In this document: positions 1 to 64,000 of the stretch, one piece after another | How the letters are laid out: each line of letters starts with the position of its first letter | Position numbering within the stretch: position 1 is the first letter of the stretch | From: Yarrowia lipolytica | Taxonomy: Eukaryota; Ascomycota; Dipodascomycetes; Dipodascales | Direction of reading: 5' to 3' | Assembly: GCF_001761485.1 (NCBI RefSeq) | Contig: NC_090774.1 | Location: 2,976,001-3,040,000, forward strand | DNA: 64,000 nt | The notes under the pieces: model-generated | Told to the model about the DNA's origin: nothing | Database searches by the model: none | Seen by the model: the letters and a program-made list of their open reading frames with translations, nothing else | Program-made: the position numbers and the translations under genes

Positions 1-16
1 GCGCTTGCTACCTTTT

Positions 17-1645
17 TTACTCGGCACAAACCCGTCCAGGAACGCCATCAAAGTCGGGCAGTCCCTTGCACACTCCCTTATGAATGTGCTCCTCAATCCA
101 GGTCTCGTTGGACTCAAACATCTCGCCACAGCCCGAACAGGTGCCGGACGTAGTCGATCGCTGAGCAGACTTGGTTCCAGGAGGGTAGATGAAATGCCGG
201 GCCTTGAGATGAGTTTTGTAAGTGTCTCGTCGTGAAAAGCCGCCCGATGGATGGCAGGGCATCTCGGCGGTGCAGTCGTAGAAGGGGCATGTGTGGGCCT
301 TCTTCTCAGAATGCTTTTTGAGGTGTCGGGTAAGGTATCCCCGGATTCGGAACGTGGAATCGCAGTGAGGACACACAAACTTGGGGGCGTCGTCGCCCTC
401 CTCACCAGCGGAGCCAGAGTTGGACACCGAGTAAGGAGAAGAAGATCGAGACGACGCGGGGGGCGACAGGGTGACGACGGGGGCCTGATGTTGCTGTTGA
501 TGTTGAGAAGAAATCTGGTAGAAGTCGATAGGCTGTGTCTGGTGGGTCTGGGGTTGCTCCATGTGCTGGGGCTGTTCCAGGCGCTGAGGTTGTTGCTGGG
601 GCTGCTGCATGGTGGCGACAGGAGCATGCTCCTGGACCAGGTAGTCGAGAGCCTGGGGGGACTCCAAAGACGACGACGATGAAAACCGGTCGACTCTGTC
701 AAAGGTCTCAAAGTCCAGAGCTTCCGACTGAGGAGACTCGGTGTAGAAGAGCTGCTGCTGCTGAGTCATGTGCTGCTGCTGAGTCATGTGTTGCTGTTGA
801 GACACCTGCTGACGCATCTGCTGGGTGTTGTTCAGATGCTGAGAAATCTGCTGATGCTGCTGCTGCTGAAGACCCATGGGCATCTGGAACTTGGGCGATG
901 AGAGGGTAGACTCAGTGTAGGAAGAGTGGGATAGAGGAGACAGGTCGTCGGCAGAGGGGAAGTCGCCAAGGTCGAAGAGCAGGTCCTGGGTCAGGGGCTG
1001 TTGCTGCTGCTGCTGAGCGACAATCTGCTGCTGCTTGACACTGGGTCGTCGTTCGTACGGAGTGTAGGAAGTGACGGACGATCTCTTTCGCTCGGGGCCT
1101 GCTCGTCGCATGAGCTTGGCGTCGGCGACAGGCATGTTGATTCCACCCATGAAGAAGGAGTCGGGCACGGAGGAAAAGTCGCTGAGAGAGTCCATGGAGT
1201 ACATCATGTCGAGGTCAAAGGGCATCTGCGAGGTCTGCAGAGCGGCGGTGTTGTCACACACGTCCCATCCCACAACGTCGCCCTGTGGGTTGACCATGGG
1301 CAGCATACCAAAGTAGGTGTCTGTGGCACAGGGCTTGGGGGACTTTGTATCGTCGTCGAGCTTCTGGAGATTGGAGATGGAGGGGAACAGGGAGACAGTG
1401 GGGGTCTGGATTTCCTCGTCCGACTGCTCGGTATCGGACTCATGTTCCTCCTGCTGTAGCTGCTGCTGCTGCTGTTTTTTGTCTTCCAAAAGGGGCTCCT
1501 GCTCGCTCTGGTGTTCAGATACAGTGCTGGTCCAGAAGAGCGAAAAGATGAGGGTGGCCATCATGGAGACGAGCATGGCGCCTTGGCTCAGGAGCCGAAA
1601 CAGTTGTGGCGATGAGGCGGGGCGTGAAACTGTTGTGGTTTCCAT
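17..1645 (-). CDS. STP1: Stp1/Stp2-like C2H2 zinc-finger transcription factor
   Basis: Likely homologue of yeast Stp1/Stp2, latent factors that switch on amino-acid permease genes after the SPS sensor triggers proteolytic removal of an N-terminal anchor. The protein is 542 aa. The C-terminal block (about 422-530) holds a finger CPHC..RGYLTRHLKKH, a second finger with an insert containing GGFSRRDTYKTHLKARH, and an atypical third CSGC...H..C; this wording and order match Stp1 closely. The N-terminus has a hydrophobic stretch (about 20-45) followed by an acidic region with SLFP (about 86-89), which corresponds to the regulatory regions I and II of Stp1. The middle (about 200-400) is Gln-rich, a common activation-domain feature. 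The ATG at 1645 is the first in frame and the stop is at 17-19. The 3.9 kb upstream gap fits a regulated gene. Stp1 versus Stp2 cannot be decided. Confidence 0.85.
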   Translation of the reverse strand: METTTVSRPASSPQLFRLLSQGAMLVSMMATLIFSLFWTSTVSEHQSEQEPLLEDKKQQQQQLQQEEHESDTEQSDEEIQTPTVSLFPSISNLQKLDDDTKSPKPCATDTYFGMLPMVNPQGDVVGWDVCDNTAALQTSQMPFDLDMMYSMDSLSDFSSVPDSFFMGGINMPVADAKLMRRAGPERKRSSVTSYTPYERRPSVKQQQIVAQQQQQQPLTQDLLFDLGDFPSADDLSPLSHSSYTESTLSSPKFQMPMGLQQQQHQQISQHLNNTQQMRQQVSQQQHMTQQQHMTQQQQLFYTESPQSEALDFETFDRVDRFSSSSSLESPQALDYLVQEHAPVATMQQPQQQPQRLEQPQHMEQPQTHQTQPIDFYQISSQHQQQHQAPVVTLSPPASSRSSSPYSVSNSGSAGEEGDDAPKFVCPHCDSTFRIRGYLTRHLKKHSEKKAHTCPFYDCTAEMPCHPSGGFSRRDTYKTHLKARHFIYPPGTKSAQRSTTSGTCSGCGEMFESNETWIEEHIHKGVCKGLPDFDGVPGRVCAE

Positions 1646-4600
1646 TTTGTGAGGTTGTAAATGTGGTGGTGTTGTACAACGTTATAGGTGGCGTGTTGTG
1701 TATGTGTTTGAGTAGTTTAAGAGAGAAGAGTCGGGGCGTTTGTTTCGTTGGTGGTATGCAAACTTGTCCTAGTTATTCTGGGGATTCTTCTTTCCAGTCG
1801 GTGTTGGTTGTACCTGATATTTTCCTTCCACGGGTGTGATTTACTCGGCGTCGTGGTAGCTCGGAAGCTAGGGTATATAAAAAGACTGATGGGTTTGGGG
1901 GTGGAAAAAAGCGTAATTCGGGAAAAGCCTAAGTGGGTTTTGGAGTCAATTTTTTAGGGAAACGCAAAAGCGAAAGAGCCAAAGTCTCATTGTCAACACA
2001 AAGAAGCTCGATACAAAAAGAAGGCTGACAGACAAGAGAAATGAGAGAAAAAAAAGCGAAACGGGAAATATGGTGAGGAGAGAGGCTCAGCATATAGGGT
2101 GTGAGAGCTGTGGGCAAACCAAAAACAAAAAAAAAGGAAAGACAGCCCTCTGAAGAGATAGAGATAGCGGTTGGGAACGAGAAAATACAGTAAATCCGAA
2201 AAGAAAGAGGACCCACACACATGTCGCGTACACTCGGCACCGCTCGGAGATATCATGTGGAGAGTGCACGAGTACCGTCTAGCTGTACGAGCAGGAGCAC
2301 ACACTCGCGCGGGATGCTTATTGCTACAGTATACCATCTCGTACAAGTATCACGAACAAAGACTCGGACCAATGGTCATACTCGTACATGTGTCGCGCTA
2401 CGATTCACAGTTCCATCGTGTGCCACAAAGCCTTATTGCCCAAGGTCACGCTATTTCCCAATAAAAGACGTGGGAAAAAAGGTGGCTTATCAGTGCTGTT
2501 ATCTACAACTATTGTCTCTTGTACGTGAACGTATTTTTGGCTTGTGAGAGGTGACATGGAATTTTGAATTCCTCATACAATTAGCTACAAGCACGATACA
2601 ATTATGGCTTGTTGATGTGCTCTACATGCACCCCGGTTGCAGTATGTACTACTTCTCGCGCCCCACATTACGTAGGGGCTATTTTTTTTTCTGCTTTTTG
2701 GTGCACCGTTTATCCGCTAAACTCCTACACACCACCTTCTTATCACCCCCACCCTCTCTGGGCCTCGGTGGCTGCTTGCTAATTTTGGGGAGTGCCGTTT
2801 CCTGCAATGCGCTGTCGTCCGAGCTTGTTTTTTGGACAAGATAACGATGGCGGGGAAGCTCACGCCAGAGGCCACTAACGTAAGTGTGACGGGCTGGAAA
2901 AGAATTTTTTGGTGTAACGAAGGGCGTGAGCAATCCAGCTCGGATTCTGGCGGTTTCCCAAACCAGTATCAGCCACAAATTCGCACACCTCCCACCCCCT
3001 CCATCTCGATCAACCCAAATTACCTTTGCACTGGGTGCAATAAATATAAGTGTAGTGTGTCTTCTGTACTGACGCCATGTGCCAAGCCTCAAACGACGCA
3101 TACGGCAACGAGTATGAGTAATATGGCAACGATATACGTGAGATAGGTGTTGGTGGTGTTTACAGCCGTACAAGAATGACATGGCAATGGGGGGGTGTCA
3201 CTCTCATCAACCCATTGCTCAGGCTGAGCAAAACACGTTTTTTTAGACTCGGTCACGGTGCAAGAGTCTTGTTTCCACTGTACACACAGGTTCAGGCTTT
3301 AGGCTCGGCCCACAGCGCGACATTATTGTACCAGTCGGAACGGACAAGGTCAAAAAAGGGGAGAGTGGTGGAAAAAGCAAAACGAGGAGAAACAAACATA
3401 AACAGGTCAGCTATTTACCCCGGATTCCTCACTGGCTAATGGCAGTTTATACCAGGCACAAGGTACTGGTGCACAAGTAGCAATGTAGTGGTACGAAGTG
3501 TTTATGTGCGGGGAACAAGCGCCCGTATGTACGTACGGTACTCGTATATGGAGTACGATAGGCAGATCAAGCCACATTCGAGGCGTGAATTGCAGCTGGT
3601 GGAGGGTAGATCTGCTTTGTGATGAACAAACAGGCACAATTGAGTGACGATGAACCCGAGTATCGTACCAGTATACATGTGTATCGTACAGAGACAGTCT
3701 ATATCATGTGTTCGTTCCGAAGTGAAGCAATGACGTAATGCAACTACAAGCAGCTACTTGACTGAACTACAAATATGAGGGTACACTATACGACTGTTGG
3801 CCGATGTGTACAGTACGAAATCTCAGTGTAATGCTCTGTACACAGTATGTGCATTACTACTCGTACAACTACCGACTTGTACACAGTACATACAACGATG
3901 AGGGTATGTACAGACAAGTGGTTCGTATTCAGATTGCCAGTCTTCGGCATCCTACCCCACAACGGCTAATGAGATGGTGCATAAAATTGTCCACTGCTCC
4001 TGACACTGAGTCAATGCAACTCATCTGCCCTCAAACAGATGACTGTGGGGTACGGCTTCGACGTCTCGGTCTCCATCTCCATCCAAGACCAAGACCAAGA
4101 CTAAGGCCAAAACCCTGAGTCTAACTCCAGCTCCTCCTTTTGGCATCGTGAAGACGGGTCGTTGGACCGCTGTTTGCCGCTGCTACAAGTAGACGCTCTG
4201 CTTGTAGTATAGGGCACACTACTGCAGCCCGATCTAGCACACGCTACTTTAGGCTGGGTCTACGGTTAGCCCCGCACCTGGCATATGCTCTAGAATGTCT
4301 TTGGAGCAAGGAGTAGGTCTATGGCCATTCAGGGCACCACAGGGAGACATTCTAGCGCACAAGTACTGGTATGTAGACATTACTAATGTGTGTTTAATTA
4401 ATAGTACATGCTGTTGCGATTGGATAATCCCCCGGGGCATGTATTTATTGGTACTAATGCTGTGTAACACCAACTGGTGCTTGTCTGGATATACTCCGGT
4501 TAGTGCATTCCGGACACCTATAACTCTTCTCTGCTATGCCATTTAATCCGATTGTTGGCACCAGTCGTATGGCTTCCCCACTTATACGAAAACCGATAGC

Positions 4601-5510
4601 CATCCATGAGACCTATGCCGAACGTCTCTTTGTTGCACACAATGGTTCATCAAGGACCGTGGAGGTTTTATGGAGGGGGTGGGGGGTGTTCAATGGAGTA
4701 GGTCACAGCGATTGAGAAGGCGGTCATTCGGCATATGCTGTCAAGTGATTTGCCAGTAGCTCATTGGCAACAGGTCGCGATTTCACCCTTTGTGAGTTAC
4801 TACAATAGTTCCGGACTTCACTCAGTAGAGTACAGCAATTCAGGGGTATATTCGTAAACAGTATACGTACTGTACTCATAGTAGGTAGCGTGTATTGTAC
4901 CTTTAGCTGACAGCTACTGTACACATACATCTGGCACTTATGTCCGAGTACAAACCAGTCAATGTTGTTTTCTGGCTATTCGTCTGATGTGGTAGAAGGA
5001 ACACTGGTGAAGAGACTGTTCCGAACAAGAAGCCGAACTCCTGTCACTACAAGTAGCTACAAGTAGCTATTGTACCTGCAGAGTGCCAAGTCAGCATTCC
5101 AATTTGTTTTTAATTTGCTTTCGTCCTACATCTATCTTGATCTACTGTTTAGCTGGTCTGGGCTTCTCTTCCGTGGATCTTGACCAGGCTAATGTCTGTC
5201 TAGCTACATGTGGTAGAAATACATACTGTAGTTCAGTTATGGAACCCTTTTTGGTTCTTAGAATGTTCAAATGGTGGCAAGCAATGACACTACGACGGGC
5301 CAATTGCGACGCCAACGTCCTCGACGCCTGAAACTTGACACTATCGGAAGAATGCATCTCGGGTGTCCTAATTTGAGACTGTATACTTGTTGTAGTTCCA
5401 TCTGTGACAGTAGCCATATAATCCGTGCCCTTCTTTCCATCATCTCTAAATGTCATTACAGTCTATTTTTATGTCGTATGCTCAGTTAGTCCGTTGCTCG
5501 TGCTCCCTCT
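1646..5510. other. 3.9 kb gene-free interval
   Basis: No supported gene. A TATATAAAA motif lies near 1873-1881, about 230 bases before the Stp1-like ATG. A purine-rich tract runs about 2040-2170. CTACAAGTAG occurs at 4183-4192 and as a tandem pair at 5047-5066. The open frames here are short and have no recognisable domains. Confidence 0.6.
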
Positions 5511-6713
5511 TCACTCCTCAAATGTCTGCCATCGGTACCAGTTATAAGCAATGATGGCCAGCAGCGAGATCACCAGGCCAATAGTGTTGACCACAGACAT
5601 GGTGTCGTCGTAGATCAGTGCACTGGCCACAATCGTGAGAATCTCCTTGAAGATGCCTCCAATAGAGAGTGTGATGACAGAGGTCTCCTGCAGCAGCGCG
5701 TACTCGGCCACAGTAAGGAAAAATGCAAAAAGTCCCGGGATGACCATGAGGAAAATCCCCCAAAGAAGGCCCTGGTCGGCCCAGAAATGGGATGTGACGA
5801 ACGTCACAGGACCCTCCACAATCAGAGCAAACACGAACAGACACAGAGCCATCATGGGAGCCACGTTCTGAATCGTGGAAAAGGGGTTTGTAGTCGCAGG
5901 GCATCGTGTAAGAAGCAGCTGAGTCAGAGCCCATCTGAGACCTGACAGAACTGCTGCTCCTAAGACAAGCAGGAAGCCGATCAGATGGAACTTAGTCTCT
6001 CCGGCAACCATCATGACCACACCGATCATCAGCACCATTACCACGCTGATGAGCTTGACGTTGGGCTTTTCGATTCGGAACATGAAACCAAAGATCATGA
6101 CCCAGCCCAGAGACGACGATTTGACCATGGTGTAGAAGGACACGGTGATATATTTTAGCGAGATGTTGCCCATTCCAATGTCTCCTCCCGTGGCCAGACC
6201 ACAGGGGCCCATCTTGTATATGTACTCCCGCCACGTCAGAGGCACGTAGACCTCTCCCTTCTCTGTTGCCATCACACGGGGGTTGAAGCGTCGGGGGAAC
6301 GCTGTAATGACTGCAGTAGCAAACGCAGTTTGTACCAGTTGGTGGATACCTGTGGCGAACAGCGGGAACCGAAAGTCCAGCTTTGTTGGATCAAACATCC
6401 ACTTGTTGTATAACGTCAGGGAGAGAGAAAACGTGTACCAGCAAAGCAGGTAGGCTGTGCATTTGAGGGCGTGTTTGATCCACTTGTTTTTCTTGATGAC
6501 GGCGGACTCTTTGTTCTCGGAGTCGCTCATCATCTCCATCTGGTGAAAGTCGTCTCCAATGGGATCGTCTTCCAGTAGAGCGTCGAGATCGGAGTCACTG
6601 TCGTTGTTGCCGCCGTGTCCATTGTGCCGCCGTTGCGAGTCTTCGCTGGTGGTCCGGCGCAGCATGCCGTCATCGCGCCCAGCCGGCGAGTCCAGCTGTT
6701 GGTACTGGCCCAT
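5511..6713 (-). CDS. SLC35C2/Ymd8-like drug/metabolite-superfamily transporter
   Basis: A 400-aa multi-pass membrane protein of the triose-phosphate/nucleotide-sugar transporter group. It resembles SLC35C2 (yeast Ymd8 is the probable counterpart), expected in Golgi or ER membranes; substrate is not predictable. About 80 hydrophilic residues rich in Asp, Glu and Ser come first, with an acidic cluster DSDSDLDALLEDD. About ten hydrophobic segments follow, starting CTAYLLCWYTFSLSLTLYNKW near residue 85. The phrase LSLTLYNKW and the later block with SVITLSIGGIFKEILTI are typical of the TPT fold. The ATG at 6711-6713 is first in frame and no intron is needed. It shares the upstream interval with the divergent protease-like gene. 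Confidence 0.8.
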   Translation of the reverse strand: MGQYQQLDSPAGRDDGMLRRTTSEDSQRRHNGHGGNNDSDSDLDALLEDDPIGDDFHQMEMMSDSENKESAVIKKNKWIKHALKCTAYLLCWYTFSLSLTLYNKWMFDPTKLDFRFPLFATGIHQLVQTAFATAVITAFPRRFNPRVMATEKGEVYVPLTWREYIYKMGPCGLATGGDIGMGNISLKYITVSFYTMVKSSSLGWVMIFGFMFRIEKPNVKLISVVMVLMIGVVMMVAGETKFHLIGFLLVLGAAVLSGLRWALTQLLLTRCPATTNPFSTIQNVAPMMALCLFVFALIVEGPVTFVTSHFWADQGLLWGIFLMVIPGLFAFFLTVAEYALLQETSVITLSIGGIFKEILTIVASALIYDDTMSVVNTIGLVISLLAIIAYNWYRWQTFEE

Positions 6714-8035
6714 ATGTGTGTTTTGGTGTCAAGGGGGTTGAGATGTATCACGTGCGTTACGCGTGTCGTGAGGGGGTGCGATTAGATTTATCAGCGGGTT
6801 GGTGGAAGTCACGTGATCGGAATGGGTGTCGATTGGGTACCTCTGCTCTGTGTTGCCGCTACACTTGTTTTCCGCGCTCCTATGTCTCTGTTGGGGGTAT
6901 AATTTTAGTGGCCGTGGTAGAGAACTGAACCACAACCACACACACCGGTGGACCAGCGCCTTTAGAGTTCGTTGCTGTTGAAGTGAGCCAGGTGGGACAA
7001 ATACTGTAATTAAGCGTGTCGTTAAAGGGGTTTGATTGGGAGAGGATTACAAGTAGGCACTGTTATAATTATGTCCTTCTGGGCGAGCAGATGATGGCGT
7101 CGTGACATAGATAGTGTAGCGGTCGTATAAGTGGTCTCTACCGGGTCACAACTAGTGAGTATGTTCACATTCAAGTATTTGTACTCTTACTGTTTTGAAA
7201 CCCACTTTACACACTCATCTTTCAACCACCTTTCCCCATACATACACAGTCAAAATAGGCATTGTAAGAGACGCACCTCGGCAGCAACCACAGCAATGCC
7301 ACACGACCATACAAGTGGACCATAATAAATACAAGTGCAAACACAAGTACAAGCACACCGATAGACGCGGTCCACAGGACCTCAGAACCACCACATGCTG
7401 TCGAAACTGACTAAGCGCGATATACCCTAACCCCAACACATAATTTACTGTACGAGTACCGGTACAACTTGTACTTGCCTCCACACGTGCCTATCAACCA
7501 GCATCCATTTCCCTGCTGACGTAATAAGACGGCCCAACGTACAACATGGTGTAAATACGAAATACGACACACGGGACAGGTGAAGTAGGCCCAATATCAT
7601 ACGACTAATCGTAACCAACTCGCAGCATCACGAACACGTCGATGTTACTCTCAACGTCAACCCTAGGCTCGAAAAACCCTAGCTATAAATATTTCTCCGC
7701 CAAAGTTTGTATGCAATGCCATGCATTGAACCGAGTGAGGAGTTGAGAGGAGTTGGGGTGACAAGAGTTCCAAAATGTCGTAGGGTGGGCCATAGATGTA
7801 TATGCTCGTTCATGGTGCGATACGGAGCAACCAAACAAGCCACGCCACGCCCAAAACAATGTTGATTAGACCCTTTAGCTCCACTATTGCACCGGTACTC
7901 GCATACTAATATAGATAAACTTTGAAGATGTCACAATAGTGCTATGGGTATGTACGGAAAGGTCCAGACGTCGCTCGCTCGACGGACTTAAGACAGAACA
8001 AAACAACACAGCTACTTGTGCACACGGCAGGAGCA
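6714..8035. promoter_or_regulatory. Divergent intergenic region, 1.3 kb
   Basis: This separates the transporter (-) from the protease-like gene (+) and must hold both promoters. It contains CA-rich and TACAAGT-rich stretches. I see no RNA gene and no credible small ORF. Confidence 0.5.
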
Positions 8036-10084
8036 ATGAAACTCTCCAGCACACTACTCGCGTGCCTGGGGACGCTTGGAGCTACCCAGAGAGCTTTTCC
8101 AGTGTCCCATGGACCCACAGAACAGGAGCTCATGCCCTACTCATGGGATGATGTCTATGACTTTATGAGTGCGGACTTCCAGGACCAGTTTCACATTCAG
8201 TACGCTGATGGATCGATACGAGGCAAGAGGATCGACAAATACTTGCCCGATGACGCAATCCACCTGCGCAAACGACTGGTTAGTGACGAGGACTCAGCCA
8301 AAGTCAGTGGAGGACAGTTGTACTTGGATCTCATGATCGGCTGGTCCAAAGGTCATGGTGTGGGTGGCGACGACAAGCGGTACAAACTGTCTGTCAACCT
8401 GTGGAACAACGTGACGATCCTATACGACTACGAAGACATTCCTACGTGTCCCGAACGAGACAGAAACCTGTGTGACCAGGTGACAGACCCACAGTGTGTG
8501 TTCGCAGACGCCACGAAATGCGACTACAAAGACAACATCTATGCATACAACACAACCAACGGCACCAACGTGAATGAGGTGCTTCTTGGCTCAGATTCAG
8601 GCTACAACATCTCCCTGATTCAACAGTCTATCACAGGTAACCTGTACACAGACTGGGTTCAAGTTGGAGACCCTGCTACAGGAGCAGCTTTTTCAGTGGA
8701 CGGATTTGCATTTGTGGCAGCTCGAAAGGGCACCACGCAGAGCCCAGGTATGGGGTTTGCCCCGGGACACTACCTCACTGGTCTCATGAACACCACTAAT
8801 GTGACCACGGACTTTGCTGCCGCTCTCATGTACAACGGATACACAGAGTCGCGATCTCTGGCGCTATACATGGCTAACGGATCCAGTGCATCGCCTCATA
8901 TGATGTTTGGAGGACTGGATACATCATTAGCCAAGGATAACTTCTTTGTGTCCTACCCACTACTCAAGGGAAACAACTTCTCCTACCCAACTCAGTATAT
9001 GGTAACACTCACAGGAGTGTCTGTTACGGCCGACGATGGAACTTCTGCATCTTTGGGAGAACTGGGAGGGTCGTGTGGAGATGGGGACACCAAGGGTGAC
9101 TGTGTCCCAGTGGGATTTGACACTACAAAGTACATGTCCTACCTACCCCGAAACGTGGTCATTAACCTGGCCATCCAGCTCAACGCAATGTACTCGTCTG
9201 ACCTGCAGCTGTGGATCCAGTCATGCGCATACAGAACCATTGGTGGATATTTGAACATCGAGCTGACTTCTAATGTCTTTTCAGTGCCCATCTCTCAGAT
9301 GCTCATGCCCATGATTGACGATCAGGGCAACGCTATGAAATTTAACGGCGGTGAAGACGCGTGTTATCTTGCTCTCAGACCGTCTGAAAACAATGGTTAC
9401 AACTCTCTCGGTCTGGGCTTCATGCAGAACTTCTACATGGTATTTGATCCCGATGACAACTACGTCTCCCTGGGTACACTCAAGAGTCAGCAAGAGCTGG
9501 ATACCGAGGCTTTCAAGAACAGGTACCCGAACCCTGTCAAACCTCTCAAACCAGGCAGGCTGTCCAAAATTGCTAACGTAACTACAGTTTCCGAACAAGC
9601 CCAAATCACCTTCCAGTACGTTCCTCCCCATGACGTCACCGAGATCATCACCACGACATCCAACGGAGTAGCTCTGCAACAAGGCCCTCTCGGAGCTCCT
9701 GTCCCTACGTCAGCAAACTCTCTGCTGGTTATTACATATGGCTCTTCAGTCATGTCGCTCCAGGGCATTCCCATCGGAACCTCAGTTCTGGAGTCCGGCA
9801 CCGTGTCTGGAAATGCCAGAATCGATCCCACAGGCGCCACGACTCGGTCAACGTCTTCCACGATCAAACCCCCGCAGATCCAGATTCTGGGAACTCCAAT
9901 TTCGGGCTCCCTGACCATCTTCAGGCAAGGGTCTCCCACAGAAGCACCCAGGATGGCCAAGCAGGCGCCTATGGGCAACTCTAACATTGGCGCCCCTCGT
10001 TCTGGCGCCACCTCTTTACTCCAGGGATTTGGAGTCACTCTTGGGATGTGTCTCATTGGAGCCTGTATTATCATTGTTGCCTAA
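8036..10084 (+). CDS. Yapsin-like GPI-anchored protein with degenerate aspartyl-protease active sites
   Basis: A 682-aa secreted protein from the ATG at 8036, which gives a clean signal peptide (MKLSSTLLACLGTLGA); the open frame reaches 8018 only with a non-ATG codon. The layout follows pepsin-family proteases: strand YKLSVNLW near 117, VDGFAFVAARKG near 221 (where family members have DGILGLG), FGGLD near 291, and FDTTKYMSYLP near 361 (where they have DTGTSLTYLP). The first catalytic DTG is absent; that position reads NNVTILYDYED. The second reads DTT. There are many N-glycosylation sequons. The C-terminus is Ser/Thr/Pro-rich and ends in about 22 hydrophobic residues, consistent with a GPI anchor. 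It is therefore probably a non-proteolytic wall or surface paralogue of the yapsins. Fold assignment is moderately sure; loss of activity is inferred. Confidence 0.7.
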   Translation: MKLSSTLLACLGTLGATQRAFPVSHGPTEQELMPYSWDDVYDFMSADFQDQFHIQYADGSIRGKRIDKYLPDDAIHLRKRLVSDEDSAKVSGGQLYLDLMIGWSKGHGVGGDDKRYKLSVNLWNNVTILYDYEDIPTCPERDRNLCDQVTDPQCVFADATKCDYKDNIYAYNTTNGTNVNEVLLGSDSGYNISLIQQSITGNLYTDWVQVGDPATGAAFSVDGFAFVAARKGTTQSPGMGFAPGHYLTGLMNTTNVTTDFAAALMYNGYTESRSLALYMANGSSASPHMMFGGLDTSLAKDNFFVSYPLLKGNNFSYPTQYMVTLTGVSVTADDGTSASLGELGGSCGDGDTKGDCVPVGFDTTKYMSYLPRNVVINLAIQLNAMYSSDLQLWIQSCAYRTIGGYLNIELTSNVFSVPISQMLMPMIDDQGNAMKFNGGEDACYLALRPSENNGYNSLGLGFMQNFYMVFDPDDNYVSLGTLKSQQELDTEAFKNRYPNPVKPLKPGRLSKIANVTTVSEQAQITFQYVPPHDVTEIITTTSNGVALQQGPLGAPVPTSANSLLVITYGSSVMSLQGIPIGTSVLESGTVSGNARIDPTGATTRSTSSTIKPPQIQILGTPISGSLTIFRQGSPTEAPRMAKQAPMGNSNIGAPRSGATSLLQGFGVTLGMCLIGACIIIVA

Positions 10085-13000
10085 AACTAACAGCTAACCG
10101 ACAACTAGCCATTGCATTGTATATATTTAATAATAGGTTGACGCAGGAGGCTATGATGTTATTTTTAGATGAACAGGGCCAATAGATGCTATAGGCAGTG
10201 GCTTCTGGTACGAGTACACAACGCTTAGTCAAAGCTACAAGTAGTAGTGTACCCAATACTCTCTATTGTCAAGATGAAGCAGGAATCAAACGAGCTGCAA
10301 AGTAACAATTATCAATTGCAAGCAATGATGATTCTACAAGTACTCGTACTGCGAGTGTGGTAAATTGGTACAACTCGTACTGTACGAGTAATTAGTATCG
10401 GTGGTCATACAACTAAGACACCAATAGAGAAAGGACCACCGGTATTAATAAGTAGCTAGCATGTTGTGCTAGAACCACTGTGAGTTACCCTTGATGAGCT
10501 ATTACATCCATAGGCTGAATTTGAAATGAGCTGATATTGACACTCTGCAAAGGCGCAGGCTGTATACACTGCGAGTACAAACCTCTTGTAGCAAGAGATA
10601 GACTCCAACCTACGGTACTCGTAGCTCTGTCCGTTCTCCACGGTCCATTAAACCCGGTGCAAGTACTCGTACTAGATATCGTACGGATTTGAAGAAGCTT
10701 AGCGTTCACTACGAATACACATGTGTTGGCGGTCCAAAACAGCATGAAGGGGGTGAAAGTGAGACAAAATGCGGTGTCCACGGGAATATACGAGATTCCA
10801 CATGGATCTTGAAGGGTAATGGAAGCGTGGTAAAAGGTGTTTCATCACTCTCGACCTTGTATGATGGAGTTTTGGTGATATCGTTGTGGTTGAGCCGTTG
10901 TACTTGTAAGGAGCCCCAATACGGAGAGGTCTAGAAACTGGAACCTCGATATTATTAGCAGTGTCGGATGTTCCACGAAGACATCGGCACTGCGACGTAC
11001 AGTAGAAGTGCATATTGTACTCGTACAGCATGTACCAGCACATCCATACTTTACATGCAACTAATCCAACAGCTCAGAAGAAGAGTGGTGCCGTGTGTAC
11101 TGACTGTACAAGCTGTTCATACGACTATCCCTTGCGCTAATGTGAAAGTACAGCAGGACTTGCTTTCCTATCCTCAGTGGAACGAATACCGCTACTTCTA
11201 ACTAACTAATTAGCGCCTCGGACTGAACGGAAGAGGGATGTTATCCGAAAATACTGGTATACAGCTTCTGCGCTAGGAGCCCGTTCTACCGTAACTACCA
11301 CGAGCCCATGCCGGTGATCCGCCATATAGCGCAGAAGCAAGGTGCGAGAGATTTGCATCGGAACAAATGCCACGGACCCAACCAAATGAGATGTTGAATC
11401 TCCCTTCTTCCCCCATCTCATCACAATAGTAGATCGATCGTCTGCTGATTTCTACTGAATCAGGGAGCATGGCACTAATGGTTGCACTAAGACTCCCCCA
11501 AAGCCGGCGCGAAATGGATTTACGTGCTGAAGAGTCCGTCCTATTCATATGAGCTATTACTTGGGTCGTGGTTGTGCTCTACTCAGGCCATATATCTACG
11601 TTGCTCACCTCCACGGCACCCTGGCTCAATCCAGAAGTACATCGCACCTACAGCGCCCTTTTGCAAGTTTATCAACCTCGAAGTGCGCGGCTAATATTCG
11701 CGCATGGATATCTGTACTGCTGCTAAGCCAAAGAATGCGTTAGTGGATAGAATAAGGGCGTTAGAACTGCCCTATAGCCATTTCCTGATGAAACACTAAC
11801 ATCGACTAATCGAGGCTGTTATGTTTTTCCATGTGTTTATAGGCCGGCTACAATAAAAAACCTGCTGAGCCGAAAAGGACGATCAGCGCAGATCAAGGGA
11901 CAAAATTCCATACATGCGGACAATCTTCTATCGGGAAAAACGCCCCTTTTTATTGGTCCCTTCGGAGTTAACCTAGACTCTTTTGCACGGCTCTGTAGCG
12001 GGCTAACACGATGAAACCCGACTTGTGTCACTGTAGTGGGCCATACACGTGTGTAAGACTACGAGTTGAGCATGTGGTTGCAACATGCACACGCCTCAAA
12101 TGTCATTATTCGTACATTTGACGAGAATCGCAGATCGTCTCAGGGCCTGACGTGCTTGGCATACCCTCTCCTCACCAATTGTTAACGGTCTTTCAGTTTG
12201 ACATTGTGAGCTTGGAGGACATAGCTGGGGTGAGTTAGTAGGCCATAAGAACCGTGCTAATGGGCTTCAAGATGAAACAGCGAAACAAGTTGGTTGGGTT
12301 GAAAAAACGACTTGGCTAAATTCTCGCTTCGTGGACTTGGACCACACAGTTCTGCTTGTCGTGCCGTACAGCCAAGGAAAACAATATGCGCATGCCAAGC
12401 TTAGCTGGTGAGACGTCTGTAATAGAGGGCTGTTTGTATGGAAGGCCCAAAGTAGCAAAGGGGGTGGTCGGAGACCCTCCAAGGCGCCAGCAGTGGCTTT
12501 GGCAGCCCATAAGGCTTGGGTATTTTCATCTTCGGCGTCTGACAGCTTTTTTTGCGTCCTCTTTTTCGTTTTTCCACCCATTCGCACCTTTTTGAACAAT
12601 GCTACCCGATGTCGCTGACGGAGTCCGCTTTGGTGCAGTTGGGTCGCACTTCCGCTTTGTTGGTCGCGTCTAACATGTGAGTTAATCGTCCAATGGGTGC
12701 AGCTTTCGGAGCGGTTATGGGTGGGTAACCGTGGAAAAAAGCAGAATAAAACCAGTGGCAAGGTCGGAAAGACGGCTTATATTGCTTCTGATCCAACCCA
12801 TCCGTTTCTGTTGCCTGTTTCGGGGTTTACACAATCCCACTATCTCCACTTGCCATTTCCATTTTCTTCAACCAACATTAAGCTCAAAACCTTAGTAAAT
12901 GCCGTCCCAAGGCGCTAGTGCCACGGCGTCAGGGCCCTGGGGTAACCTGTGACTTCGAGGGGGATATTGGGGATGAACGAAGAGCAAATCGACGCTGGAA

Positions 13001-13470
13001 AGTCGATAAAGGGCGTTTAGACACACGCAAATTCCAGTAAATCAACTCGCTTTTGCCTTACCTCTTTCTCCGCTGCTCACACACCCCTCCGCGCCGCTTC
13101 CCCAGGTTACCGACTGCGTCTTTAGTGGTTGCCTTGTCTCTGAGTCTGAGTCTGCGGCTGATCGGCTGTTGCGTGCAGTTATAACCACTCTTGTGTCCGG
13201 CGCCTCGTCACGCTCCAGGGCAAACCGCTAGGCAACTAGAGGTAGGAGTGGAAGGACGTGCAACATTTCTGACGACACAAACACACAAGCACACAAGCGA
13301 CTTCGCGACACTGAACGATACCAGCAAGATAATCCGGCCCGTCAGATATAAACAGCTACCGATAACGGTTACCGAACACCAACAGCACGATCTCCTACGG
13401 ACGAACTACACCCACACGACTAACTACCTCGTTCCACTACGCCCACCACGACCACCACCACGACCGCCAC
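10085..13470. other. 3.4 kb gap with possible gene relics
   Basis: No intact gene. It is dense in TACAAGTAC/TACTCGTAC-type words (for example 10331-10390) and has CTACAAGTAG at 10235-10244. On the minus strand about 11210-11660 has coding-like stretches that never form a full gene (see findings). About 12800-13470 is pyrimidine/CA-rich and probably the promoter and leader of the next gene; it includes a 17-codon upstream ORF at 12899-12952. Confidence 0.5.
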
Positions 13471-13959
13471 ATGAACGAACAAGACGATAATGATGTGCGT
13501 TCGCCGGGTCTGTCGTCCTCCTGCTCAAGCGCCATGACCTCTCACACGGGCACCCCGCTGCTGCAAGAGGCGTGCTCCTCGTCCTCAGTGCCTCCCATGT
13601 CTCTCGACGCCTTCAACGAAAAGTTGTTGATACACCCATCCGGCGAAGAGCAGGTGGTGCTATCTTGTGCTACACAGTCCCATGTGGCCACCCGCAGCCG
13701 CAGACGCTATGATGTGGACGTTTTCTTTGACAGACAACAGAACGAGAGCTCCCAGGGAACCACTCCCGCAGCTACAGGCTCCGACAAGAGCAAGGGTAAG
13801 CAGCCGGCCGTGAGTGCCACGGTCGAAAGCATTTCCGCACCTCTGGCTTCGCAAGTGGTGCCCCCAGCGGCAGTCTCGCTCTTCCCAGCTACAAACATGA
13901 ACCAGTTTGACTCAAAGTCCGAAGAATATATTCCTTTGGACGGTTGTGTTGAGGGATAG
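13471..13959 (+). CDS. Hypothetical Ser/Thr-rich protein
   Basis: A 162-aa open frame with an ATG after a long CA-rich leader. I do not recognise it. The protein is low-complexity and Ser-rich at the start (SSSCSSAMTSHTG), has a basic patch RSRRRYDVDVFFDRQQ near 70-85, a KSKGKQP segment, and an acidic end EEYIPLDGCVEG. There is no signal peptide, membrane segment or zinc motif. The ordered CT/CA-rich leader and the composition suggest a real expressed gene, perhaps regulatory or intrinsically disordered, but nothing shows function. A spliced upstream exon cannot be excluded. Confidence 0.55.
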   Translation: MNEQDDNDVRSPGLSSSCSSAMTSHTGTPLLQEACSSSSVPPMSLDAFNEKLLIHPSGEEQVVLSCATQSHVATRSRRRYDVDVFFDRQQNESSQGTTPAATGSDKSKGKQPAVSATVESISAPLASQVVPPAAVSLFPATNMNQFDSKSEEYIPLDGCVEG

Positions 13960-16670
13960 ACCAAAGATACGGTCAAAGGTTACAAGCGGAGCTCGAATGG
14001 AGACAATAGCGGCACAGGATGACGACACAGGCCGACGACACAGGCTGACGACACAGGCTGACGAACACATACAAACGCACACAAACAAACAAACACACAC
14101 AAACATACACACACAGCCTCGATCATCGGATGCTACATTGGATCCATTAATTAGACCCCTCTGAGCGTTGGAATGAGACTGTATCAAGGATAGGATCAAG
14201 TGACACTCTGCCGATGAAGCCAACTTTGTTTTTGTTGGCACTTGACGCAAGGGTGACTGATTGATGGCTGAAGGATGATGTACAGCATATCGGACCTGGC
14301 GAGACATATGACGTATATGACTTCGATATGAAAGCCGGCAGGACTGGCTACTGTGCCCGAACAAGTAGACTACATTACTCACTCACACTATTATTTATTA
14401 ATGCATTTCACGTATTTTATTGAACTAAAGGAGGTGTAACAATGATACAGCCGTTTACGGAACGGGTACGTAGGCTGAGTCTGAGTTTGATACTCTTACG
14501 CTCTGTGGTTGGATTCACAAGCGTAACTCTGTAGTTAACCAGAGCGGGTTAAGAGCTCACACCTTTTGTCGGTGTTTGCATAGTTGGTAATCGTAGCATT
14601 GATGTTATCATCTGAACTTGTACTTACGTCTCCACCTTGCGAGTTCTCCACCCCATCGAGGTGGAGGAGGTTTAGTGCCAGATGGAAGAGAAATTTGTAA
14701 ACGGCTAAACCGGTTTCATTCGCATCCTTTACGCAATGCTACATTGCCGCCCTGGCAGTCTTTGTAATAATTAATCTCTGCTCCCCACACTGAGCCTGTG
14801 TGGACAGGCAGGTATCGCACATGGACTAACTTATCAGTCCTTGTTTCGAGAGATCGGCAGTTACAGATCGGCGTGGTAGTGTAATCTAAGTAGGTCATGA
14901 GCGCAGAGAAGGGTGGGTGATACCGCTCAAATGTGGACATAACCCGGAGTTGGGGTTGTGATATAGATCAGACTCTATTCACTAACATACATCCACCGTA
15001 CAGTATTACTCTTCACGTGCAGACCCCTCAGCTAGAAGCTGTAACTTACCATAATTCTGGTGGCTACTCTACGAGCTCTACGAGTACTTCTGGCAGGTCT
15101 GAGAGTTCGGATAGAGTAAGGTACAAGCACCGAAGGAGAGGTAAAGAGCCAAAGTAGGAGGTGAATCCACGGCCTTCGGACTAAAAAAGCGGTGTTTTGA
15201 GTCAGTACAGTAGTTTTAGTCCCCCCAGAAATATGTCATCTCATTCACCCCACAAGTAGTGAGACATCAATGCGGTTGATGCAGATGGATGTGGCCAAGA
15301 AAGACTGTGCCGTATCGTAATGATACACGGTATTATCTAGTTTTACAAATTCCTTGCTCGAAAACCCGTCACACCTCTTTCATCGCACCATAGATAAGAC
15401 CGAGATGACCCCTCTTTGCTTCTGTGGCTTACTCTGACATGTCTCAAGTGAGAGCCTGATAAGACGTTAGGTTGGAGGATCTATCGAGGCTGCCAACTGT
15501 TAGCAACTGCCATAAATGATTAATTAGCACCGTGGAAGATGTGTAGAAGGCGTGAGACGCCGAAGCAAACAAATAATGATTTATACAGACGGTAAAGGGC
15601 ATTATGTACACCTCTTTACCATGTGTGTTTATTACTACATCGCACACTCGTTATTACAGACAGTAGCCCCTTGCCTCTTACAAACTGGTCATCAATACAT
15701 CTACTACACTATCATTACATGGCCAATAGCAATAGCTGCCGTGGCTACGATCAGGAACAGTCCTAAACCGGCGACATAATTACATGGGTTTATAACCATC
15801 TACCCTCATTGTTACATCACACAATTAGCATCTGTATGAAGTGCGATACACCAAGTGAAACAAAATCCACCTGCCCAAGGAGCAGATTAGACGATGGTCC
15901 CATATATAGAATGATAAAAGTAGTTGCTGAAAGTACCTGACACAATTAATATGGGCCACTCAAATCCCATATCTAGTACTCCACAGCCACAATGCTACAC
16001 CACTGGCTATCTACAAGTAGATGTTTTTGTGGCGTCGTATCAATCATGTCATCAGGCCGAGTTCTTGCACAGCTGTGAAGAAGATGGAACAGTCATGGTT
16101 AGTCACGGATGCAGAAAAAATAATTACTGCTTGTATCTTTGTTGACGCACAAGGCATCTCTGGGGATGGCAAGATGCACCAGGTGGTTCAAGTAATTCTC
16201 CAAGTAAAAACTAACTATAATACCCCAATCTCACCAAAGAACGATACTCAAGCAATGTAACCGTAAGGGTCGATTTTTGTGCTTATTACCTCCTATACCG
16301 GACGCTGTCAATTTTCTAGCATACCTTCTGAATCCATTCCACCCTTGTACTGTAGCACAAAAAAGGAGAAAACCCCTACCAGTTTTGTCCCTATCAAACC
16401 CCAATAAACTGGTTGAATTAAAAGTGAAACTGCATGAAGGCAGCAGCACCACAACATGTTATAAAACAAAACAAAACACAAACATGATGCACAAGACTTC
16501 ACAAGAAGCCATTAGGGTCAAAAAAATATCGCTGCAAGATATTGCTCTCAGTTTGATCTCTCATTTCTTGCTCATTCTTGAAACGGTATCATTCACTACA
16601 TTTCATGGACTGGGTCCGATGCACATAATACATTTTTTTCCCTCTAAATAAATCTGTTTTAAAAAAAGAC
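13960..16670. other. 2.7 kb gene-free interval
   Basis: Begins with an ACAC/CAAACA-rich 3' flank (about 14065-14125). CTACAAGTAG lies at 16011-16020. No RNA gene, repeat of known family or credible ORF was found. Confidence 0.5.
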
Positions 16671-17574
16671 TTAGTTCTCAGCGAGGAGCTGCTCTCGCTT
16701 CTCAGCGATTCGAGCGGCTCGTCGCTCTCGGGCAGCTCGGTTCTTGACTCGTCGAGCCTCGGCCTCGTCCTTGAGGGCCTTCTCTCGAGTAGCCTCAGCC
16801 TTGGCCTTGATAACGTGCTCGACAACGGCTCGCTTGTGCTTGAAGGTGTTACCCTTGGCGAGCTTGTAAAGCTCGTGGTAGAGGTGCTTGTCAATCTTGC
16901 CCTGCTCTCGGTACTTGGAGAGCAGTCGTCGGATGACTCGCTGTCGTCGCATCCAAAGGACCTGCTCGGGCATTCGAGCGTTGGCGGTACCCTTTCGCTT
17001 ACCGAAACCGGTGTGTCGGCCGGCTCGCTTGGCCTCGGCCAGAGCTCGAGTTCGGGATCGAGAGTGCATGGCGTTGGGCTTTCGCACAATAAGGCCGTCG
17101 GACACGAGCTTTCGCACCTGCTGTCGAGAGTTGGCGTTAGCAATGTCGGTCAGCTCCTGGGGGTCGAGCCAGATCTTTCTCTTTCCAACGCCGAGGACGC
17201 TGGCGGCGAGTCGCTTAGTGGTCTTGAGGTTTGCCCTGGAGTTAGTTACATGTGTTGTGGTGCTGGTGGCGAATACATCAAAAGAGGGGGAACAACAAGA
17301 GCAAAGAGGGGGTCAAGACAGGCCAAAGAGCTATAGAGAGAGTGTAGAGAGCACAAACGGACAGTGTAAGGTATGTAGCAAAATGTGCCCACCAAACACT
17401 CTCAGCTTCGCACCCCATTAAACACCTCCGATCGTGGATACCACGGAGTCTCTAATCTCAGAAGACGTCAAAAGATGGACGCCGAAATGTCGATAAAATC
17501 TCTGTCATGTCCTCATCTCCTCCACATCGTAATCCCTCTCGCTCGGGGTCCATTCCAATGCTGTCTACTCACAT
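16671..17574 (-). CDS. RPL19: 60S ribosomal protein L19 (eL19), spliced
   Basis: Join of 17574-17573 and 17235-16671 on the minus strand, giving 188 aa. The intron (17236-17572, 337 nt) starts GTGAGT and ends CTAACTCCAG. It splits the start codon: exon 1 gives AT, exon 2 gives G, and the protein begins [13 protein letters not shown]. Matches to yeast L19 include [46 protein letters not shown] and [10 protein letters not shown], ending in the usual basic helix; length equals the family's 188-189 aa. All Arg codons in the last 30 codons are CGA, as expected of a highly expressed Yarrowia gene. It faces away from the DUF2423-type gene across a 350-bp promoter. Confidence 0.95.
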
Positions 17575-17925
17575 TTTTGTCAGTGTCGTTGTTCAAGATG
17601 AGAAGAAGAGAAAAGCCAGAAAAACTTCGACTAATTGGGAGCGCTGCGAGGGTGACCAGTTAACTTACTATGGGGAATAGGGTTGTCTACTGGTTGCGGT
17701 TGGGAGCACTCGAGAGTTTGTGACCACTCTTCCCAAAGCGGAATAAGTCATGTGATCTGAGGTTGAAATTTGGAACCGCGCCGGGTGATTGTGGGTTCGA
17801 TTCGACACTGCGACGTTTGTATTAATTTAGGTAAACCTTACTGGGGTTATGCACCTCCATGCAGCTCTTGCAAAAAAATCGGGAAATTTATTTCGCTATA
17901 ACCACACCTCAACACAACATCAAAC
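17575..17925. promoter_or_regulatory. Bidirectional promoter of RPL19 and the DUF2423-type gene
   Basis: Only about 350 bases lie between the two divergent start codons. Since both products belong to ribosome supply (one by family, one by likely role), shared control is plausible. I could not pin down individual factor sites. Confidence 0.5.
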
Positions 17926-18413
17926 ATGGGTAAATCTCTGAGATCCAAGGGGCAGCAGCGAAATCGAGCCATCATGCGAGAAAAGGTCTTCGGACCTGCT
18001 CGAGAAAAGGTCGAGCTTTCCATTGCCAAGCGACTTCATGGTGAGGAGGTGCTCCGAAAGAAGGAGCAGGAGAAGGCTGATAAGGAAGATGGTGAGTGCG
18101 AAGAGATTAAAGGGATTTTGACAGTGACGAGAGATGAATGACGACAAACGAGTGCTTTTAGTCCGTTTGACTCAGCTCTATTTCACTGTCGTTGTGTTGT
18201 GCGTCTATGAGTACCAGCACCACCTACAGTGGCAACAACGGCACTATTTGTACATCAACTAACCCAGCTATGGAGACTGAAGACGCTCCTGCCGGAGAGG
18301 AGGCCGATAAGCCCAAGGTGTCGACCGGAGGCTTCTCCAAGAAGAAGAAGAAGGCAAGAAAGCTCAAGTCCAACAATATCACCTTCAACACCAAGCGAAA
18401 GAAGAAGAACTAA
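17926..18413 (+). CDS. Small basic DUF2423 (YBL028C/LLPH-type) protein, spliced
   Basis: Join of 17926-18091 and 18268-18413, giving 103 aa. The intron starts GTGAGT (18092) and ends CTAACCCAG (18267); splicing joins KED to AMETEDAPAGEE. The start MGKSLRSKGQQRNRA and the Lys-rich end (FSKKKKKARKLKSNN...KRKKKN) resemble yeast YBL028C, a nucleolar protein of the family that includes human LLPH. Such proteins are linked to pre-60S ribosome biogenesis. The length is close to the yeast 106 aa. Its head-to-head position with RPL19 fits that role. Function is by family only. Confidence 0.8.
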
Positions 18414-19175
18414 TTTATTGCATTACTAGATGGATATAATGAACATTTATTAACGGTTACCGTGTAATATGGGCTTGTGTAATGTGATGGGATATTCCGC
18501 GGAGCTTTGGTATGTTCTTAAAACGTTTACAGTGACGTGAGACATGAGGCGTGTCTCATCAAGTACAGTGTGAACGATACTGTACGTGTAGCCAAAGAGA
18601 TAACTTGTACATCAGGAGACTGAGAAAAGCAGTGCCATTGTGAACACTTCCGCCACTTCCGTCACTTCTTGTCTCGTTGCGCCCTTGGATCACTTGTACC
18701 GCAGTATGTACGAATGCACCCTATCAGGCACTACTACTTGTAGACGCACATAATTATTGTATCTCATGGTCTTGGACGTAATTCGAATATATAAGCAGTT
18801 TGAAAATAATAGCCACGACTTACATGTCGCCTGATTGGACACACATCCCCAATACCTTCTACTACACGACATATTGAAGTACTTGTATACAGTATGACAT
18901 GCTTGGACAACTTCGTACAGTAGTTACTGTATGTACACTGCACTCTGGATATGTACAACATACGATATATACTTGGCTTCAGAAGTACGAGTACAAGTAC
19001 TGTGCATTTGACGGCTACGTCGTGGATATTTCCGACCTCATCATCTTTCATAGCTTCTCTCTCAGGGATATGTCTACCTTGGACTACAATACATCACTAC
19101 GCACTCGCTTCCTCTTACTCTCTCATATATTCATAGCTGTTAAATAAAACTCATTTGGTTAAAGCAATCGGTGCT
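18414..19175. other. Gene-free interval between convergent genes
   Basis: Holds the 3' ends of the flanking genes, CTACTTGTAG at 18734-18743 and several GTACAAGTAC-like words. Nothing else seen. Confidence 0.5.
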
Positions 19176-19862
19176 CTACTCAACCTGAGGAACAGGGGCG
19201 ACCTGGACGGTCTCCTCCTCATCGTCAGAGTCAGAGTCAGAGTCGGAGTCGGAGTCGGAGTCAGAGTCGGAATCGGAATCGGACTCCTCCTCAACCTTGT
19301 CCTCAGACTTGTCCTCAGGCTTCTCCTGCTCCTCAGGCTGAGGTCGACCAGGGAAGAATCGGCCGCCATGAATTTCGGCCACCTTGTGCTCGCCGTTGGG
19401 GAGAATGTAGTGGACTCGGACGGTCTGCATCTGCTTCTTGTCCTCGTCACAGGGCATGTTGCCAGGTCGCATCATGCCGTGAGGTCGGCCTCGCATCATA
19501 CCGTGGTGTTTGCCATGTCGGTCGCCAGCAGGCATCATCTGGTTGTTGCCATGGTGCTCGCCGTGGTGCTCGCCGTGGTGCTTGCCGTGGTGCTGGCCAT
19601 GGTGAGGAGTACCGGCCTCTCGCACCATCATCTCGTTGCAGGCATCAATAGACATGCCAATGATGGGGGAGAGGAAAAGCAGACCGAGAATGACCCACAG
19701 GGCCTTTCGGCACTTTCGCTTGGGCTGCTCGGTCTGGGCCTCGGGGTCAACGTTGTCGAGCTGCTTGGAGGGAGCCTCCTCGAGAGTAGCCTCCTCGTAA
19801 GAGGGAGCCTTCTCGTCAAGGGGCTGGGAGTCAATGGGGAGTTTCTGGTCGGTGGTGGACAT
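19176..19862 (-). CDS. His-rich single-pass membrane protein with Ser-Asp repeat tail
   Basis: 228 aa from the ATG at 19862 (MSTTDQKLP). An in-frame ATG at 19937 would add 25 residues; I prefer the inner one because of its ACATGTC context and the TATA-like motif near 19911. The N-terminus is acidic with a PSYEEA motif. One transmembrane stretch ALWVILGLLFLSPIIGM comes near 70-90, preceded by KRKCRKA, so the N-terminus is probably cytosolic. Then come repeated HHG units (HHGKHHGEHHGEHHG), a Met/Gly/His stretch and a tail of Ser-Asp dipeptides. The His/Met wealth suggests binding of copper, nickel or zinc; this is inference. I do not recognise the family. Confidence 0.7.
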   Translation of the reverse strand: MSTTDQKLPIDSQPLDEKAPSYEEATLEEAPSKQLDNVDPEAQTEQPKRKCRKALWVILGLLFLSPIIGMSIDACNEMMVREAGTPHHGQHHGKHHGEHHGEHHGNNQMMPAGDRHGKHHGMMRGRPHGMMRPGNMPCDEDKKQMQTVRVHYILPNGEHKVAEIHGGRFFPGRPQPEEQEKPEDKSEDKVEEESDSDSDSDSDSDSDSDSDSDDEEETVQVAPVPQVE

Positions 19863-20941
19863 GTTGCTGGAACTGTTTGTGTAACTTGGAGGAAGATGGG
19901 TCAGCTCTGAAAAGTATATCGCGTCTTTAGGACACATTATTAACTGTTAGCTATCGCCACTGCCTTTAAGTTCGCTGCAACCAAAGATAGACAAGTGACG
20001 TGAGACCATGCACGGAGAGCAGTGGGGACATTGTGGGCGATACAGAAGCTGGTGCGCAAAAGAAGGGATAGCCCTTCTTGTCCTGTCACGTGACGCATTT
20101 GTGCAACAAACACTGGGGGGTATTACGGCTCTAGAACATGCAATATTGTTTATCCCTCACCCACCCTTTGCTCCATATTCGTCTGTACACTTTGGTTGTC
20201 TCATGCTCCACCCAAACACAGTTTGGCTAAGAATTCTATCAAACACAGCTAAGCCTGTGTGACAGGCTTTTGGACGCTAATTGAAATAACACGCCGGAGC
20301 CTGGAATGCCAGATAATTGCTCTCCAGCCCATCCAGCCCTTCTTTGGATACTGTTTATCGCTCATGTTCACTTTCTAATATGCAGCAAAAGTTGCGCGGG
20401 AATTAAGTGGCGGTGCAGCCGTGGCGGTGCATGGCCGAGTTGCAACAGAGGCTGCAAGTCGCCAGTGGAGGCCAAGTGAAATACGAGTCTATCCGGTACG
20501 ACACGATTGAGTTGAAATTTAATCAAATCAGATAAAAAAAAGAGAGAAAAAAAGAAAAAAGAATACTGATATAATGGGGTATATGAGAGGGGTTTTTTAG
20601 GGGAATAATCCAGCTACATAGTTTTCACGCTGCTTCGCCCGTGGATCTAGGGGTAAGAGCGAGCCCACTTCACCCAGGATATGCCACAGCCTTGGCGCCC
20701 CAGATGGTGATAATATAGGTCTGGACATTCATTCAATGCTTAATTGCGCATCTAGAGCATTAGTCTACAAAATTTACTGTAGGTGTTTTTCAATGTACAG
20801 AGTCATTTCACACTTACTGAATATAGGGAGGGTTCATAACTACACACTGCATACGTTAATGGCCAGTGACCAGTCAATTCTGTGACCTACCACCTCTCGC
20901 TACCGTTTTCCGTAAATGTTACAATAATTACATGACTTGGT
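19863..20941. other. Gene-free interval, about 1.1 kb
   Basis: Promoter of the His-rich protein on the left and 3' flank of the ABC transporter on the right. A short imperfect direct duplication of GTGGCGGTGCA occurs near 20407-20435 and a purine-rich tract near 20535-20565. No gene seen. Confidence 0.5.
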
Positions 20942-23900
20942 CTACTCCTCGTCGACGAAACCTCCCTGCTTGCAAAGCGAGTAGAACAACGAGTCCTTTC
21001 GCTTGAGCAGCTCGGCAGGAGTATCAAACTCGGCAATCTCGCCCTGGTTGAGCACCACAATCTTGTCCGAGTCCAGAATGGTGTTGAGTCGATGCGCAAT
21101 AGTCAGAATCGTTCGGTTCTTGAACTCGGTTCGAATAGTTTCCTGGATGATCTTGTCTGTCTCCACATCGACAGCAGCAGTGGCCTCATCCAGCACCAGA
21201 ATCGAGGTGGGGGTGAGCAGAGCTCGGGCCAGACACATGAGCTGTCTCTGACCAACCGAAAAGTTGGACCCTCCCTCTTTGACCTTGGCATCCAGACCTC
21301 CCTCCATGTTGTCCACCACATGATTCTTGAGATGCGACAGCTCTAACACTCGCCACAGTTCCGAGTCCGAGTGATCGTTGTTGGGGTCCAAGTTGTCTCG
21401 AAGAGTGCCCTCAAACGCCTGTGAGTCTTGGGGAATGATGGCCAATCGAGTTCGCAGATCATGCAGACCAATCTGCGAAGTGTCCACTCCATCGATGGAA
21501 ATGAATCCCTCGGCGGCCTCGATGATTCGGAACAGTGCCAACGTCAGAGAGGACTTGCCGGCTCCAGTTCGGCCAACAATACCAATCTTCTCTCTGGGCT
21601 TGATCTCGAGGTTGATCTGCTTGAGAATCAGATCCAGGCCCGCTCGATACCGAGTAGAGTAGTTGTGGAAGGTAATGCCTCCTTGCTCAGGCCAATCAAT
21701 GCCGGGCTGCTTGTCAGGAATGAACTCTGGAGCCTCGGGCTTAAGGTTGGAGTACTCTAGGATTCGCTCGACAGAAACAATGTTGGTCTCCACCTCCACA
21801 GTCATTCGCACAATCCAGTTGAGAGACTGGGTGATAGAAAGAGCGTAGGACATGGACAGACCAATGATACCGGGAGTCATGAGATTGGCCTTGAGCTGCA
21901 GCACGGAGAAGGAGGCTGCAGCTAGAATGATGATGGATCCGATGAACTCCAGACGCACAGCCAGCCATCGGTTGGCAGAAACAGACGGGAAGTATGCCTC
22001 CATGTTCTGATCAACTCGAGCCTCGTTGACAAAGTTGAACCGACTCTGTTGGCTGTATGCTCGAATGGTAGAAACACCTCCGAGGGTCTCCTGGAAGTGA
22101 GCGAAGATGGGCGATCGAGACACAGAGTCCAGACGCTTGAGCTCTCGAGAAGTTCGCAGGTAGTATCGCTGGTAGTAGATGTAGAGGAAGAGCAGGGGCA
22201 GAATAAACAGAATGAAGGGAGGAGTGGACCAAGAAATAACAATCAGGGTGAAAAGAACCTTGATGGTGTTGGAGAAGAACTGAACAAAAGTTCGACCCAG
22301 AACCTGGTCCACCTTGTTGATATCGTTTGAGAACCGGTTGATGATTCGGCCCAGAGGAGTGGTCTCAAAGAAGGACATGGGGGCTCGAACCACAGAAACA
22401 AGCATGTCATGATGCAGCTTCTTGGCAGATTCAACAATACAGAACATCCACATGATGAAGGTCTGAATGACTGTTACAAAAGACGCGCCGAGACCCAGAC
22501 ACAGGTAGATGCCGAGGTAGAAGGCAATGTGGGGGTTGCGGTTGTACTTAGTGTTGACTTCGGACCAGTGCTTGAGCCAGACGTTTCCAGCAGTCGTAAG
22601 AGCCATGGCCAGAACCAGGAACGACATGAACAGAATAACGTATCGAATGTTGGATGCCTTGGCGTACTCCAGATACACGCTCCACTTGACCTTACCCTGC
22701 TCCATGTTTTCCTTGTTGTGCTTAGACTTTCGCTCATCAGAGTCCACGTTGAAGTTGGGCAGTCGGAAAGAAGCCGTGGAAGATCGTCGCAGAGTGTGGG
22801 AAGAGCCCCGTCGCTTAACAATGCTACCGGCAGTGTTATCTTCTCGGATGGACACAATGGACGAGGAAGAAGAGGGGCCATCGGGAGAACCCGTGGTGGA
22901 AGGAGCAACAGAGGCAGCGTTCGAGCTATCGTCCCGAAGAGTGTCGGAGTCCTGCTTCTTTCGGCCAAACTCATTCAGCAGCTTGAAAATAGGGCCCTTG
23001 GCAGCCATCACGTCAACGTACTTGCCGGTCTCAACAATCTTGCCTGCAGACAGCATCATAATGGAATCAGCATGAGAAAGCACAGAAATGGAGTTCGTAG
23101 CAAGCACCTTGGTCTTGGAGGCCAGCAAGCCAGAATCTCCGAGAACATTGTCAATAATGTGTCGTCCAACATGCTCGTCAACAGCAGAAAGAGGATCGTC
23201 CAACAGGTAGACGTCCGCACGGGCGTAGACAGCTCGGGCAAGAGAAAGACGGGCCTTCTGTCCTCCGGACAAAGAAATACCCTTCTCTCCTACCTGTGTC
23301 TGATCTCCATCGGGAAGGATGGCCAGATCATCAACCAGAGCACACGCATTGATGGTCTGCTCGTAGAAAGACTCGTCGTACTTTGATCCAAAAAGAATGT
23401 TGTCCTTGACGGTGGCGTTCATGATCCAGGGGACTTGAGCAACGTAGGCAACTCGGCCCTTAACCTGAGCAGTTCCACACTCTCGGTACAGGTCTCCGAG
23501 GATGGCTTGCAGCAGGGAAGACTTTCCAGCACCAACCTTTCCGACAATACAGGCGAGATCTCCCTTGAAAGTTTGCAGAGAAATGTCGTCAAGAGCAACC
23601 TTGTATTGGGGGGTTCGCTCCCACAGGAAAGTGCACCCCTTGAGCAGGATGTCGTTCTCGCCTCGCTCAACGGCCCGAGGAAGTCGAGTGACAGCGTCGG
23701 ACTGCAGCTCGGGGGCCTTGAGGTAGCTCTCCAGACGGTTGATGGCCACAGAGGCCTCGATCATGGCCGTGATGACCATGGGGATGACAGCCAGTGGGAA
23801 ACCAAGCAGGTTGAAGAGTGCCAGAGCCGGGAAGACAATGTCGGTGGACAACGGCTTGTCGGAGATCTTCACAAAGACAGCAAAAGTGGTGCACGAAACG

Positions 23901-25450
23901 AGGAAGGGGGCACATTGCCAGGGGAAAGAAGCCAAAGCAGAGAACTTACCCAAACGCTTGAGGTTCTCGAGCTCCTCGTCGTTTCGAACTCTGTTGAGTC
24001 GGCCAATGAAAGGAATCTCCCATCCGTACAGCTTGAGAGACTTCATGTTGGTGAGAATCTCACTGGTGAGTCGGGTTCGGTGGTCCTTGTACTTCATCTG
24101 GGCCTGCTGCAGAGTCTTTTGTTTCTTCGCAATCCAGGCGTTGATAGGAATCATGATGAGCAGTGTAGCAACTCCGGCCCACATGCTGTTTCCAACCAGA
24201 TCGTGCAGAGACAGCAGACACAGAATGATCTGGAAGGGACCCGACCAGATAATCTGACCGTACTGAGTCACATCCTGAAGCCGCTGGGTGTCGACAGACA
24301 TGAGGTTGACCACGTCACCAGTAGACTTGTCTCGAGTAGCGGCCTTAAGAGACTTTCTGTAGATGGCAGCCGTCAGACCAGCCTTGATCTTCATACCAGT
24401 ATCAAAGGCGCGCTGGAAGTACTGATGCAGAGCGGCGGTCTGGATAATAGACACGGCGAACATGGCAAATGCCAGCACCAGACCCTTGCTGAGAGGATTA
24501 TCTTCGGGCTTGTCCTGGTAGTCCTTGACGAACTTGATGAGCAGAGCCAGGAGTCGGGGCTGAACAAAAGCCAGGATATCCTGAATGAACTTGAAGAAGC
24601 CTCCGACCATGAAAGGGCCGCCAAAGGCCTTCCAGACTGCCCACAGCAGATTGGGTTTCTTCTCCCACTCGTCTTCGAGGTCGTCATACGAGTCTCCTGC
24701 TCCGTACCCCTTGGGCAGAGGAGGCATATCCTCCTCGGTCAGGTAGTGGTCGTAACCCTGTCGCATAAGAGGTCCCATCCATTGGAAAGTGAGTCGGGAG
24801 AAGATGTCGGCGTTTTCGAGAGGCGATTGTCGCATTTGTCTGGCCAGAGCCATCTGAGGCGAAAGCGGCTTAGGAATGGCCCATTCGACAATGAACATTG
24901 CGAGAGCTGTGATAGTGGAAGCCAGGTAGATCTGGGCAGTGGTACCAAAGCCCACACGAGTGTAGACGTTGTAGGTCTTGAGAAGCAGACCGATGGGCGA
25001 CAGCAGCCAGAAGAAGAGCAATGAGCCACAGGGGATTCGAGAGCGGTAGTACTCGAGGTAATGCAGCGGCACAGCCACCAGGATGATGGAGGCGAGGGTC
25101 AGAAACGGACTGAGAAAGGGCAGAGAGCCATTCCAGCCGTTGAAGTGTTGATTGCTAAGCAGCAGCAGAAAGTGAATGATTTGGAACGCAAGCAGTGCAG
25201 CCTTGGTCCAGAAGGTCCAGTTTTTGCGCGTGGGGGCGCCGCTAGTTTGTGTCCTAAACAGCGAGTAGATCTGCCAAGGTCCACACACGGCCAAAATGGC
25301 CACGGGGGTCAGCATGACCGGACCGTCGACAAAGCAGGGCGTTAGGCCCGACCCCATTGTGGAGATCGGCCCCCAGCCTTCGGGATCCGCACATGTGTTC
25401 TGGGTTAGCGCTGCCGTGCAGGTATTCCACACTCGAGAGGCACTCACCAT
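20942..25450 (-). CDS. YCF1: Ycf1-like vacuolar ABCC (MRP) transporter with a probable in-frame intron
   Basis: A full ABCC transporter, 1486 aa if spliced, 1502 if not. Family role: ATP-driven import of glutathione conjugates and metal-glutathione complexes into the vacuole. The N-terminal domain motif EGWGPIS...CFVDG matches yeast Ycf1. Walker A is GKVGAGKSS near 640 and GRTGAGKSS near 1297; signatures are LSGGQKARLSLARA and FSVGQRQLMCLARA; Walker B regions are VYLLDDPLSAVD and ILVLDEATAAVD. The linker has KRRGSSHTLRRSSTASF near 887, like the kinase-regulated segment of Ycf1. A 48-nt intron (25400-25447) follows the ATG: GTGAGT at one end, CTAACCCAG at the other. Removing it gives MNTCADPEGWGPIS, which fits the family better. 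The intron has no stop and is a multiple of three. Confidence 0.9.
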   Translation of the reverse strand: MVSASRVWNTCTAALTQNTCADPEGWGPISTMGSGLTPCFVDGPVMLTPVAILAVCGPWQIYSLFRTQTSGAPTRKNWTFWTKAALLAFQIIHFLLLLSNQHFNGWNGSLPFLSPFLTLASIILVAVPLHYLEYYRSRIPCGSLLFFWLLSPIGLLLKTYNVYTRVGFGTTAQIYLASTITALAMFIVEWAIPKPLSPQMALARQMRQSPLENADIFSRLTFQWMGPLMRQGYDHYLTEEDMPPLPKGYGAGDSYDDLEDEWEKKPNLLWAVWKAFGGPFMVGGFFKFIQDILAFVQPRLLALLIKFVKDYQDKPEDNPLSKGLVLAFAMFAVSIIQTAALHQYFQRAFDTGMKIKAGLTAAIYRKSLKAATRDKSTGDVVNLMSVDTQRLQDVTQYGQIIWSGPFQIILCLLSLHDLVGNSMWAGVATLLIMIPINAWIAKKQKTLQQAQMKYKDHRTRLTSEILTNMKSLKLYGWEIPFIGRLNRVRNDEELENLKRLGKFSALASFPWQCAPFLVSCTTFAVFVKISDKPLSTDIVFPALALFNLLGFPLAVIPMVITAMIEASVAINRLESYLKAPELQSDAVTRLPRAVERGENDILLKGCTFLWERTPQYKVALDDISLQTFKGDLACIVGKVGAGKSSLLQAILGDLYRECGTAQVKGRVAYVAQVPWIMNATVKDNILFGSKYDESFYEQTINACALVDDLAILPDGDQTQVGEKGISLSGGQKARLSLARAVYARADVYLLDDPLSAVDEHVGRHIIDNVLGDSGLLASKTKVLATNSISVLSHADSIMMLSAGKIVETGKYVDVMAAKGPIFKLLNEFGRKKQDSDTLRDDSSNAASVAPSTTGSPDGPSSSSSIVSIREDNTAGSIVKRRGSSHTLRRSSTASFRLPNFNVDSDERKSKHNKENMEQGKVKWSVYLEYAKASNIRYVILFMSFLVLAMALTTAGNVWLKHWSEVNTKYNRNPHIAFYLGIYLCLGLGASFVTVIQTFIMWMFCIVESAKKLHHDMLVSVVRAPMSFFETTPLGRIINRFSNDINKVDQVLGRTFVQFFSNTIKVLFTLIVISWSTPPFILFILPLLFLYIYYQRYYLRTSRELKRLDSVSRSPIFAHFQETLGGVSTIRAYSQQSRFNFVNEARVDQNMEAYFPSVSANRWLAVRLEFIGSIIILAAASFSVLQLKANLMTPGIIGLSMSYALSITQSLNWIVRMTVEVETNIVSVERILEYSNLKPEAPEFIPDKQPGIDWPEQGGITFHNYSTRYRAGLDLILKQINLEIKPREKIGIVGRTGAGKSSLTLALFRIIEAAEGFISIDGVDTSQIGLHDLRTRLAIIPQDSQAFEGTLRDNLDPNNDHSDSELWRVLELSHLKNHVVDNMEGGLDAKVKEGGSNFSVGQRQLMCLARALLTPTSILVLDEATAAVDVETDKIIQETIRTEFKNRTILTIAHRLNTILDSDKIVVLNQGEIAEFDTPAELLKRKDSLFYSLCKQGGFVDEE
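25400..25447 (-). other. 48-nt 3n intron just after the start codon of the Ycf1-like gene
   Basis: Minus strand reads ATG then GTGAGT..., and 40 bases on CTAACCCAG then AACACATGTGC. Both match the splice signals of the other introns in this window. It is stop-free and in frame, so retained transcripts would add 16 residues. Confidence 0.75.
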
Positions 25451-26709
25451 TTCCGTCCAAATGTGTGTGTTTTGGGTGAAGATAAAAACGATTAGTGTGT
25501 CGTTCCGTTACTTTTTTATGCGAGCGAATCTAGCTTTCTGTATGTGGTGCGGATGGGAGGTGAAGGTGAGAGCAGACGAGTTGTTTGTGGGCGTTAGAAG
25601 GACGTTAGAAACTCACAAACCAGATGAAAAGAAAGCTGTTTATGTAGATATGTTCCAGTTAGTCCCTCTTCCCTCCCCCCGCTATACACGACAAGTTATA
25701 CTAATCTGCGCCGTTGGCTTATCGGGCTCCGAAACCCATAGTTTCATTAATTTTGGAGGTCTTTAGAGTTGGCCAGTAACGGTGGGGGGATAGGGAGACG
25801 AGTGTAATGTGTGATAATATTGAGGGATAATTGCAAGTGCGATAGATTGTGCTCAGTTACTGTAGCTGATGATTCAACACCGAAGTCATTCTGCAGATAC
25901 GATGACTAACATCTATCGTAGTAACCGTCAAGCCCCTCTACGGCACTTGCCACCCGTCAACCTAGTTCGAACGTGGCTGCATGGTTTGTCATACACTCTG
26001 TGAGCGGGACCACCTATAGGAGGTAGTTGGATGCACAGTTCGAGTGGCTACTCGGTTTGCGGTTTGGAATCAACAGGTTTGGAATCAAAAGTCGTGTGTT
26101 TTCATGGCTTCTTGCGCTTTCTACGCAGTTTCCATTCTCTTTCTATGCACATCTCGGCAAGTGTCTCACATCTTTCCTTTTCGCCCACAAGGACTCACCT
26201 GTACAAGTATCAGTACAGCACGTTGTGCAAGCTTCATTAGACAGCAGGCTTAAGTCATAGACAGTGTCGTATTGCTGTTGGATTACTGGCAGTTAAGCAC
26301 TTATTTAGACTGACATTTATACTGTATTCTGCTGAGTCTGAGACAGCGAGCTCATGTGTCTTTCCATAGCACAGCTACTTATACAGTAGCAAATGTATCG
26401 GAAGTGGCAAATTGGAGCAAGCGCCAGTTATTCGACATTTTTTAATCAGTGGAGGCTTTCTATAAAAAATGAACCATGCATTTTCTCTTGAAATTCGTTT
26501 TGAAACCCTTGTCAATACAATAGTACAAGTACCCATCCAGTCCCTCTCAACAAGTCTAGCCGACTCGTTTCCACTGTGCCTCCTACACGCACATATTGCG
26601 TTATCTTCTAATGGGTTCTCTGTGGAACCCTAATCCACCCCGCACCCCACAATGCCATATATAGAGGAGGGCGCAATGTACTTGTTCCTCAACACAACAC
26701 GACTACAAA
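25451..26709. promoter_or_regulatory. Divergent promoter region, Ycf1-like gene and peroxiredoxin
   Basis: Contains both promoters. A clear TATATAG (26658-26664) sits about 50 bases before the peroxiredoxin ATG. The middle has short frames only and no RNA gene. Confidence 0.6.
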
Positions 26710-27377
26710 ATGCCTCTTCGAGCCGGTGGTGAGTAAACACGAAAGCAGGAGGTTCGATGGCGCTAATTGAGTGATAGGAAGGAAATATGGACCAGAATGA
26801 CCTAGCACTCACTCAATTGAGATGCCTTCTCAACTTACACCCGCACCCACCACTACCGTACTCAGCTAACACAGATTCCTTCCCTTCTGCCACTTTCAAC
26901 TACGTTCCCGAGACCCCCGAGATCGAGGGCAACGTGGCTGCCTGCGGTATCCCCCAGCCTTTCCACTCCGATAAGGAGCTTGCTGGAAAGAAGGTCGTTT
27001 TCGTGTCCGTCCCCGGCGCCTTCACCCCCACCTGCACCGCCAACCACATTCCTCCTTACATCGAGAACGTGGACAAGCTCAAGGCCAAGGGCGTCGACAA
27101 GGTCGTCGTTATCTCTGCCAATGACCCCTTCGTGCTGTCCGCCTGGGGACGAGCTCTCAAGGCTCCCAAGGACAACTTTTTCATCTTTGCCTCCGACGGA
27201 AACGCCGCCTTCTCCAAGTCCATTGGCCAGGCTGTCGATCTCGCTTCTGTGGGCTTCGGAGAGCGAACTGCCCGATACGCCATCATCGTGGACGATGGCA
27301 AGGTTACCTACAACGAGCAGGAGCCTGGCAAGGAAGTCACTGTCTCCGGCTTTGACGCTGTCTACGCCAAGCTCTAA
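26710..27377 (+). CDS. Pmp20/Ahp1-type peroxiredoxin (Prx5 family), peroxisomal
   Basis: Join of 26710-26728 and 26875-27377, giving 173 aa. The intron starts GTGAGT and ends CTAACACAG; splicing gives MPLRAGDSFPSATFNYVPE. It should reduce hydrogen peroxide and alkyl peroxides. The active site PGAFTPTC puts the peroxidatic Cys at 60; Cys30 lies where yeast Ahp1 has its second redox Cys, so it may be the resolving residue. The protein ends AKL, a peroxisomal targeting signal as in Candida boidinii Pmp20, which fits protection against beta-oxidation peroxide in an oil-eating yeast. Codon use is strongly biased, so the gene is probably highly expressed. Confidence 0.93.
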
Positions 27378-27490
27378 GTTATACGCGATCAAATGAAGTT
27401 TATGTAAGCAATGAGATTTTTAACGATTAAATACTAATACTTGTATGCGTGTGATTATGACGTTAAGCAATTGGATGAGCAGAAGCTGGT

Positions 27491-29305
27491 TCAAACCTCC
27501 TTCTCCTTTCCCTTTCGACTGAAAGAGCCCCGGATCGAGCTTCGAAGAGACTGGGTATCCTCGGTCGCAGCCTTCTCGCTTTCCTTCTTGCGGTTTCGGC
27601 CAAGGGAACCTCGGATCGAGCCGCGTGTGCCTCCATCTTCCTTCTTCTCCCTCTGTCGCTGTTGTCGCTTCCGTCGGGCACGTCGCCGATCCATGGACCG
27701 AAACTCGGACGAAAGGGCCCGGGCATATGTCTCGAGACCCCGGTAGAAGAACTCAAACAGCATACCGCCCTCGTCCCGGCTTTGGGAAGGGGGCCCAAAG
27801 ATATTCTGTAGGCTTCGCCGCACAACAGAGTCAGCAGGCAGAGAGCCAGTCACGTACTCACTAAAGGTGCATCGAGGATTGTCGTACACAAGCACCGAGT
27901 CGTTGATGCTGGACTGAGGGAACCGTCTGACGGAGCAGTAGGGCTTGGTGGCAACATATAGGAGCTCAATTGGACCTCTGGTGAGCTCCAGAAGAGACTG
28001 ATGAACCGCATCAACATCAACAACGGGAGGAGAGACGGTCGCCTGACTCAACCACAGGTTACTCACCTGGGCAGCCTTGGTCATACCATCTGTGCCGGAA
28101 ATGAGAGTGAGATCAACCCCCCACATTTCCACAGACTCGGGAGAAGCAGAAAGGGCGGTCATGGCTTCATCCTTAGGGGATCCCATAGGAGTAGACGTAG
28201 CCATGGGCTGGGCCGAGTCTGACCTTCCTTTGGGAGTAAGAGAGTGCAGCTTGCCTGAGTCGTTGTCATACTTGTTCGAAAGGGAAATTCCAGGGCTGTG
28301 AATGGTCACAAAATCTGGCCGAGATCCGCAGTTTGTGGCAGTGCATCCATAGTAAGCCTTGAGTTGTCGCTGGATGATTTCCCAGAGACTGTCGTGGTCT
28401 CGAAGAAGCGCTCCCGAATCTTCGTAGATAGTGACTCGTTTGATCCCAACGACAGAGCACCACACGACAATGTTGGCAATACTCTGTTTGATGCGGGCCT
28501 GCTCTCGGTCGTTGTGAACAGCCATCTTGACTCTGTATGCGTCAATCTCCCCCTGTGCCTGGTCGACCTCATCCTGACTGGGGTATATGACCTCTCCTGT
28601 GGCCAGATGAAGGGGTTTAGGTAGTGAGAGCTCTGGTGGTCCTTCCAGAAGAGGCTGAAGCTCGAAGACGAATCCTACGTTGTTGGGCACCGTTCCTAGC
28701 TTGGACACTTCCCGTTTGATCAACAGAGGAGACTTTTGCTGCTCTAACAGACCGAGATGAGCACCGAGGTCGGATGAGGCTGAAGCGTAGAGCCAGCTGA
28801 GGTGTCGAGAGGCCAATGGCAGACGTCTTGATACAGACACGACACAGCCTGTGATCCAAGTACGCAGCTGGTGGGTCCAGGAGGGATGGTGGGTCGTGGC
28901 AGAAGAGTCGGACGAGTCTGTGGACCTGAAGGAGGATCCCGATCCGTAACGTCGCAGCTGTTGGCCCCTATGTCTGGCGTTGTCATTTCTGGAGCTACCT
29001 CTGTGAGGTCTTGCCGGAGCCAGTGCCACGAGCCATAGAGTCCAAGTTCGCACCATGAGCAACACTGAGGTGGCTGCGTGATTTACGTCGCCGTGAATCT
29101 GGTACCAGAAGTCGATGGTATCATGTAGAAACACAAGAATGGCGTGTTGAATATGGAACTGCAACAGTTCCCATGTGGTGATGGGCATATCCTGGAGGTT
29201 AGCGCCAGGAGTAAAGATTCTGTCGAGCTCGAACCCCTTGAAGTTCACACCATCGAGTCCCAGAGATCTCGGGGTCACGACGGAGTATTTTTGAATTGTG
29301 CTCAT
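27491..29305 (-). CDS. NUS1: Nus1/NgBR-like subunit of dehydrodolichyl diphosphate synthase
   Basis: 604 aa, longer than yeast Nus1 (375). Nus1 pairs with a cis-prenyltransferase (Rer2/Srt1) at the ER to make dolichol for glycosylation. Hydrophobic segments come near 50-66 and 80-97. The core shows VPNNVGFVFEL near 207-217, IANIVVWCSVVGIKRVTIYEDSG near 276-298 (the Nus1 hallmark), DLTLISGTDG near 398, and FFYRGLETYARAL near 519-531, matching the yeast end FIRGLRQYA. In family members the chain then stops in a short RxG/NVGK motif needed for activity; here I see none, and about 70 basic residues follow, with SIRGS repeated twice (about 563 and 590). A long Ser-rich insert lies near 340-395. 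Confidence 0.75.
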   Translation of the reverse strand: MSTIQKYSVVTPRSLGLDGVNFKGFELDRIFTPGANLQDMPITTWELLQFHIQHAILVFLHDTIDFWYQIHGDVNHAATSVLLMVRTWTLWLVALAPARPHRGSSRNDNARHRGQQLRRYGSGSSFRSTDSSDSSATTHHPSWTHQLRTWITGCVVSVSRRLPLASRHLSWLYASASSDLGAHLGLLEQQKSPLLIKREVSKLGTVPNNVGFVFELQPLLEGPPELSLPKPLHLATGEVIYPSQDEVDQAQGEIDAYRVKMAVHNDREQARIKQSIANIVVWCSVVGIKRVTIYEDSGALLRDHDSLWEIIQRQLKAYYGCTATNCGSRPDFVTIHSPGISLSNKYDNDSGKLHSLTPKGRSDSAQPMATSTPMGSPKDEAMTALSASPESVEMWGVDLTLISGTDGMTKAAQVSNLWLSQATVSPPVVDVDAVHQSLLELTRGPIELLYVATKPYCSVRRFPQSSINDSVLVYDNPRCTFSEYVTGSLPADSVVRRSLQNIFGPPSQSRDEGGMLFEFFYRGLETYARALSSEFRSMDRRRARRKRQQRQREKKEDGGTRGSIRGSLGRNRKKESEKAATEDTQSLRSSIRGSFSRKGKEKEV

Positions 29306-30117
29306 AATGAGGGCGTTACAGACACAAGATGAGCTTTTAGATCACAGATATAAGGTGGAGGTGAGGTGTGGTGAAGACGGATAATTGACATATAGAGGGA
29401 CTTACTGCATTTGTGTAATGTGGGACTGCAAGTATAAGTACAGTAGTTAGCCAGTGTGCGGTATAAAGCAGTTGCCACGGTAAAACATACAGTACCAATT
29501 CTTCGATTCGTCGAACTCTCGCGAAGTCGTCGTACTGTGGGTTACAAGCTGGGATCATACAGCTGTTGCCATCTCTGATGAACAACTGCAACAGATGGTG
29601 ATGGTAAGTATTAATGCGTTCTTTGGACTGAACTGCTGGTCAGTGATATTTGATCAAATGATATCATGGCGACTTTCCAAGTTCACAGCCACTTGGTGGG
29701 GTGCCTTGTTCGGGGATGTTGCGTTCTCATGCCACCTCCAAAGCTGCCTCCTGTAGTGTGGGTGTCATATAGATACAGAACATTGTACATTGTTTGTGAG
29801 TGGATTGTCAAGATGCAGTACATACTGTAGCTCCACTGCAGTGCAACTCCATAGTTGCGATCTCACAAATGGCTTTACGTACCACAAGTACAGTACGAAC
29901 TGGTACTCCTCTTCCCCAATACGATCGTCCCTCTCTCCGTCAGTGTCTCATCTGTTCAATTCGAGCTATGTTCCTAACTAGTTCACGATAAGATGGCGTG
30001 TCATCACATCGCTGCTCCATAATCCTACACTTAATTACATCACTTATATCACGTCAGCCATGCTGTCCTCCTATTACTGATTGCCTTGTCCGTCTTTGAC
30101 CCACATTGTTTGGGTGT
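29306..30117. other. Gene-free interval, 0.8 kb
   Basis: Upstream of the Nus1-like gene and downstream of Hog1. AT-rich with scattered TACAGTAC words; no gene or RNA seen. Confidence 0.5.
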
Positions 30118-31278
30118 TTACTGCTGCTCCTGCTGCTGCTGCTCCTGTTCCCTAGCCCTGGCAGCCTCGTTCTGTGCGACGGCCGCTTGTGCCTGGGCAT
30201 GGACCTGCTCAAACTGGCCCTGTGGAGGCTGGCCGTTGACGTCAATGTCCACATTGTGGAAGTCGAGAATCTCCGAGTACATCATCACCTTCCATGTGTC
30301 CACCGGCAAGTCTGCGTCATTGAACGACCAGTCGAACCGTTCCTCGGCTACAGGCTCGTCGCTGGGGTCGTGGTATGGTGCCAAGTAAGGGTGGGCCAGA
30401 GCCTCGGCCGCGGTTATTCGCTTTTTGGGGTCGAAAACCAGCATTTTCTCCATGAGATCGATGGCCTCGGGGTCGGCGTTTCGGAACTTGGACGCCAGAG
30501 GGATTCGTTCTCGCCGGGGCAGAGTTCTGACGAACCTCAAAGTGTTTTCCGAGCAGATGGTGTGAATCACATCTTCTGGGGGCGAGCCCAGCAGCTCGGT
30601 GATGATGGAGAACTGGTGCACGTGGTCCTTGCCGGGGAACAGGGGCTTGCCCTCCAGCATCTCGGCGAAGATGCAGCCCGTGGACCAAATATCCACCTCC
30701 ACATCGTACTTCTGCCACGTGAGCATGATTTCAGGCGCTCGGTAGTACCGGGTCGACACGTAGCCGGTCATCTGGGTGTCCTGGATTCGGGCAAGGCCAA
30801 AGTCGCAGATTTTCAGGTCGCAGTTCTCGTTGACGAGGATGTTGGACGGCTTGAGGTCTCGATGGACCACACCGGCAGAGTGCACGTACTTCAGGCCTCG
30901 CAGAATCTGGTAAAGAAAGTACTGAATGAACTGCTTCTCCAGAGGCCGGGTCATGAGCAGACGGTGCAGGTCTGTGCCCAGCAGCTCGGTGACAAAGTAA
31001 ATGTCTTCCAGCGGCGAGATGAAAATGTCGCTCAGGCAAATGAGGTTTTCGTGGCGCAGGTGCTTGAGCAGCTTGAGCTCTCGGTACGTCCGTTTCGACA
31101 GCACGGGAGTGCCGAACGGCTTCATGATTTTCTTGATGGCCACGTTCTGGTCCGTGAGCTGGTCCTTGGCCGAACACACGAGACCAAAGGCTCCCATCCC
31201 CACGGGGTTGAGATCCACGTATCGCGACGTGATTTCGAAACACGTGCCGAAGATCTGGGTCCGGATAAAGTCCGCCAT
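30118..31278 (-). CDS. HOG1: Hog1 MAP kinase (high-osmolarity stress)
   Basis: 386-aa stress-activated MAP kinase of the p38/Hog1 type. In the family, Pbs2 phosphorylates it under osmotic stress, and it then acts in cytosol and nucleus. Visible features: Gly loop GMGAFGLV (27-34), catalytic Lys in VAIKK (about 49), HRDLKPSN (139-146), DFG (159-161), activation loop [15 protein letters not shown] with TGY at 171-173, and the MAPK insert. The N-terminal [20 protein letters not shown] is nearly the yeast Hog1 sequence. The tail is Gln/Ala-rich and ends in [10 protein letters not shown], shorter than in S. cerevisiae (435 aa). Start at 31278 is the first ATG and there is no intron. Confidence 0.95.
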
Positions 31279-32741
31279 GTTACGCGCTGTTCCTGGGAGA
31301 CGGTAGAGAGAGTCACAGGGGTCCGAGCTACACTTGGTGATGTAGTGCTGCGAGTTGTGTGGTGTGTGTGGTGTCTCGAGAGTATCGCCAACCTAACTTG
31401 TGCTTGCTGCACCAAACCAATTTTGAATTTTCAACCTGCAGGGTACGCGGCTGGCGGAGATGGTTGGGGGGGGGCTTCTGAATGTGGCTACGATCCTTGT
31501 GAGGGCATTTATCGACTTTGGTACACGGTATTCGGCCCCGGTTACATATTTCTGTTTTCTTTCGACGTCCCTTGTGCGTTCACGGCTCTTTTGTTGAATC
31601 GTGCCGTGTCATGACGTCAAAAAAAGAACGAACAGCACAGCAACCAAGCACACACGCTAGGTCACCAGAGAACAGCTTATATAAGGTGGCGAACTTGGGG
31701 AATTGAAATTGAGAGCCGGGAGTGCCAGCATGGTTACACACACAGCCCGTCCCGCTCGTTATCACTCCGTTTTACGCTCCTCATATCCCCCCACTTAATG
31801 TCTCATTATCGCCGCATTGTCGTTGATTGGGTGTGCTTATGTTGTCAACTTGGGAACATGATACAGTTGACTTGAAGAATGATCATACTGTAAATGAATA
31901 TCTCAGTACTTGTACAAGTACTCGATTATGTACAAATACAAGCAAAATACACCCCCATCTGCACAGTATCCATCACACACGGCTATAGACGGCATACAAG
32001 TAGTTCCCCTCACACACGTACACACCCATCCATCAATCACAGGTGGCTTTTTAGAGTCCAACAAACAGCAGACCGCAGAGTTCTCTTTTCCACCACACAA
32101 AGAGAATGACAAGCACTACACGAGAATCATTCGTAGAAATGGTGTCGCTATCGTACAAGTACGAGCACTCGTATTGTACAATAGCATCTGAAAAGATATC
32201 GTCGTATAACTCGCAAACCACAACAGATATGAACAAACCCACTGCGATATTCTTATCTGAGTATCACATGTACCTGGCACCTTGACTTGCAGCATCATAG
32301 ACCCAATGTTTGGATCTAATTTGCTGTCAGAAGGCGTCGTATCTGAATTCAGACGTCGGAGAGAACGGGAGTACGACAGAAGAAGCAGTTCACATATTAG
32401 TAACCAATCACATTCCACCCGCTCACCAGTCAGCCATCAACCCATTTCCATAGACTCTCTGCATCTCATTTATTGCTTCTATTGTTTTCTCGTTTTGTTA
32501 TGAACCAACCCCACACTGCAAATTCAACATCACAGGATTCTGTATACCTGCGAATGAGAACAATTTGGTTGACTCTGTTGCTTAAAATAACCCCTGTTTA
32601 AACAACAAGGTTACTGTCTTATTGCTATTAAATCCTATCATTTAACTTCTCAATAAGCCGTTAATCTCGGTTTTTCTTGGGGGTCACGTGATGTAATTGT
32701 TGCCTGTGGTGTAACGGGAGCTTTTTATTTTTTAAAATTCA
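31279..32741. other. 1.5 kb gene-free interval
   Basis: Promoter of Hog1 on the left, 5' flank of tRNA-Ser on the right. It has a poly-pyrimidine stretch and TGTACAAGTACTCG words near 31907. No LINE 3'-end copy lies upstream of this tRNA, unlike the tRNA island at 50-57 kb. Confidence 0.5.
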
Positions 32742-32823
32742 GGCATCCTGGCCGAGCGGTTAAGGCGAGAGATTAGAAATCTCTTGGGGTTTCCCCGCGT
32801 AGGTTCGAATCCTGCGGATGTCG
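32742..32823 (+). tRNA. tRNA-Ser(AGA)
   Basis: Full 82-nt class II tRNA: acceptor GGCATCC/GGATGTC, anticodon loop TTAGAAA with AGA, long variable arm, box B GGTTCGAATCC, discriminator G, followed by a T7 Pol III terminator. No intron. Identical to the copy at 51991-52072. Confidence 0.97.
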
Positions 32824-32968
32824 TCATTTTTTTGTCCTTGCACAACTTTTTGCTATAGGAAATACCATGGACAACTTACTGTACTGTACTACAACTACAA
32901 GTAGTACGCTCTACACAACCACCACCCCCTGTATCATTAATCATGCAATGTATAAATAATTATGTATG

Positions 32969-34876
32969 CTATGTCGTGTCATCAATTCCCATATCCATCT
33001 CCTTCACACCCAGACTCTTCTCTATCCCTCCGTCTCCAGTTTCCTCCTTAGACCTTTCCATTCGCAACCGTCTTCGCTCCTCCTCTCGAGCTGCCTTCTC
33101 CTCCTTTTCCCACGCGTTGGGCGACCGGAAAACTCGCTGGAAGAGCGTCTTGCCCTTGTTAGCCTTGGAGAAGAGGTATCCTCCCGAGAAGAGGAACGTA
33201 GGGATTGCTGATATGACAGAAACAAGTCCGACAGACAAGACCATCATTCCCCAGCCACTTCTGTCCTTGGTGGCTCCTGCTTGAAGCGGTCCAATGATGA
33301 TACCGATAGAAAAGGCGACGTTGAAGATACCAAAAGCAGAAGCCAGACCTCCTCCTTTGCCGTAGAAGCCAGGACGTCGCTTTTCGAGTTTGGCAGTGAA
33401 AGAAGCCAGATCGGTCATCACAGGACCAACCAATACAACAAGAGAGGCTCCCAGAAGTGCTAGGAGCGCACACAGAAGAACCACCTGTCTCACATTGTGG
33501 TGGTCGGGTAGACGGAGAAGAATGAAGCAGGGGCAGGCACAAATGAAACCCAGAGTCGCAAATAACTTGACTCCAAACTTGTCAACCATCATTCCGACGG
33601 CTGGGCCGATCAGGGAAGGGATAGCAAGAGCCAACATGACTAGACCAGCCTGTAGAGACCCGAATCCAAAAATCTCATCCAGATGCATAGGTAGGGTAGC
33701 ATCCAGAGCTCCCACACACCAGCCAAAGATGACTGCTTGGAAGAAGATGACGAGGATACGAGGATGCCTGAGGAGCAGAATAATGGGTGGGATCTGAACC
33801 CACACCTTTCTTCCAAACACCTGGAACCACATGATAGCCTGAGGAGAAGGACCAGGTTCAGCTTCGGTCTCCATAGTCGATTCCCAATCTTCGATATCGA
33901 TGCCTTCTTCGATACGTTTCTGCTCAGCCTCCTCGGCCTTCTTTTTCGCCTTTTCCAGCTCCTCCTGGGCAAATTCTGCCGGATAGAGTCTCTTGTAGTC
34001 CGATCTCTCCAGCATAATTAACCGCAAAATGACATCTAGACCCAAAACTCCGAAGGAGACGTAGAATACAGCGTTGTAGCCAACTCTATCGTACACAGCT
34101 CCTCCGATAGTTGGTCCCAGAAACGTGCCTAATGACATTCCAATGTCTGGGAAGCCCATAAACATGCCTATCGTGTCTGGATCCGAGGCATCAGCCAGGA
34201 TCGCCAGTCCGGACACCCACACAATTCCTCCGCTGGCTCCCTGGATGAATCGACCGAGATCATACACGCCAGGAGACTTGGCCCAGCAAACAATTGCTGT
34301 AGCTGCAATCAACAGAAGCAGTCCAAATAGCATTACTGGCCGTCTGCGTTTCATGTGGTCGGCCACAACGCCTGTGAGAACCGAGAGAACGACAAGGCCG
34401 GCTGCGTAAAGCGCCAGGGCACGGGAAATCTGGTTCTGAACATCGTCTTCAGGCACCCCCATCTGGGAAGAAAATGCAAAGGGAATGACTGGCACCACAA
34501 TTCCGTAAAGGAATGTGTCGGTGAAGACTGCCAGGGTAATGGAAGTGATGATAACCGGGTTGGACGAACGCCATTTGACCATTTTGAGCGTTCGTAGCCA
34601 TGGAATGTGCCATTCTGCAACATCCACCAGTTTGTAAACAGGAGATGACTTGAACGCAGACCATTTTCGGGTAACTTTCTGTCGGGTTTCAGTAGGGCCT
34701 GTCTTCTGCTCGATTCCAATAGGGGCGATGGGTGCGGTGGTGACTTTGAATCCGATCCTGCCAGGAAGAACAGCCTCCATATTCACCTGTTGGAGAGGGT
34801 CTTGTGGCGAGCCTGGAGGAGGGCTGGTGAATTCGACCTGCGGCGGCGAGGCAATTTTGTGCTCTGCTTCAGTCAT
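32969..34876 (-). CDS. MFS transporter, DHA1/VMAT-like
   Basis: 635-aa major facilitator, probably a plasma- or vacuolar-membrane proton antiporter for drugs, polyamines or amines; substrate unknown. About 105 hydrophilic residues precede the first membrane segment (VIITSITLAVFTDTFLYG). The signature of the cytosolic loop between helices 2 and 3 is GVVADHMKRRRP (169-180). A charged central loop (EELEKAKKKAEEAEQKR...) splits two sets of six helices, and the tail is Arg/Glu-rich. The first half resembles fungal members related to vesicular monoamine transporters. TATATATA sits about 45 bases before the ATG (34922-34930). Confidence 0.85.
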   Translation of the reverse strand: MTEAEHKIASPPQVEFTSPPPGSPQDPLQQVNMEAVLPGRIGFKVTTAPIAPIGIEQKTGPTETRQKVTRKWSAFKSSPVYKLVDVAEWHIPWLRTLKMVKWRSSNPVIITSITLAVFTDTFLYGIVVPVIPFAFSSQMGVPEDDVQNQISRALALYAAGLVVLSVLTGVVADHMKRRRPVMLFGLLLLIAATAIVCWAKSPGVYDLGRFIQGASGGIVWVSGLAILADASDPDTIGMFMGFPDIGMSLGTFLGPTIGGAVYDRVGYNAVFYVSFGVLGLDVILRLIMLERSDYKRLYPAEFAQEELEKAKKKAEEAEQKRIEEGIDIEDWESTMETEAEPGPSPQAIMWFQVFGRKVWVQIPPIILLLRHPRILVIFFQAVIFGWCVGALDATLPMHLDEIFGFGSLQAGLVMLALAIPSLIGPAVGMMVDKFGVKLFATLGFICACPCFILLRLPDHHNVRQVVLLCALLALLGASLVVLVGPVMTDLASFTAKLEKRRPGFYGKGGGLASAFGIFNVAFSIGIIIGPLQAGATKDRSGWGMMVLSVGLVSVISAIPTFLFSGGYLFSKANKGKTLFQRVFRSPNAWEKEEKAAREEERRRLRMERSKEETGDGGIEKSLGVKEMDMGIDDTT

Positions 34877-37241
34877 GGCGGCTTTTGGCGAGGCCCAGAA
34901 TTTCGAGAGTCTCGGGCCTGTTATATATATTTGTCACGCTTGCCTTACTGTGTGTGCCTTGCCTATATTTTGTAACTCAAATTTGGCTCTAGTACGAGCT
35001 TAACTTTTTTGGGCCTGGGTTGTGGTGGTTGCAAGAGTTACAATTGCGACGGGTGATGCTGAAATCAATTCTTGAGGAGATCCTGAAGTGATTTTAGTTG
35101 CTTCTATCTCAATCGGAAGCCTGTTAAATCCTCATATCACCGTCTCAAGTCTCTCTAAAGACTCCTGCACACTCTCCTCCTCGATAACTGTATTTGATGC
35201 GACTCATGCGAGCGATACCTGTATCAATGTATGGACGTGTACCTGATGTGGGAATGATAACATCGATACTACAGCACTATTGGCAGTTGTGTGAGAATGT
35301 TGCCACCTTGCCCAATCTTCCAAAACGATGATGGCGTGAACAACTAGATCTCACACCATACGCATCACATCAACATTTGTGCCACACTACTATACCCGGC
35401 TCGTATTGAGCATCTCTGCCGTTCTGCAAACTGCCCCTTTAGGCAGGTGGATGCACCTTTTTGTCACCGGAATCGCGTCTCGAGGGGAACGATGAAAAGT
35501 GGATGGTCTCGAAATCCAGTTTTTGGTTGTTTAGACCGATATAAATGTCTGAAAAGCATCCTACCCTCGCCACTTTTCCGTGCCATCCACTCAAACGGTT
35601 TTAGCTCCATGTCTAAACTCCCTAGCGTCTGAGCGTATCAGTCTGCCTGGAGACTCCAAAATTACTGTAGCCCTTTCTCCAGGTGCGCAACGTTATTCGA
35701 ATCTTCCGCACACCTCCACGGGGGACTGCTGAGAGGTACCACAGAGATGCGGCCGTGCAGGGGAAAATGCGAGAAAATATTCAAAATTGGAACGGCAGAA
35801 ATATCACCGCTAGTTGGAATTTTCGGAATTTACCCATTTTTCTGCACCCGCCAATACTTCTCCTTCTACGGCTCTCGTGTAACTCAAACTCCAACTCTAC
35901 TCAAAATGGCAAACCTCCCAAAAGCATCTCATGAGACTCATGAGAATGTGAAGGACAACAATACAGTACTATAAGTATGGGACTGATATCTGAGGTTATA
36001 CACCCTATTGTGTGTATGCGTGTAACTAAATCTGTTTAGTTGTATTCTGTTCAGTTGCATGGTCAAACTAGATCTTGTAAGTGTACTGTACAAGTACATA
36101 CTGTATGTACTCGTAGGGTGAACTGATAAAAACGGGCACCTGACACACATCCAAACTATAGATGAACAACAATGTATATCACCGTACTCGTAATAAGACA
36201 CTCATTGTGCTCCCTTTTTAGACGCCGAGGCTATCGCTCTCACTTATCACTCGTAAAAGTAGCCTATCAGTGGACATCACTCTCAATTGTCACCTAATTA
36301 CAGTTAGCCAAGACTCGTATAGTCTCTCTGCGGCTTGATGCCACCCCTTAACGTCCTGCATCCATAGTGGCAAGTCTGCGGGTCCAGATGCTGTTTGAAG
36401 GGTGTCTTTGATGTAGCATTGGCTGGACGTTTATTTTTGATTGAGTATCGACGACCGCTTGTGATTGTAATGGGCTACTTTGTTCTCGTACATACTATAG
36501 TTCGGCATGAACACCACAGCTGAAGTAGGACTCTGCCAAACAAGCCATATAGCGGTGTTTCGCATGGAATTTCTCTGCTATCATTCTAACAAACTCTTTG
36601 CGTTGCCATAACTCACAATTATTATCAATTGGTGTCATCAAAAACGGATACAGCACCTCATTCACCTCACCTCAATGGTGCAAGAGCTAGTATGAGCTAC
36701 ATGCTCGAGAAATCTATCAAGCACGGCTCTTGCCTAATGAAAGCTAAGCAGAGCTCAACCGAAACATCTCAAAGGCACTGCTAATACTCCCCCATGTGAT
36801 TCCACATCTTTTCAGAGGCAGTTTCGGAAACCCGGTAACGGCTTTTTCGGCCCGACCCGCTTCCGAAACACTCCCGACCCGATCCTATCTCAACTTCCGA
36901 AAAGCAATTTGAGGTAATTGTGAACGGTGCGAATATTGAGAAAAAGAAAAGTACTGATTGCCACCGACAAAAAAGATCGGCTGTGGAAATCGATTTTCTA
37001 TGGTATCGTTCTCTTAGGACTATAGACTACGTAGCTACAATATTTACATGTTTGACCCAATGTGAACAGACACTGTCGCTTTACAAAGGTGACTACGAGT
37101 TCGGTAAGAATTAATACGGAGGCCACCATTCCAAGATTGGCCACTTATTACATACAATACATTCACTACTGCTATAATCAAACATTTTTTCTCTATAATT
37201 TATCAGTCTCATCTCAGACTGTCTACCCTCATCGTAATTTT
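34877..37241. other. 2.4 kb gene-free interval
   Basis: MFS promoter at the left, 3' flank of the Yor1-like gene at the right. TTCCGAAA-type words recur near 36820-36905. No credible gene, RNA or repeat family. Confidence 0.5.
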
Positions 37242-40200
37242 TCACTTGTTGAAGTCTACCTCGTTCAACCCGGAGGTGTCACACATACCTCGGAAAATAC
37301 CCTCCTTGTCGTTGTACAAGTTCCAGGGCGTGTCGTACTGGTTGATCTCGCCGGACTCAAGCACCAAAATACGATCATACTTGGCAATGGTTCGCAGTCG
37401 ATGGGCGATACACAGAATCGTGCAGTGGCCAAACTCCCGTGAAATGGTCTCCTGAACCAGCTTGTCCGTCTTGTAGTCGACATTTGATGTGGCTTCGTCC
37501 AGCACCAAAATTTTGGTGTTTCTAAGCAGTGCTCGGGCTAGAGTCAGCAGCTGTCGCTCACCTAGAGAGAAGTTGCTGCCGTCAGCCTCCACCTTTTGAT
37601 CCAGATGAAACTTACCCTCAGTCTCTCCTTCATCGAGAAGTCCAGACCGTCGTAGAGAACCCCATAGCTCAGCATCAGAGTATTGCTCCAGAGGATCCAA
37701 ATTAGACCGGATGGTGCCCAGGAACAAAACTGGCTCCTGGGGAATGATGGACAACTGAGACCGAAGCTGATGCAGTCCAATAGTCGAAATGTCAACACCA
37801 TCAATAGTAATAGAACCCTCAGCAAGCTCCACAATTCGATACAGAGTCTGCAAGATGGTACTCTTACCGGCTCCTGTTCGTCCACAGATACCCACCTTGT
37901 GTCCTCCCTGAAAGTCGACAGACAATGACTTGAGCACGTAAGGAAGTCCATCTCGGTACTTCATGGACACATTGTTGAAGCTGATGGCTCCCTGCTCAGG
38001 CCAGTTGGGTCGCTGGTCGAGCTCTGTACCGTCCACTTCTCGAGCAGCCTCAGCAGGAATGTTGTCCTTGTAGTAAAGAATTCGCTCTGTGGCGTTCATG
38101 CAGTTTTCGAGTTCAGCAACGGCCTGGGCAACCATAGACATGACTTCGGGGATAAAGGAGGCCGCGGAAATGATCAGACCCATGTTGGAAGGGGTGAGAT
38201 CAAAGACTCCGACAGCAACAAGAATAGTGGCCACCAGAACGACCAAAGAACCCAGACCATCCAGACGGAGAGACAGCCATCGCTGGTTTGCAGCAGTGAG
38301 GAAGTAGGCACTGTCCATATCATCGAGAGTAGCCTGAAGCTTGTTCATGAGCCGATGCTGGGCCTTGTACATGATGATGACGGGCATACCGGAAATGGAC
38401 TCGTTGAAGACACTCATCATGTGCGACCGTTCAATGGAGTCAATTCGCTTGACTTCACGAGCTGACTTTCGGTAGTAACCTAGAGAAACGTAGAAGACAA
38501 AACCGACAGGGACAAGCACAAGAGTCACATAAGGAACGTAGACACAAGTAAGCAGGAAGTTGGAGAAGAATGCGGAGACGCCAAAGAACAACATAGTCAA
38601 TCGCATAGCCAGCTCGTTATCCAGAGAGTCTGTGTCTCGGGTGAACCGGTTGATGATACGACCCTGAGGAGTGGTATCGAAGAAAGAAGTTCGTGCAGCG
38701 AACACCGAGTCCAAAGCATGATTGTGTAGATTTCTTGCTGCCATGGCAGAGTTGATCTCATTGACAATCATGTATCCTGCCACAGCAAGAAGCAGAAGAA
38801 TACCCAGCATGATGTAAATTCCGGTGTAGAAGTTTCTGGAGGCATGGAAACGGTCACCTGTCCAGAACGAGAGCCATACAGATGTGAAGACAAACAGAAA
38901 GGCAATCACAATCATGGAAATGAAGATCATGCCAATGAACATCATTACCTTGACCCTACTGGGGTTGGCCTGACGAAAATACTGCCAGTACACATGCAAA
39001 CCAACTGCATCTCTCATTCGCTCTTCTTCCTCCATCATGTTATCGTTCTCCTCAAATGCCGAGACTGTAGTGGTCACCTTTTGCAGCTCTTGAGTGGCAT
39101 CTGCCAAAATGGAAATGGTCTCAGCTGCATCCTCATACTCCTCCTTGTTATCGCAGTCGTCTTCAAGATCGCCTTCAATAACAACCTCAGTCTCGTCGAC
39201 AGCAACCACCTCCTCCTTGGACATGGAACCAGCCGCCAAAAGAGCCTTGAACTGCTCATTGTCAGCCTCCAGCTCTTGGTACGTACCAATATGAAACTGG
39301 CCTTCGGCATCCATGAAAATCACATGATCAGCCTTAGGCAGCACAGACAGCTGATGGGTGGCCAGAATTCGAGTGGAGTTCTTGGCTAAGCCTCGAAGAC
39401 AATCGTCCACAATACCAGCACCTACTCGAGCGTCCACAGCCGACAGGACGTCGTCCATGATGAGAATCTCGGGGTTTCCATATATAGCACGTGCGAGGTT
39501 GATTCGAGCTTTTTGACCGCCCGAAACTGTGATGCCTCGCTCTCCAATCATGGTATTGTCTCCGTGAGTCATTATTTTGAGATCCTGGCTCAGCTGACAG
39601 GCAGTAACCACAGTTCTATACCATTCAGAGTCGAATTTTCGCCCAAACACAATGTTATCTCGAACTGTGGCGTTTTGAATCCACGGCTCCAGACATCCAA
39701 TCCACTCTGTGGACGACACTCGCACGGAACCGCCTGTCAAAACCATAGATCCAGTGATGGCAGCAAGAAGAGACGACTTTCCAGAACCAATGGGACCGGT
39801 AACAACGACAAATTCACCCCGCTTGATTTTGAAAGACAGGTTGTTGAAGCCCTTGAAAGTCGACTTAAGAGTACCCTTTTCAGACTCACTGGATCCCTCG
39901 GTCTTTTCGTGTTCCACCTCCTCTTCCACAACCACCGCGATCTCCTTGGCCGCCTTCTTGGCCGCCTTCTTGGCCTTCTTCTCGGCCTTCTTCTTATCCT
40001 TTTCCTCCTTCTTTGCATCTTTAGCCTTCTCTTTGTCGCTCTTATCATCGACAACTTCTGGCCAGATGAAAGAGGCGTCTTCCACAATCACAGCGTCATC
40101 AGTAGATTCAAGAGTAGCGTCAAAAACTGTAGTGGGAGTCGACTCCTCGGCCCCAAGGAACCGCTGGATACGTCTGAGAGCCACTCGAGCGTCTCCAGCA

Positions 40201-41537
40201 GCCTGGAGGGCCTGGGGAAGAACAGCAAGAGCAGGCAGGAGTAAATTGAAAAGCGTCAGAGAAGAGAACATTCGAGCAGGATCAGTTCCATGACCTAGAG
40301 CAGCGTAGGTGATGAAAGACAACGCTCCTGCCAAAATAGGGAGTGCCTGAAACATACCAATGGCTGTTCCTCGAATCGAGCCCATCTTGGCGTAGTTACG
40401 GGTCTCGTCAAGACGCACCTTCTTGATCTTGTCACAGTAAGGAACCTCCCAGCCGTAGTACTTGATGATTCTAATCGACTGCAGAGCTTCTCGGATATAC
40501 GTGACTCGCTTATCCGTGAGCTTGACAATGATGGCTCGCAGCTTCATAGAGAAGATGGTGATGCCTGCGACGACAAAGATCAAGACAATCATGGTCGCAA
40601 TTCCAACTAGAGCTGCGACCTTGAGGTTGACCACGAGTACAGCAATGGCACAACCCACAACAGGCAAAAAGATAGTAATGTAGTGGAAAGATTCACAACT
40701 GAGATCAACTCGATGTGCGTCAATAGCTGCCAAGTTTGTGATCTTGCCTGTGGTGTATTGAGCTCGGCCCTTGGCGCTCAAACGGGTACTCTTGCTGTAG
40801 ATGACGGCCACCAGAGCTGCACGAGCCTGAGCTCCAACCATCTTGACATTGTAGAACATGTGGTTGAAGAAGAAAGTGACTCCTACGGCCAGTAGAAATA
40901 GGCCTATCGAGGGGCCGACTCCTCGGCCGACCTTAGGTTCCCGGTCTGTCCCCCTGTAGAGATATCTGTCTTGAATGTATTCGATCAGAACACGTGACAC
41001 CATAGCTGAGGCGATTCCACAGAGGTCCTTGACTAGGGCAAACAGTCCGGCTAGCCAGAACTTCCAAAAAAACGTCTGGTTAAGAGCCAAGACGAGGGGT
41101 TTGGCTGAATCTTGCAGCTTGAGATGCGCCTCTTGCTCCGAGAGTCCTTTCTTGAGCAGTTTGGCGTGGTACTTGGCGTATTGTTTTTCGAGATTGGATT
41201 CAAGTCGCTGCTGGATCACAGCCGCCGAGTTTCTCTCTCTCACTTTATACAGATCCTCACGTTCAATGTTTCGTAAGTAACCAGTCTGTGTTAGTATTGA
41301 AGAAGACATCAGAAGTTATCCTATAGCCATACTCACTTTCAACAATGGACTAAGCCATTGCCAGGTCAATTTTGACAGAATCCCGGCCCGTTCTTCGGCC
41401 GAATCTGGTTTTTCAGTAGGTACCGGAGGAATGCGTCTGCCGGTGAAGAGTGTGATGATGGAGAAGGGCTTTTTCCCCAGCGAGGACGTGACCGACCCGC
41501 ATTCTAGACTCTCCTGTGTCACTTCGGTTTTACCCAT
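37242..41537 (-). CDS. YOR1: Yor1-like ABCC (MRP) transporter, spliced
   Basis: Join of 41537-41337 and 41285-37242, giving 1414 aa (yeast Yor1 is 1477). The 51-nt intron starts GTGAGT, ends CTAACACAG and contains a stop, so splicing is required. The junction reads SPLLK-TGYLRNIE, matching the Yor1 family. Role: ATP-driven export of organic anions and drugs at the plasma membrane. Walker A GPIGSGKSS near 565 and GRTGAGKST near 1205; signatures VSGGQKARINLARA and FSLGERQLLTLARA; Walker B regions ILIMDDVLSAVD and ILVLDEATSNVD. A Lys-rich stretch of KK/KKAAKK units (about 485-515) is inserted before the first ATPase domain. It has no extra N-terminal membrane domain, unlike the Ycf1-like neighbour. 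Confidence 0.92.
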
Positions 41538-42584
41538 GTGTGGAAGACTGAGGGTGTGGTGTGAGAAACTGATGATCTGAAATCAGCTGTCTGATCTGTG
41601 GCTGATCTGAGCTGTTTGTCGACTGATCTCAATGATCTAGCAGTCCAATCGAGATTCAAGGAGGTTAAGTAGCAACGCCGCAGTGCCGAGTATAAAAGCT
41701 GCGAGAAAAAGGTGGCGTCTCCCCACTTGCTGGTTGGTTATCGGCGATTGATGTGACCGATACATGTCTAAAATTGATAGTCTTCTGGATTGAGTTTGGG
41801 GACTTGCGGGTTGGTGAAAGAATTGGCGCGTATATAAGAGGTTATGTGACCCACAGCAGTCGATATCTCTTCTCCACAGTGTTTAATTATCTCAACTTCG
41901 TCGTTTTTTTCATCTACAAGAACCCCGAGAACCTCTTTCCAACTTCTATCCACGACCTCGGACCCCGAAGAGCCGTGCCTCCATATCAAGAAGCTAATGC
42001 ACCGAACGCAGTCTCCAAACCTACTTCAAGCAGCAAGTTCAAAATAAATGGAACATGCCCTATTACCCGTTGTTTCTTCACCTTCCTGACACCATTGAAG
42101 TATCACAGTATACGAACTGACTGTGCTATTAAGCGACGCGTCAGCTGCTTACATGCTGCAAGTGCAACCACCACCACCACCACCACGAGCACCACTACAG
42201 GTTTCACAGACTCCATTGCTCGACACACACCGGTCGGATCGGAACTTCGAACGAGTACCGTAGTTCCAGTTCCTCCCCACGTTCCCCACAGTGGCAAATT
42301 CGCTGTCAAATTAGTGCACAGAACACTATTGGGTGGCAAACGGCGTTTTGCACCATGCACACTGATATGAAACTATATCCATGCGGATGAGAAAGGAGTT
42401 GGTGTGTAGATCGATTATAGGAGCATCAGGCAGTCGACCAGAGCCAATTCACAGTGTGAGTGAGTGTGTGCCCCTTCGATGGTTTCTCATGTCACTATGA
42501 CTCACAGGTACAGTATGTACTTGTATTGTACTTTGTGAGTATTGTCTTGGTTGTCTTATCTTTCGTGTTGTCCAAAAAACGATC

Positions 42585-42626
42585 ATGAAGGAAAAAAAAA
42601 AAAAGAAAAAAAAAGAAAAAAAAAAG
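42585..42626. repeat. A-rich homopurine tract
   Basis: About 42 bases made almost only of A with G at intervals. It could exclude nucleosomes or be the A-tail of a decayed retroposon; no matching element is seen next to it. Confidence 0.7.
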
Positions 42627-44449
42627 GGGATGACACCAATTGGTTGCTAGAAGGAAAAATGATAGCGCTAGCAGAGGTAATCCTGTTGGTCAAGTGACTC
42701 GTTACAACCTCTACTTGTAGGTCGTTCTATACTTTCATTCTCTGATCTTTTATGACCCATATTAGTGGGTTGTATTACTCCCTCACACCCATTGGCCAAC
42801 CCCAAAACAAGAGTCAAAACAGACAATTTTTTACTGCACGCGCGTGCACTAACGATGCATACTACGAGTGCAAGTAGCTCAAACTTTCCCAGCCACATTT
42901 GCAACCAAGGGATGTGGGTGTTTAGACAGGGTGGCCGGTCACGTGACCTACAAGTAGAGACTGGGCGTGAGTTGAACGATGCAGTCAAGGCTCGCAGAGT
43001 TCTGTCAACTCGTAGGCTTCCATATTTGTTGACTTAATTTACTGGTTCTATCCACACAATTTCACGAATTTAGAACTCTCCACACCTGGGAATGGAATTT
43101 CGCAGCTTGTGCTATGATCGAAGGAAGACAAGTACAAGAAATTAACCAGAATCGTTGTGTTGTTTCAGTTAAGTACCAAAAGTCATTATTACATATTCCC
43201 AGTTTTACGTCTTCTCGTATCTGACGTCATGCCATTAATAACATTATTCTATCGTCGACTGTAGATGTACACTGTAGGCCGCATCATGACCAGGTGGGAC
43301 AGCAACAAAAGGGTACTCACAACAACACCATCTTGAAAATCTCATAATCTGATTCCACCTTTTCTCGTGTATTCCTGTTTTCCTCATAACCTGTCGTCCA
43401 CAGTCTCCACGCTACTGCAGCATTCGTTGCGATACTGTCTCTCTGCTCTCTGGTCGTTTCTTCCGGGTAACGCGTACATCTAAGAACCTAACAAAGTTTT
43501 CAGTTACCCTGTCGTAGCCCGCTCTTATATATATACTCAGGAAGTGCACCCTAATATTTTTTTTCCCAACCATAGATCTGGGTGTTTAAAGCAGCGTCAG
43601 TTTACTGGTTCGCCTTTGTTGACACCATTCTCGGCGCTCGAGCGGAGGGTGGCATAGACAGCTCTCCAGGCTCCCTCTGGCAACAGAGAGACAGGGCCTG
43701 CGACCTGTGTAGCCGTTCAAGGGTGTCACTTTCTCTTCCTTTTACGTAGGAAGTCCCCGCCGACGGATCTTAGATTAAAGCAACTTGTGGTTCTTATCGT
43801 GGCGAGTCCTTGTGGCTTGTCAGCCCGTGCTTTGAGCGCGCCTTCGGGCTGCTGCTCAGTACGGGTAATGGTTTGCGCTATGGGTTGTGGCGGCATATTC
43901 CTAAACACTGCGTCGGACCATTGGTCAGTAGGCGTTGGGGTAAAGCCATGCTGCAGACATCTTATATTTATAGAATCATTATGTAAATATGGAGGGACAC
44001 AAGCTTTCACTGGCTATTCGCGTGATCTGATTCCGTTGCGTCGACCGCTGGGTTTCAGTTATTGACAGAGCGTTTCATGGACGCATTATTGATGTATGAT
44101 CGATGAGGATGAGGATTATAATCTACTACAACAATGAGGGTCCACTTGATCAAGAGCTATATTGTTAGTCGTTATATTAGAGCTTATGGGCCCAAGAGGC
44201 AGCTCTTGATGGTGAGTAAGCCCCCACTATTTGCAGGACAGACTTCAATAACCCAAATATGGTGTTCATAATTCTCTCTGTTGATGCTGCTACAGTGAAA
44301 GTCGTATTACGGCACTTTTACAGTAACGGTCACTCAACTTTTATCGATTGAGACGACAAGATGGAGTTCAGACCAGTCCTGGTAACGTCCCGACAATCTC
44401 CGACTGGGAATAGCTACATATAGCTTAGCCTCACAAGCATCCCATATCT

Positions 44450-45190
44450 GTTTAACCAGATCTACAGTAACTCGAAGACATAGTTGGCAGACTCTCTGGA
44501 TCAGTTCTTCAGGTGTAAGACTCCCAGTGGATAGGAGATGCAGTGCACAACACTCCTGATATTGCTACCTTCGCTTAAACAATCCCAGACCGTCAAGAAG
44601 AACCCACTGTGAGTCATATCTGATGAAGGCTGTAAAACCAGGTTCTCCATGTACAGACCCCCTGTACCCCTGATTGACCAGAATGGCGTAGATGTTCCGG
44701 GCAGCACATTTTCACATGCTGTGCTGTCCACGAGTAGCGACTAATATAACGAGAGGAAACGGCATCTTCTGCTGTGCTCCAGGCCATTCTGATCTCATAC
44801 CCAGTCTCACATTCTTCCTTAACTACACCATGTGGTTTGTATCAAAACGTCTTCAAACAACTCCTATCACAACTTGTACTACCAATATTGGTACTACTTT
44901 GCTGGTATCCGCCGAAGAAAGGAGCTTACATCTGTCAAGAATAAACGAGATCCATATTTTACTCTGTCCTGTTCTTTCATATCCTATTATCTCATATAGG
45001 AAAGAATAACCGGATGGGAAAATATCCGCATTATTATCACCAAACAAGCCGCAGGCGAGCGCTAAAATGGACCCTGGACTTCTTTGTGCCTTTGTTGTGC
45101 ACGGGCCAGATATTCTGGCACTAACGGAGCGTGAAAGTGGAAGGGTACGGGTGTCAATGTCTACCAATACGTCCTCTTCGTATTTTAATG
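44450..45190 (-). pseudogene. Decayed coding-like stretch, unknown family
   Basis: Two or three minus-strand segments in different frames read like protein (one contains STPFWSIRGTGGLYMENL, another CGLFGDNNADIFPSG). They do not make one frame and no family is recognisable. It may be a gene relic or chance. Confidence 0.25.
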
Positions 45191-46099
45191 GACTATATAC
45201 AGCGTAGTACTCACCGTATTGCTACAAGCGTTCCATTCTGTGAGTCGCATCAACACACACACCATATGGAGGTATCGTGTACTTGTAGCTAACGCACTGG
45301 TATTGTGTGTACTCGTATAATACTCTGTTAGTTTGTTTCATGGTTCAAAGTGCGGTAGCTACTGTACCTGTACGAGTAGGAGACATCTAGTTAAAACGAC
45401 AGGGAGCTGTGCAATATGGATAGTTTAACGGTATTCATTCAGCGCAGTCTGAGATGAGTGTCTCAAGATATTGCATATTTCCCCCTATGCAATCTCACAA
45501 GGTGCTGCGACACTATGTCATGCAGTAGGGACGGACCCACTCTGCTGCCCACGAGTGCATAATATTACCAATTACAAATACTTGTAGCAATCACTAAAAG
45601 AAATGATCAAAAGCTACAAGTAGCACAAGGCATCCTGCTTTGCAGCTCCAAAACGGCGTGCAAAAAGCAATGTGCTCGAAGGAAGAGTCCAGATTTAACC
45701 CTGCTGTTAGCGAGGTACAAACACAAAAAGCGGACTTGGGTGGGCAGCACAGTTGGCGTACAAGGTGGTCCAACCCTGAATCTGCTGTGGAATGAGCTCG
45801 TGAGCTCGTTGGGTCGTTTAGTCCTGCCATGTCTCGCTTAAGCATTGATCATCAGGAACGGCTGGGAGGATGTTGGGAGATACTGTACGTTAGGGAGGTG
45901 TCACTGAGAAAAGAAAAGCACCGATCTACTCGCGTCGCTATAGAGATTTGATTTCTTTTTTCTTCTTCCACACTCGACCACTTGGAAAATGAAATCGATG
46001 ATCTTCATGAATACGTAGACCCTGAACATCTTAACCTAGTTTGTCGATCAGGATCACATCCTTCCAGCTGTGGAACACACATGCACCGATCGCAAGCAA

Positions 46100-46644
46100 G
46101 GGCGGACTTAAACAGAATGGGCCGCCTTGTATCCACCTTTGGTCTCGTGTCTTACCTGTGCAGTAGCCCGAGATAATGTGGCTAACTCTGCTGCGGCAAG
46201 CGTGTCATCAGGAACTCAGTTCACAGCTTTATTTAATAGCTCATAAGCGGGGTACAGCTCTCCAAACTTGAGCACGGTAGCAATGTTTTGCATACTTGTA
46301 ATTGGGTTGTAACAGTTGATGGTCTGCTCGGTGTCTGCTGACACCTTCGGCTATTTGTAAGCAGAACCGTGGGTGGGGCTGTAAGCATGGCTGCGACCAT
46401 CATCTGATAATGCACCCACCAGTCCGATGTCGCACGGCCGTTTAAATGCCGGATCGGACAAACCGTCCTTGTCTGTCGTGTACATGTCACCGAATGAAGG
46501 CCGACAGAAGACTTGAAAAAAGCCTTGAAGCCTGGCTACTATTGAGAGCAAGACCTGAGCAAGATGCGGGGTAGCACGGCTGGCTGGGATCGCCTTGGAG
46601 GCTCCCACAAGCCTCAACGCTGTTTTTCCCGGCCAAATTTGCAC
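46100..46644 (-). pseudogene. Probable broken gene fragment, unknown family
   Basis: One minus-strand frame stays protein-like over about 540 bases and is cut by a few in-frame stops. Pieces read SFGDMYTTDKDGLSDPAFKR, NIATVLKFGELYPAYELL and AELATLSRATAQVRHETKGG. No domain is recognised. Neither end shows a start in good context or a repeat. Confidence 0.4.
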
Positions 46645-47434
46645 ATACTTTTGGCCTCCAGAGAGTGCGTTTGCCCACCTGTTTTTTTCAGGCTGTCGCT
46701 ATTTATCCGAACCACAGAAATAGAAAAAAAAGGGAAAACTATGAAATCTTGGTTGGGGGGGGAATGTCCTTGTATTGCACAAGAAGGGTGTAGGAGTTTA
46801 TTTTTTGCCCAGCTCGTTTGAAGATCAGGGGGTGTAGGTCGTGGAGGAGGCGGTAAAATATGGGGGGAAGGAGCCAGTTGTGACCAGAATAGCTTTATTG
46901 ACAGTTGTATTATTTTTCTGGCTCAAAACCGCTTCTCCTCCACCTTCTGTAACAATCCCCTTCTGCTCTCCGTGTATCTTCATTCCAATATGCAACCTGT
47001 GTTCCACCTGCCAATGTGCAGTTGGCAATTTTGCAACGTTTAGTGCAATGCAACCCCACATTTTAGTGCATAGCGGTGGAGAGGGGGTTGGTAATAGGTG
47101 AAAAGTGGAGTTTTCGGGTGATTTGAAGGTGTGGGTCGAACCAGAATGTATCCAAAACATATACCCCTGAAAACACGACTCTTGAATCCCCCCATTGTGC
47201 CCCATTTTCCACCCGTCTCTACCTACCCCATTTTTACACTAGCAAACCCTATTCCGCTTAAACCTTGTCCTGCACGACAAAAACTCCAGGTTTCCTTGTA
47301 CTGTGGAGTCATACATTGCCTAGAGCGTGCGGGACCTTCAACACTCACACCAAGAACAAACCGCACCATAGTTTGGCCTGATATCGAAAAACGCAGTACA
47401 GAAGAAGAAGGGACCCGAAAAAAATATTAACGAC

Positions 47435-48910
47435 ATGTCTCCCTCGTCAGCGCCACCCAAACGTGCACATCATCCTCCTCTACCACAACACCATCCACAA
47501 GGTGCTGCTCCGGAAAACGCCTACCAGCCGTCGGTGACTCAGAAACCCGTCAAATCAGTTCACGATCTCAACGCGCTGCTGGCCATTGAAATGCAACGAA
47601 CACGGCGGTACTTCCGCGACCACCCGACTCTGTCGACCACTCTGTCCAACAACAAGATCCAGGACGTGATTTTGCAACATCCAGTGACACGTATGTTGGA
47701 AGTGCCTCAGGCGGACCTGGACGCCCGCGCCCGAACTTTTGACCTGCTGCGAAACGTCATCAAGGCCACCGTCATTGCTCTCAATTATGCCAAACACACA
47801 ATCCAGTCGGCCCCGAACAGCGGTCAGCTGAACTTCAACAAGAATGCATATGTGCGGGGAGGCGCTCAGCAGTCGACGCTGCAGACGTCGCCTTTAGTGC
47901 GGGAACTCGTCACGTCAATTTACAACGTCCACAAGCAGATGGGTGACGGAGGACCTATGCCACCCCCCAATACGGTGCCGGTGGTCCACAACAATGACGA
48001 AAACGTGCTCATCGACCTCGCCACCATGCTACAGCGACTCATGCACATGCGCGACGTGCTGGAGGAGCTACTGCTGAGAATCCAGGGTGTGTGCTGCTAC
48101 GTCTACTGGAACACCTGGGACTCGGTGTTTGAGATGGTGGCCGAAATCGCTGGACTGCAGGAAACAGAGGCCGCAGCAGAGGGGCGACTTTTCAGAGCAG
48201 CAGGCCCGGCGGCAATGTACAGGCAGCGCAAGAAGCTGGAAAAGAGCCACGCTGAGGAGTCTCGAAGACGGTCTCAGATCTCAAAGCCCGGAAAAGAACT
48301 ACCCCGAACACGTGTCAATTTGGCGGCCATCAAGAAGCTCTTTGAGCTGCAGGAGCCGCCCATTGCACAGAAGCATCTCAATTCGTACAAGGTGCGGGAC
48401 TCGTTCCAGGTGGCCAACTTCAACCCCGAAATGATGGCTGACAGTGGCACGGGAATTTCTTCGTATTTGCGTCTCCGAACTTTTGGGGAAGACGAGGTAG
48501 CCAATGCGTCCATGAAACAACCTCTGGTTGTAACGGACGACGATGAATCTGCGTCTGTGATCATGCAGCCCACTCCGGTCCGTTCTGTGGTCTCAGATGA
48601 TGCATCGTGTTCTCCGCAATCGACGAAAACGGCCCTGACCTCTGATGACGAGGAAAAAGACCGTACTCGAACGTGGAACGATCTCGTAAACCACATTGAC
48701 GATCTCAGCGATCTGGACTCCAACTTGTCGCTCTTCTCCCGGATGAAAACCACAGATTCCTCCCACATGGACTGTAACATGCCCCCCTTGCCGCTGATTG
48801 ACCAGTCGGAAATCGACGATCTGCCCATGGAAGACATGTCGCGATATGGCAAGGCTGAGGGCGAGCGGGTGAGTCTGCACCAGCAGATTCGAATGATGGA
48901 CGACGAGTAG
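47435..48910 (+). CDS. Hypothetical protein, 491 aa
   Basis: A long intact frame with an ATG in a good context (ACGACATGTC) after a CA-rich leader. I do not recognise the family. The N-terminus is Pro/His-rich. Residues about 40-120 and 165-265 are predicted mostly helical, with conserved-looking hydrophobic spacing (LIDLATMLQRLMHMRDVLEE). A basic stretch RQRKKLEKSHAEESRRRSQ lies near 262-285. The C-terminal third is acidic and Ser-rich (TSDDEEKDRTRTW, DDLSDLDSNLSLFSRM), typical of a phosphorylated disordered tail. There is no signal peptide, membrane helix or zinc motif, so it is probably cytosolic or nuclear. Confidence 0.75.
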   Translation: MSPSSAPPKRAHHPPLPQHHPQGAAPENAYQPSVTQKPVKSVHDLNALLAIEMQRTRRYFRDHPTLSTTLSNNKIQDVILQHPVTRMLEVPQADLDARARTFDLLRNVIKATVIALNYAKHTIQSAPNSGQLNFNKNAYVRGGAQQSTLQTSPLVRELVTSIYNVHKQMGDGGPMPPPNTVPVVHNNDENVLIDLATMLQRLMHMRDVLEELLLRIQGVCCYVYWNTWDSVFEMVAEIAGLQETEAAAEGRLFRAAGPAAMYRQRKKLEKSHAEESRRRSQISKPGKELPRTRVNLAAIKKLFELQEPPIAQKHLNSYKVRDSFQVANFNPEMMADSGTGISSYLRLRTFGEDEVANASMKQPLVVTDDDESASVIMQPTPVRSVVSDDASCSPQSTKTALTSDDEEKDRTRTWNDLVNHIDDLSDLDSNLSLFSRMKTTDSSHMDCNMPPLPLIDQSEIDDLPMEDMSRYGKAEGERVSLHQQIRMMDDE

Positions 48911-50206
48911 CGTGCAAAAGTTTGACCCTGTCGGACACTATTTATTCAATATCATGTGATTATAGATGAGTAATAAGAGGGTAGCTAATAAGAGTACCTT
49001 GATAAGGAAAAGGATAAGAAGTTCACGGAGATGGTTGTCGTACTGTAATACATAGGTACATACTACCCGTACAAGAGAGGACTATATTTCTGTGTAGAGA
49101 AGCGAGTGTGCTGCATACGCGATGGTCTACTCCATGATGAGCAGCACCTAGCGTACAATGTTTGTCAGTATTTGTCAACTGATAATGGCATAACGTATAC
49201 ATCTGGTAGACTCCGTACTGCAGTATAGCTACGGGTATTTATGTAATACGGGTACATAGGGTTGTGGTCACTATTTCAATACGTACAATATAGAACCAGT
49301 CACCTCGATCTCACCCGTCGGGTAAGAGAAGATTACATGGCCCATTGAGTGCTACATACTGTAGATTTAGTTCAACATTCATCTTGGAACTTGGTAATAG
49401 ATAGGCTAGGCCAGAGGGTATGGTATCCAACTACAATAACAACTGGGCTCTCTGGTGCTTGACTATTGCTGGTCGGATAGGAAGCTGTACCACTCCAGGA
49501 TATGGCTGCGATTGGTGTGTGAGGCATGGGGGAGTGGTAGAGAGAGGAGTTCTAAGCCATGTCCATGACCGTCTTTAGAACAAAAAACCAATTACTTCGA
49601 AGTTTGAAGCGTACCCTCGACTCTCGGGTCTCATTTTGACATGGCCAGGTCCAGGGACAAGAGAGATGCAGACACTTGTATGGATCGAGGTACTATACAT
49701 AATAAGGGGAACTTCATATTTGACTTATATTTACGAGGAGGAACGATGGAATAGATGTGAGACAAATGACAGTTACAAGTCGCTACTGTACATATAAACT
49801 TGCACCCAAATACTGTATATACGGTATTTTCTGCTGTCATTTACGACTCTTAATGAGCAGTATGAGCTCTGTGTCTCGAATGAGAAGACGCGTAGACTGG
49901 ATCAATAGGAGATATAGAGTCAATACAAGTATGAGGTAGAGGTAGAGAGCCATGTATAAATATAATGTGAACACCCATTGTGATACGCAAGCCTCCAACA
50001 ATCGGAATGGGTCATTCTCCTCAAGCTTAGAAACAACAGCAGAACAGTATCAACATTTCTCTATCTAGTTAACTTGATACTTACCTTTTTTTTATTCTAA
50101 TGATTCATTACAGCTATATACCTACAAGTAGTAAGCCGGGTTATTGGCGTTTTTCTAAGACAAACGTCAATCTCTGTTGCTCTAACAAGATTTTAACTTC
50201 CAGCAT
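48911..50206. other. 1.3 kb gene-free interval
   Basis: Rich in TACTGTA/GTACATA words; no gene. Its right end holds a short LINE 3'-end copy and the 5' flank of tRNA-Ile. Confidence 0.5.
50086..50151 (-). mobile_element. Short LINE 3'-end copy upstream of tRNA-Ile
   Basis: A T8 run, then ATTCTAATGATTCATT and on to GGTTATTGGCG: the reverse complement of the 3' end of the LINE at 53097-54425. About 66 bp, so severely 5'-truncated. The end facing the tRNA lies 55 bp before its start. Relative to the long copy it has a 6-bp insertion that creates CTACAAGTAG. Confidence 0.85.
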
Positions 50207-50299
50207 GGTCCCTTGGCCCAGTTGGTTAAGGCGTCGTGCTAATAAGAAATTAGCCTCTTTGCAACGCGAAGATCAGCAGTTCGATCCTGCTAGGGACCA
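50207..50299 (+). tRNA. tRNA-Ile(AAT) with intron
   Basis: Acceptor GGTCCCT/AGGGACC, D arm like yeast tRNA-Ile (GGCCCAGTTGGTTAAGGC), anticodon AAT, an intron of about 19 nt after position 37, box B GTTCGATCC, discriminator A, then T6. Confidence 0.95.
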
Positions 50300-50678
50300 T
50301 TTTTTGCTTAACATATGGTGTAGGCTTGAGTGTTTTGGCATTTTGCTGTGTACAGGAGCTACTGTACGTACTTCTCTGGAATATCGGCACGGTTAGACTA
50401 TCTACGTACGTTGTGGAGCCGGCGATAGCCTACTGTATTTACTGTTTTGCATTTACAGTAATACATACAACCTTAGTCAGCTAACTATTTAAATTTCTGT
50501 CCTGCACCTACTGTAAGCCTTCCTCTTGTGTGAGCTCATCTAATGCCAGTCGCAGAGGGCAAAACAAAAAGTATCGTTATAAAAACATACACTACTTCTC
50601 GTATAAGTACGAGTACTGTAGTCCGCCGGAAAAAAAGGGCCAACTGGAGTCTGTATTTACAGAACTAGCTAGCTGTGA

Positions 50679-50751
50679 TGATCATGCGGAGGATCGAACT
50701 CCGAGCCTCCCCGGTGTGAGCGGGACGTGATAACCATTACACCACACGACC
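50679..50751 (-). tRNA. tRNA-Val(CAC)
   Basis: 73-nt cloverleaf: acceptor GGTCGTG/CATGATC (two G-U pairs), anticodon loop CTCACAC with CAC, box B GTTCGATCC, discriminator A. No intron. A T7 run lies 44 bases downstream. No LINE copy upstream. Confidence 0.93.
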
Positions 50752-51604
50752 GATCAATTTTGGGCTTCGTTGGAACTACCAGCGGTGAATTCTGGGTTAG
50801 TATTCGCGCCCAATTTGAGAGATAAAGCAGTTTTGAAAATTCCATTGGGTTTTCATGGGTCTTTATAGGTGTTAAGGAAAATTTCCGAGCCTTTTTCTTA
50901 CTGAGAGAGGTGTAAACACTGATATTGAAATGAATGATAAGGATACATAGTTAGAGATTAATTCCACAACTCGTATTGGCCTCTCTCCTGATGGATGTCA
51001 AAATTCTATTTACTTTATCTCATTTTAAGTACTGTAGATTGTACTGTGTTCCTTTTGTCTGTCACAGTTCCCGGAAATACCTCTCTTCTCACTACTAATT
51101 TTGACGCAAATGGATACACCTGTGTTGACATGATATGGCACGAGTGTGCGAAGAAGATCAGCAAGTTTTTTCATGTCAACCTGATTGATCAGTTGAACAG
51201 TATATATACCTATGTGTTCAAATGGTCGCGACACCGCTACTCATATCCATCAGAGCATGCATTAAGAATCGTTGTCCCAGAACTAATAGTGTGTCATTAC
51301 TTGTTCTAAAGAGACGCTATCATACAATGTAACAGATGCAGTTTACACAACTTGTATTAAAAGAATGTAAAAGGGACCCCCTTCACCTATCCTTTGCTAC
51401 TAATTACAATGTCCAGATCTATGTATAGTTTGAGAAACCTGGGACTGTCCAAGAGTGTTCATATTACACAAGAGCTGATCTCCACGGATTCTCGACAACT
51501 CAAATACCCATTGTGCCACATTTTCAGGTAAAGTGATCACCTTTTACCCTCTGAGATACTTTTTTATTTTTTATTTTTTATTCTAGGGAAATACATTTTT
51601 ATTC
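50752..51604. other. Gene-free interval inside the tRNA island
   Basis: No gene. Near 51570-51600 T-rich segments with ATTCTA look like still older fragments of the LINE 3' end. Confidence 0.5.
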
Positions 51605-51629
51605 TTTTTTTTATTCTAATGATTCATTT
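51605..51629 (-). mobile_element. Tiny LINE 3'-end copy upstream of tRNA-Glu
   Basis: T8 then ATTCTAATGATTCATT. Only about 25 bp, ending 61 bp before the tRNA. It is recognised by its exact match to the other copies and its position. Confidence 0.75.
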
Positions 51630-51690
51630 ACACTACAGTTTTATTGCAGTTCGCATATTTCGCCTACTGTAACGCTGTATACACAAGTTT

Positions 51691-51771
51691 TCCGATATAG
51701 TGTAGGGGCTATCACATCACGCTCTCATTTCGAGAACCGTGGAGACCGGGGTTCGATTCCCCGTATCGGAG
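51691..51771 (+). tRNA. tRNA-Glu(CTC) with intron
   Basis: Acceptor TCCGATA/TATCGGA, anticodon CTC in loop CTCTCA, a 9-nt intron (TTTCGAGAA), T arm CGGGGTTCGATTCCCCG, discriminator G. Nearly identical to yeast tRNA-Glu outside the anticodon. Confidence 0.95.
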
Positions 51772-51990
51772 TCGCTGCTGTATGGTAGTTTTTTGCAACC
51801 ACCAGGTGGTGTTACTCTGTATTTTTGTGGTGAGAAACGGGCTCCCATGCTGATAGATTTATTTAAGGTGTCTTTGTCCGATATAAGGTTTCGAGTAGAT
51901 AAACTCAAAAAACTGCATGCAAGGGGTTGCAAACACAAGTTTGGTGTTTCATACAGAAATGTAGCTGTGTCATGTAAATAAAAAAGATGG

Positions 51991-52072
51991 CGACATCCGC
52001 AGGATTCGAACCTACGCGGGGAAACCCCAAGAGATTTCTAATCTCTCGCCTTAACCGCTCGGCCAGGATGCC
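51991..52072 (-). tRNA. tRNA-Ser(AGA), second copy
   Basis: Sequence identical over 82 nt to the copy at 32742-32823. T6 follows on the minus strand. Confidence 0.97.
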
Positions 52073-52131
52073 AACTTTTTTTAGATTGTAATCGTGGTAT
52101 GTACGTGTGCGGGTAATTTTTAACGCGCTAG

Positions 52132-52166
52132 GATAGCTGTAATGAATCATTAGAATAAAAAAAAAA
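52132..52166 (+). mobile_element. Short LINE 3'-end copy upstream of tRNA-Ser
   Basis: ATAGCTGTAATGAATCATTAGAAT-type end with an A10 tail, shown here by its first and last parts. Its truncated 5' edge is 59 bp from the tRNA start. Confidence 0.85.
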
Positions 52167-52953
52167 GTCGAAAATTGGCATAATACGCGTTTTATCATCC
52201 TTTTGGTGTTCCTTGCGATTGATACGACTTCATGTGAAGGTTTGGTAACGTTTGCGTACCATATGAACAGATTAGATACTGATATATTCATATTGGTGCT
52301 ACTCTCATACATGAATTGAAAAGGAGCATGGATTCTGGTTCGATGACATCGAACACAATAGTGACGGTTTGTTCAGATTTTTCGCCACCCTCCCCTTCCG
52401 TTCTTATGGCAGCCTTTAATACTCGACTTGTAACTACTTACAGCACAATCGTCGTATACTTGTATTGTGGCAATCATGCTGCTGTGTGTGAGGATTATTA
52501 AGAGAAGAGGACAGAAAACCATTCTTGGCTTACAAGTCATTTGTTGATGTATTAAGAGGCATTTCAATCACTATCTATACGGTCTAGAGAATTCTATGAG
52601 TGCAACTTTTCAGCAGATTTTGGCCTTAGGTATGTTCGGGTACATACTCTTTGAGCAAGGTCGTTTCATCAAAAATGGAGCAGTAAGAAACCATTGCTGT
52701 ATACATGTACGATACTATGTACTTGTCTCGTTGCGTTCCCACCAACTCCGTCTCTTTTATAGAGAACCTCTACAAGTATTACAAGTACAATACGTACATA
52801 CAGTAGTTTCGTCCTCCCAACAACACGCTAATTAACGCGACCGGGGTCTCAACTTAAGTATCGTATGCCGATCCCTGACTAAAACACAGACGCAGTTTGC
52901 GGATTGACGTCACAAAAAGAAAACCATATGGATCGACGTAGAGCAAAAAGACA
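52167..52953. other. Gene-free interval, 0.8 kb
   Basis: No gene. TACAAGTATTACAAGTACAATACG-type words occur near 52770-52795. Confidence 0.5.
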
Positions 52954-53039
52954 GGGCCCAACCGGGAATTGAACCCGGGACCTCTCGCAAATTGCTCAGG
53001 ACACCCTAAGCGAGAATTATACCACTAAACCATCGGGCC
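52954..53039 (-). tRNA. tRNA-Pro(AGG) with intron
   Basis: Acceptor GGCCCGA/TTGGGCC, box A TGGTTTAGTGG, anticodon AGG, an intron of about 14-15 nt, box B GGTTCAATTCC, discriminator C, T5 downstream. Identical to the plus-strand copy at 56281. Confidence 0.95.
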
Positions 53040-53096
53040 GCTGATGGTGTGTTTTAGGGAGCGTTCTCCTTAGTAAGGGTCGTCGGATTCCGTCAT

Positions 53097-53972
53097 GTGC
53101 GCCATTTCCTATCTGACTCCATGGACCGATGTCTGCGAGGACTTGCAAAGCTGTCTCCTATAGCTGTACTGGCGGAGCCTCCAGCCGACTTACGCCCCAG
53201 GGCGCAGTGGTCAAGAGAGAGGATGAAAGTTGACCTGTTCGAACGCCAGCGTCGTGAAAACCCGATCGCAACCATGTCTCGGGAGCAAGTTGCATATCTC
53301 GAGTCGCAAATCGATGTCCCTGTCAAGGTGGCAAAGGATAGCTGGCGAGATCGTTTCAAGGTCATGAAGAACAAGCACTGGTTGGAGACACTGCCATCCG
53401 AGCTTGATCCGAACCACCTACACTGGCTTAAGACAAATCAGTTCCTGAGCAAGCACTACCGACGAGATGATAAGAGCGCTGCTACGCTACACATGTTGCG
53501 GCTGAGCCGCCTCCCCTTCACCCGGTGGTACCCTAAATCAAGATCTGTCCAGTACAGAGACATTGGATGTAGTTCTTGTCAACTCTTCAAACAGAAGAAC
53601 TACCTCCACGAGTACCTTTTTGTCAATTGTCCAGCGTCCAAGGCCATCGGCCAGAAGATTGGTGTCCCCCTTCCATCAAAGATGGCGGACTGGATTTTAC
53701 TGGAAGCCAAGGACGGCCCGCTAAACTACATTAGAAAGCTCGCCCATGCTTTGTGGCAGTTCGAGCGAGCTATGCGAAAAACTGGCCTAGTGGGTACTGA
53801 CCCCGTGGTCCAGCGAGACTTCGCTCACTTGTTCACCCGAGCTTCTGCAGCATATCGTCGCGACATGGTGATCGTGGCTACGAGGCGGAAGCGCGGAGAG
53901 GAATGGGCGCCGAAGTTGTTTTCTACTCTAGGAGCATTATTACGATGGCTGGTACACATGACGTACTCGTGA
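53097..53972 (+). pseudogene. LINE ORF2 C-terminal fragment
   Basis: 291 codons open from the truncation point to TGA, with no ATG at the start. It contains W/R-rich helices (PFTRWYPKS) and a zinc-knuckle-like CSSCQLFKQKNYLHEYLFVN followed by Cys. The intact frame suggests a fairly recent insertion. It is not expected to make a functional protein alone. Confidence 0.75.
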
Positions 53973-54425
53973 GGTCTGCTCACGCTAAATATACACGCTG
54001 ACGTCTCAGATTAATGGAATTATGGAAAAAAAATTGAAAAAAAAAAAAACAACCAAACACCGTGCTACCCCAACTTCAACTCCCCGATGGCGCAAAGACT
54101 CAAACACGACACACACGAATCATATTCATGATCCCTATCCGAATTACACCGTCTACGATCTATTATGAGAACAAACTAAACCAACCTCGAGTCTGGATAA
54201 GACATGAAACGATTGATATGATTTCTTGATCTGTTAGCCATGATTCACTACCACGAGACCACGACAATTACATGAACTAGACGAAACGTCGACATTTTAA
54301 CCGACAGCGCCTCGCAGCGCACATCGCAAAGATTCAGAAGTGTATGATTTATTGAACGCCAATAACCCGGCTTACTAGGTATATAGCTGTAATGAATCAT
54401 TAGAATAAAAAAAAAAAAAAAAAAA
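53097..54425 (+). mobile_element. 5'-truncated LINE, 1.3 kb, upstream of tRNA-Pro
   Basis: Holds the C-terminal part of a reverse-transcriptase ORF2 (53097-53972, open, no internal stop), about 430 bp of 3' UTR with an internal A-rich patch near 54024-54050, and an A19 tail at 54407-54425 after GAATCATTAGAAT. The 291-residue frame has the Cys/His knuckle C-x2-C-x9-H-x6-C (CSSC...H......C) seen near the end of L1-type ORF2. Endonuclease and RT domains are gone. The 5' edge is not visible; 53097 is where the open frame begins and where the spacing seen at other tRNAs would place it. Probably Yarrowia's Ylli family, which I could not verify. Confidence 0.8.
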
Positions 54426-54670
54426 GAGAATGCAGGCATCACTGTATCTAACTTCTACTCTACAACACGCTTTCTATCTGTGCTACATGGTTAAGGCGTA
54501 CCATCTACTGGCCTGTGTTTGCCTCGGGGTTCAGTGATAGCAGTAATTGTATCGGTTCTGAAACATATCACCTGAGTCTGTTCTCCGCAGTATAGTCCTC
54601 ATATCTAATATGTACTTACAGTCTACATTGTACTTTGCGTCAACTTATTGTTCAGATACACTATAAATAA

Positions 54671-55135
54671 CTACTCCTTGGTTGCAGCAATGGTGAACTT
54701 GACGGGATTCTTGCAACCGTACTTGTCGCCGGTCTTGACGTAGACAATCGGGGGATGAAGAGGTCCCACGGTCTCGTCGATACAGGAGTAGAATTCCTGG
54801 GAGTCGTTGAACTCGAAGTCCTTGACGAGGCCATCACCCTTGAAGGAGAAGCCCTCCTTGGGCTCCGGAGGAGACTTGAAAATGAGCTCACCGTCCTGGG
54901 CAACATCTAGAGACAGACCAGGGAAGCCCTGGGCGATCAACTTGATGGTGTTTCCGTCGTCCTCGGCTCGGAAGTCCGAGTAGCCCGTGGTCAGGCCGTA
55001 GACAATGTTGTTTCCGTGGAGCTGCAGCGGCTTGAGACCTGTTGCACCGGGGCCAATGGCGGCCTTGAGTGTGTACTGGTCGGCTGCAAGAGCAGCAGTG
55101 GCAGCGGTGAGGATGGAGAGGGACTTGAAAAGCAT
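54671..55135 (-). CDS. Small secreted protein, 154 aa
   Basis: A secreted or wall protein with a clear signal peptide (MLFKSLSILTAATAALAA). The mature part is beta-rich looking (YTLKAAIGPGATGLKPLQLHG, then GYSDFRAEDDGNTIKLIAQG) with two cysteines near 120 and 142 that could form a disulfide (YSC.....KYGC). No GPI tail. A TATAAAG motif (55208-55215) lies about 75 bases before the ATG. Codon use is strongly biased, which suggests strong expression. Family not recognised; a fungal cell-wall or surface protein is the best guess. It is the only protein gene inside the tRNA island. Confidence 0.8.
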   Translation of the reverse strand: MLFKSLSILTAATAALAADQYTLKAAIGPGATGLKPLQLHGNNIVYGLTTGYSDFRAEDDGNTIKLIAQGFPGLSLDVAQDGELIFKSPPEPKEGFSFKGDGLVKDFEFNDSQEFYSCIDETVGPLHPPIVYVKTGDKYGCKNPVKFTIAATKE

Positions 55136-56155
55136 TTTGGGTTGTGGGCGGTTGCGTGTTTGTCAGTGTGTAGTAGTGAGGGACGATATATTGTCGGGGT
55201 CGAACCCCTTTATATGCTGTGACTCAATATACTGACGTCGTACGTGCGGGATTTCTTCGTTCTCAATCAATGTCATCCCTACGCTCAAAATAGAATATCC
55301 CGAATTTTGACATTCTGAACTCTGAGGGTAGCATTAGGCTTGCATGTGCCATGTATTGAGGGATGGTTTCAGGCACGCCTTGGAAGCATGGCGGAGGAGG
55401 GGTACAGACGAGCTATTGCTTGGAGAGGTGGGGATGACAGCGTGTGACTTCTATTACCGTGTAGTGATGCATGTAGTGATGCGATATTGTTGGTGTTGGC
55501 ACTGTCCTCCGTCACTTCGGGTCTCGAGCTGTGTAGAGTTAAGCGAAGACCCTGTCTTAAAGATGGAAGTGATGTCATCCTTATTTTTAGCAAAGGCGTT
55601 GACGTCACATTAAAAGTGGAGAAAGTGCGGGCGTTCAGGGGTAGCAAACATTGCTATCGATACGGGGTCCACTCAATTCAAGGAAGTAATTTGGTCTATC
55701 TTACATACACGGAGCTTCAGATAAACACAGTATCGTGTAAAATGCCGCTGGTTCTTTCTACCGGTTCTTACTTGTAATGATCACAGTCCTTGAAACGATG
55801 ATCTTTCAAGAACATGTGATGCGGTATGTACATGTGCTGTATTGGGTTTACTGATATTCCTCGTAGAAATCAGATGTAAGTCATAGAGAGGCAGTTATAT
55901 ATAGATATTCAACCCTAGGCACGAGGGGCTTCCTCGTTGTTTGCGGTACGTGTCTCTCTTTAGTTTCACAGGAGTCTTATCCAAGGTAGCCAACCGCAAC
56001 TCAGAGTGGAAGTTGACGGGCTCTAAAATGGTCATATCAGATCCAAATCACCAATTTTACTCTCCGGACAGCAGCAAGATGACAGTTACAGTAGAAGTAC
56101 CGGTACTTTACAAGGTTCTATTTACACAAGGGCAATCTCATTCGAGAACGAAGTG
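55136..56155. other. Gene-free interval, about 1 kb
   Basis: Promoter of the secreted-protein gene, then AT-rich sequence without a gene. Confidence 0.5.
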
Positions 56156-56221
56156 TTTTTTTGTTTTTATTCTAATGATTCATTGCAGAGTGGTTTTTTT
56201 TTTTTTATTCTAATGATTCAG
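56156..56221 (-). mobile_element. Two stacked LINE 3'-end copies upstream of tRNA-Pro
   Basis: An outer copy (56156-56189; T-run broken by one G, then ATTCTAATGATTCATTGCAG) and an inner copy (56194-56221; T12, ATTCTAATGATTCA). The inner one ends 59 bp before the tRNA. Confidence 0.85.
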
Positions 56222-56280
56222 TGTTTTTTTATTTCCTCACTTTCCACAGTCTCTTCTCCAGGCCCCACGACCCCAACTAC

Positions 56281-56366
56281 GGCCCGATGGTTTAGTGGTA
56301 TAATTCTCGCTTAGGGTGTCCTGAGCAATTTGCGAGAGGTCCCGGGTTCAATTCCCGGTTGGGCCC
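56281..56366 (+). tRNA. tRNA-Pro(AGG) with intron, second copy
   Basis: Identical to the minus-strand gene at 52954-53039, intron included. Followed by a T5 run. Confidence 0.95.
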
Positions 56367-57144
56367 GTTCTTTTTATACCCCCAGAGTTCCTAGGGTTAT
56401 TTTTTAGTCTCCAGTTACAAGTATTACCTGTACGCACATCTGCGTCCATGCTGATGCATCGTGCATGGCACAGAACCTCAGGCTGGATTAGTAACAGAGA
56501 GTGCTGTAGCAGCTTCTGAAACAAGTGCGATTTTTATATCGTTATGATGATAGAATCATCAAGTTACCTCCGGGAATGTGTTTTGTTATATCCCCGTGTG
56601 CTACATGGCGTGTCATATTTGTAGCCTCTGTTTACGTCCTTGATTACGACGAGTGCAGTCTCAACTGTGTTGTAGGAATTACATCACACAAACAACCAGA
56701 GCATGCTCTTCCGGGCTGTTGAGGCGCTGGAATTTTTGCGCGCCTTCATACTGTGTGGCCTGTGATTCTGTAGACACCCTCTTTCTTTACTCGTTGGCTT
56801 CTGCTTGTATTTGTACGAGTAAGACGTTTCTACAAGTAAAGTTGAATGCCTATGCCTCCATATTCTCATAATGACACAAACTTGTACTTGTACAAGTAGA
56901 CAATCACATAATAACGCAAACCCACACATATACACCACCAGGGTACTGTACCCAGCCATTAATAAACCCCGAACACCTCTTTGATAGTCTGATCTTAATG
57001 TCTGATCTTACTTACTGTCTCATCTCATCCTGTATTAGGTTAAGGCTCAACGTCTATGCATACGTCAGAACTCAAAAATGAGAGCATTCCCAAAAGCCTT
57101 CAGAGAGGAGGCTTGTATATTCCTCAACAAAACCCTATTGAACA
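56367..57144. other. Gene-free interval, 0.8 kb
   Basis: No gene. Contains ACTTGTACTTGTACAAGTAGAC near 56880 in part, another instance of the intergenic word family. Confidence 0.5.
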
Positions 57145-57234
57145 TTTTTTTTATTCTAATGATTCATTACAGCTATATACCTACTAGGCCAGGTTATTGG
57201 CGTTCAATAATCGAACATTTTTTTTTATTCTAAT
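57145..57234 (-). mobile_element. Two stacked LINE 3'-end copies upstream of tRNA-Arg
   Basis: An outer copy (57145-57210, reaching GGTTATTGGCGTTCAATAA) and an inner copy (57218-57234, T9 and ATTCTAAT). GAACA occurs before the outer copy, between the two and after the inner one (57140, 57213, 57235), as expected of short target-site duplications. Confidence 0.85.
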
Positions 57235-57296
57235 GAACATGATGACTAATCGAAATACTCATGAAGAAGCCCGACATTTTTTGGGACGAACAACCA

Positions 57297-57386
57297 GAGG
57301 ACGTGGCGTAATGGTAGCGCATTGGATTTCGGTTCTTAATGAACGACGTCCTCCAAAGGCTGCGGGTTCGAGTCCTGTCGTCCTCT
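57297..57386 (+). tRNA. tRNA-Arg(TCG) with intron
   Basis: Acceptor GAGGACG/CGTCCTC, D arm GCGTAATGGTAGCGC, anticodon stem TTGGA/TCCAA, anticodon TCG, an intron of about 18 nt, box B GGTTCGAGTCC, discriminator T. This tRNA reads CGA, the favoured Arg codon in the window's genes. Confidence 0.93.
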
Positions 57387-57527
57387 TAAGCATATATCCC
57401 TGCTGATTTTTTTCTCTTTGCCAGTGTGTGTAAGACGCATTTTTGCCCTCCAGCCTTTTGTCATCATTTTTTTTCAAACAAAGAAAACTCAAAACAAAAC
57501 CTTATTTTTATTAAAGAATTTAATAAA

Positions 57528-57582
57528 CGTAAAATCCATCGTTGCCGTCGATGGGCCCCCGGTTCGATTCCGGATCGGCGCA
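57528..57582 (+). pseudogene. tRNA-Gly(GCC) relic, 5' part degenerate
   Basis: The 3' two thirds are nearly canonical: TAAAATCC, anticodon loop TTGCCGT on stem CATCG/CGATG, then T arm GGTTCGATTCC and acceptor half TCGGCGC-A, as in yeast tRNA-Gly(GCC). The acceptor 5' strand and box A are not recognisable (A/T-rich). Confidence 0.75.
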
Positions 57583-57589
57583 GTGTGGC

Positions 57590-57692
57590 CCAGGCCATAT
57601 CCTGAAGAAAATACGGCTTCCAGTCCGATCAGCTACAGTCAAACTCAAGAGACCCCAGTACTTCATCTGCGACCGCGTCTCGCAATTACCAG
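57590..57692 (+). pseudogene. Diverged 5S rRNA copy behind the tRNA-Gly relic
   Basis: Shares GGCCATATC, GTCCGATCA, an AGTCAAACT version of the box A-like AGTTAAGCT, and further collinear matches with yeast 5S. Several differences suggest a pseudogene. The gap of about 7 nt to the tRNA relic matches dicistronic tRNA-5S genes. Confidence 0.7.
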
Positions 57693-58346
57693 AAAAGTCA
57701 TGGAACTCAGAAAGAGTAAGATAGGGACGAAGATGTATGAATTGTGAGTATGGCCTAGATGGTAGCAGCGAGTATTGTAAGTAGTACGATCTTCACTGTC
57801 TCTATATAGGGGCACTGTCTCTATATAGGAGAAGCAGTAACTTGAATAAAGGTAAGATCCTGGAATGTCAAGTAGAAAATGGTCGATCAGCCACTGGTCT
57901 CAGCTATTATTTGTGCTGTGGGTCTTGCACACACACACATCCACTCAGCTATTGTCGTAGCAGGATAGAATTCCGAAGAAGACACAATATAGATCTACTA
58001 GAATATATAGAACCAGTAGTAGCTATCAATACGATTCAATCAGCACTAAATTAATTCCCCAAGTGAATTTTCTGTGCAGGACCATAGATATTACTATACA
58101 CACAAGCCGGAAAAATGTGGTGACAAGGAAAAGACACCACAAAACAGAACACCAGAACACACTAAGAAAATGATGTAAACACGAATTAGTATACTCAGTG
58201 TAAAAAAACGACATTATTTAGTAATATGGAACAATTAATTATCACTCAAGCGTCCCACATCGCTGGAACATGACGTTTTATTTTCCGGATCACGTGACCT
58301 ATCCTGTGGAACATATTAAACAGGAGACCTTTCACGGCACGTGCCA
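57693..58346. other. Gene-free interval, 0.65 kb
   Basis: No gene. A short tandem repeat GCACTGTCTCTATATAGG-type unit occurs twice near 57790-57830. No LINE copy precedes tRNA-Ser(GCT). Confidence 0.5.
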
Positions 58347-58442
58347 GTCCCGGTGGCCGAGTGGTTAAGGCGTTGCCCTGCTAATAGATTAGCTGTCAGG
58401 CAGTGGGTTTTGCCCGCGCAGGTTCGAATCCTGTCCGTGACG
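58347..58442 (+). tRNA. tRNA-Ser(GCT) with intron
   Basis: Class II tRNA: acceptor GTCCCGG/CCGTGAC with the same single mismatch as in yeast tRNA-Ser(GCT), anticodon GCT, an intron of about 14 nt, long variable arm, box B GGTTCGAATCC, discriminator G, T5 downstream. Confidence 0.95.
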
Positions 58443-58721
58443 AGTACTTTTTGGCTCTCTTTAATCCTCTTTTTGTGGATATAGTGCCGATGTTTTTGTC
58501 CTAGTTTCACCTCATCTGTGTCGTGTTGGTATGTGCTGTCTTCTACTACTTTAGCTACAGTACATACGCAGTATGTACTTGTACTTGTACGCTTAAATAA
58601 TGCTATTAATGAAATGCAATATGCCCCATACTTGATCGCTTCATACTCGATCACAGGCCTACTCGACCATTGACCATCAATCCTCTCACTAACCACTGTC
58701 TCGACTAGGTTTGTAACCCCT

Positions 58722-60707
58722 CTATTCCCCTTCTCGATCACTCTCGACCGTAGACAGAATAGCTAACTCGGCATCCTCCTCTGTCACCTCGGGGGACTGT
58801 AATCGCACCTCCTGAACCACATCATCCTCTGGCTTGAGTAACTTGACTTGGTTGGTGTTGTACGACTTGCAGTTGTCACACTTGAGACCCAGAAAGTGGA
58901 ACTTGACGTTACTCTTGGCAGAACAGTCATTACAAGTGACAATAGATCGCCAGTCGGCATATGGATCGGGAAGAGGCTGATTTTCAATCTCCGTGTCCAT
59001 GATTCGAAACTGAGCCTCCATGTTCAAAATACTCTTGGCACAAGTGGGACACTTGTACGACACTCTGGTGTGGTCGTACCAACACGTCTGGTGAATGGCG
59101 TGTCCACAGGGCATGAAAATGACCTTAGTGGTCGATGTGAAGAGGTAGTCGCCGCAAATAGGACAGTCGCAGTCGGTGGAGCGCTCGATGCACTTGTGGG
59201 AGCCGTGTAGATCCATCGTCATGCACGCGTTGCATCGCTGGCAATGGAAAAAGTCGATACCCAGTCCCTTGCCAATGCGACAGATGCCACAATCGTTGCA
59301 ATGGTAGATGGACTTTTCAGGATCATCGTCCCACAGTTTGCAGATGGCACAGTAGTAGGAGGCCATGGACTTGTGGCACGACATGCAGTCTTGAGCTGCT
59401 GGCTGCGCCGTACCGCAATACATACACAGCATGTTCCGAGTGTCTTTTCTAATGAGAGTGTGGGATTCCACATTGTCGTGGCAGAATCGACAAGTGTACC
59501 ACTTGTTGCACTCGTTGCATTCCAGTTTGCATGCTCGTTGGTAATGTTCGCAGCCCAGAATCTGCAACTCTTCGTCATGATAAGTCGGTTGCTTATCTGT
59601 AGACGAGGCTTCTGCTGTCGGGCGAGCATCGTTTGCAGCCTGCTGTAGTCTGTAGTAATCGTGCGTCATGAGTGTCTGTAACATGTACGCTTTTTCCCGT
59701 TCGGAAAAGTCGGCATTCTGAATCTCCATAATCTTTTGACGAAGTGATACTTCTGTTTCGGGCTGATCACTACTACTCTTGCACAGTTTTTGAATGTAGG
59801 CGATCATACGTTGAGGAGCAGCCGGCTTAGGAGTGGCTCGTGGAGTGGCCGCTGTGTCGGTGTTGGAGTCCTCATTGGTATCGGGATCACTGTTTCCACG
59901 GACGGGAAATGAGGGAATATGAAAGTTCCATGAAGGTCGGAATCGAGGCGGCTGAAAACGTCGTCTATCAAACCCGTCGAAATTAAGACGTCCAATCATA
60001 TCCATTTCGTCATCTGAAGACGATTCCGACGGAGGCAATATTGGAGATCGCACGCTGGAGATCGTAGACGCTTCTACCACTTCTCCTTCCTGCTCGTCTC
60101 CGTCGGTGTACTCATAAGAGCTTTCTCCCGCGACATCGCTTTCAGCTGCGGAAAAGTCGTACGGGTGTCTTCCATCCACAAACAGCTGTTGGAAGCCCGT
60201 TGCGGCTGTTGCGGCTTCTCCGTTTTCTTCCCGGCCTCGTGTGAACCAGGCCATGTTGAGTCCTCCAAAAGACGGCAGGTTCAGAGGCCCTCCTAGCAGT
60301 CTGTGATTTTCTGGAGCGGAAAAGTAGTCTTCGGGTCGTACAGCTGACGGTCTGGCACCTGCTGTTTCATCATCAGAGCCCAAAACTGCGTCTCTGCTCT
60401 CGTTCCAAAGCTCGGTCATTTCTCGCCACCGTTGCAGATAGCTGCTCTGCAACTCTGGCTCGGAACACACGGCGGGCACGTTGGAGGGGGTGTCCTGGAG
60501 CGTGTTTCTGCGCTCTCGAGCTCGCGCCAACACCGATCCTTGCTGCTGTTCCAGCTGAGCCTCCAGCTCGGGAGCCTCTCCATTCTCTTCTGTTCTCTGC
60601 TGGCGATCCAGCCAGTTGCGAAACACCTCGGGCATCATGTCATCCCGGCGATGCAAAAACTCCGGCAGACGGATCACCGGCAGAGGCGGAAATTGCATGT
60701 AGTCCAT
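58722..60707 (-). CDS. CHY/RING zinc-finger E3 ubiquitin ligase, RCHY1 (Pirh2)-like
   Basis: 661 aa from the ATG at 60707 (CGCCATGG context). The frame stays open upstream to an in-frame ATG at 60788, so the start is not certain. The C-terminal 280 residues carry the order typical of RCHY1: CHY finger from GCEHYQRACKLEC near 385, CTCHY finger (CAICKLWDDDPEKSIYHCNDCG... HKC) near 452-505, a RING-H2 (CPICGDYL...CGHAIHQTCW...CPTC) near 515-556, and a zinc ribbon (CNDC...CDNC) near 592-613. The N-terminal 380 residues are acidic and disordered with no known domain, an addition to the 261-aa animal protein. Family role: transfer of ubiquitin to substrates; targets here are unknown. Confidence 0.9.
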   Translation of the reverse strand: MDYMQFPPLPVIRLPEFLHRRDDMMPEVFRNWLDRQQRTEENGEAPELEAQLEQQQGSVLARARERRNTLQDTPSNVPAVCSEPELQSSYLQRWREMTELWNESRDAVLGSDDETAGARPSAVRPEDYFSAPENHRLLGGPLNLPSFGGLNMAWFTRGREENGEAATAATGFQQLFVDGRHPYDFSAAESDVAGESSYEYTDGDEQEGEVVEASTISSVRSPILPPSESSSDDEMDMIGRLNFDGFDRRRFQPPRFRPSWNFHIPSFPVRGNSDPDTNEDSNTDTAATPRATPKPAAPQRMIAYIQKLCKSSSDQPETEVSLRQKIMEIQNADFSEREKAYMLQTLMTHDYYRLQQAANDARPTAEASSTDKQPTYHDEELQILGCEHYQRACKLECNECNKWYTCRFCHDNVESHTLIRKDTRNMLCMYCGTAQPAAQDCMSCHKSMASYYCAICKLWDDDPEKSIYHCNDCGICRIGKGLGIDFFHCQRCNACMTMDLHGSHKCIERSTDCDCPICGDYLFTSTTKVIFMPCGHAIHQTCWYDHTRVSYKCPTCAKSILNMEAQFRIMDTEIENQPLPDPYADWRSIVTCNDCSAKSNVKFHFLGLKCDNCKSYNTNQVKLLKPEDDVVQEVRLQSPEVTEEDAELAILSTVESDREGE

Positions 60708-61288
60708 GGCGCAAAGATGTCCGTGTACTTGTACAGGTGGTTTTGGCTTGCTTAGTGAAAAGATGTCGCAGCCGTTTGAGTTTATCATGCGTGTGATGAG
60801 GGATGTGTATGACAAGGGAGTGCAAGGCAGTGTGTCAAGTTTGTCTTGCGAAGTAGGTGAGGGGACAGCAGGTATTGGACCACTACAGCGTTTTTACGCT
60901 ACAATAGGAGGTAAACAGGTACTATCTTTGGTCTTTATAGAGGCTTATAAGGTTCCTAACTCGACTCGTGTGTCCCTTGGAAGTTAGTTCCGAACTAATT
61001 AAGGAAGCAAGTGAGAGTGTTCCCGGCCAGGCCATTTCTCGGGGTGTAAAAGTGTGGGGAAATTTTGGAAAAAAATTGAGATTTTTTTTTTAAAAAACTT
61101 ATAACATGATTTGACTGCGCCTCTTCACTTACAGCTTCGAGATTCAATTTTCAGCACCAAATGGAGACGCCCTCTTGTATACAATATGCTCACAGCCATG
61201 CCTGATGTACGATGTACAATATCCTCCCATAAGCTCATGCATTAATAAAATATGCTGCATGATCTGAACCTCCATAATTCACAACACA
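60708..61288. promoter_or_regulatory. Divergent promoter region
   Basis: Lies between the E3 ligase (-) and the small gene (+). Includes a T-rich tract near 61075-61100. No other feature. Confidence 0.5.
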
Positions 61289-61840
61289 ATGTCAACGAGA
61301 GAGTGTTATCGACGCTGTGTGCGGGCAGCCAACACACTGGGAAGCGCGGGATACAACCACAGCCGGCGGCGGCTATCTGCGCGGCTGAAGCAGGCATTTG
61401 AGTCTGGATCGGCGTCTCCAGAGCAACAGCTGCGCACCACCGAGTTCCTCGAACGAGCCGCGCGCTACCAGGGCACCGAATACAACGTGATCCGCAACAT
61501 GATCGCGATAGATTCCGCGCGCCACGGCCACCAGAAGCGTTCCAATCCGACCAAGAAGCTAGCTGAGGACGAAGAGCAGCTCAAGAACGGATTGGAGTAC
61601 GTCATGGCTACTTACAATGTACCTGGTCCAAACCAGTATAGTGAAGCTCTAAAGAAGGGAAAGCTGCCGACCATGCCGGAAAGTACACGTGCGCTGACGG
61701 ACCTCATCAGATACGGAAGCCAGACGCAATATGACGAGTATGACGCTTTGATCAGGGGGTTGAATGAGACTATGGGTCTGGCACTTCCTGTAGATGGGCA
61801 AAAGACGGAGACTGCACGCAAGACAAGTGATCATCGATAA
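61289..61840 (+). CDS. Hypothetical basic helical protein, 183 aa
   Basis: An intact frame with ATG in a CACAATG context. The N-terminal part (RECYRRCVRAANTL, then SRRRLSARLKQAFE) is amphipathic and basic, reminiscent of LYR-type mitochondrial assembly proteins or a mitochondrial presequence. Residues 50-95 are helical with FLERAARYQGTEYNVIRNM. The C-terminal half has no recognised motif. I would call it a conserved mitochondrial candidate only tentatively; length fits small LYR proteins with a tail. Confidence 0.6.
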   Translation: MSTRECYRRCVRAANTLGSAGYNHSRRRLSARLKQAFESGSASPEQQLRTTEFLERAARYQGTEYNVIRNMIAIDSARHGHQKRSNPTKKLAEDEEQLKNGLEYVMATYNVPGPNQYSEALKKGKLPTMPESTRALTDLIRYGSQTQYDEYDALIRGLNETMGLALPVDGQKTETARKTSDHR

Positions 61841-62606
61841 GGGATTGACTTGGGGCAGGCTTGGAGACGAGGACAAGATCTCATAACATTTACGGATTCT
61901 AGGGCCATCTACGACTCACTAAAAGGCAACTACTATCCAAGGCTTCCACAGGGCTCTCGGACCTTGTAAAAACACTCCCAGAGTCACACAAAGCCTTCTA
62001 GGCTGGAGGCTCATCTTTGTACATAACTTATTGCATTATCATGTCGGAACTACTGTACGACAACTCAACTCAAGGAGAGTATTCATTACGCAGCGTTTGC
62101 AGACTTGTTCTGTACATACAAATGCGTCTGATTCGCTATAATGTACTTTCTATATCCAAGAAATCTATTGTTTAAGGAATGTTTCAATCTGTAAACCCAC
62201 TCAGTTGTAGTTGAGTGCCTTGGAGGTTGACAGATCTTCCTGTTTTCTTGAACTGGAAATGATGGTTAACATACCAAACTTATAGAGTGTATGCAAATAT
62301 ATAACCGACATTCTTCTTACTGCACTGACATATTTGTATTTATTAATCTCTCTCTCACACACACTCTCTCTACAAGTACACGTCTAGTGGATGGCATTGT
62401 ATTCATAGCCACCCAATAACAGCACATGTAGCCTTCTTATAGGGTCTTCCTTTCTGCTCGTCTTTCATACTGACTAACGAAGCTACTAATACACTATAGT
62501 CCACGATAACTAGTGGTTCACTTCATCTTACAGTCTCATATTTCATAACATTGAACCGTCTTTTGAAATCTTTTCATCTATATATATGTTTATGTTACAA
62601 GTACAT
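61841..62606. other. Gene-free interval between convergent 3' ends
   Basis: AT-rich, with a CT/CA microsatellite-like stretch (about 62346-62372). No gene. Confidence 0.5.
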
Positions 62607-64000
62607 CTATTCCCGGTCGTACAGAACCTGCTTGACAGGCTCAGTTTCACCGACGTAGAGCCGGTGTTCCTGGATGTATCGGATGACCGAATTTGGTATC
62701 AGATACTGCACGCTCATTCCCCGTCTAATAAACAGCCGCACCTTTGTAGAGGAAATATCGTTGTAAATGAGCTGTTTGATGACCAGCACGTTGCGTCTGT
62801 GCTCGTACATAATGTCATGTGACAGCAGGAACGACCGCACGTCTGCGCCTGTTCGCTCCACAATCAGACACCCGTATCGGCCCAGAATGTGATGCAAGTC
62901 CCGCTCCTCCCACACGTTGGGCTCCCCCATACTTTCAATCAGGTCTCCTCCTGCGAGCAGCATGATTTTGACACCCTTTCGCTTTCCACTGACCGTCTTG
63001 ATACCGCCTCTCTTGATGTTGATTTCCTCGTTAAAGTGGTCCAACACCGTAGCAGTTCGCTGGTATGTGGGCTGCAGCGACTCCCATGCATCTACCATGA
63101 GCCACGACGATGTCCGTTCACAGGCCAGTTCACACATTCGAACTCGGTGATGTGCAGGAGCCAGACCGGGTTTGTTGTAGTTGTCCGAGACGGGCGAGTA
63201 GTAGCCTCCAATGACCTCAAACCGGGTCTGTTCTCGAATGGAGTCCATGGCCATCTCGAACATTCGCAGATGCAGGTATGTGATGGGCGAGAAGGAGCCA
63301 CAGGCCACAATGACCAGAGGACTCTTGGTCTCCTCGATCATTACCTCTGACAGTCGGTGGGTGGGAAACTTGTAGTGATCCAGGTCTCGTGCTTGCCGCG
63401 ACACGCCGATGGGCACCTCTTCGAGATCTGCGCTCTGAATGATAGGCCGCAGTCCACTGTTGTCGAGCAGATATGGCGGGGTTCGGGACGACGAATCTGC
63501 CGTGCCGGTCTCCGTGTGCACCTGTGGTTCTTTGGGCGACTTGGGCGATGTGGGGGCCATGGCCTCTTCGACTGTGGTGGGTGGTAGGGCCTGGTCTCCC
63601 AGAGAGAACTTGGAGAAGTTCGTCTGAATCTCGTTGGGCGACACCTCGAGGTCGACCTCGTCGATCTTCTCGCATCGGTCGGGGCTGGAGTCGCTCATAT
63701 TCAGCTCGCTGTGGATTCGCGGAATGTTGACTGGGGCCGGGTGGTAGTTTGAGTCTTTGGGGTTGTGTTTGCTATGGTGTTTGAGGGTCAGAGCAATCTG
63801 TTCGAGGCCCACCAGCGAATCGCGCGAGTTTGTTCGAGAGGGCAGAAGCCGCGGGCTGTCTTGCGGGAGATCGATTTCGTGCTGCGAGTCTTCCAGTACG
63901 TAGGGCTGGATGGGCGCAATGTTGGGGATGAGAGAGGCCTGTGCTGGTGCTGGAGATCGGTAAGCGGTGGGTCGCTTATCGCTGGGTCGGACGAAATTTG
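62607..64000 (-). CDS. NMA1: NMN adenylyltransferase, 5' end beyond window
   Basis: Joins nicotinamide mononucleotide (or nicotinate mononucleotide) and ATP to make NAD(+) or its acid form. The frame is open to base 64000, so the start lies outside; at least 464 codons are seen against 401 aa for yeast Nma1. The N-terminal part is disordered with PYVLEDSQ near the window edge, like the yeast PYVLADA. The catalytic domain starts LVIVACGSFSPITYLHL, with the nucleotidyltransferase motif, then GGYYSPVSDNY, MLLAGGDLIESMGEPNVW, and near the end ISSTKVRLFIRR. These are almost identical to yeast Nma1/Nma2. The stop is TAG at 62607-62609. Confidence 0.93.
   Translation of the reverse strand, partial: NFVRPSDKRPTAYRSPAPAQASLIPNIAPIQPYVLEDSQHEIDLPQDSPRLLPSRTNSRDSLVGLEQIALTLKHHSKHNPKDSNYHPAPVNIPRIHSELNMSDSSPDRCEKIDEVDLEVSPNEIQTNFSKFSLGDQALPPTTVEEAMAPTSPKSPKEPQVHTETGTADSSSRTPPYLLDNSGLRPIIQSADLEEVPIGVSRQARDLDHYKFPTHRLSEVMIEETKSPLVIVACGSFSPITYLHLRMFEMAMDSIREQTRFEVIGGYYSPVSDNYNKPGLAPAHHRVRMCELACERTSSWLMVDAWESLQPTYQRTATVLDHFNEEINIKRGGIKTVSGKRKGVKIMLLAGGDLIESMGEPNVWEERDLHHILGRYGCLIVERTGADVRSFLLSHDIMYEHRRNVLVIKQLIYNDISSTKVRLFIRRGMSVQYLIPNSVIRYIQEHRLYVGETEPVKQVLYDRE

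Follow-up and report, generated by a model that had tools for sequence, protein, structure and literature searches.

The 64,000-nucleotide stretch of Yarrowia lipolytica DNA analyzed here (the window) raises the question of why six of its tRNA genes are preceded, at nearly one distance, by fragments of the 3′ end of a LINE that run in the orientation opposite to the gene. Upstream of tRNA-Ile(AAU) (50207..50299, plus strand; ARAGORN start 50206, end and intron set by eye), a run of eight T and 58 nt of LINE sequence occupy 50086..50151 on the minus strand, leaving about 55 bp between the LINE 5′ edge and the mature tRNA start. tRNA-Glu (51691..51773, plus; labels differ between Glu and Ser, and the start was set by eye, with ARAGORN giving 51690) is preceded by T8 and approximately 16–23 nt (51605..51635, minus) at a gap of 55–62 bp, the copy being short and its edge blurred. 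Shorter tail copies lie just upstream of it. A copy of 24 nt followed by A10 (52133..52166, plus) stands 60 bp from tRNA-Ser(AGA) (51988..52072, minus). Two further genes each carry two nested copies. Ahead of tRNA-Pro(AGG) (56281..56366, plus), T5 and 20 nt form the outer, older copy (56164..56188, minus) and T13 and 14 nt the inner, newer one (56194..56220, minus; 60 bp from the tRNA). At tRNA-Arg(TCG) (57297..57387, plus; start by eye, ARAGORN 57296) the outer, older copy consists of T8 and 58 nt (57145..57210, minus) and the inner, newer one of T9 and 8–10 nt (57218..57236, minus; gap of about 60 bp), and their flanks have GAACA in common. The initial annotation had given these five distances as about 55, 61, 59, 59 and 57–62 bp.

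It had also proposed a sixth case without being able to place the edge, and this case proved to be real. A 5′-truncated copy of 1.31 kb with an A19 tail (53099..54425, plus) lies upstream of tRNA-Pro(AGG) (52954..53039, minus). Homology to a second copy begins at 53099, and the sequence before this point is tRNA-Pro flank, common to two other tRNA-Pro genes, which sets the gap at 59 bp. The copy contains the C-terminal part of ORF2 as an open frame (53100..53972, plus) with a zinc knuckle, C-x2-C-x9-H-x6-C. For three other tRNA genes of the window, tRNA-Ser 32742, tRNA-Val 50679 (minus) and the tRNA-Ser near 58347, no ATTCTAATGA copy was assigned within 600 bp upstream.

All these copies come from a LINE family that is L1-like and, after Ylli, the second of its kind in Yarrowia. 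They show traits of the L1 clade, namely a zinc knuckle in the ORF2 C-terminus, a poly(A) tail and frequent 5′ truncation; all copies read are 5′-truncated and end within ORF2, so that neither an APE endonuclease nor an RT is present in them. Ylli shares the genome, a homologous ORF2 C-terminus, a similar zinc knuckle and a poly(A) tail. As the source of the copies Ylli was rejected: the C-termini are 27% identical where read, the 3′ end differs from that of Ylli (one Ylli 3′ end was read as sequence), and the DNA matches lie far from Ylli elements. The 1.3-kb copy has at least 52 DNA matches (40 of 114 candidates scored), and the nearest among the 52 matches listed is 31.7 kb from any Ylli reverse transcriptase (RT) hit, while each of the 21 RT-bearing Ylli elements has a Ylli 3′ end no more than 4 kb from its RT hit (21 ends). 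No Pfam domain scored above cut-off in either ORF2 end, and the search for the second family turned up no RT-bearing member and no ORF1; the genome holds eight further RVT_1 matches without a family name, the nearest of them 16.9 kb from a listed site. Yarrowia sp. C11 encodes a relative that shows 64% identity across 86% of the query. A tail variant, ATTCTAGGGA, has 11 matches in the genome.

The arrangement seen in the window extends to a wider sample. A 16-mer matched 98 times genome-wide, and its reversed control did not match at all. The sample comprises 78 LINE 3′-end copies in approximately 300 kb of genome. For 61 of them a tRNA or 5S gene lies no more than 600 bp away on the LINE 5′ side, on one strand, as compared with 6.8% for positions drawn at random from this gene-rich DNA; in none of the 78 is the closest Pol III gene found inside that range on the opposite strand or the tail side. 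The orientation claimed at first for six genes, with the LINE 5′ edge toward the tRNA, is thus borne out, and copies are neither remote from Pol III genes as a rule nor scattered: 59 of the 73 sites read (154 are listed) fit both side and strand within 600 bp. When genes not chosen by LINE were taken as the starting point, 16 of the 63 tRNA genes and 3 of the 47 5S genes proved to have a copy within 600 bp upstream, one of the 5S cases with its tail 396 bp off, and none of the 63 or 47 had an upstream copy in the opposite orientation within that distance. At two of the 63 tRNA genes, a site on the opposite strand lies 432–438 bp away on the other side; each of these sites belongs to a neighboring tRNA gene. 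Since only part of the candidates was scored (63 of 1095 for RF00005, 47 of 917 for RF00001), these sets serve as samples and not as full gene lists. The 51 target genes carry 15 tRNA isotype labels in addition to 5S (two 5S units; a 5S unit no more than 40 bp behind a tRNA did not count as a Pol III unit of its own), a diversity that speaks against targeting by sequence.

The gap between LINE and gene has a median of 59.5 bp, a standard deviation of 4.0 bp and a range of 51–72 bp in 38 of the 51 genes; the other 13, where the innermost gap exceeds 72 bp, are excluded from these figures. Several of the 13 appear by eye to contain an extra degenerate inner tail, and some have no such explanation. 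An earlier measure that used alignment lengths throughout gave a median of 59 bp, a standard deviation of 5.2 bp and a range of 40–65 bp (39 of 51 genes at 70 bp or less). Exact-match lengths were adopted for short copies because alignments overran; they understate diverged copies, and alignment lengths end early at interruptions. For copies of 10–199 nt, the gap is uncorrelated with copy length (−0.02), whereas the motif-to-gene distance follows it closely (0.99). What stays fixed is how far the LINE 5′ edge lies from the gene, not how far the motif does, and this offset does not depend on tRNA isotype either. Two of the long copies read obey this rule, the 1.31-kb copy of the window and one of approximately 1.25 kb (L073), which lies about 54 bp from a tRNA-Ser (offset from alignment ends). 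In 16 of 17 nested pairs (within 110 nt of each other), the outer 5′ edge is no more than 22 bp from the next T-run; later insertions reuse the same spot, giving nested arrays. The signal for target-site duplication is weak, with at least 3 nt in common in 19 of 50 cases against 9.8 ± 2.6 after permutation.

We considered whether these sequences are insertions at all. The T-run followed by ATTCTAATGATTC could be a host Pol III promoter element that the LINE resembles or has captured, as the shortness of most copies (alignments of 30 nt or less in 54 of 78) and their mostly similar offsets would allow. Such an element would not be expected in only 16 of 63 LINE-independent tRNA genes, nor to vary in length between 5 nt and 1.31 kb or more, the longest with ORF2 sequence; the constancy of the 5′-edge distance and the insertion-like look of nested tandem copies at one gene also speak against it, and we regard this reading as highly improbable. 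It is very unlikely, if marginally less so, that the LINE simply seeks out T-runs, much as Zorro3 of Candida is reported to insert into poly(A) (PMC7175516), with T-runs merely being common upstream of tRNA genes. A T-run of at least five lies directly at the LINE 3′ end in 59 of 78 copies (others have an interrupted run by eye), and some flanks are T-rich. However, in many copies the sequence ahead of the T-run is not T-rich (GGGG, GAACA, CACCGC), and upstream of 78 Pol III units, between −40 and −250, T5 followed by ATTCT occurs 57 times in sense and never in antisense, seven permuted words occurring 0–2 times each in sense. A point against Pol III targeting is that this word also turns up 15 times in 214,865 bp outside the annotated genes. 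A preference for T-runs would, moreover, leave unexplained a fixed distance between the gene and the opposite end of the insert.

Broad insertion, with selection then removing all copies but those ahead of Pol III genes, might be entertained for a compact genome in which Pol III flanks tolerate insertions. But selection would not be expected to yield one strand and a standard deviation of 4 bp, and the 3′ ends of Ylli, exposed to the same genome, show no enrichment: none of 78 exact Ylli 3′ ends lies within 600 bp upstream of the 63 tRNA or 47 5S genes, a control that omits 25 of the 103 ends found at up to one mismatch and, being built on 3′ ends, is hardly informative on where the 21 long copies have their 5′ edges. 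Within 700 bp downstream, a Ylli 3′ end was found at one of the 63 tRNA genes. We find it extremely hard to credit selection with the pattern. Unlikely, but less far-fetched, is guidance by a sequence-specific host protein, rather than TFIIIB, bound to a motif of the TGACTAA/TTAGTCA type near −55. LINE copies end beside this motif, and it is present between −64 and −44 in 18 of the 51 units that carry a LINE copy and in 6 of the 27 that do not. These proportions do not clearly differ, however, the motif is absent from the interval in the other 33 targeted genes, and in LINE-bearing genes it was scored next to inserted sequence.

The 17 copies of the 78 to which no Pol III gene was assigned include the 1.3-kb copy of the window and seven that face a tRNA-like relic, detected by BLAST with tRNA genes; Rfam models, run over 12 loci that contain 14 of these sites, gave a single match, to the already known tRNA in L031. 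Near the other nine neither a Pol III gene nor a relic was found, five of them having been read to approximately 454–470 bp past the copy. The nine include a probable chance match (C1 22891, with a T-run of 2) and a long copy (C1 358246–359319).

We consider it very likely that a second L1-like LINE, distinct from Ylli, integrates a short way upstream of Pol III genes that are in the assembled state. The parallel drawn by the initial annotation with Dictyostelium TRE5 elements fits the behavior published for TRE5-A, as far as the available excerpts of PMC5391098 and PMC5911963 go. This L1-clade LINE of Dictyostelium discoideum likewise lies at a near-fixed distance upstream of tRNA genes, in one orientation and with the 5′ end toward the gene, and it too uses 5S genes; its reported occupancy of about 24% of tRNA genes (excerpts of PMC5391098) compares with 16 of 63 here. 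The distances differ (47 ± 3 bp for TRE5-A, about 59 bp in Yarrowia), and the Yarrowia element, unlike TRE5-A, has an ascomycete yeast as its host and was read only as 5′-truncated copies, mostly of 30 nt or less. The Zorro LINEs of Candida albicans are likewise yeast non-LTR elements, with Zorro3 in the L1 superfamily; the excerpts available (PMC7175516) place Zorro3 at poly(A) and Zorro1 and Zorro2 in subtelomeric regions and describe no tRNA linkage. Poly(A) insertion without regional preference does not fit the Yarrowia LINE, whose regional preference is strong. Tyl3, Ylt1 and Tyl6 of Yarrowia and Ty3 of yeast are also found upstream of Pol III genes, but these LTR elements lie at the transcription start or only a few bp from it (PMC5911963, PMC5014426), not at −59.

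For TRE5-A, a requirement for box B and contact between ORF1 and TFIIIB are reported. For the Yarrowia LINE we likewise infer guidance by TFIIIB or TFIIIC. The LINE particle would recognize the initiation complex of Pol III, TFIIIB being the likeliest contact, and the tRNA-sense strand would be nicked near −55 to −60. The nicked 3′ end would then prime cDNA synthesis at the poly(A) tail (target-primed reverse transcription), and copying would run toward the gene, usually halting after 5–30 nt, so that the product would be a T-run joined to a short remnant of the 3′ end of the LINE. The spot about 60 bp before tRNA and 5S genes is apparently a safe place for insertion. We would give even chances to the fuller reading that a fungal LINE has, by such docking, priming and early termination, separately reached the solution of TRE5, and that Pol III genes consequently hold stacks of micro-insertions, newest innermost, that log successive attempts.

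Accounts of tRNA-targeted non-LTR elements, in the excerpts available, come from social amoebae only, and those of a 2018 review of Pol III targeting (PMC5911963) name three LTR elements but no LINE of Yarrowia. The fungal case, if true, would mean that LINEs beyond the amoebae have arrived at a closely similar target geometry. As the host is a yeast with good genetics and a conserved Pol III machinery, guidance of target-primed reverse transcription by TFIIIB or TFIIIC would be directly testable. The many very short copies would make insertion points readable almost to the base and would reveal how far reverse transcription proceeds before it halts. Because the published count of 97 Ylli elements in strain H222 (PMC6346196) is close to the 103 Ylli 3′ ends found here, the second LINE family may have gone largely uncounted, and its recognition may correct the count of elements in Yarrowia.

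In the window, the initial annotation had placed 3'-end copies of a LINE before six tRNA genes, and all six cases were confirmed; the LINE belongs to a second L1-like family of Yarrowia, distinct from Ylli. The copy whose edge had been left open there is the 1.3-kb one, which starts at window position 53099, 59 bp from tRNA-Pro 53039, and two nested copies each are found at tRNA-Pro 56281 and tRNA-Arg 57297. 5S-like relics were also seen at window 49418-49509 and 57593-57659, the latter coming after a tRNA-Gly-like stretch and looking like a broken tRNA-5S pair. A tail variant, TTTTTATTCTAGGGA, at about window 51575-51600 and with 11 matches in the genome, has the terminal ATTCTA in common with the other tail and may mark a further LINE subfamily; one match (contig C5:2967764, plus strand) is ~70 bp upstream of a same-strand tRNA gene at C5:2967839.

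The annotation had also proposed a genome-wide tail search that would score the distance and strand of copies relative to tRNA and 5S genes. The genome comprises 20.5 Mb in six contigs (C1-C6), with dispersed 5S genes and tRNA-5S pairs. A 16-base LINE tail gave 98 matches and T6ATTCTAATGA, with at most one mismatch, gave 215, and the reversed control of each gave none. Three tail searches yielded at least 154 distinct sites, 100 of the 215 T6ATTCTAATGA places being among the matches listed. We examined 73 of these 154 (31/31 on C1, 15/15 on C2, 19/21 on C3, 8/33 on C5, 0/17 on C4 and 0/37 on C6) in 54 blocks of DNA totalling 299,916 bases, in which ATTCTAATGA occurs 78 times, five times outside the 154 listed sites. 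In this DNA, 61 of the 78 sites have an expected-strand Pol III gene at most 600 bp away on the side of the LINE's 5' end, as against 6.8% of positions drawn at random from these blocks; among sites with a strict T-run of at least 5, the figure was 47 of 59. At none of the 78 sites was the nearest gene within 600 bp on the opposite strand or the tail side. When any gene was counted, not only the nearest, an opposite-strand gene was present on the 5' side at 7 sites and on the tail side at 2. Counted from the genes, sites among the 154 listed place an expected-orientation copy within 600 bp upstream of at least 16 of 63 tRNA genes with an RF00005 score and at least 3 of 47 5S genes with an RF00001 score, and an opposite-orientation copy upstream of none. 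For two tRNA genes a site on the opposite strand was present 432-438 bp away beyond the other end, and in each case it belongs to a neighbouring tRNA gene.

At seven of the remaining 17 sites the copy faces, on the expected strand, a tRNA-like relic (253 bp away in one case). One further site is the 1.3-kb window copy, and nine have neither a Pol III gene nor a relic, five of these nine having been examined for only about 454-470 bp past the copy. Four relics missed by ARAGORN, Ile (C1 324283), Ser (C1 1529428), Ala (C3 1860870) and Leu (C3 2499871), lie downstream of LINE copies, each on the strand expected, and look as if the target gene had decayed once the LINE had inserted. Downstream at C1 1283294, a tRNA-Arg start was seen by eye ~64 bp from a LINE edge; it gives way to other sequence, and the gene is thus truncated.

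The distance to the gene is narrowly set. The gap between the 5' edge of the innermost LINE copy and the gene start is at most 72 bp at 38 of 51 genes (median 59.5, sd 4.0, range 51-72, short copies being measured by exact-match length), with 25 genes at 56-62 bp and 35 at 53-65 bp. Alignment length used throughout gives a median of 59, sd 5.2 and range 40-65 (39/51 genes at most 70 bp). Gap and copy length are uncorrelated (-0.02, copies of 10-199 nt), and the target genes, besides 5S, span 15 tRNA isotypes as labelled by ARAGORN, some perhaps wrongly. Several of the 13 gaps above 72 bp hold, by eye, a further degenerate inner tail. A TGACTAA/TTAGTCA/TTACTAA-type motif recurs at -64 to -44 upstream of Pol III units (examples near -55: C1 1776558 minus and C1 1399559 minus), in 18 of the 51 that bear a LINE copy and 6 of the 27 that do not; matches elsewhere upstream are few. 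It resembles a bZIP (Yap-type) site and may be a host-derived element of tRNA genes in Yarrowia.

Most copies are very short: 54 of 78 keep at most 30 nt of LINE by alignment, in which interrupted copies align short. Between -40 and -250 relative to 78 Pol III units, T5+ATTCT occurs 57 times in sense and never in antisense, and seven permuted words occur 0-2 times each in sense; in 13 of the 57 the exact match is only 5-9 nt long. In 214,865 bp away from annotated genes, 15 occurrences of T5+ATTCT were counted (permuted words 0-5). Of the 17 nested pairs found within 110 nt, 16 have at most 22 bp between the 5' edge of the outer copy and the T-run of the next copy inwards, indicating that the same spot is reused, and the innermost copy would be the newest. 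Flanks share at least 3 nt in 19 of 50 cases, compared with 9.8 ± 2.6 after permutation (19 reached in 1/2000 permutations), and at least 5 nt in 6, compared with 2.0 ± 1.3 (22/2000), some of the matches being of low complexity; the evidence for short target-site duplications is weak.

Ylli, the described L1-clade LINE of Y. lipolytica, is a built-in control, within the limit that the 5' edges of its 21 long copies lie kilobases from their 3' ends. None of its 78 exact 3' ends (103 in total) is within 600 bp upstream of any of the 63 tRNA or 47 5S genes. One tRNA gene has a Ylli 3' end downstream, within 700 bp. The blocks examined also contain three Ylli ends, separated from a Pol III gene by 200, 1862 and 3748 bp. 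There are 21 RT-bearing Ylli elements, all with one RVT_1 score; 21 of the 78 exact ends are within 4 kb of RT matches, equal to the number of RT elements, and 2 of the 21 RT matches have one of the 110 sampled Pol III genes less than 8 kb away. Three RT-bearing Ylli at C3 2665740, 2726198 and 2786656 are spaced by 60,458 bp, which fits the 54-kb repeat with three Ylli copies described for strain W29/CLIB89 (PMC5014426).

The two families differ in sequence. The C-terminus of a Ylli copy (locus L071) is 27% identical to the ORF2 C-terminus of the window copy over 152 aligned positions, and the sequence before its A-tail differs from the 3' end of the second family. The C-terminus of the window ORF2 has a C-x2-C-x9-H-x6-C knuckle. 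The nearest listed site to a Ylli RT element is 9.4 kb away; the 1.3-kb copy has 52 matches at the DNA level (40 of 114 candidates scored), the nearest of which is 31.7 kb from any RT element. No RT-bearing member of the second family was found among the genome RVT_1 matches assigned; a further eight matches lie beyond the 21 Ylli elements, and the closest that any of them comes to a listed site is 16.9 kb. The long copies examined are those in the window (1.31 kb), in locus L073 (about 1.25 kb, with tRNA-Ser about 54 bp away), at C4:2136111-2137751 (aligned over 1.64 kb and by eye perhaps reaching 1.8 kb; a shorter LINE copy separates it from a tRNA gene at 2138008) and at C1 358246-359319, alongside which no Pol III gene was found.

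The first Ylli paper (Casaregola, 2002) reportedly describes no insertion specificity. Ylli is given as Yarrowia's LINE in PMC9865632, PMC12888388 and PMC6346196, the second of which also counts 9 undetermined elements, and the Pol III-targeting elements of Yarrowia named in the accessible text of PMC5911963 are Tyl3, Ylt1 and Tyl6, a list without a LINE. No title or abstract on Pol III-gene targeting by a LINE in Yarrowia was found in a literature mostly without subscription papers. The TRE5-A element of Dictyostelium discoideum always has its 5' end towards the tRNA gene, and most insertions are 47 ± 3 bp off, just upstream of TFIIIB-covered DNA (PMC5391098); the Yarrowia LINE, at ~59 bp, sits slightly further out from the gene.

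The side, orientation and offset of insertion, its independence of isotype and the reuse of the spot are established in the DNA examined. During target-primed reverse transcription the first nick is made where the tail of the element comes to lie, which would place it on the tRNA-sense strand, with the cDNA extending towards the gene. A possible cause of the early stop in copying is a Pol III complex standing in its path. A relative in Yarrowia sp. C11 (protein P0002) is 64% identical to the query, with 86% of the query covered, so the LINE family either predates the species split or has passed between species.
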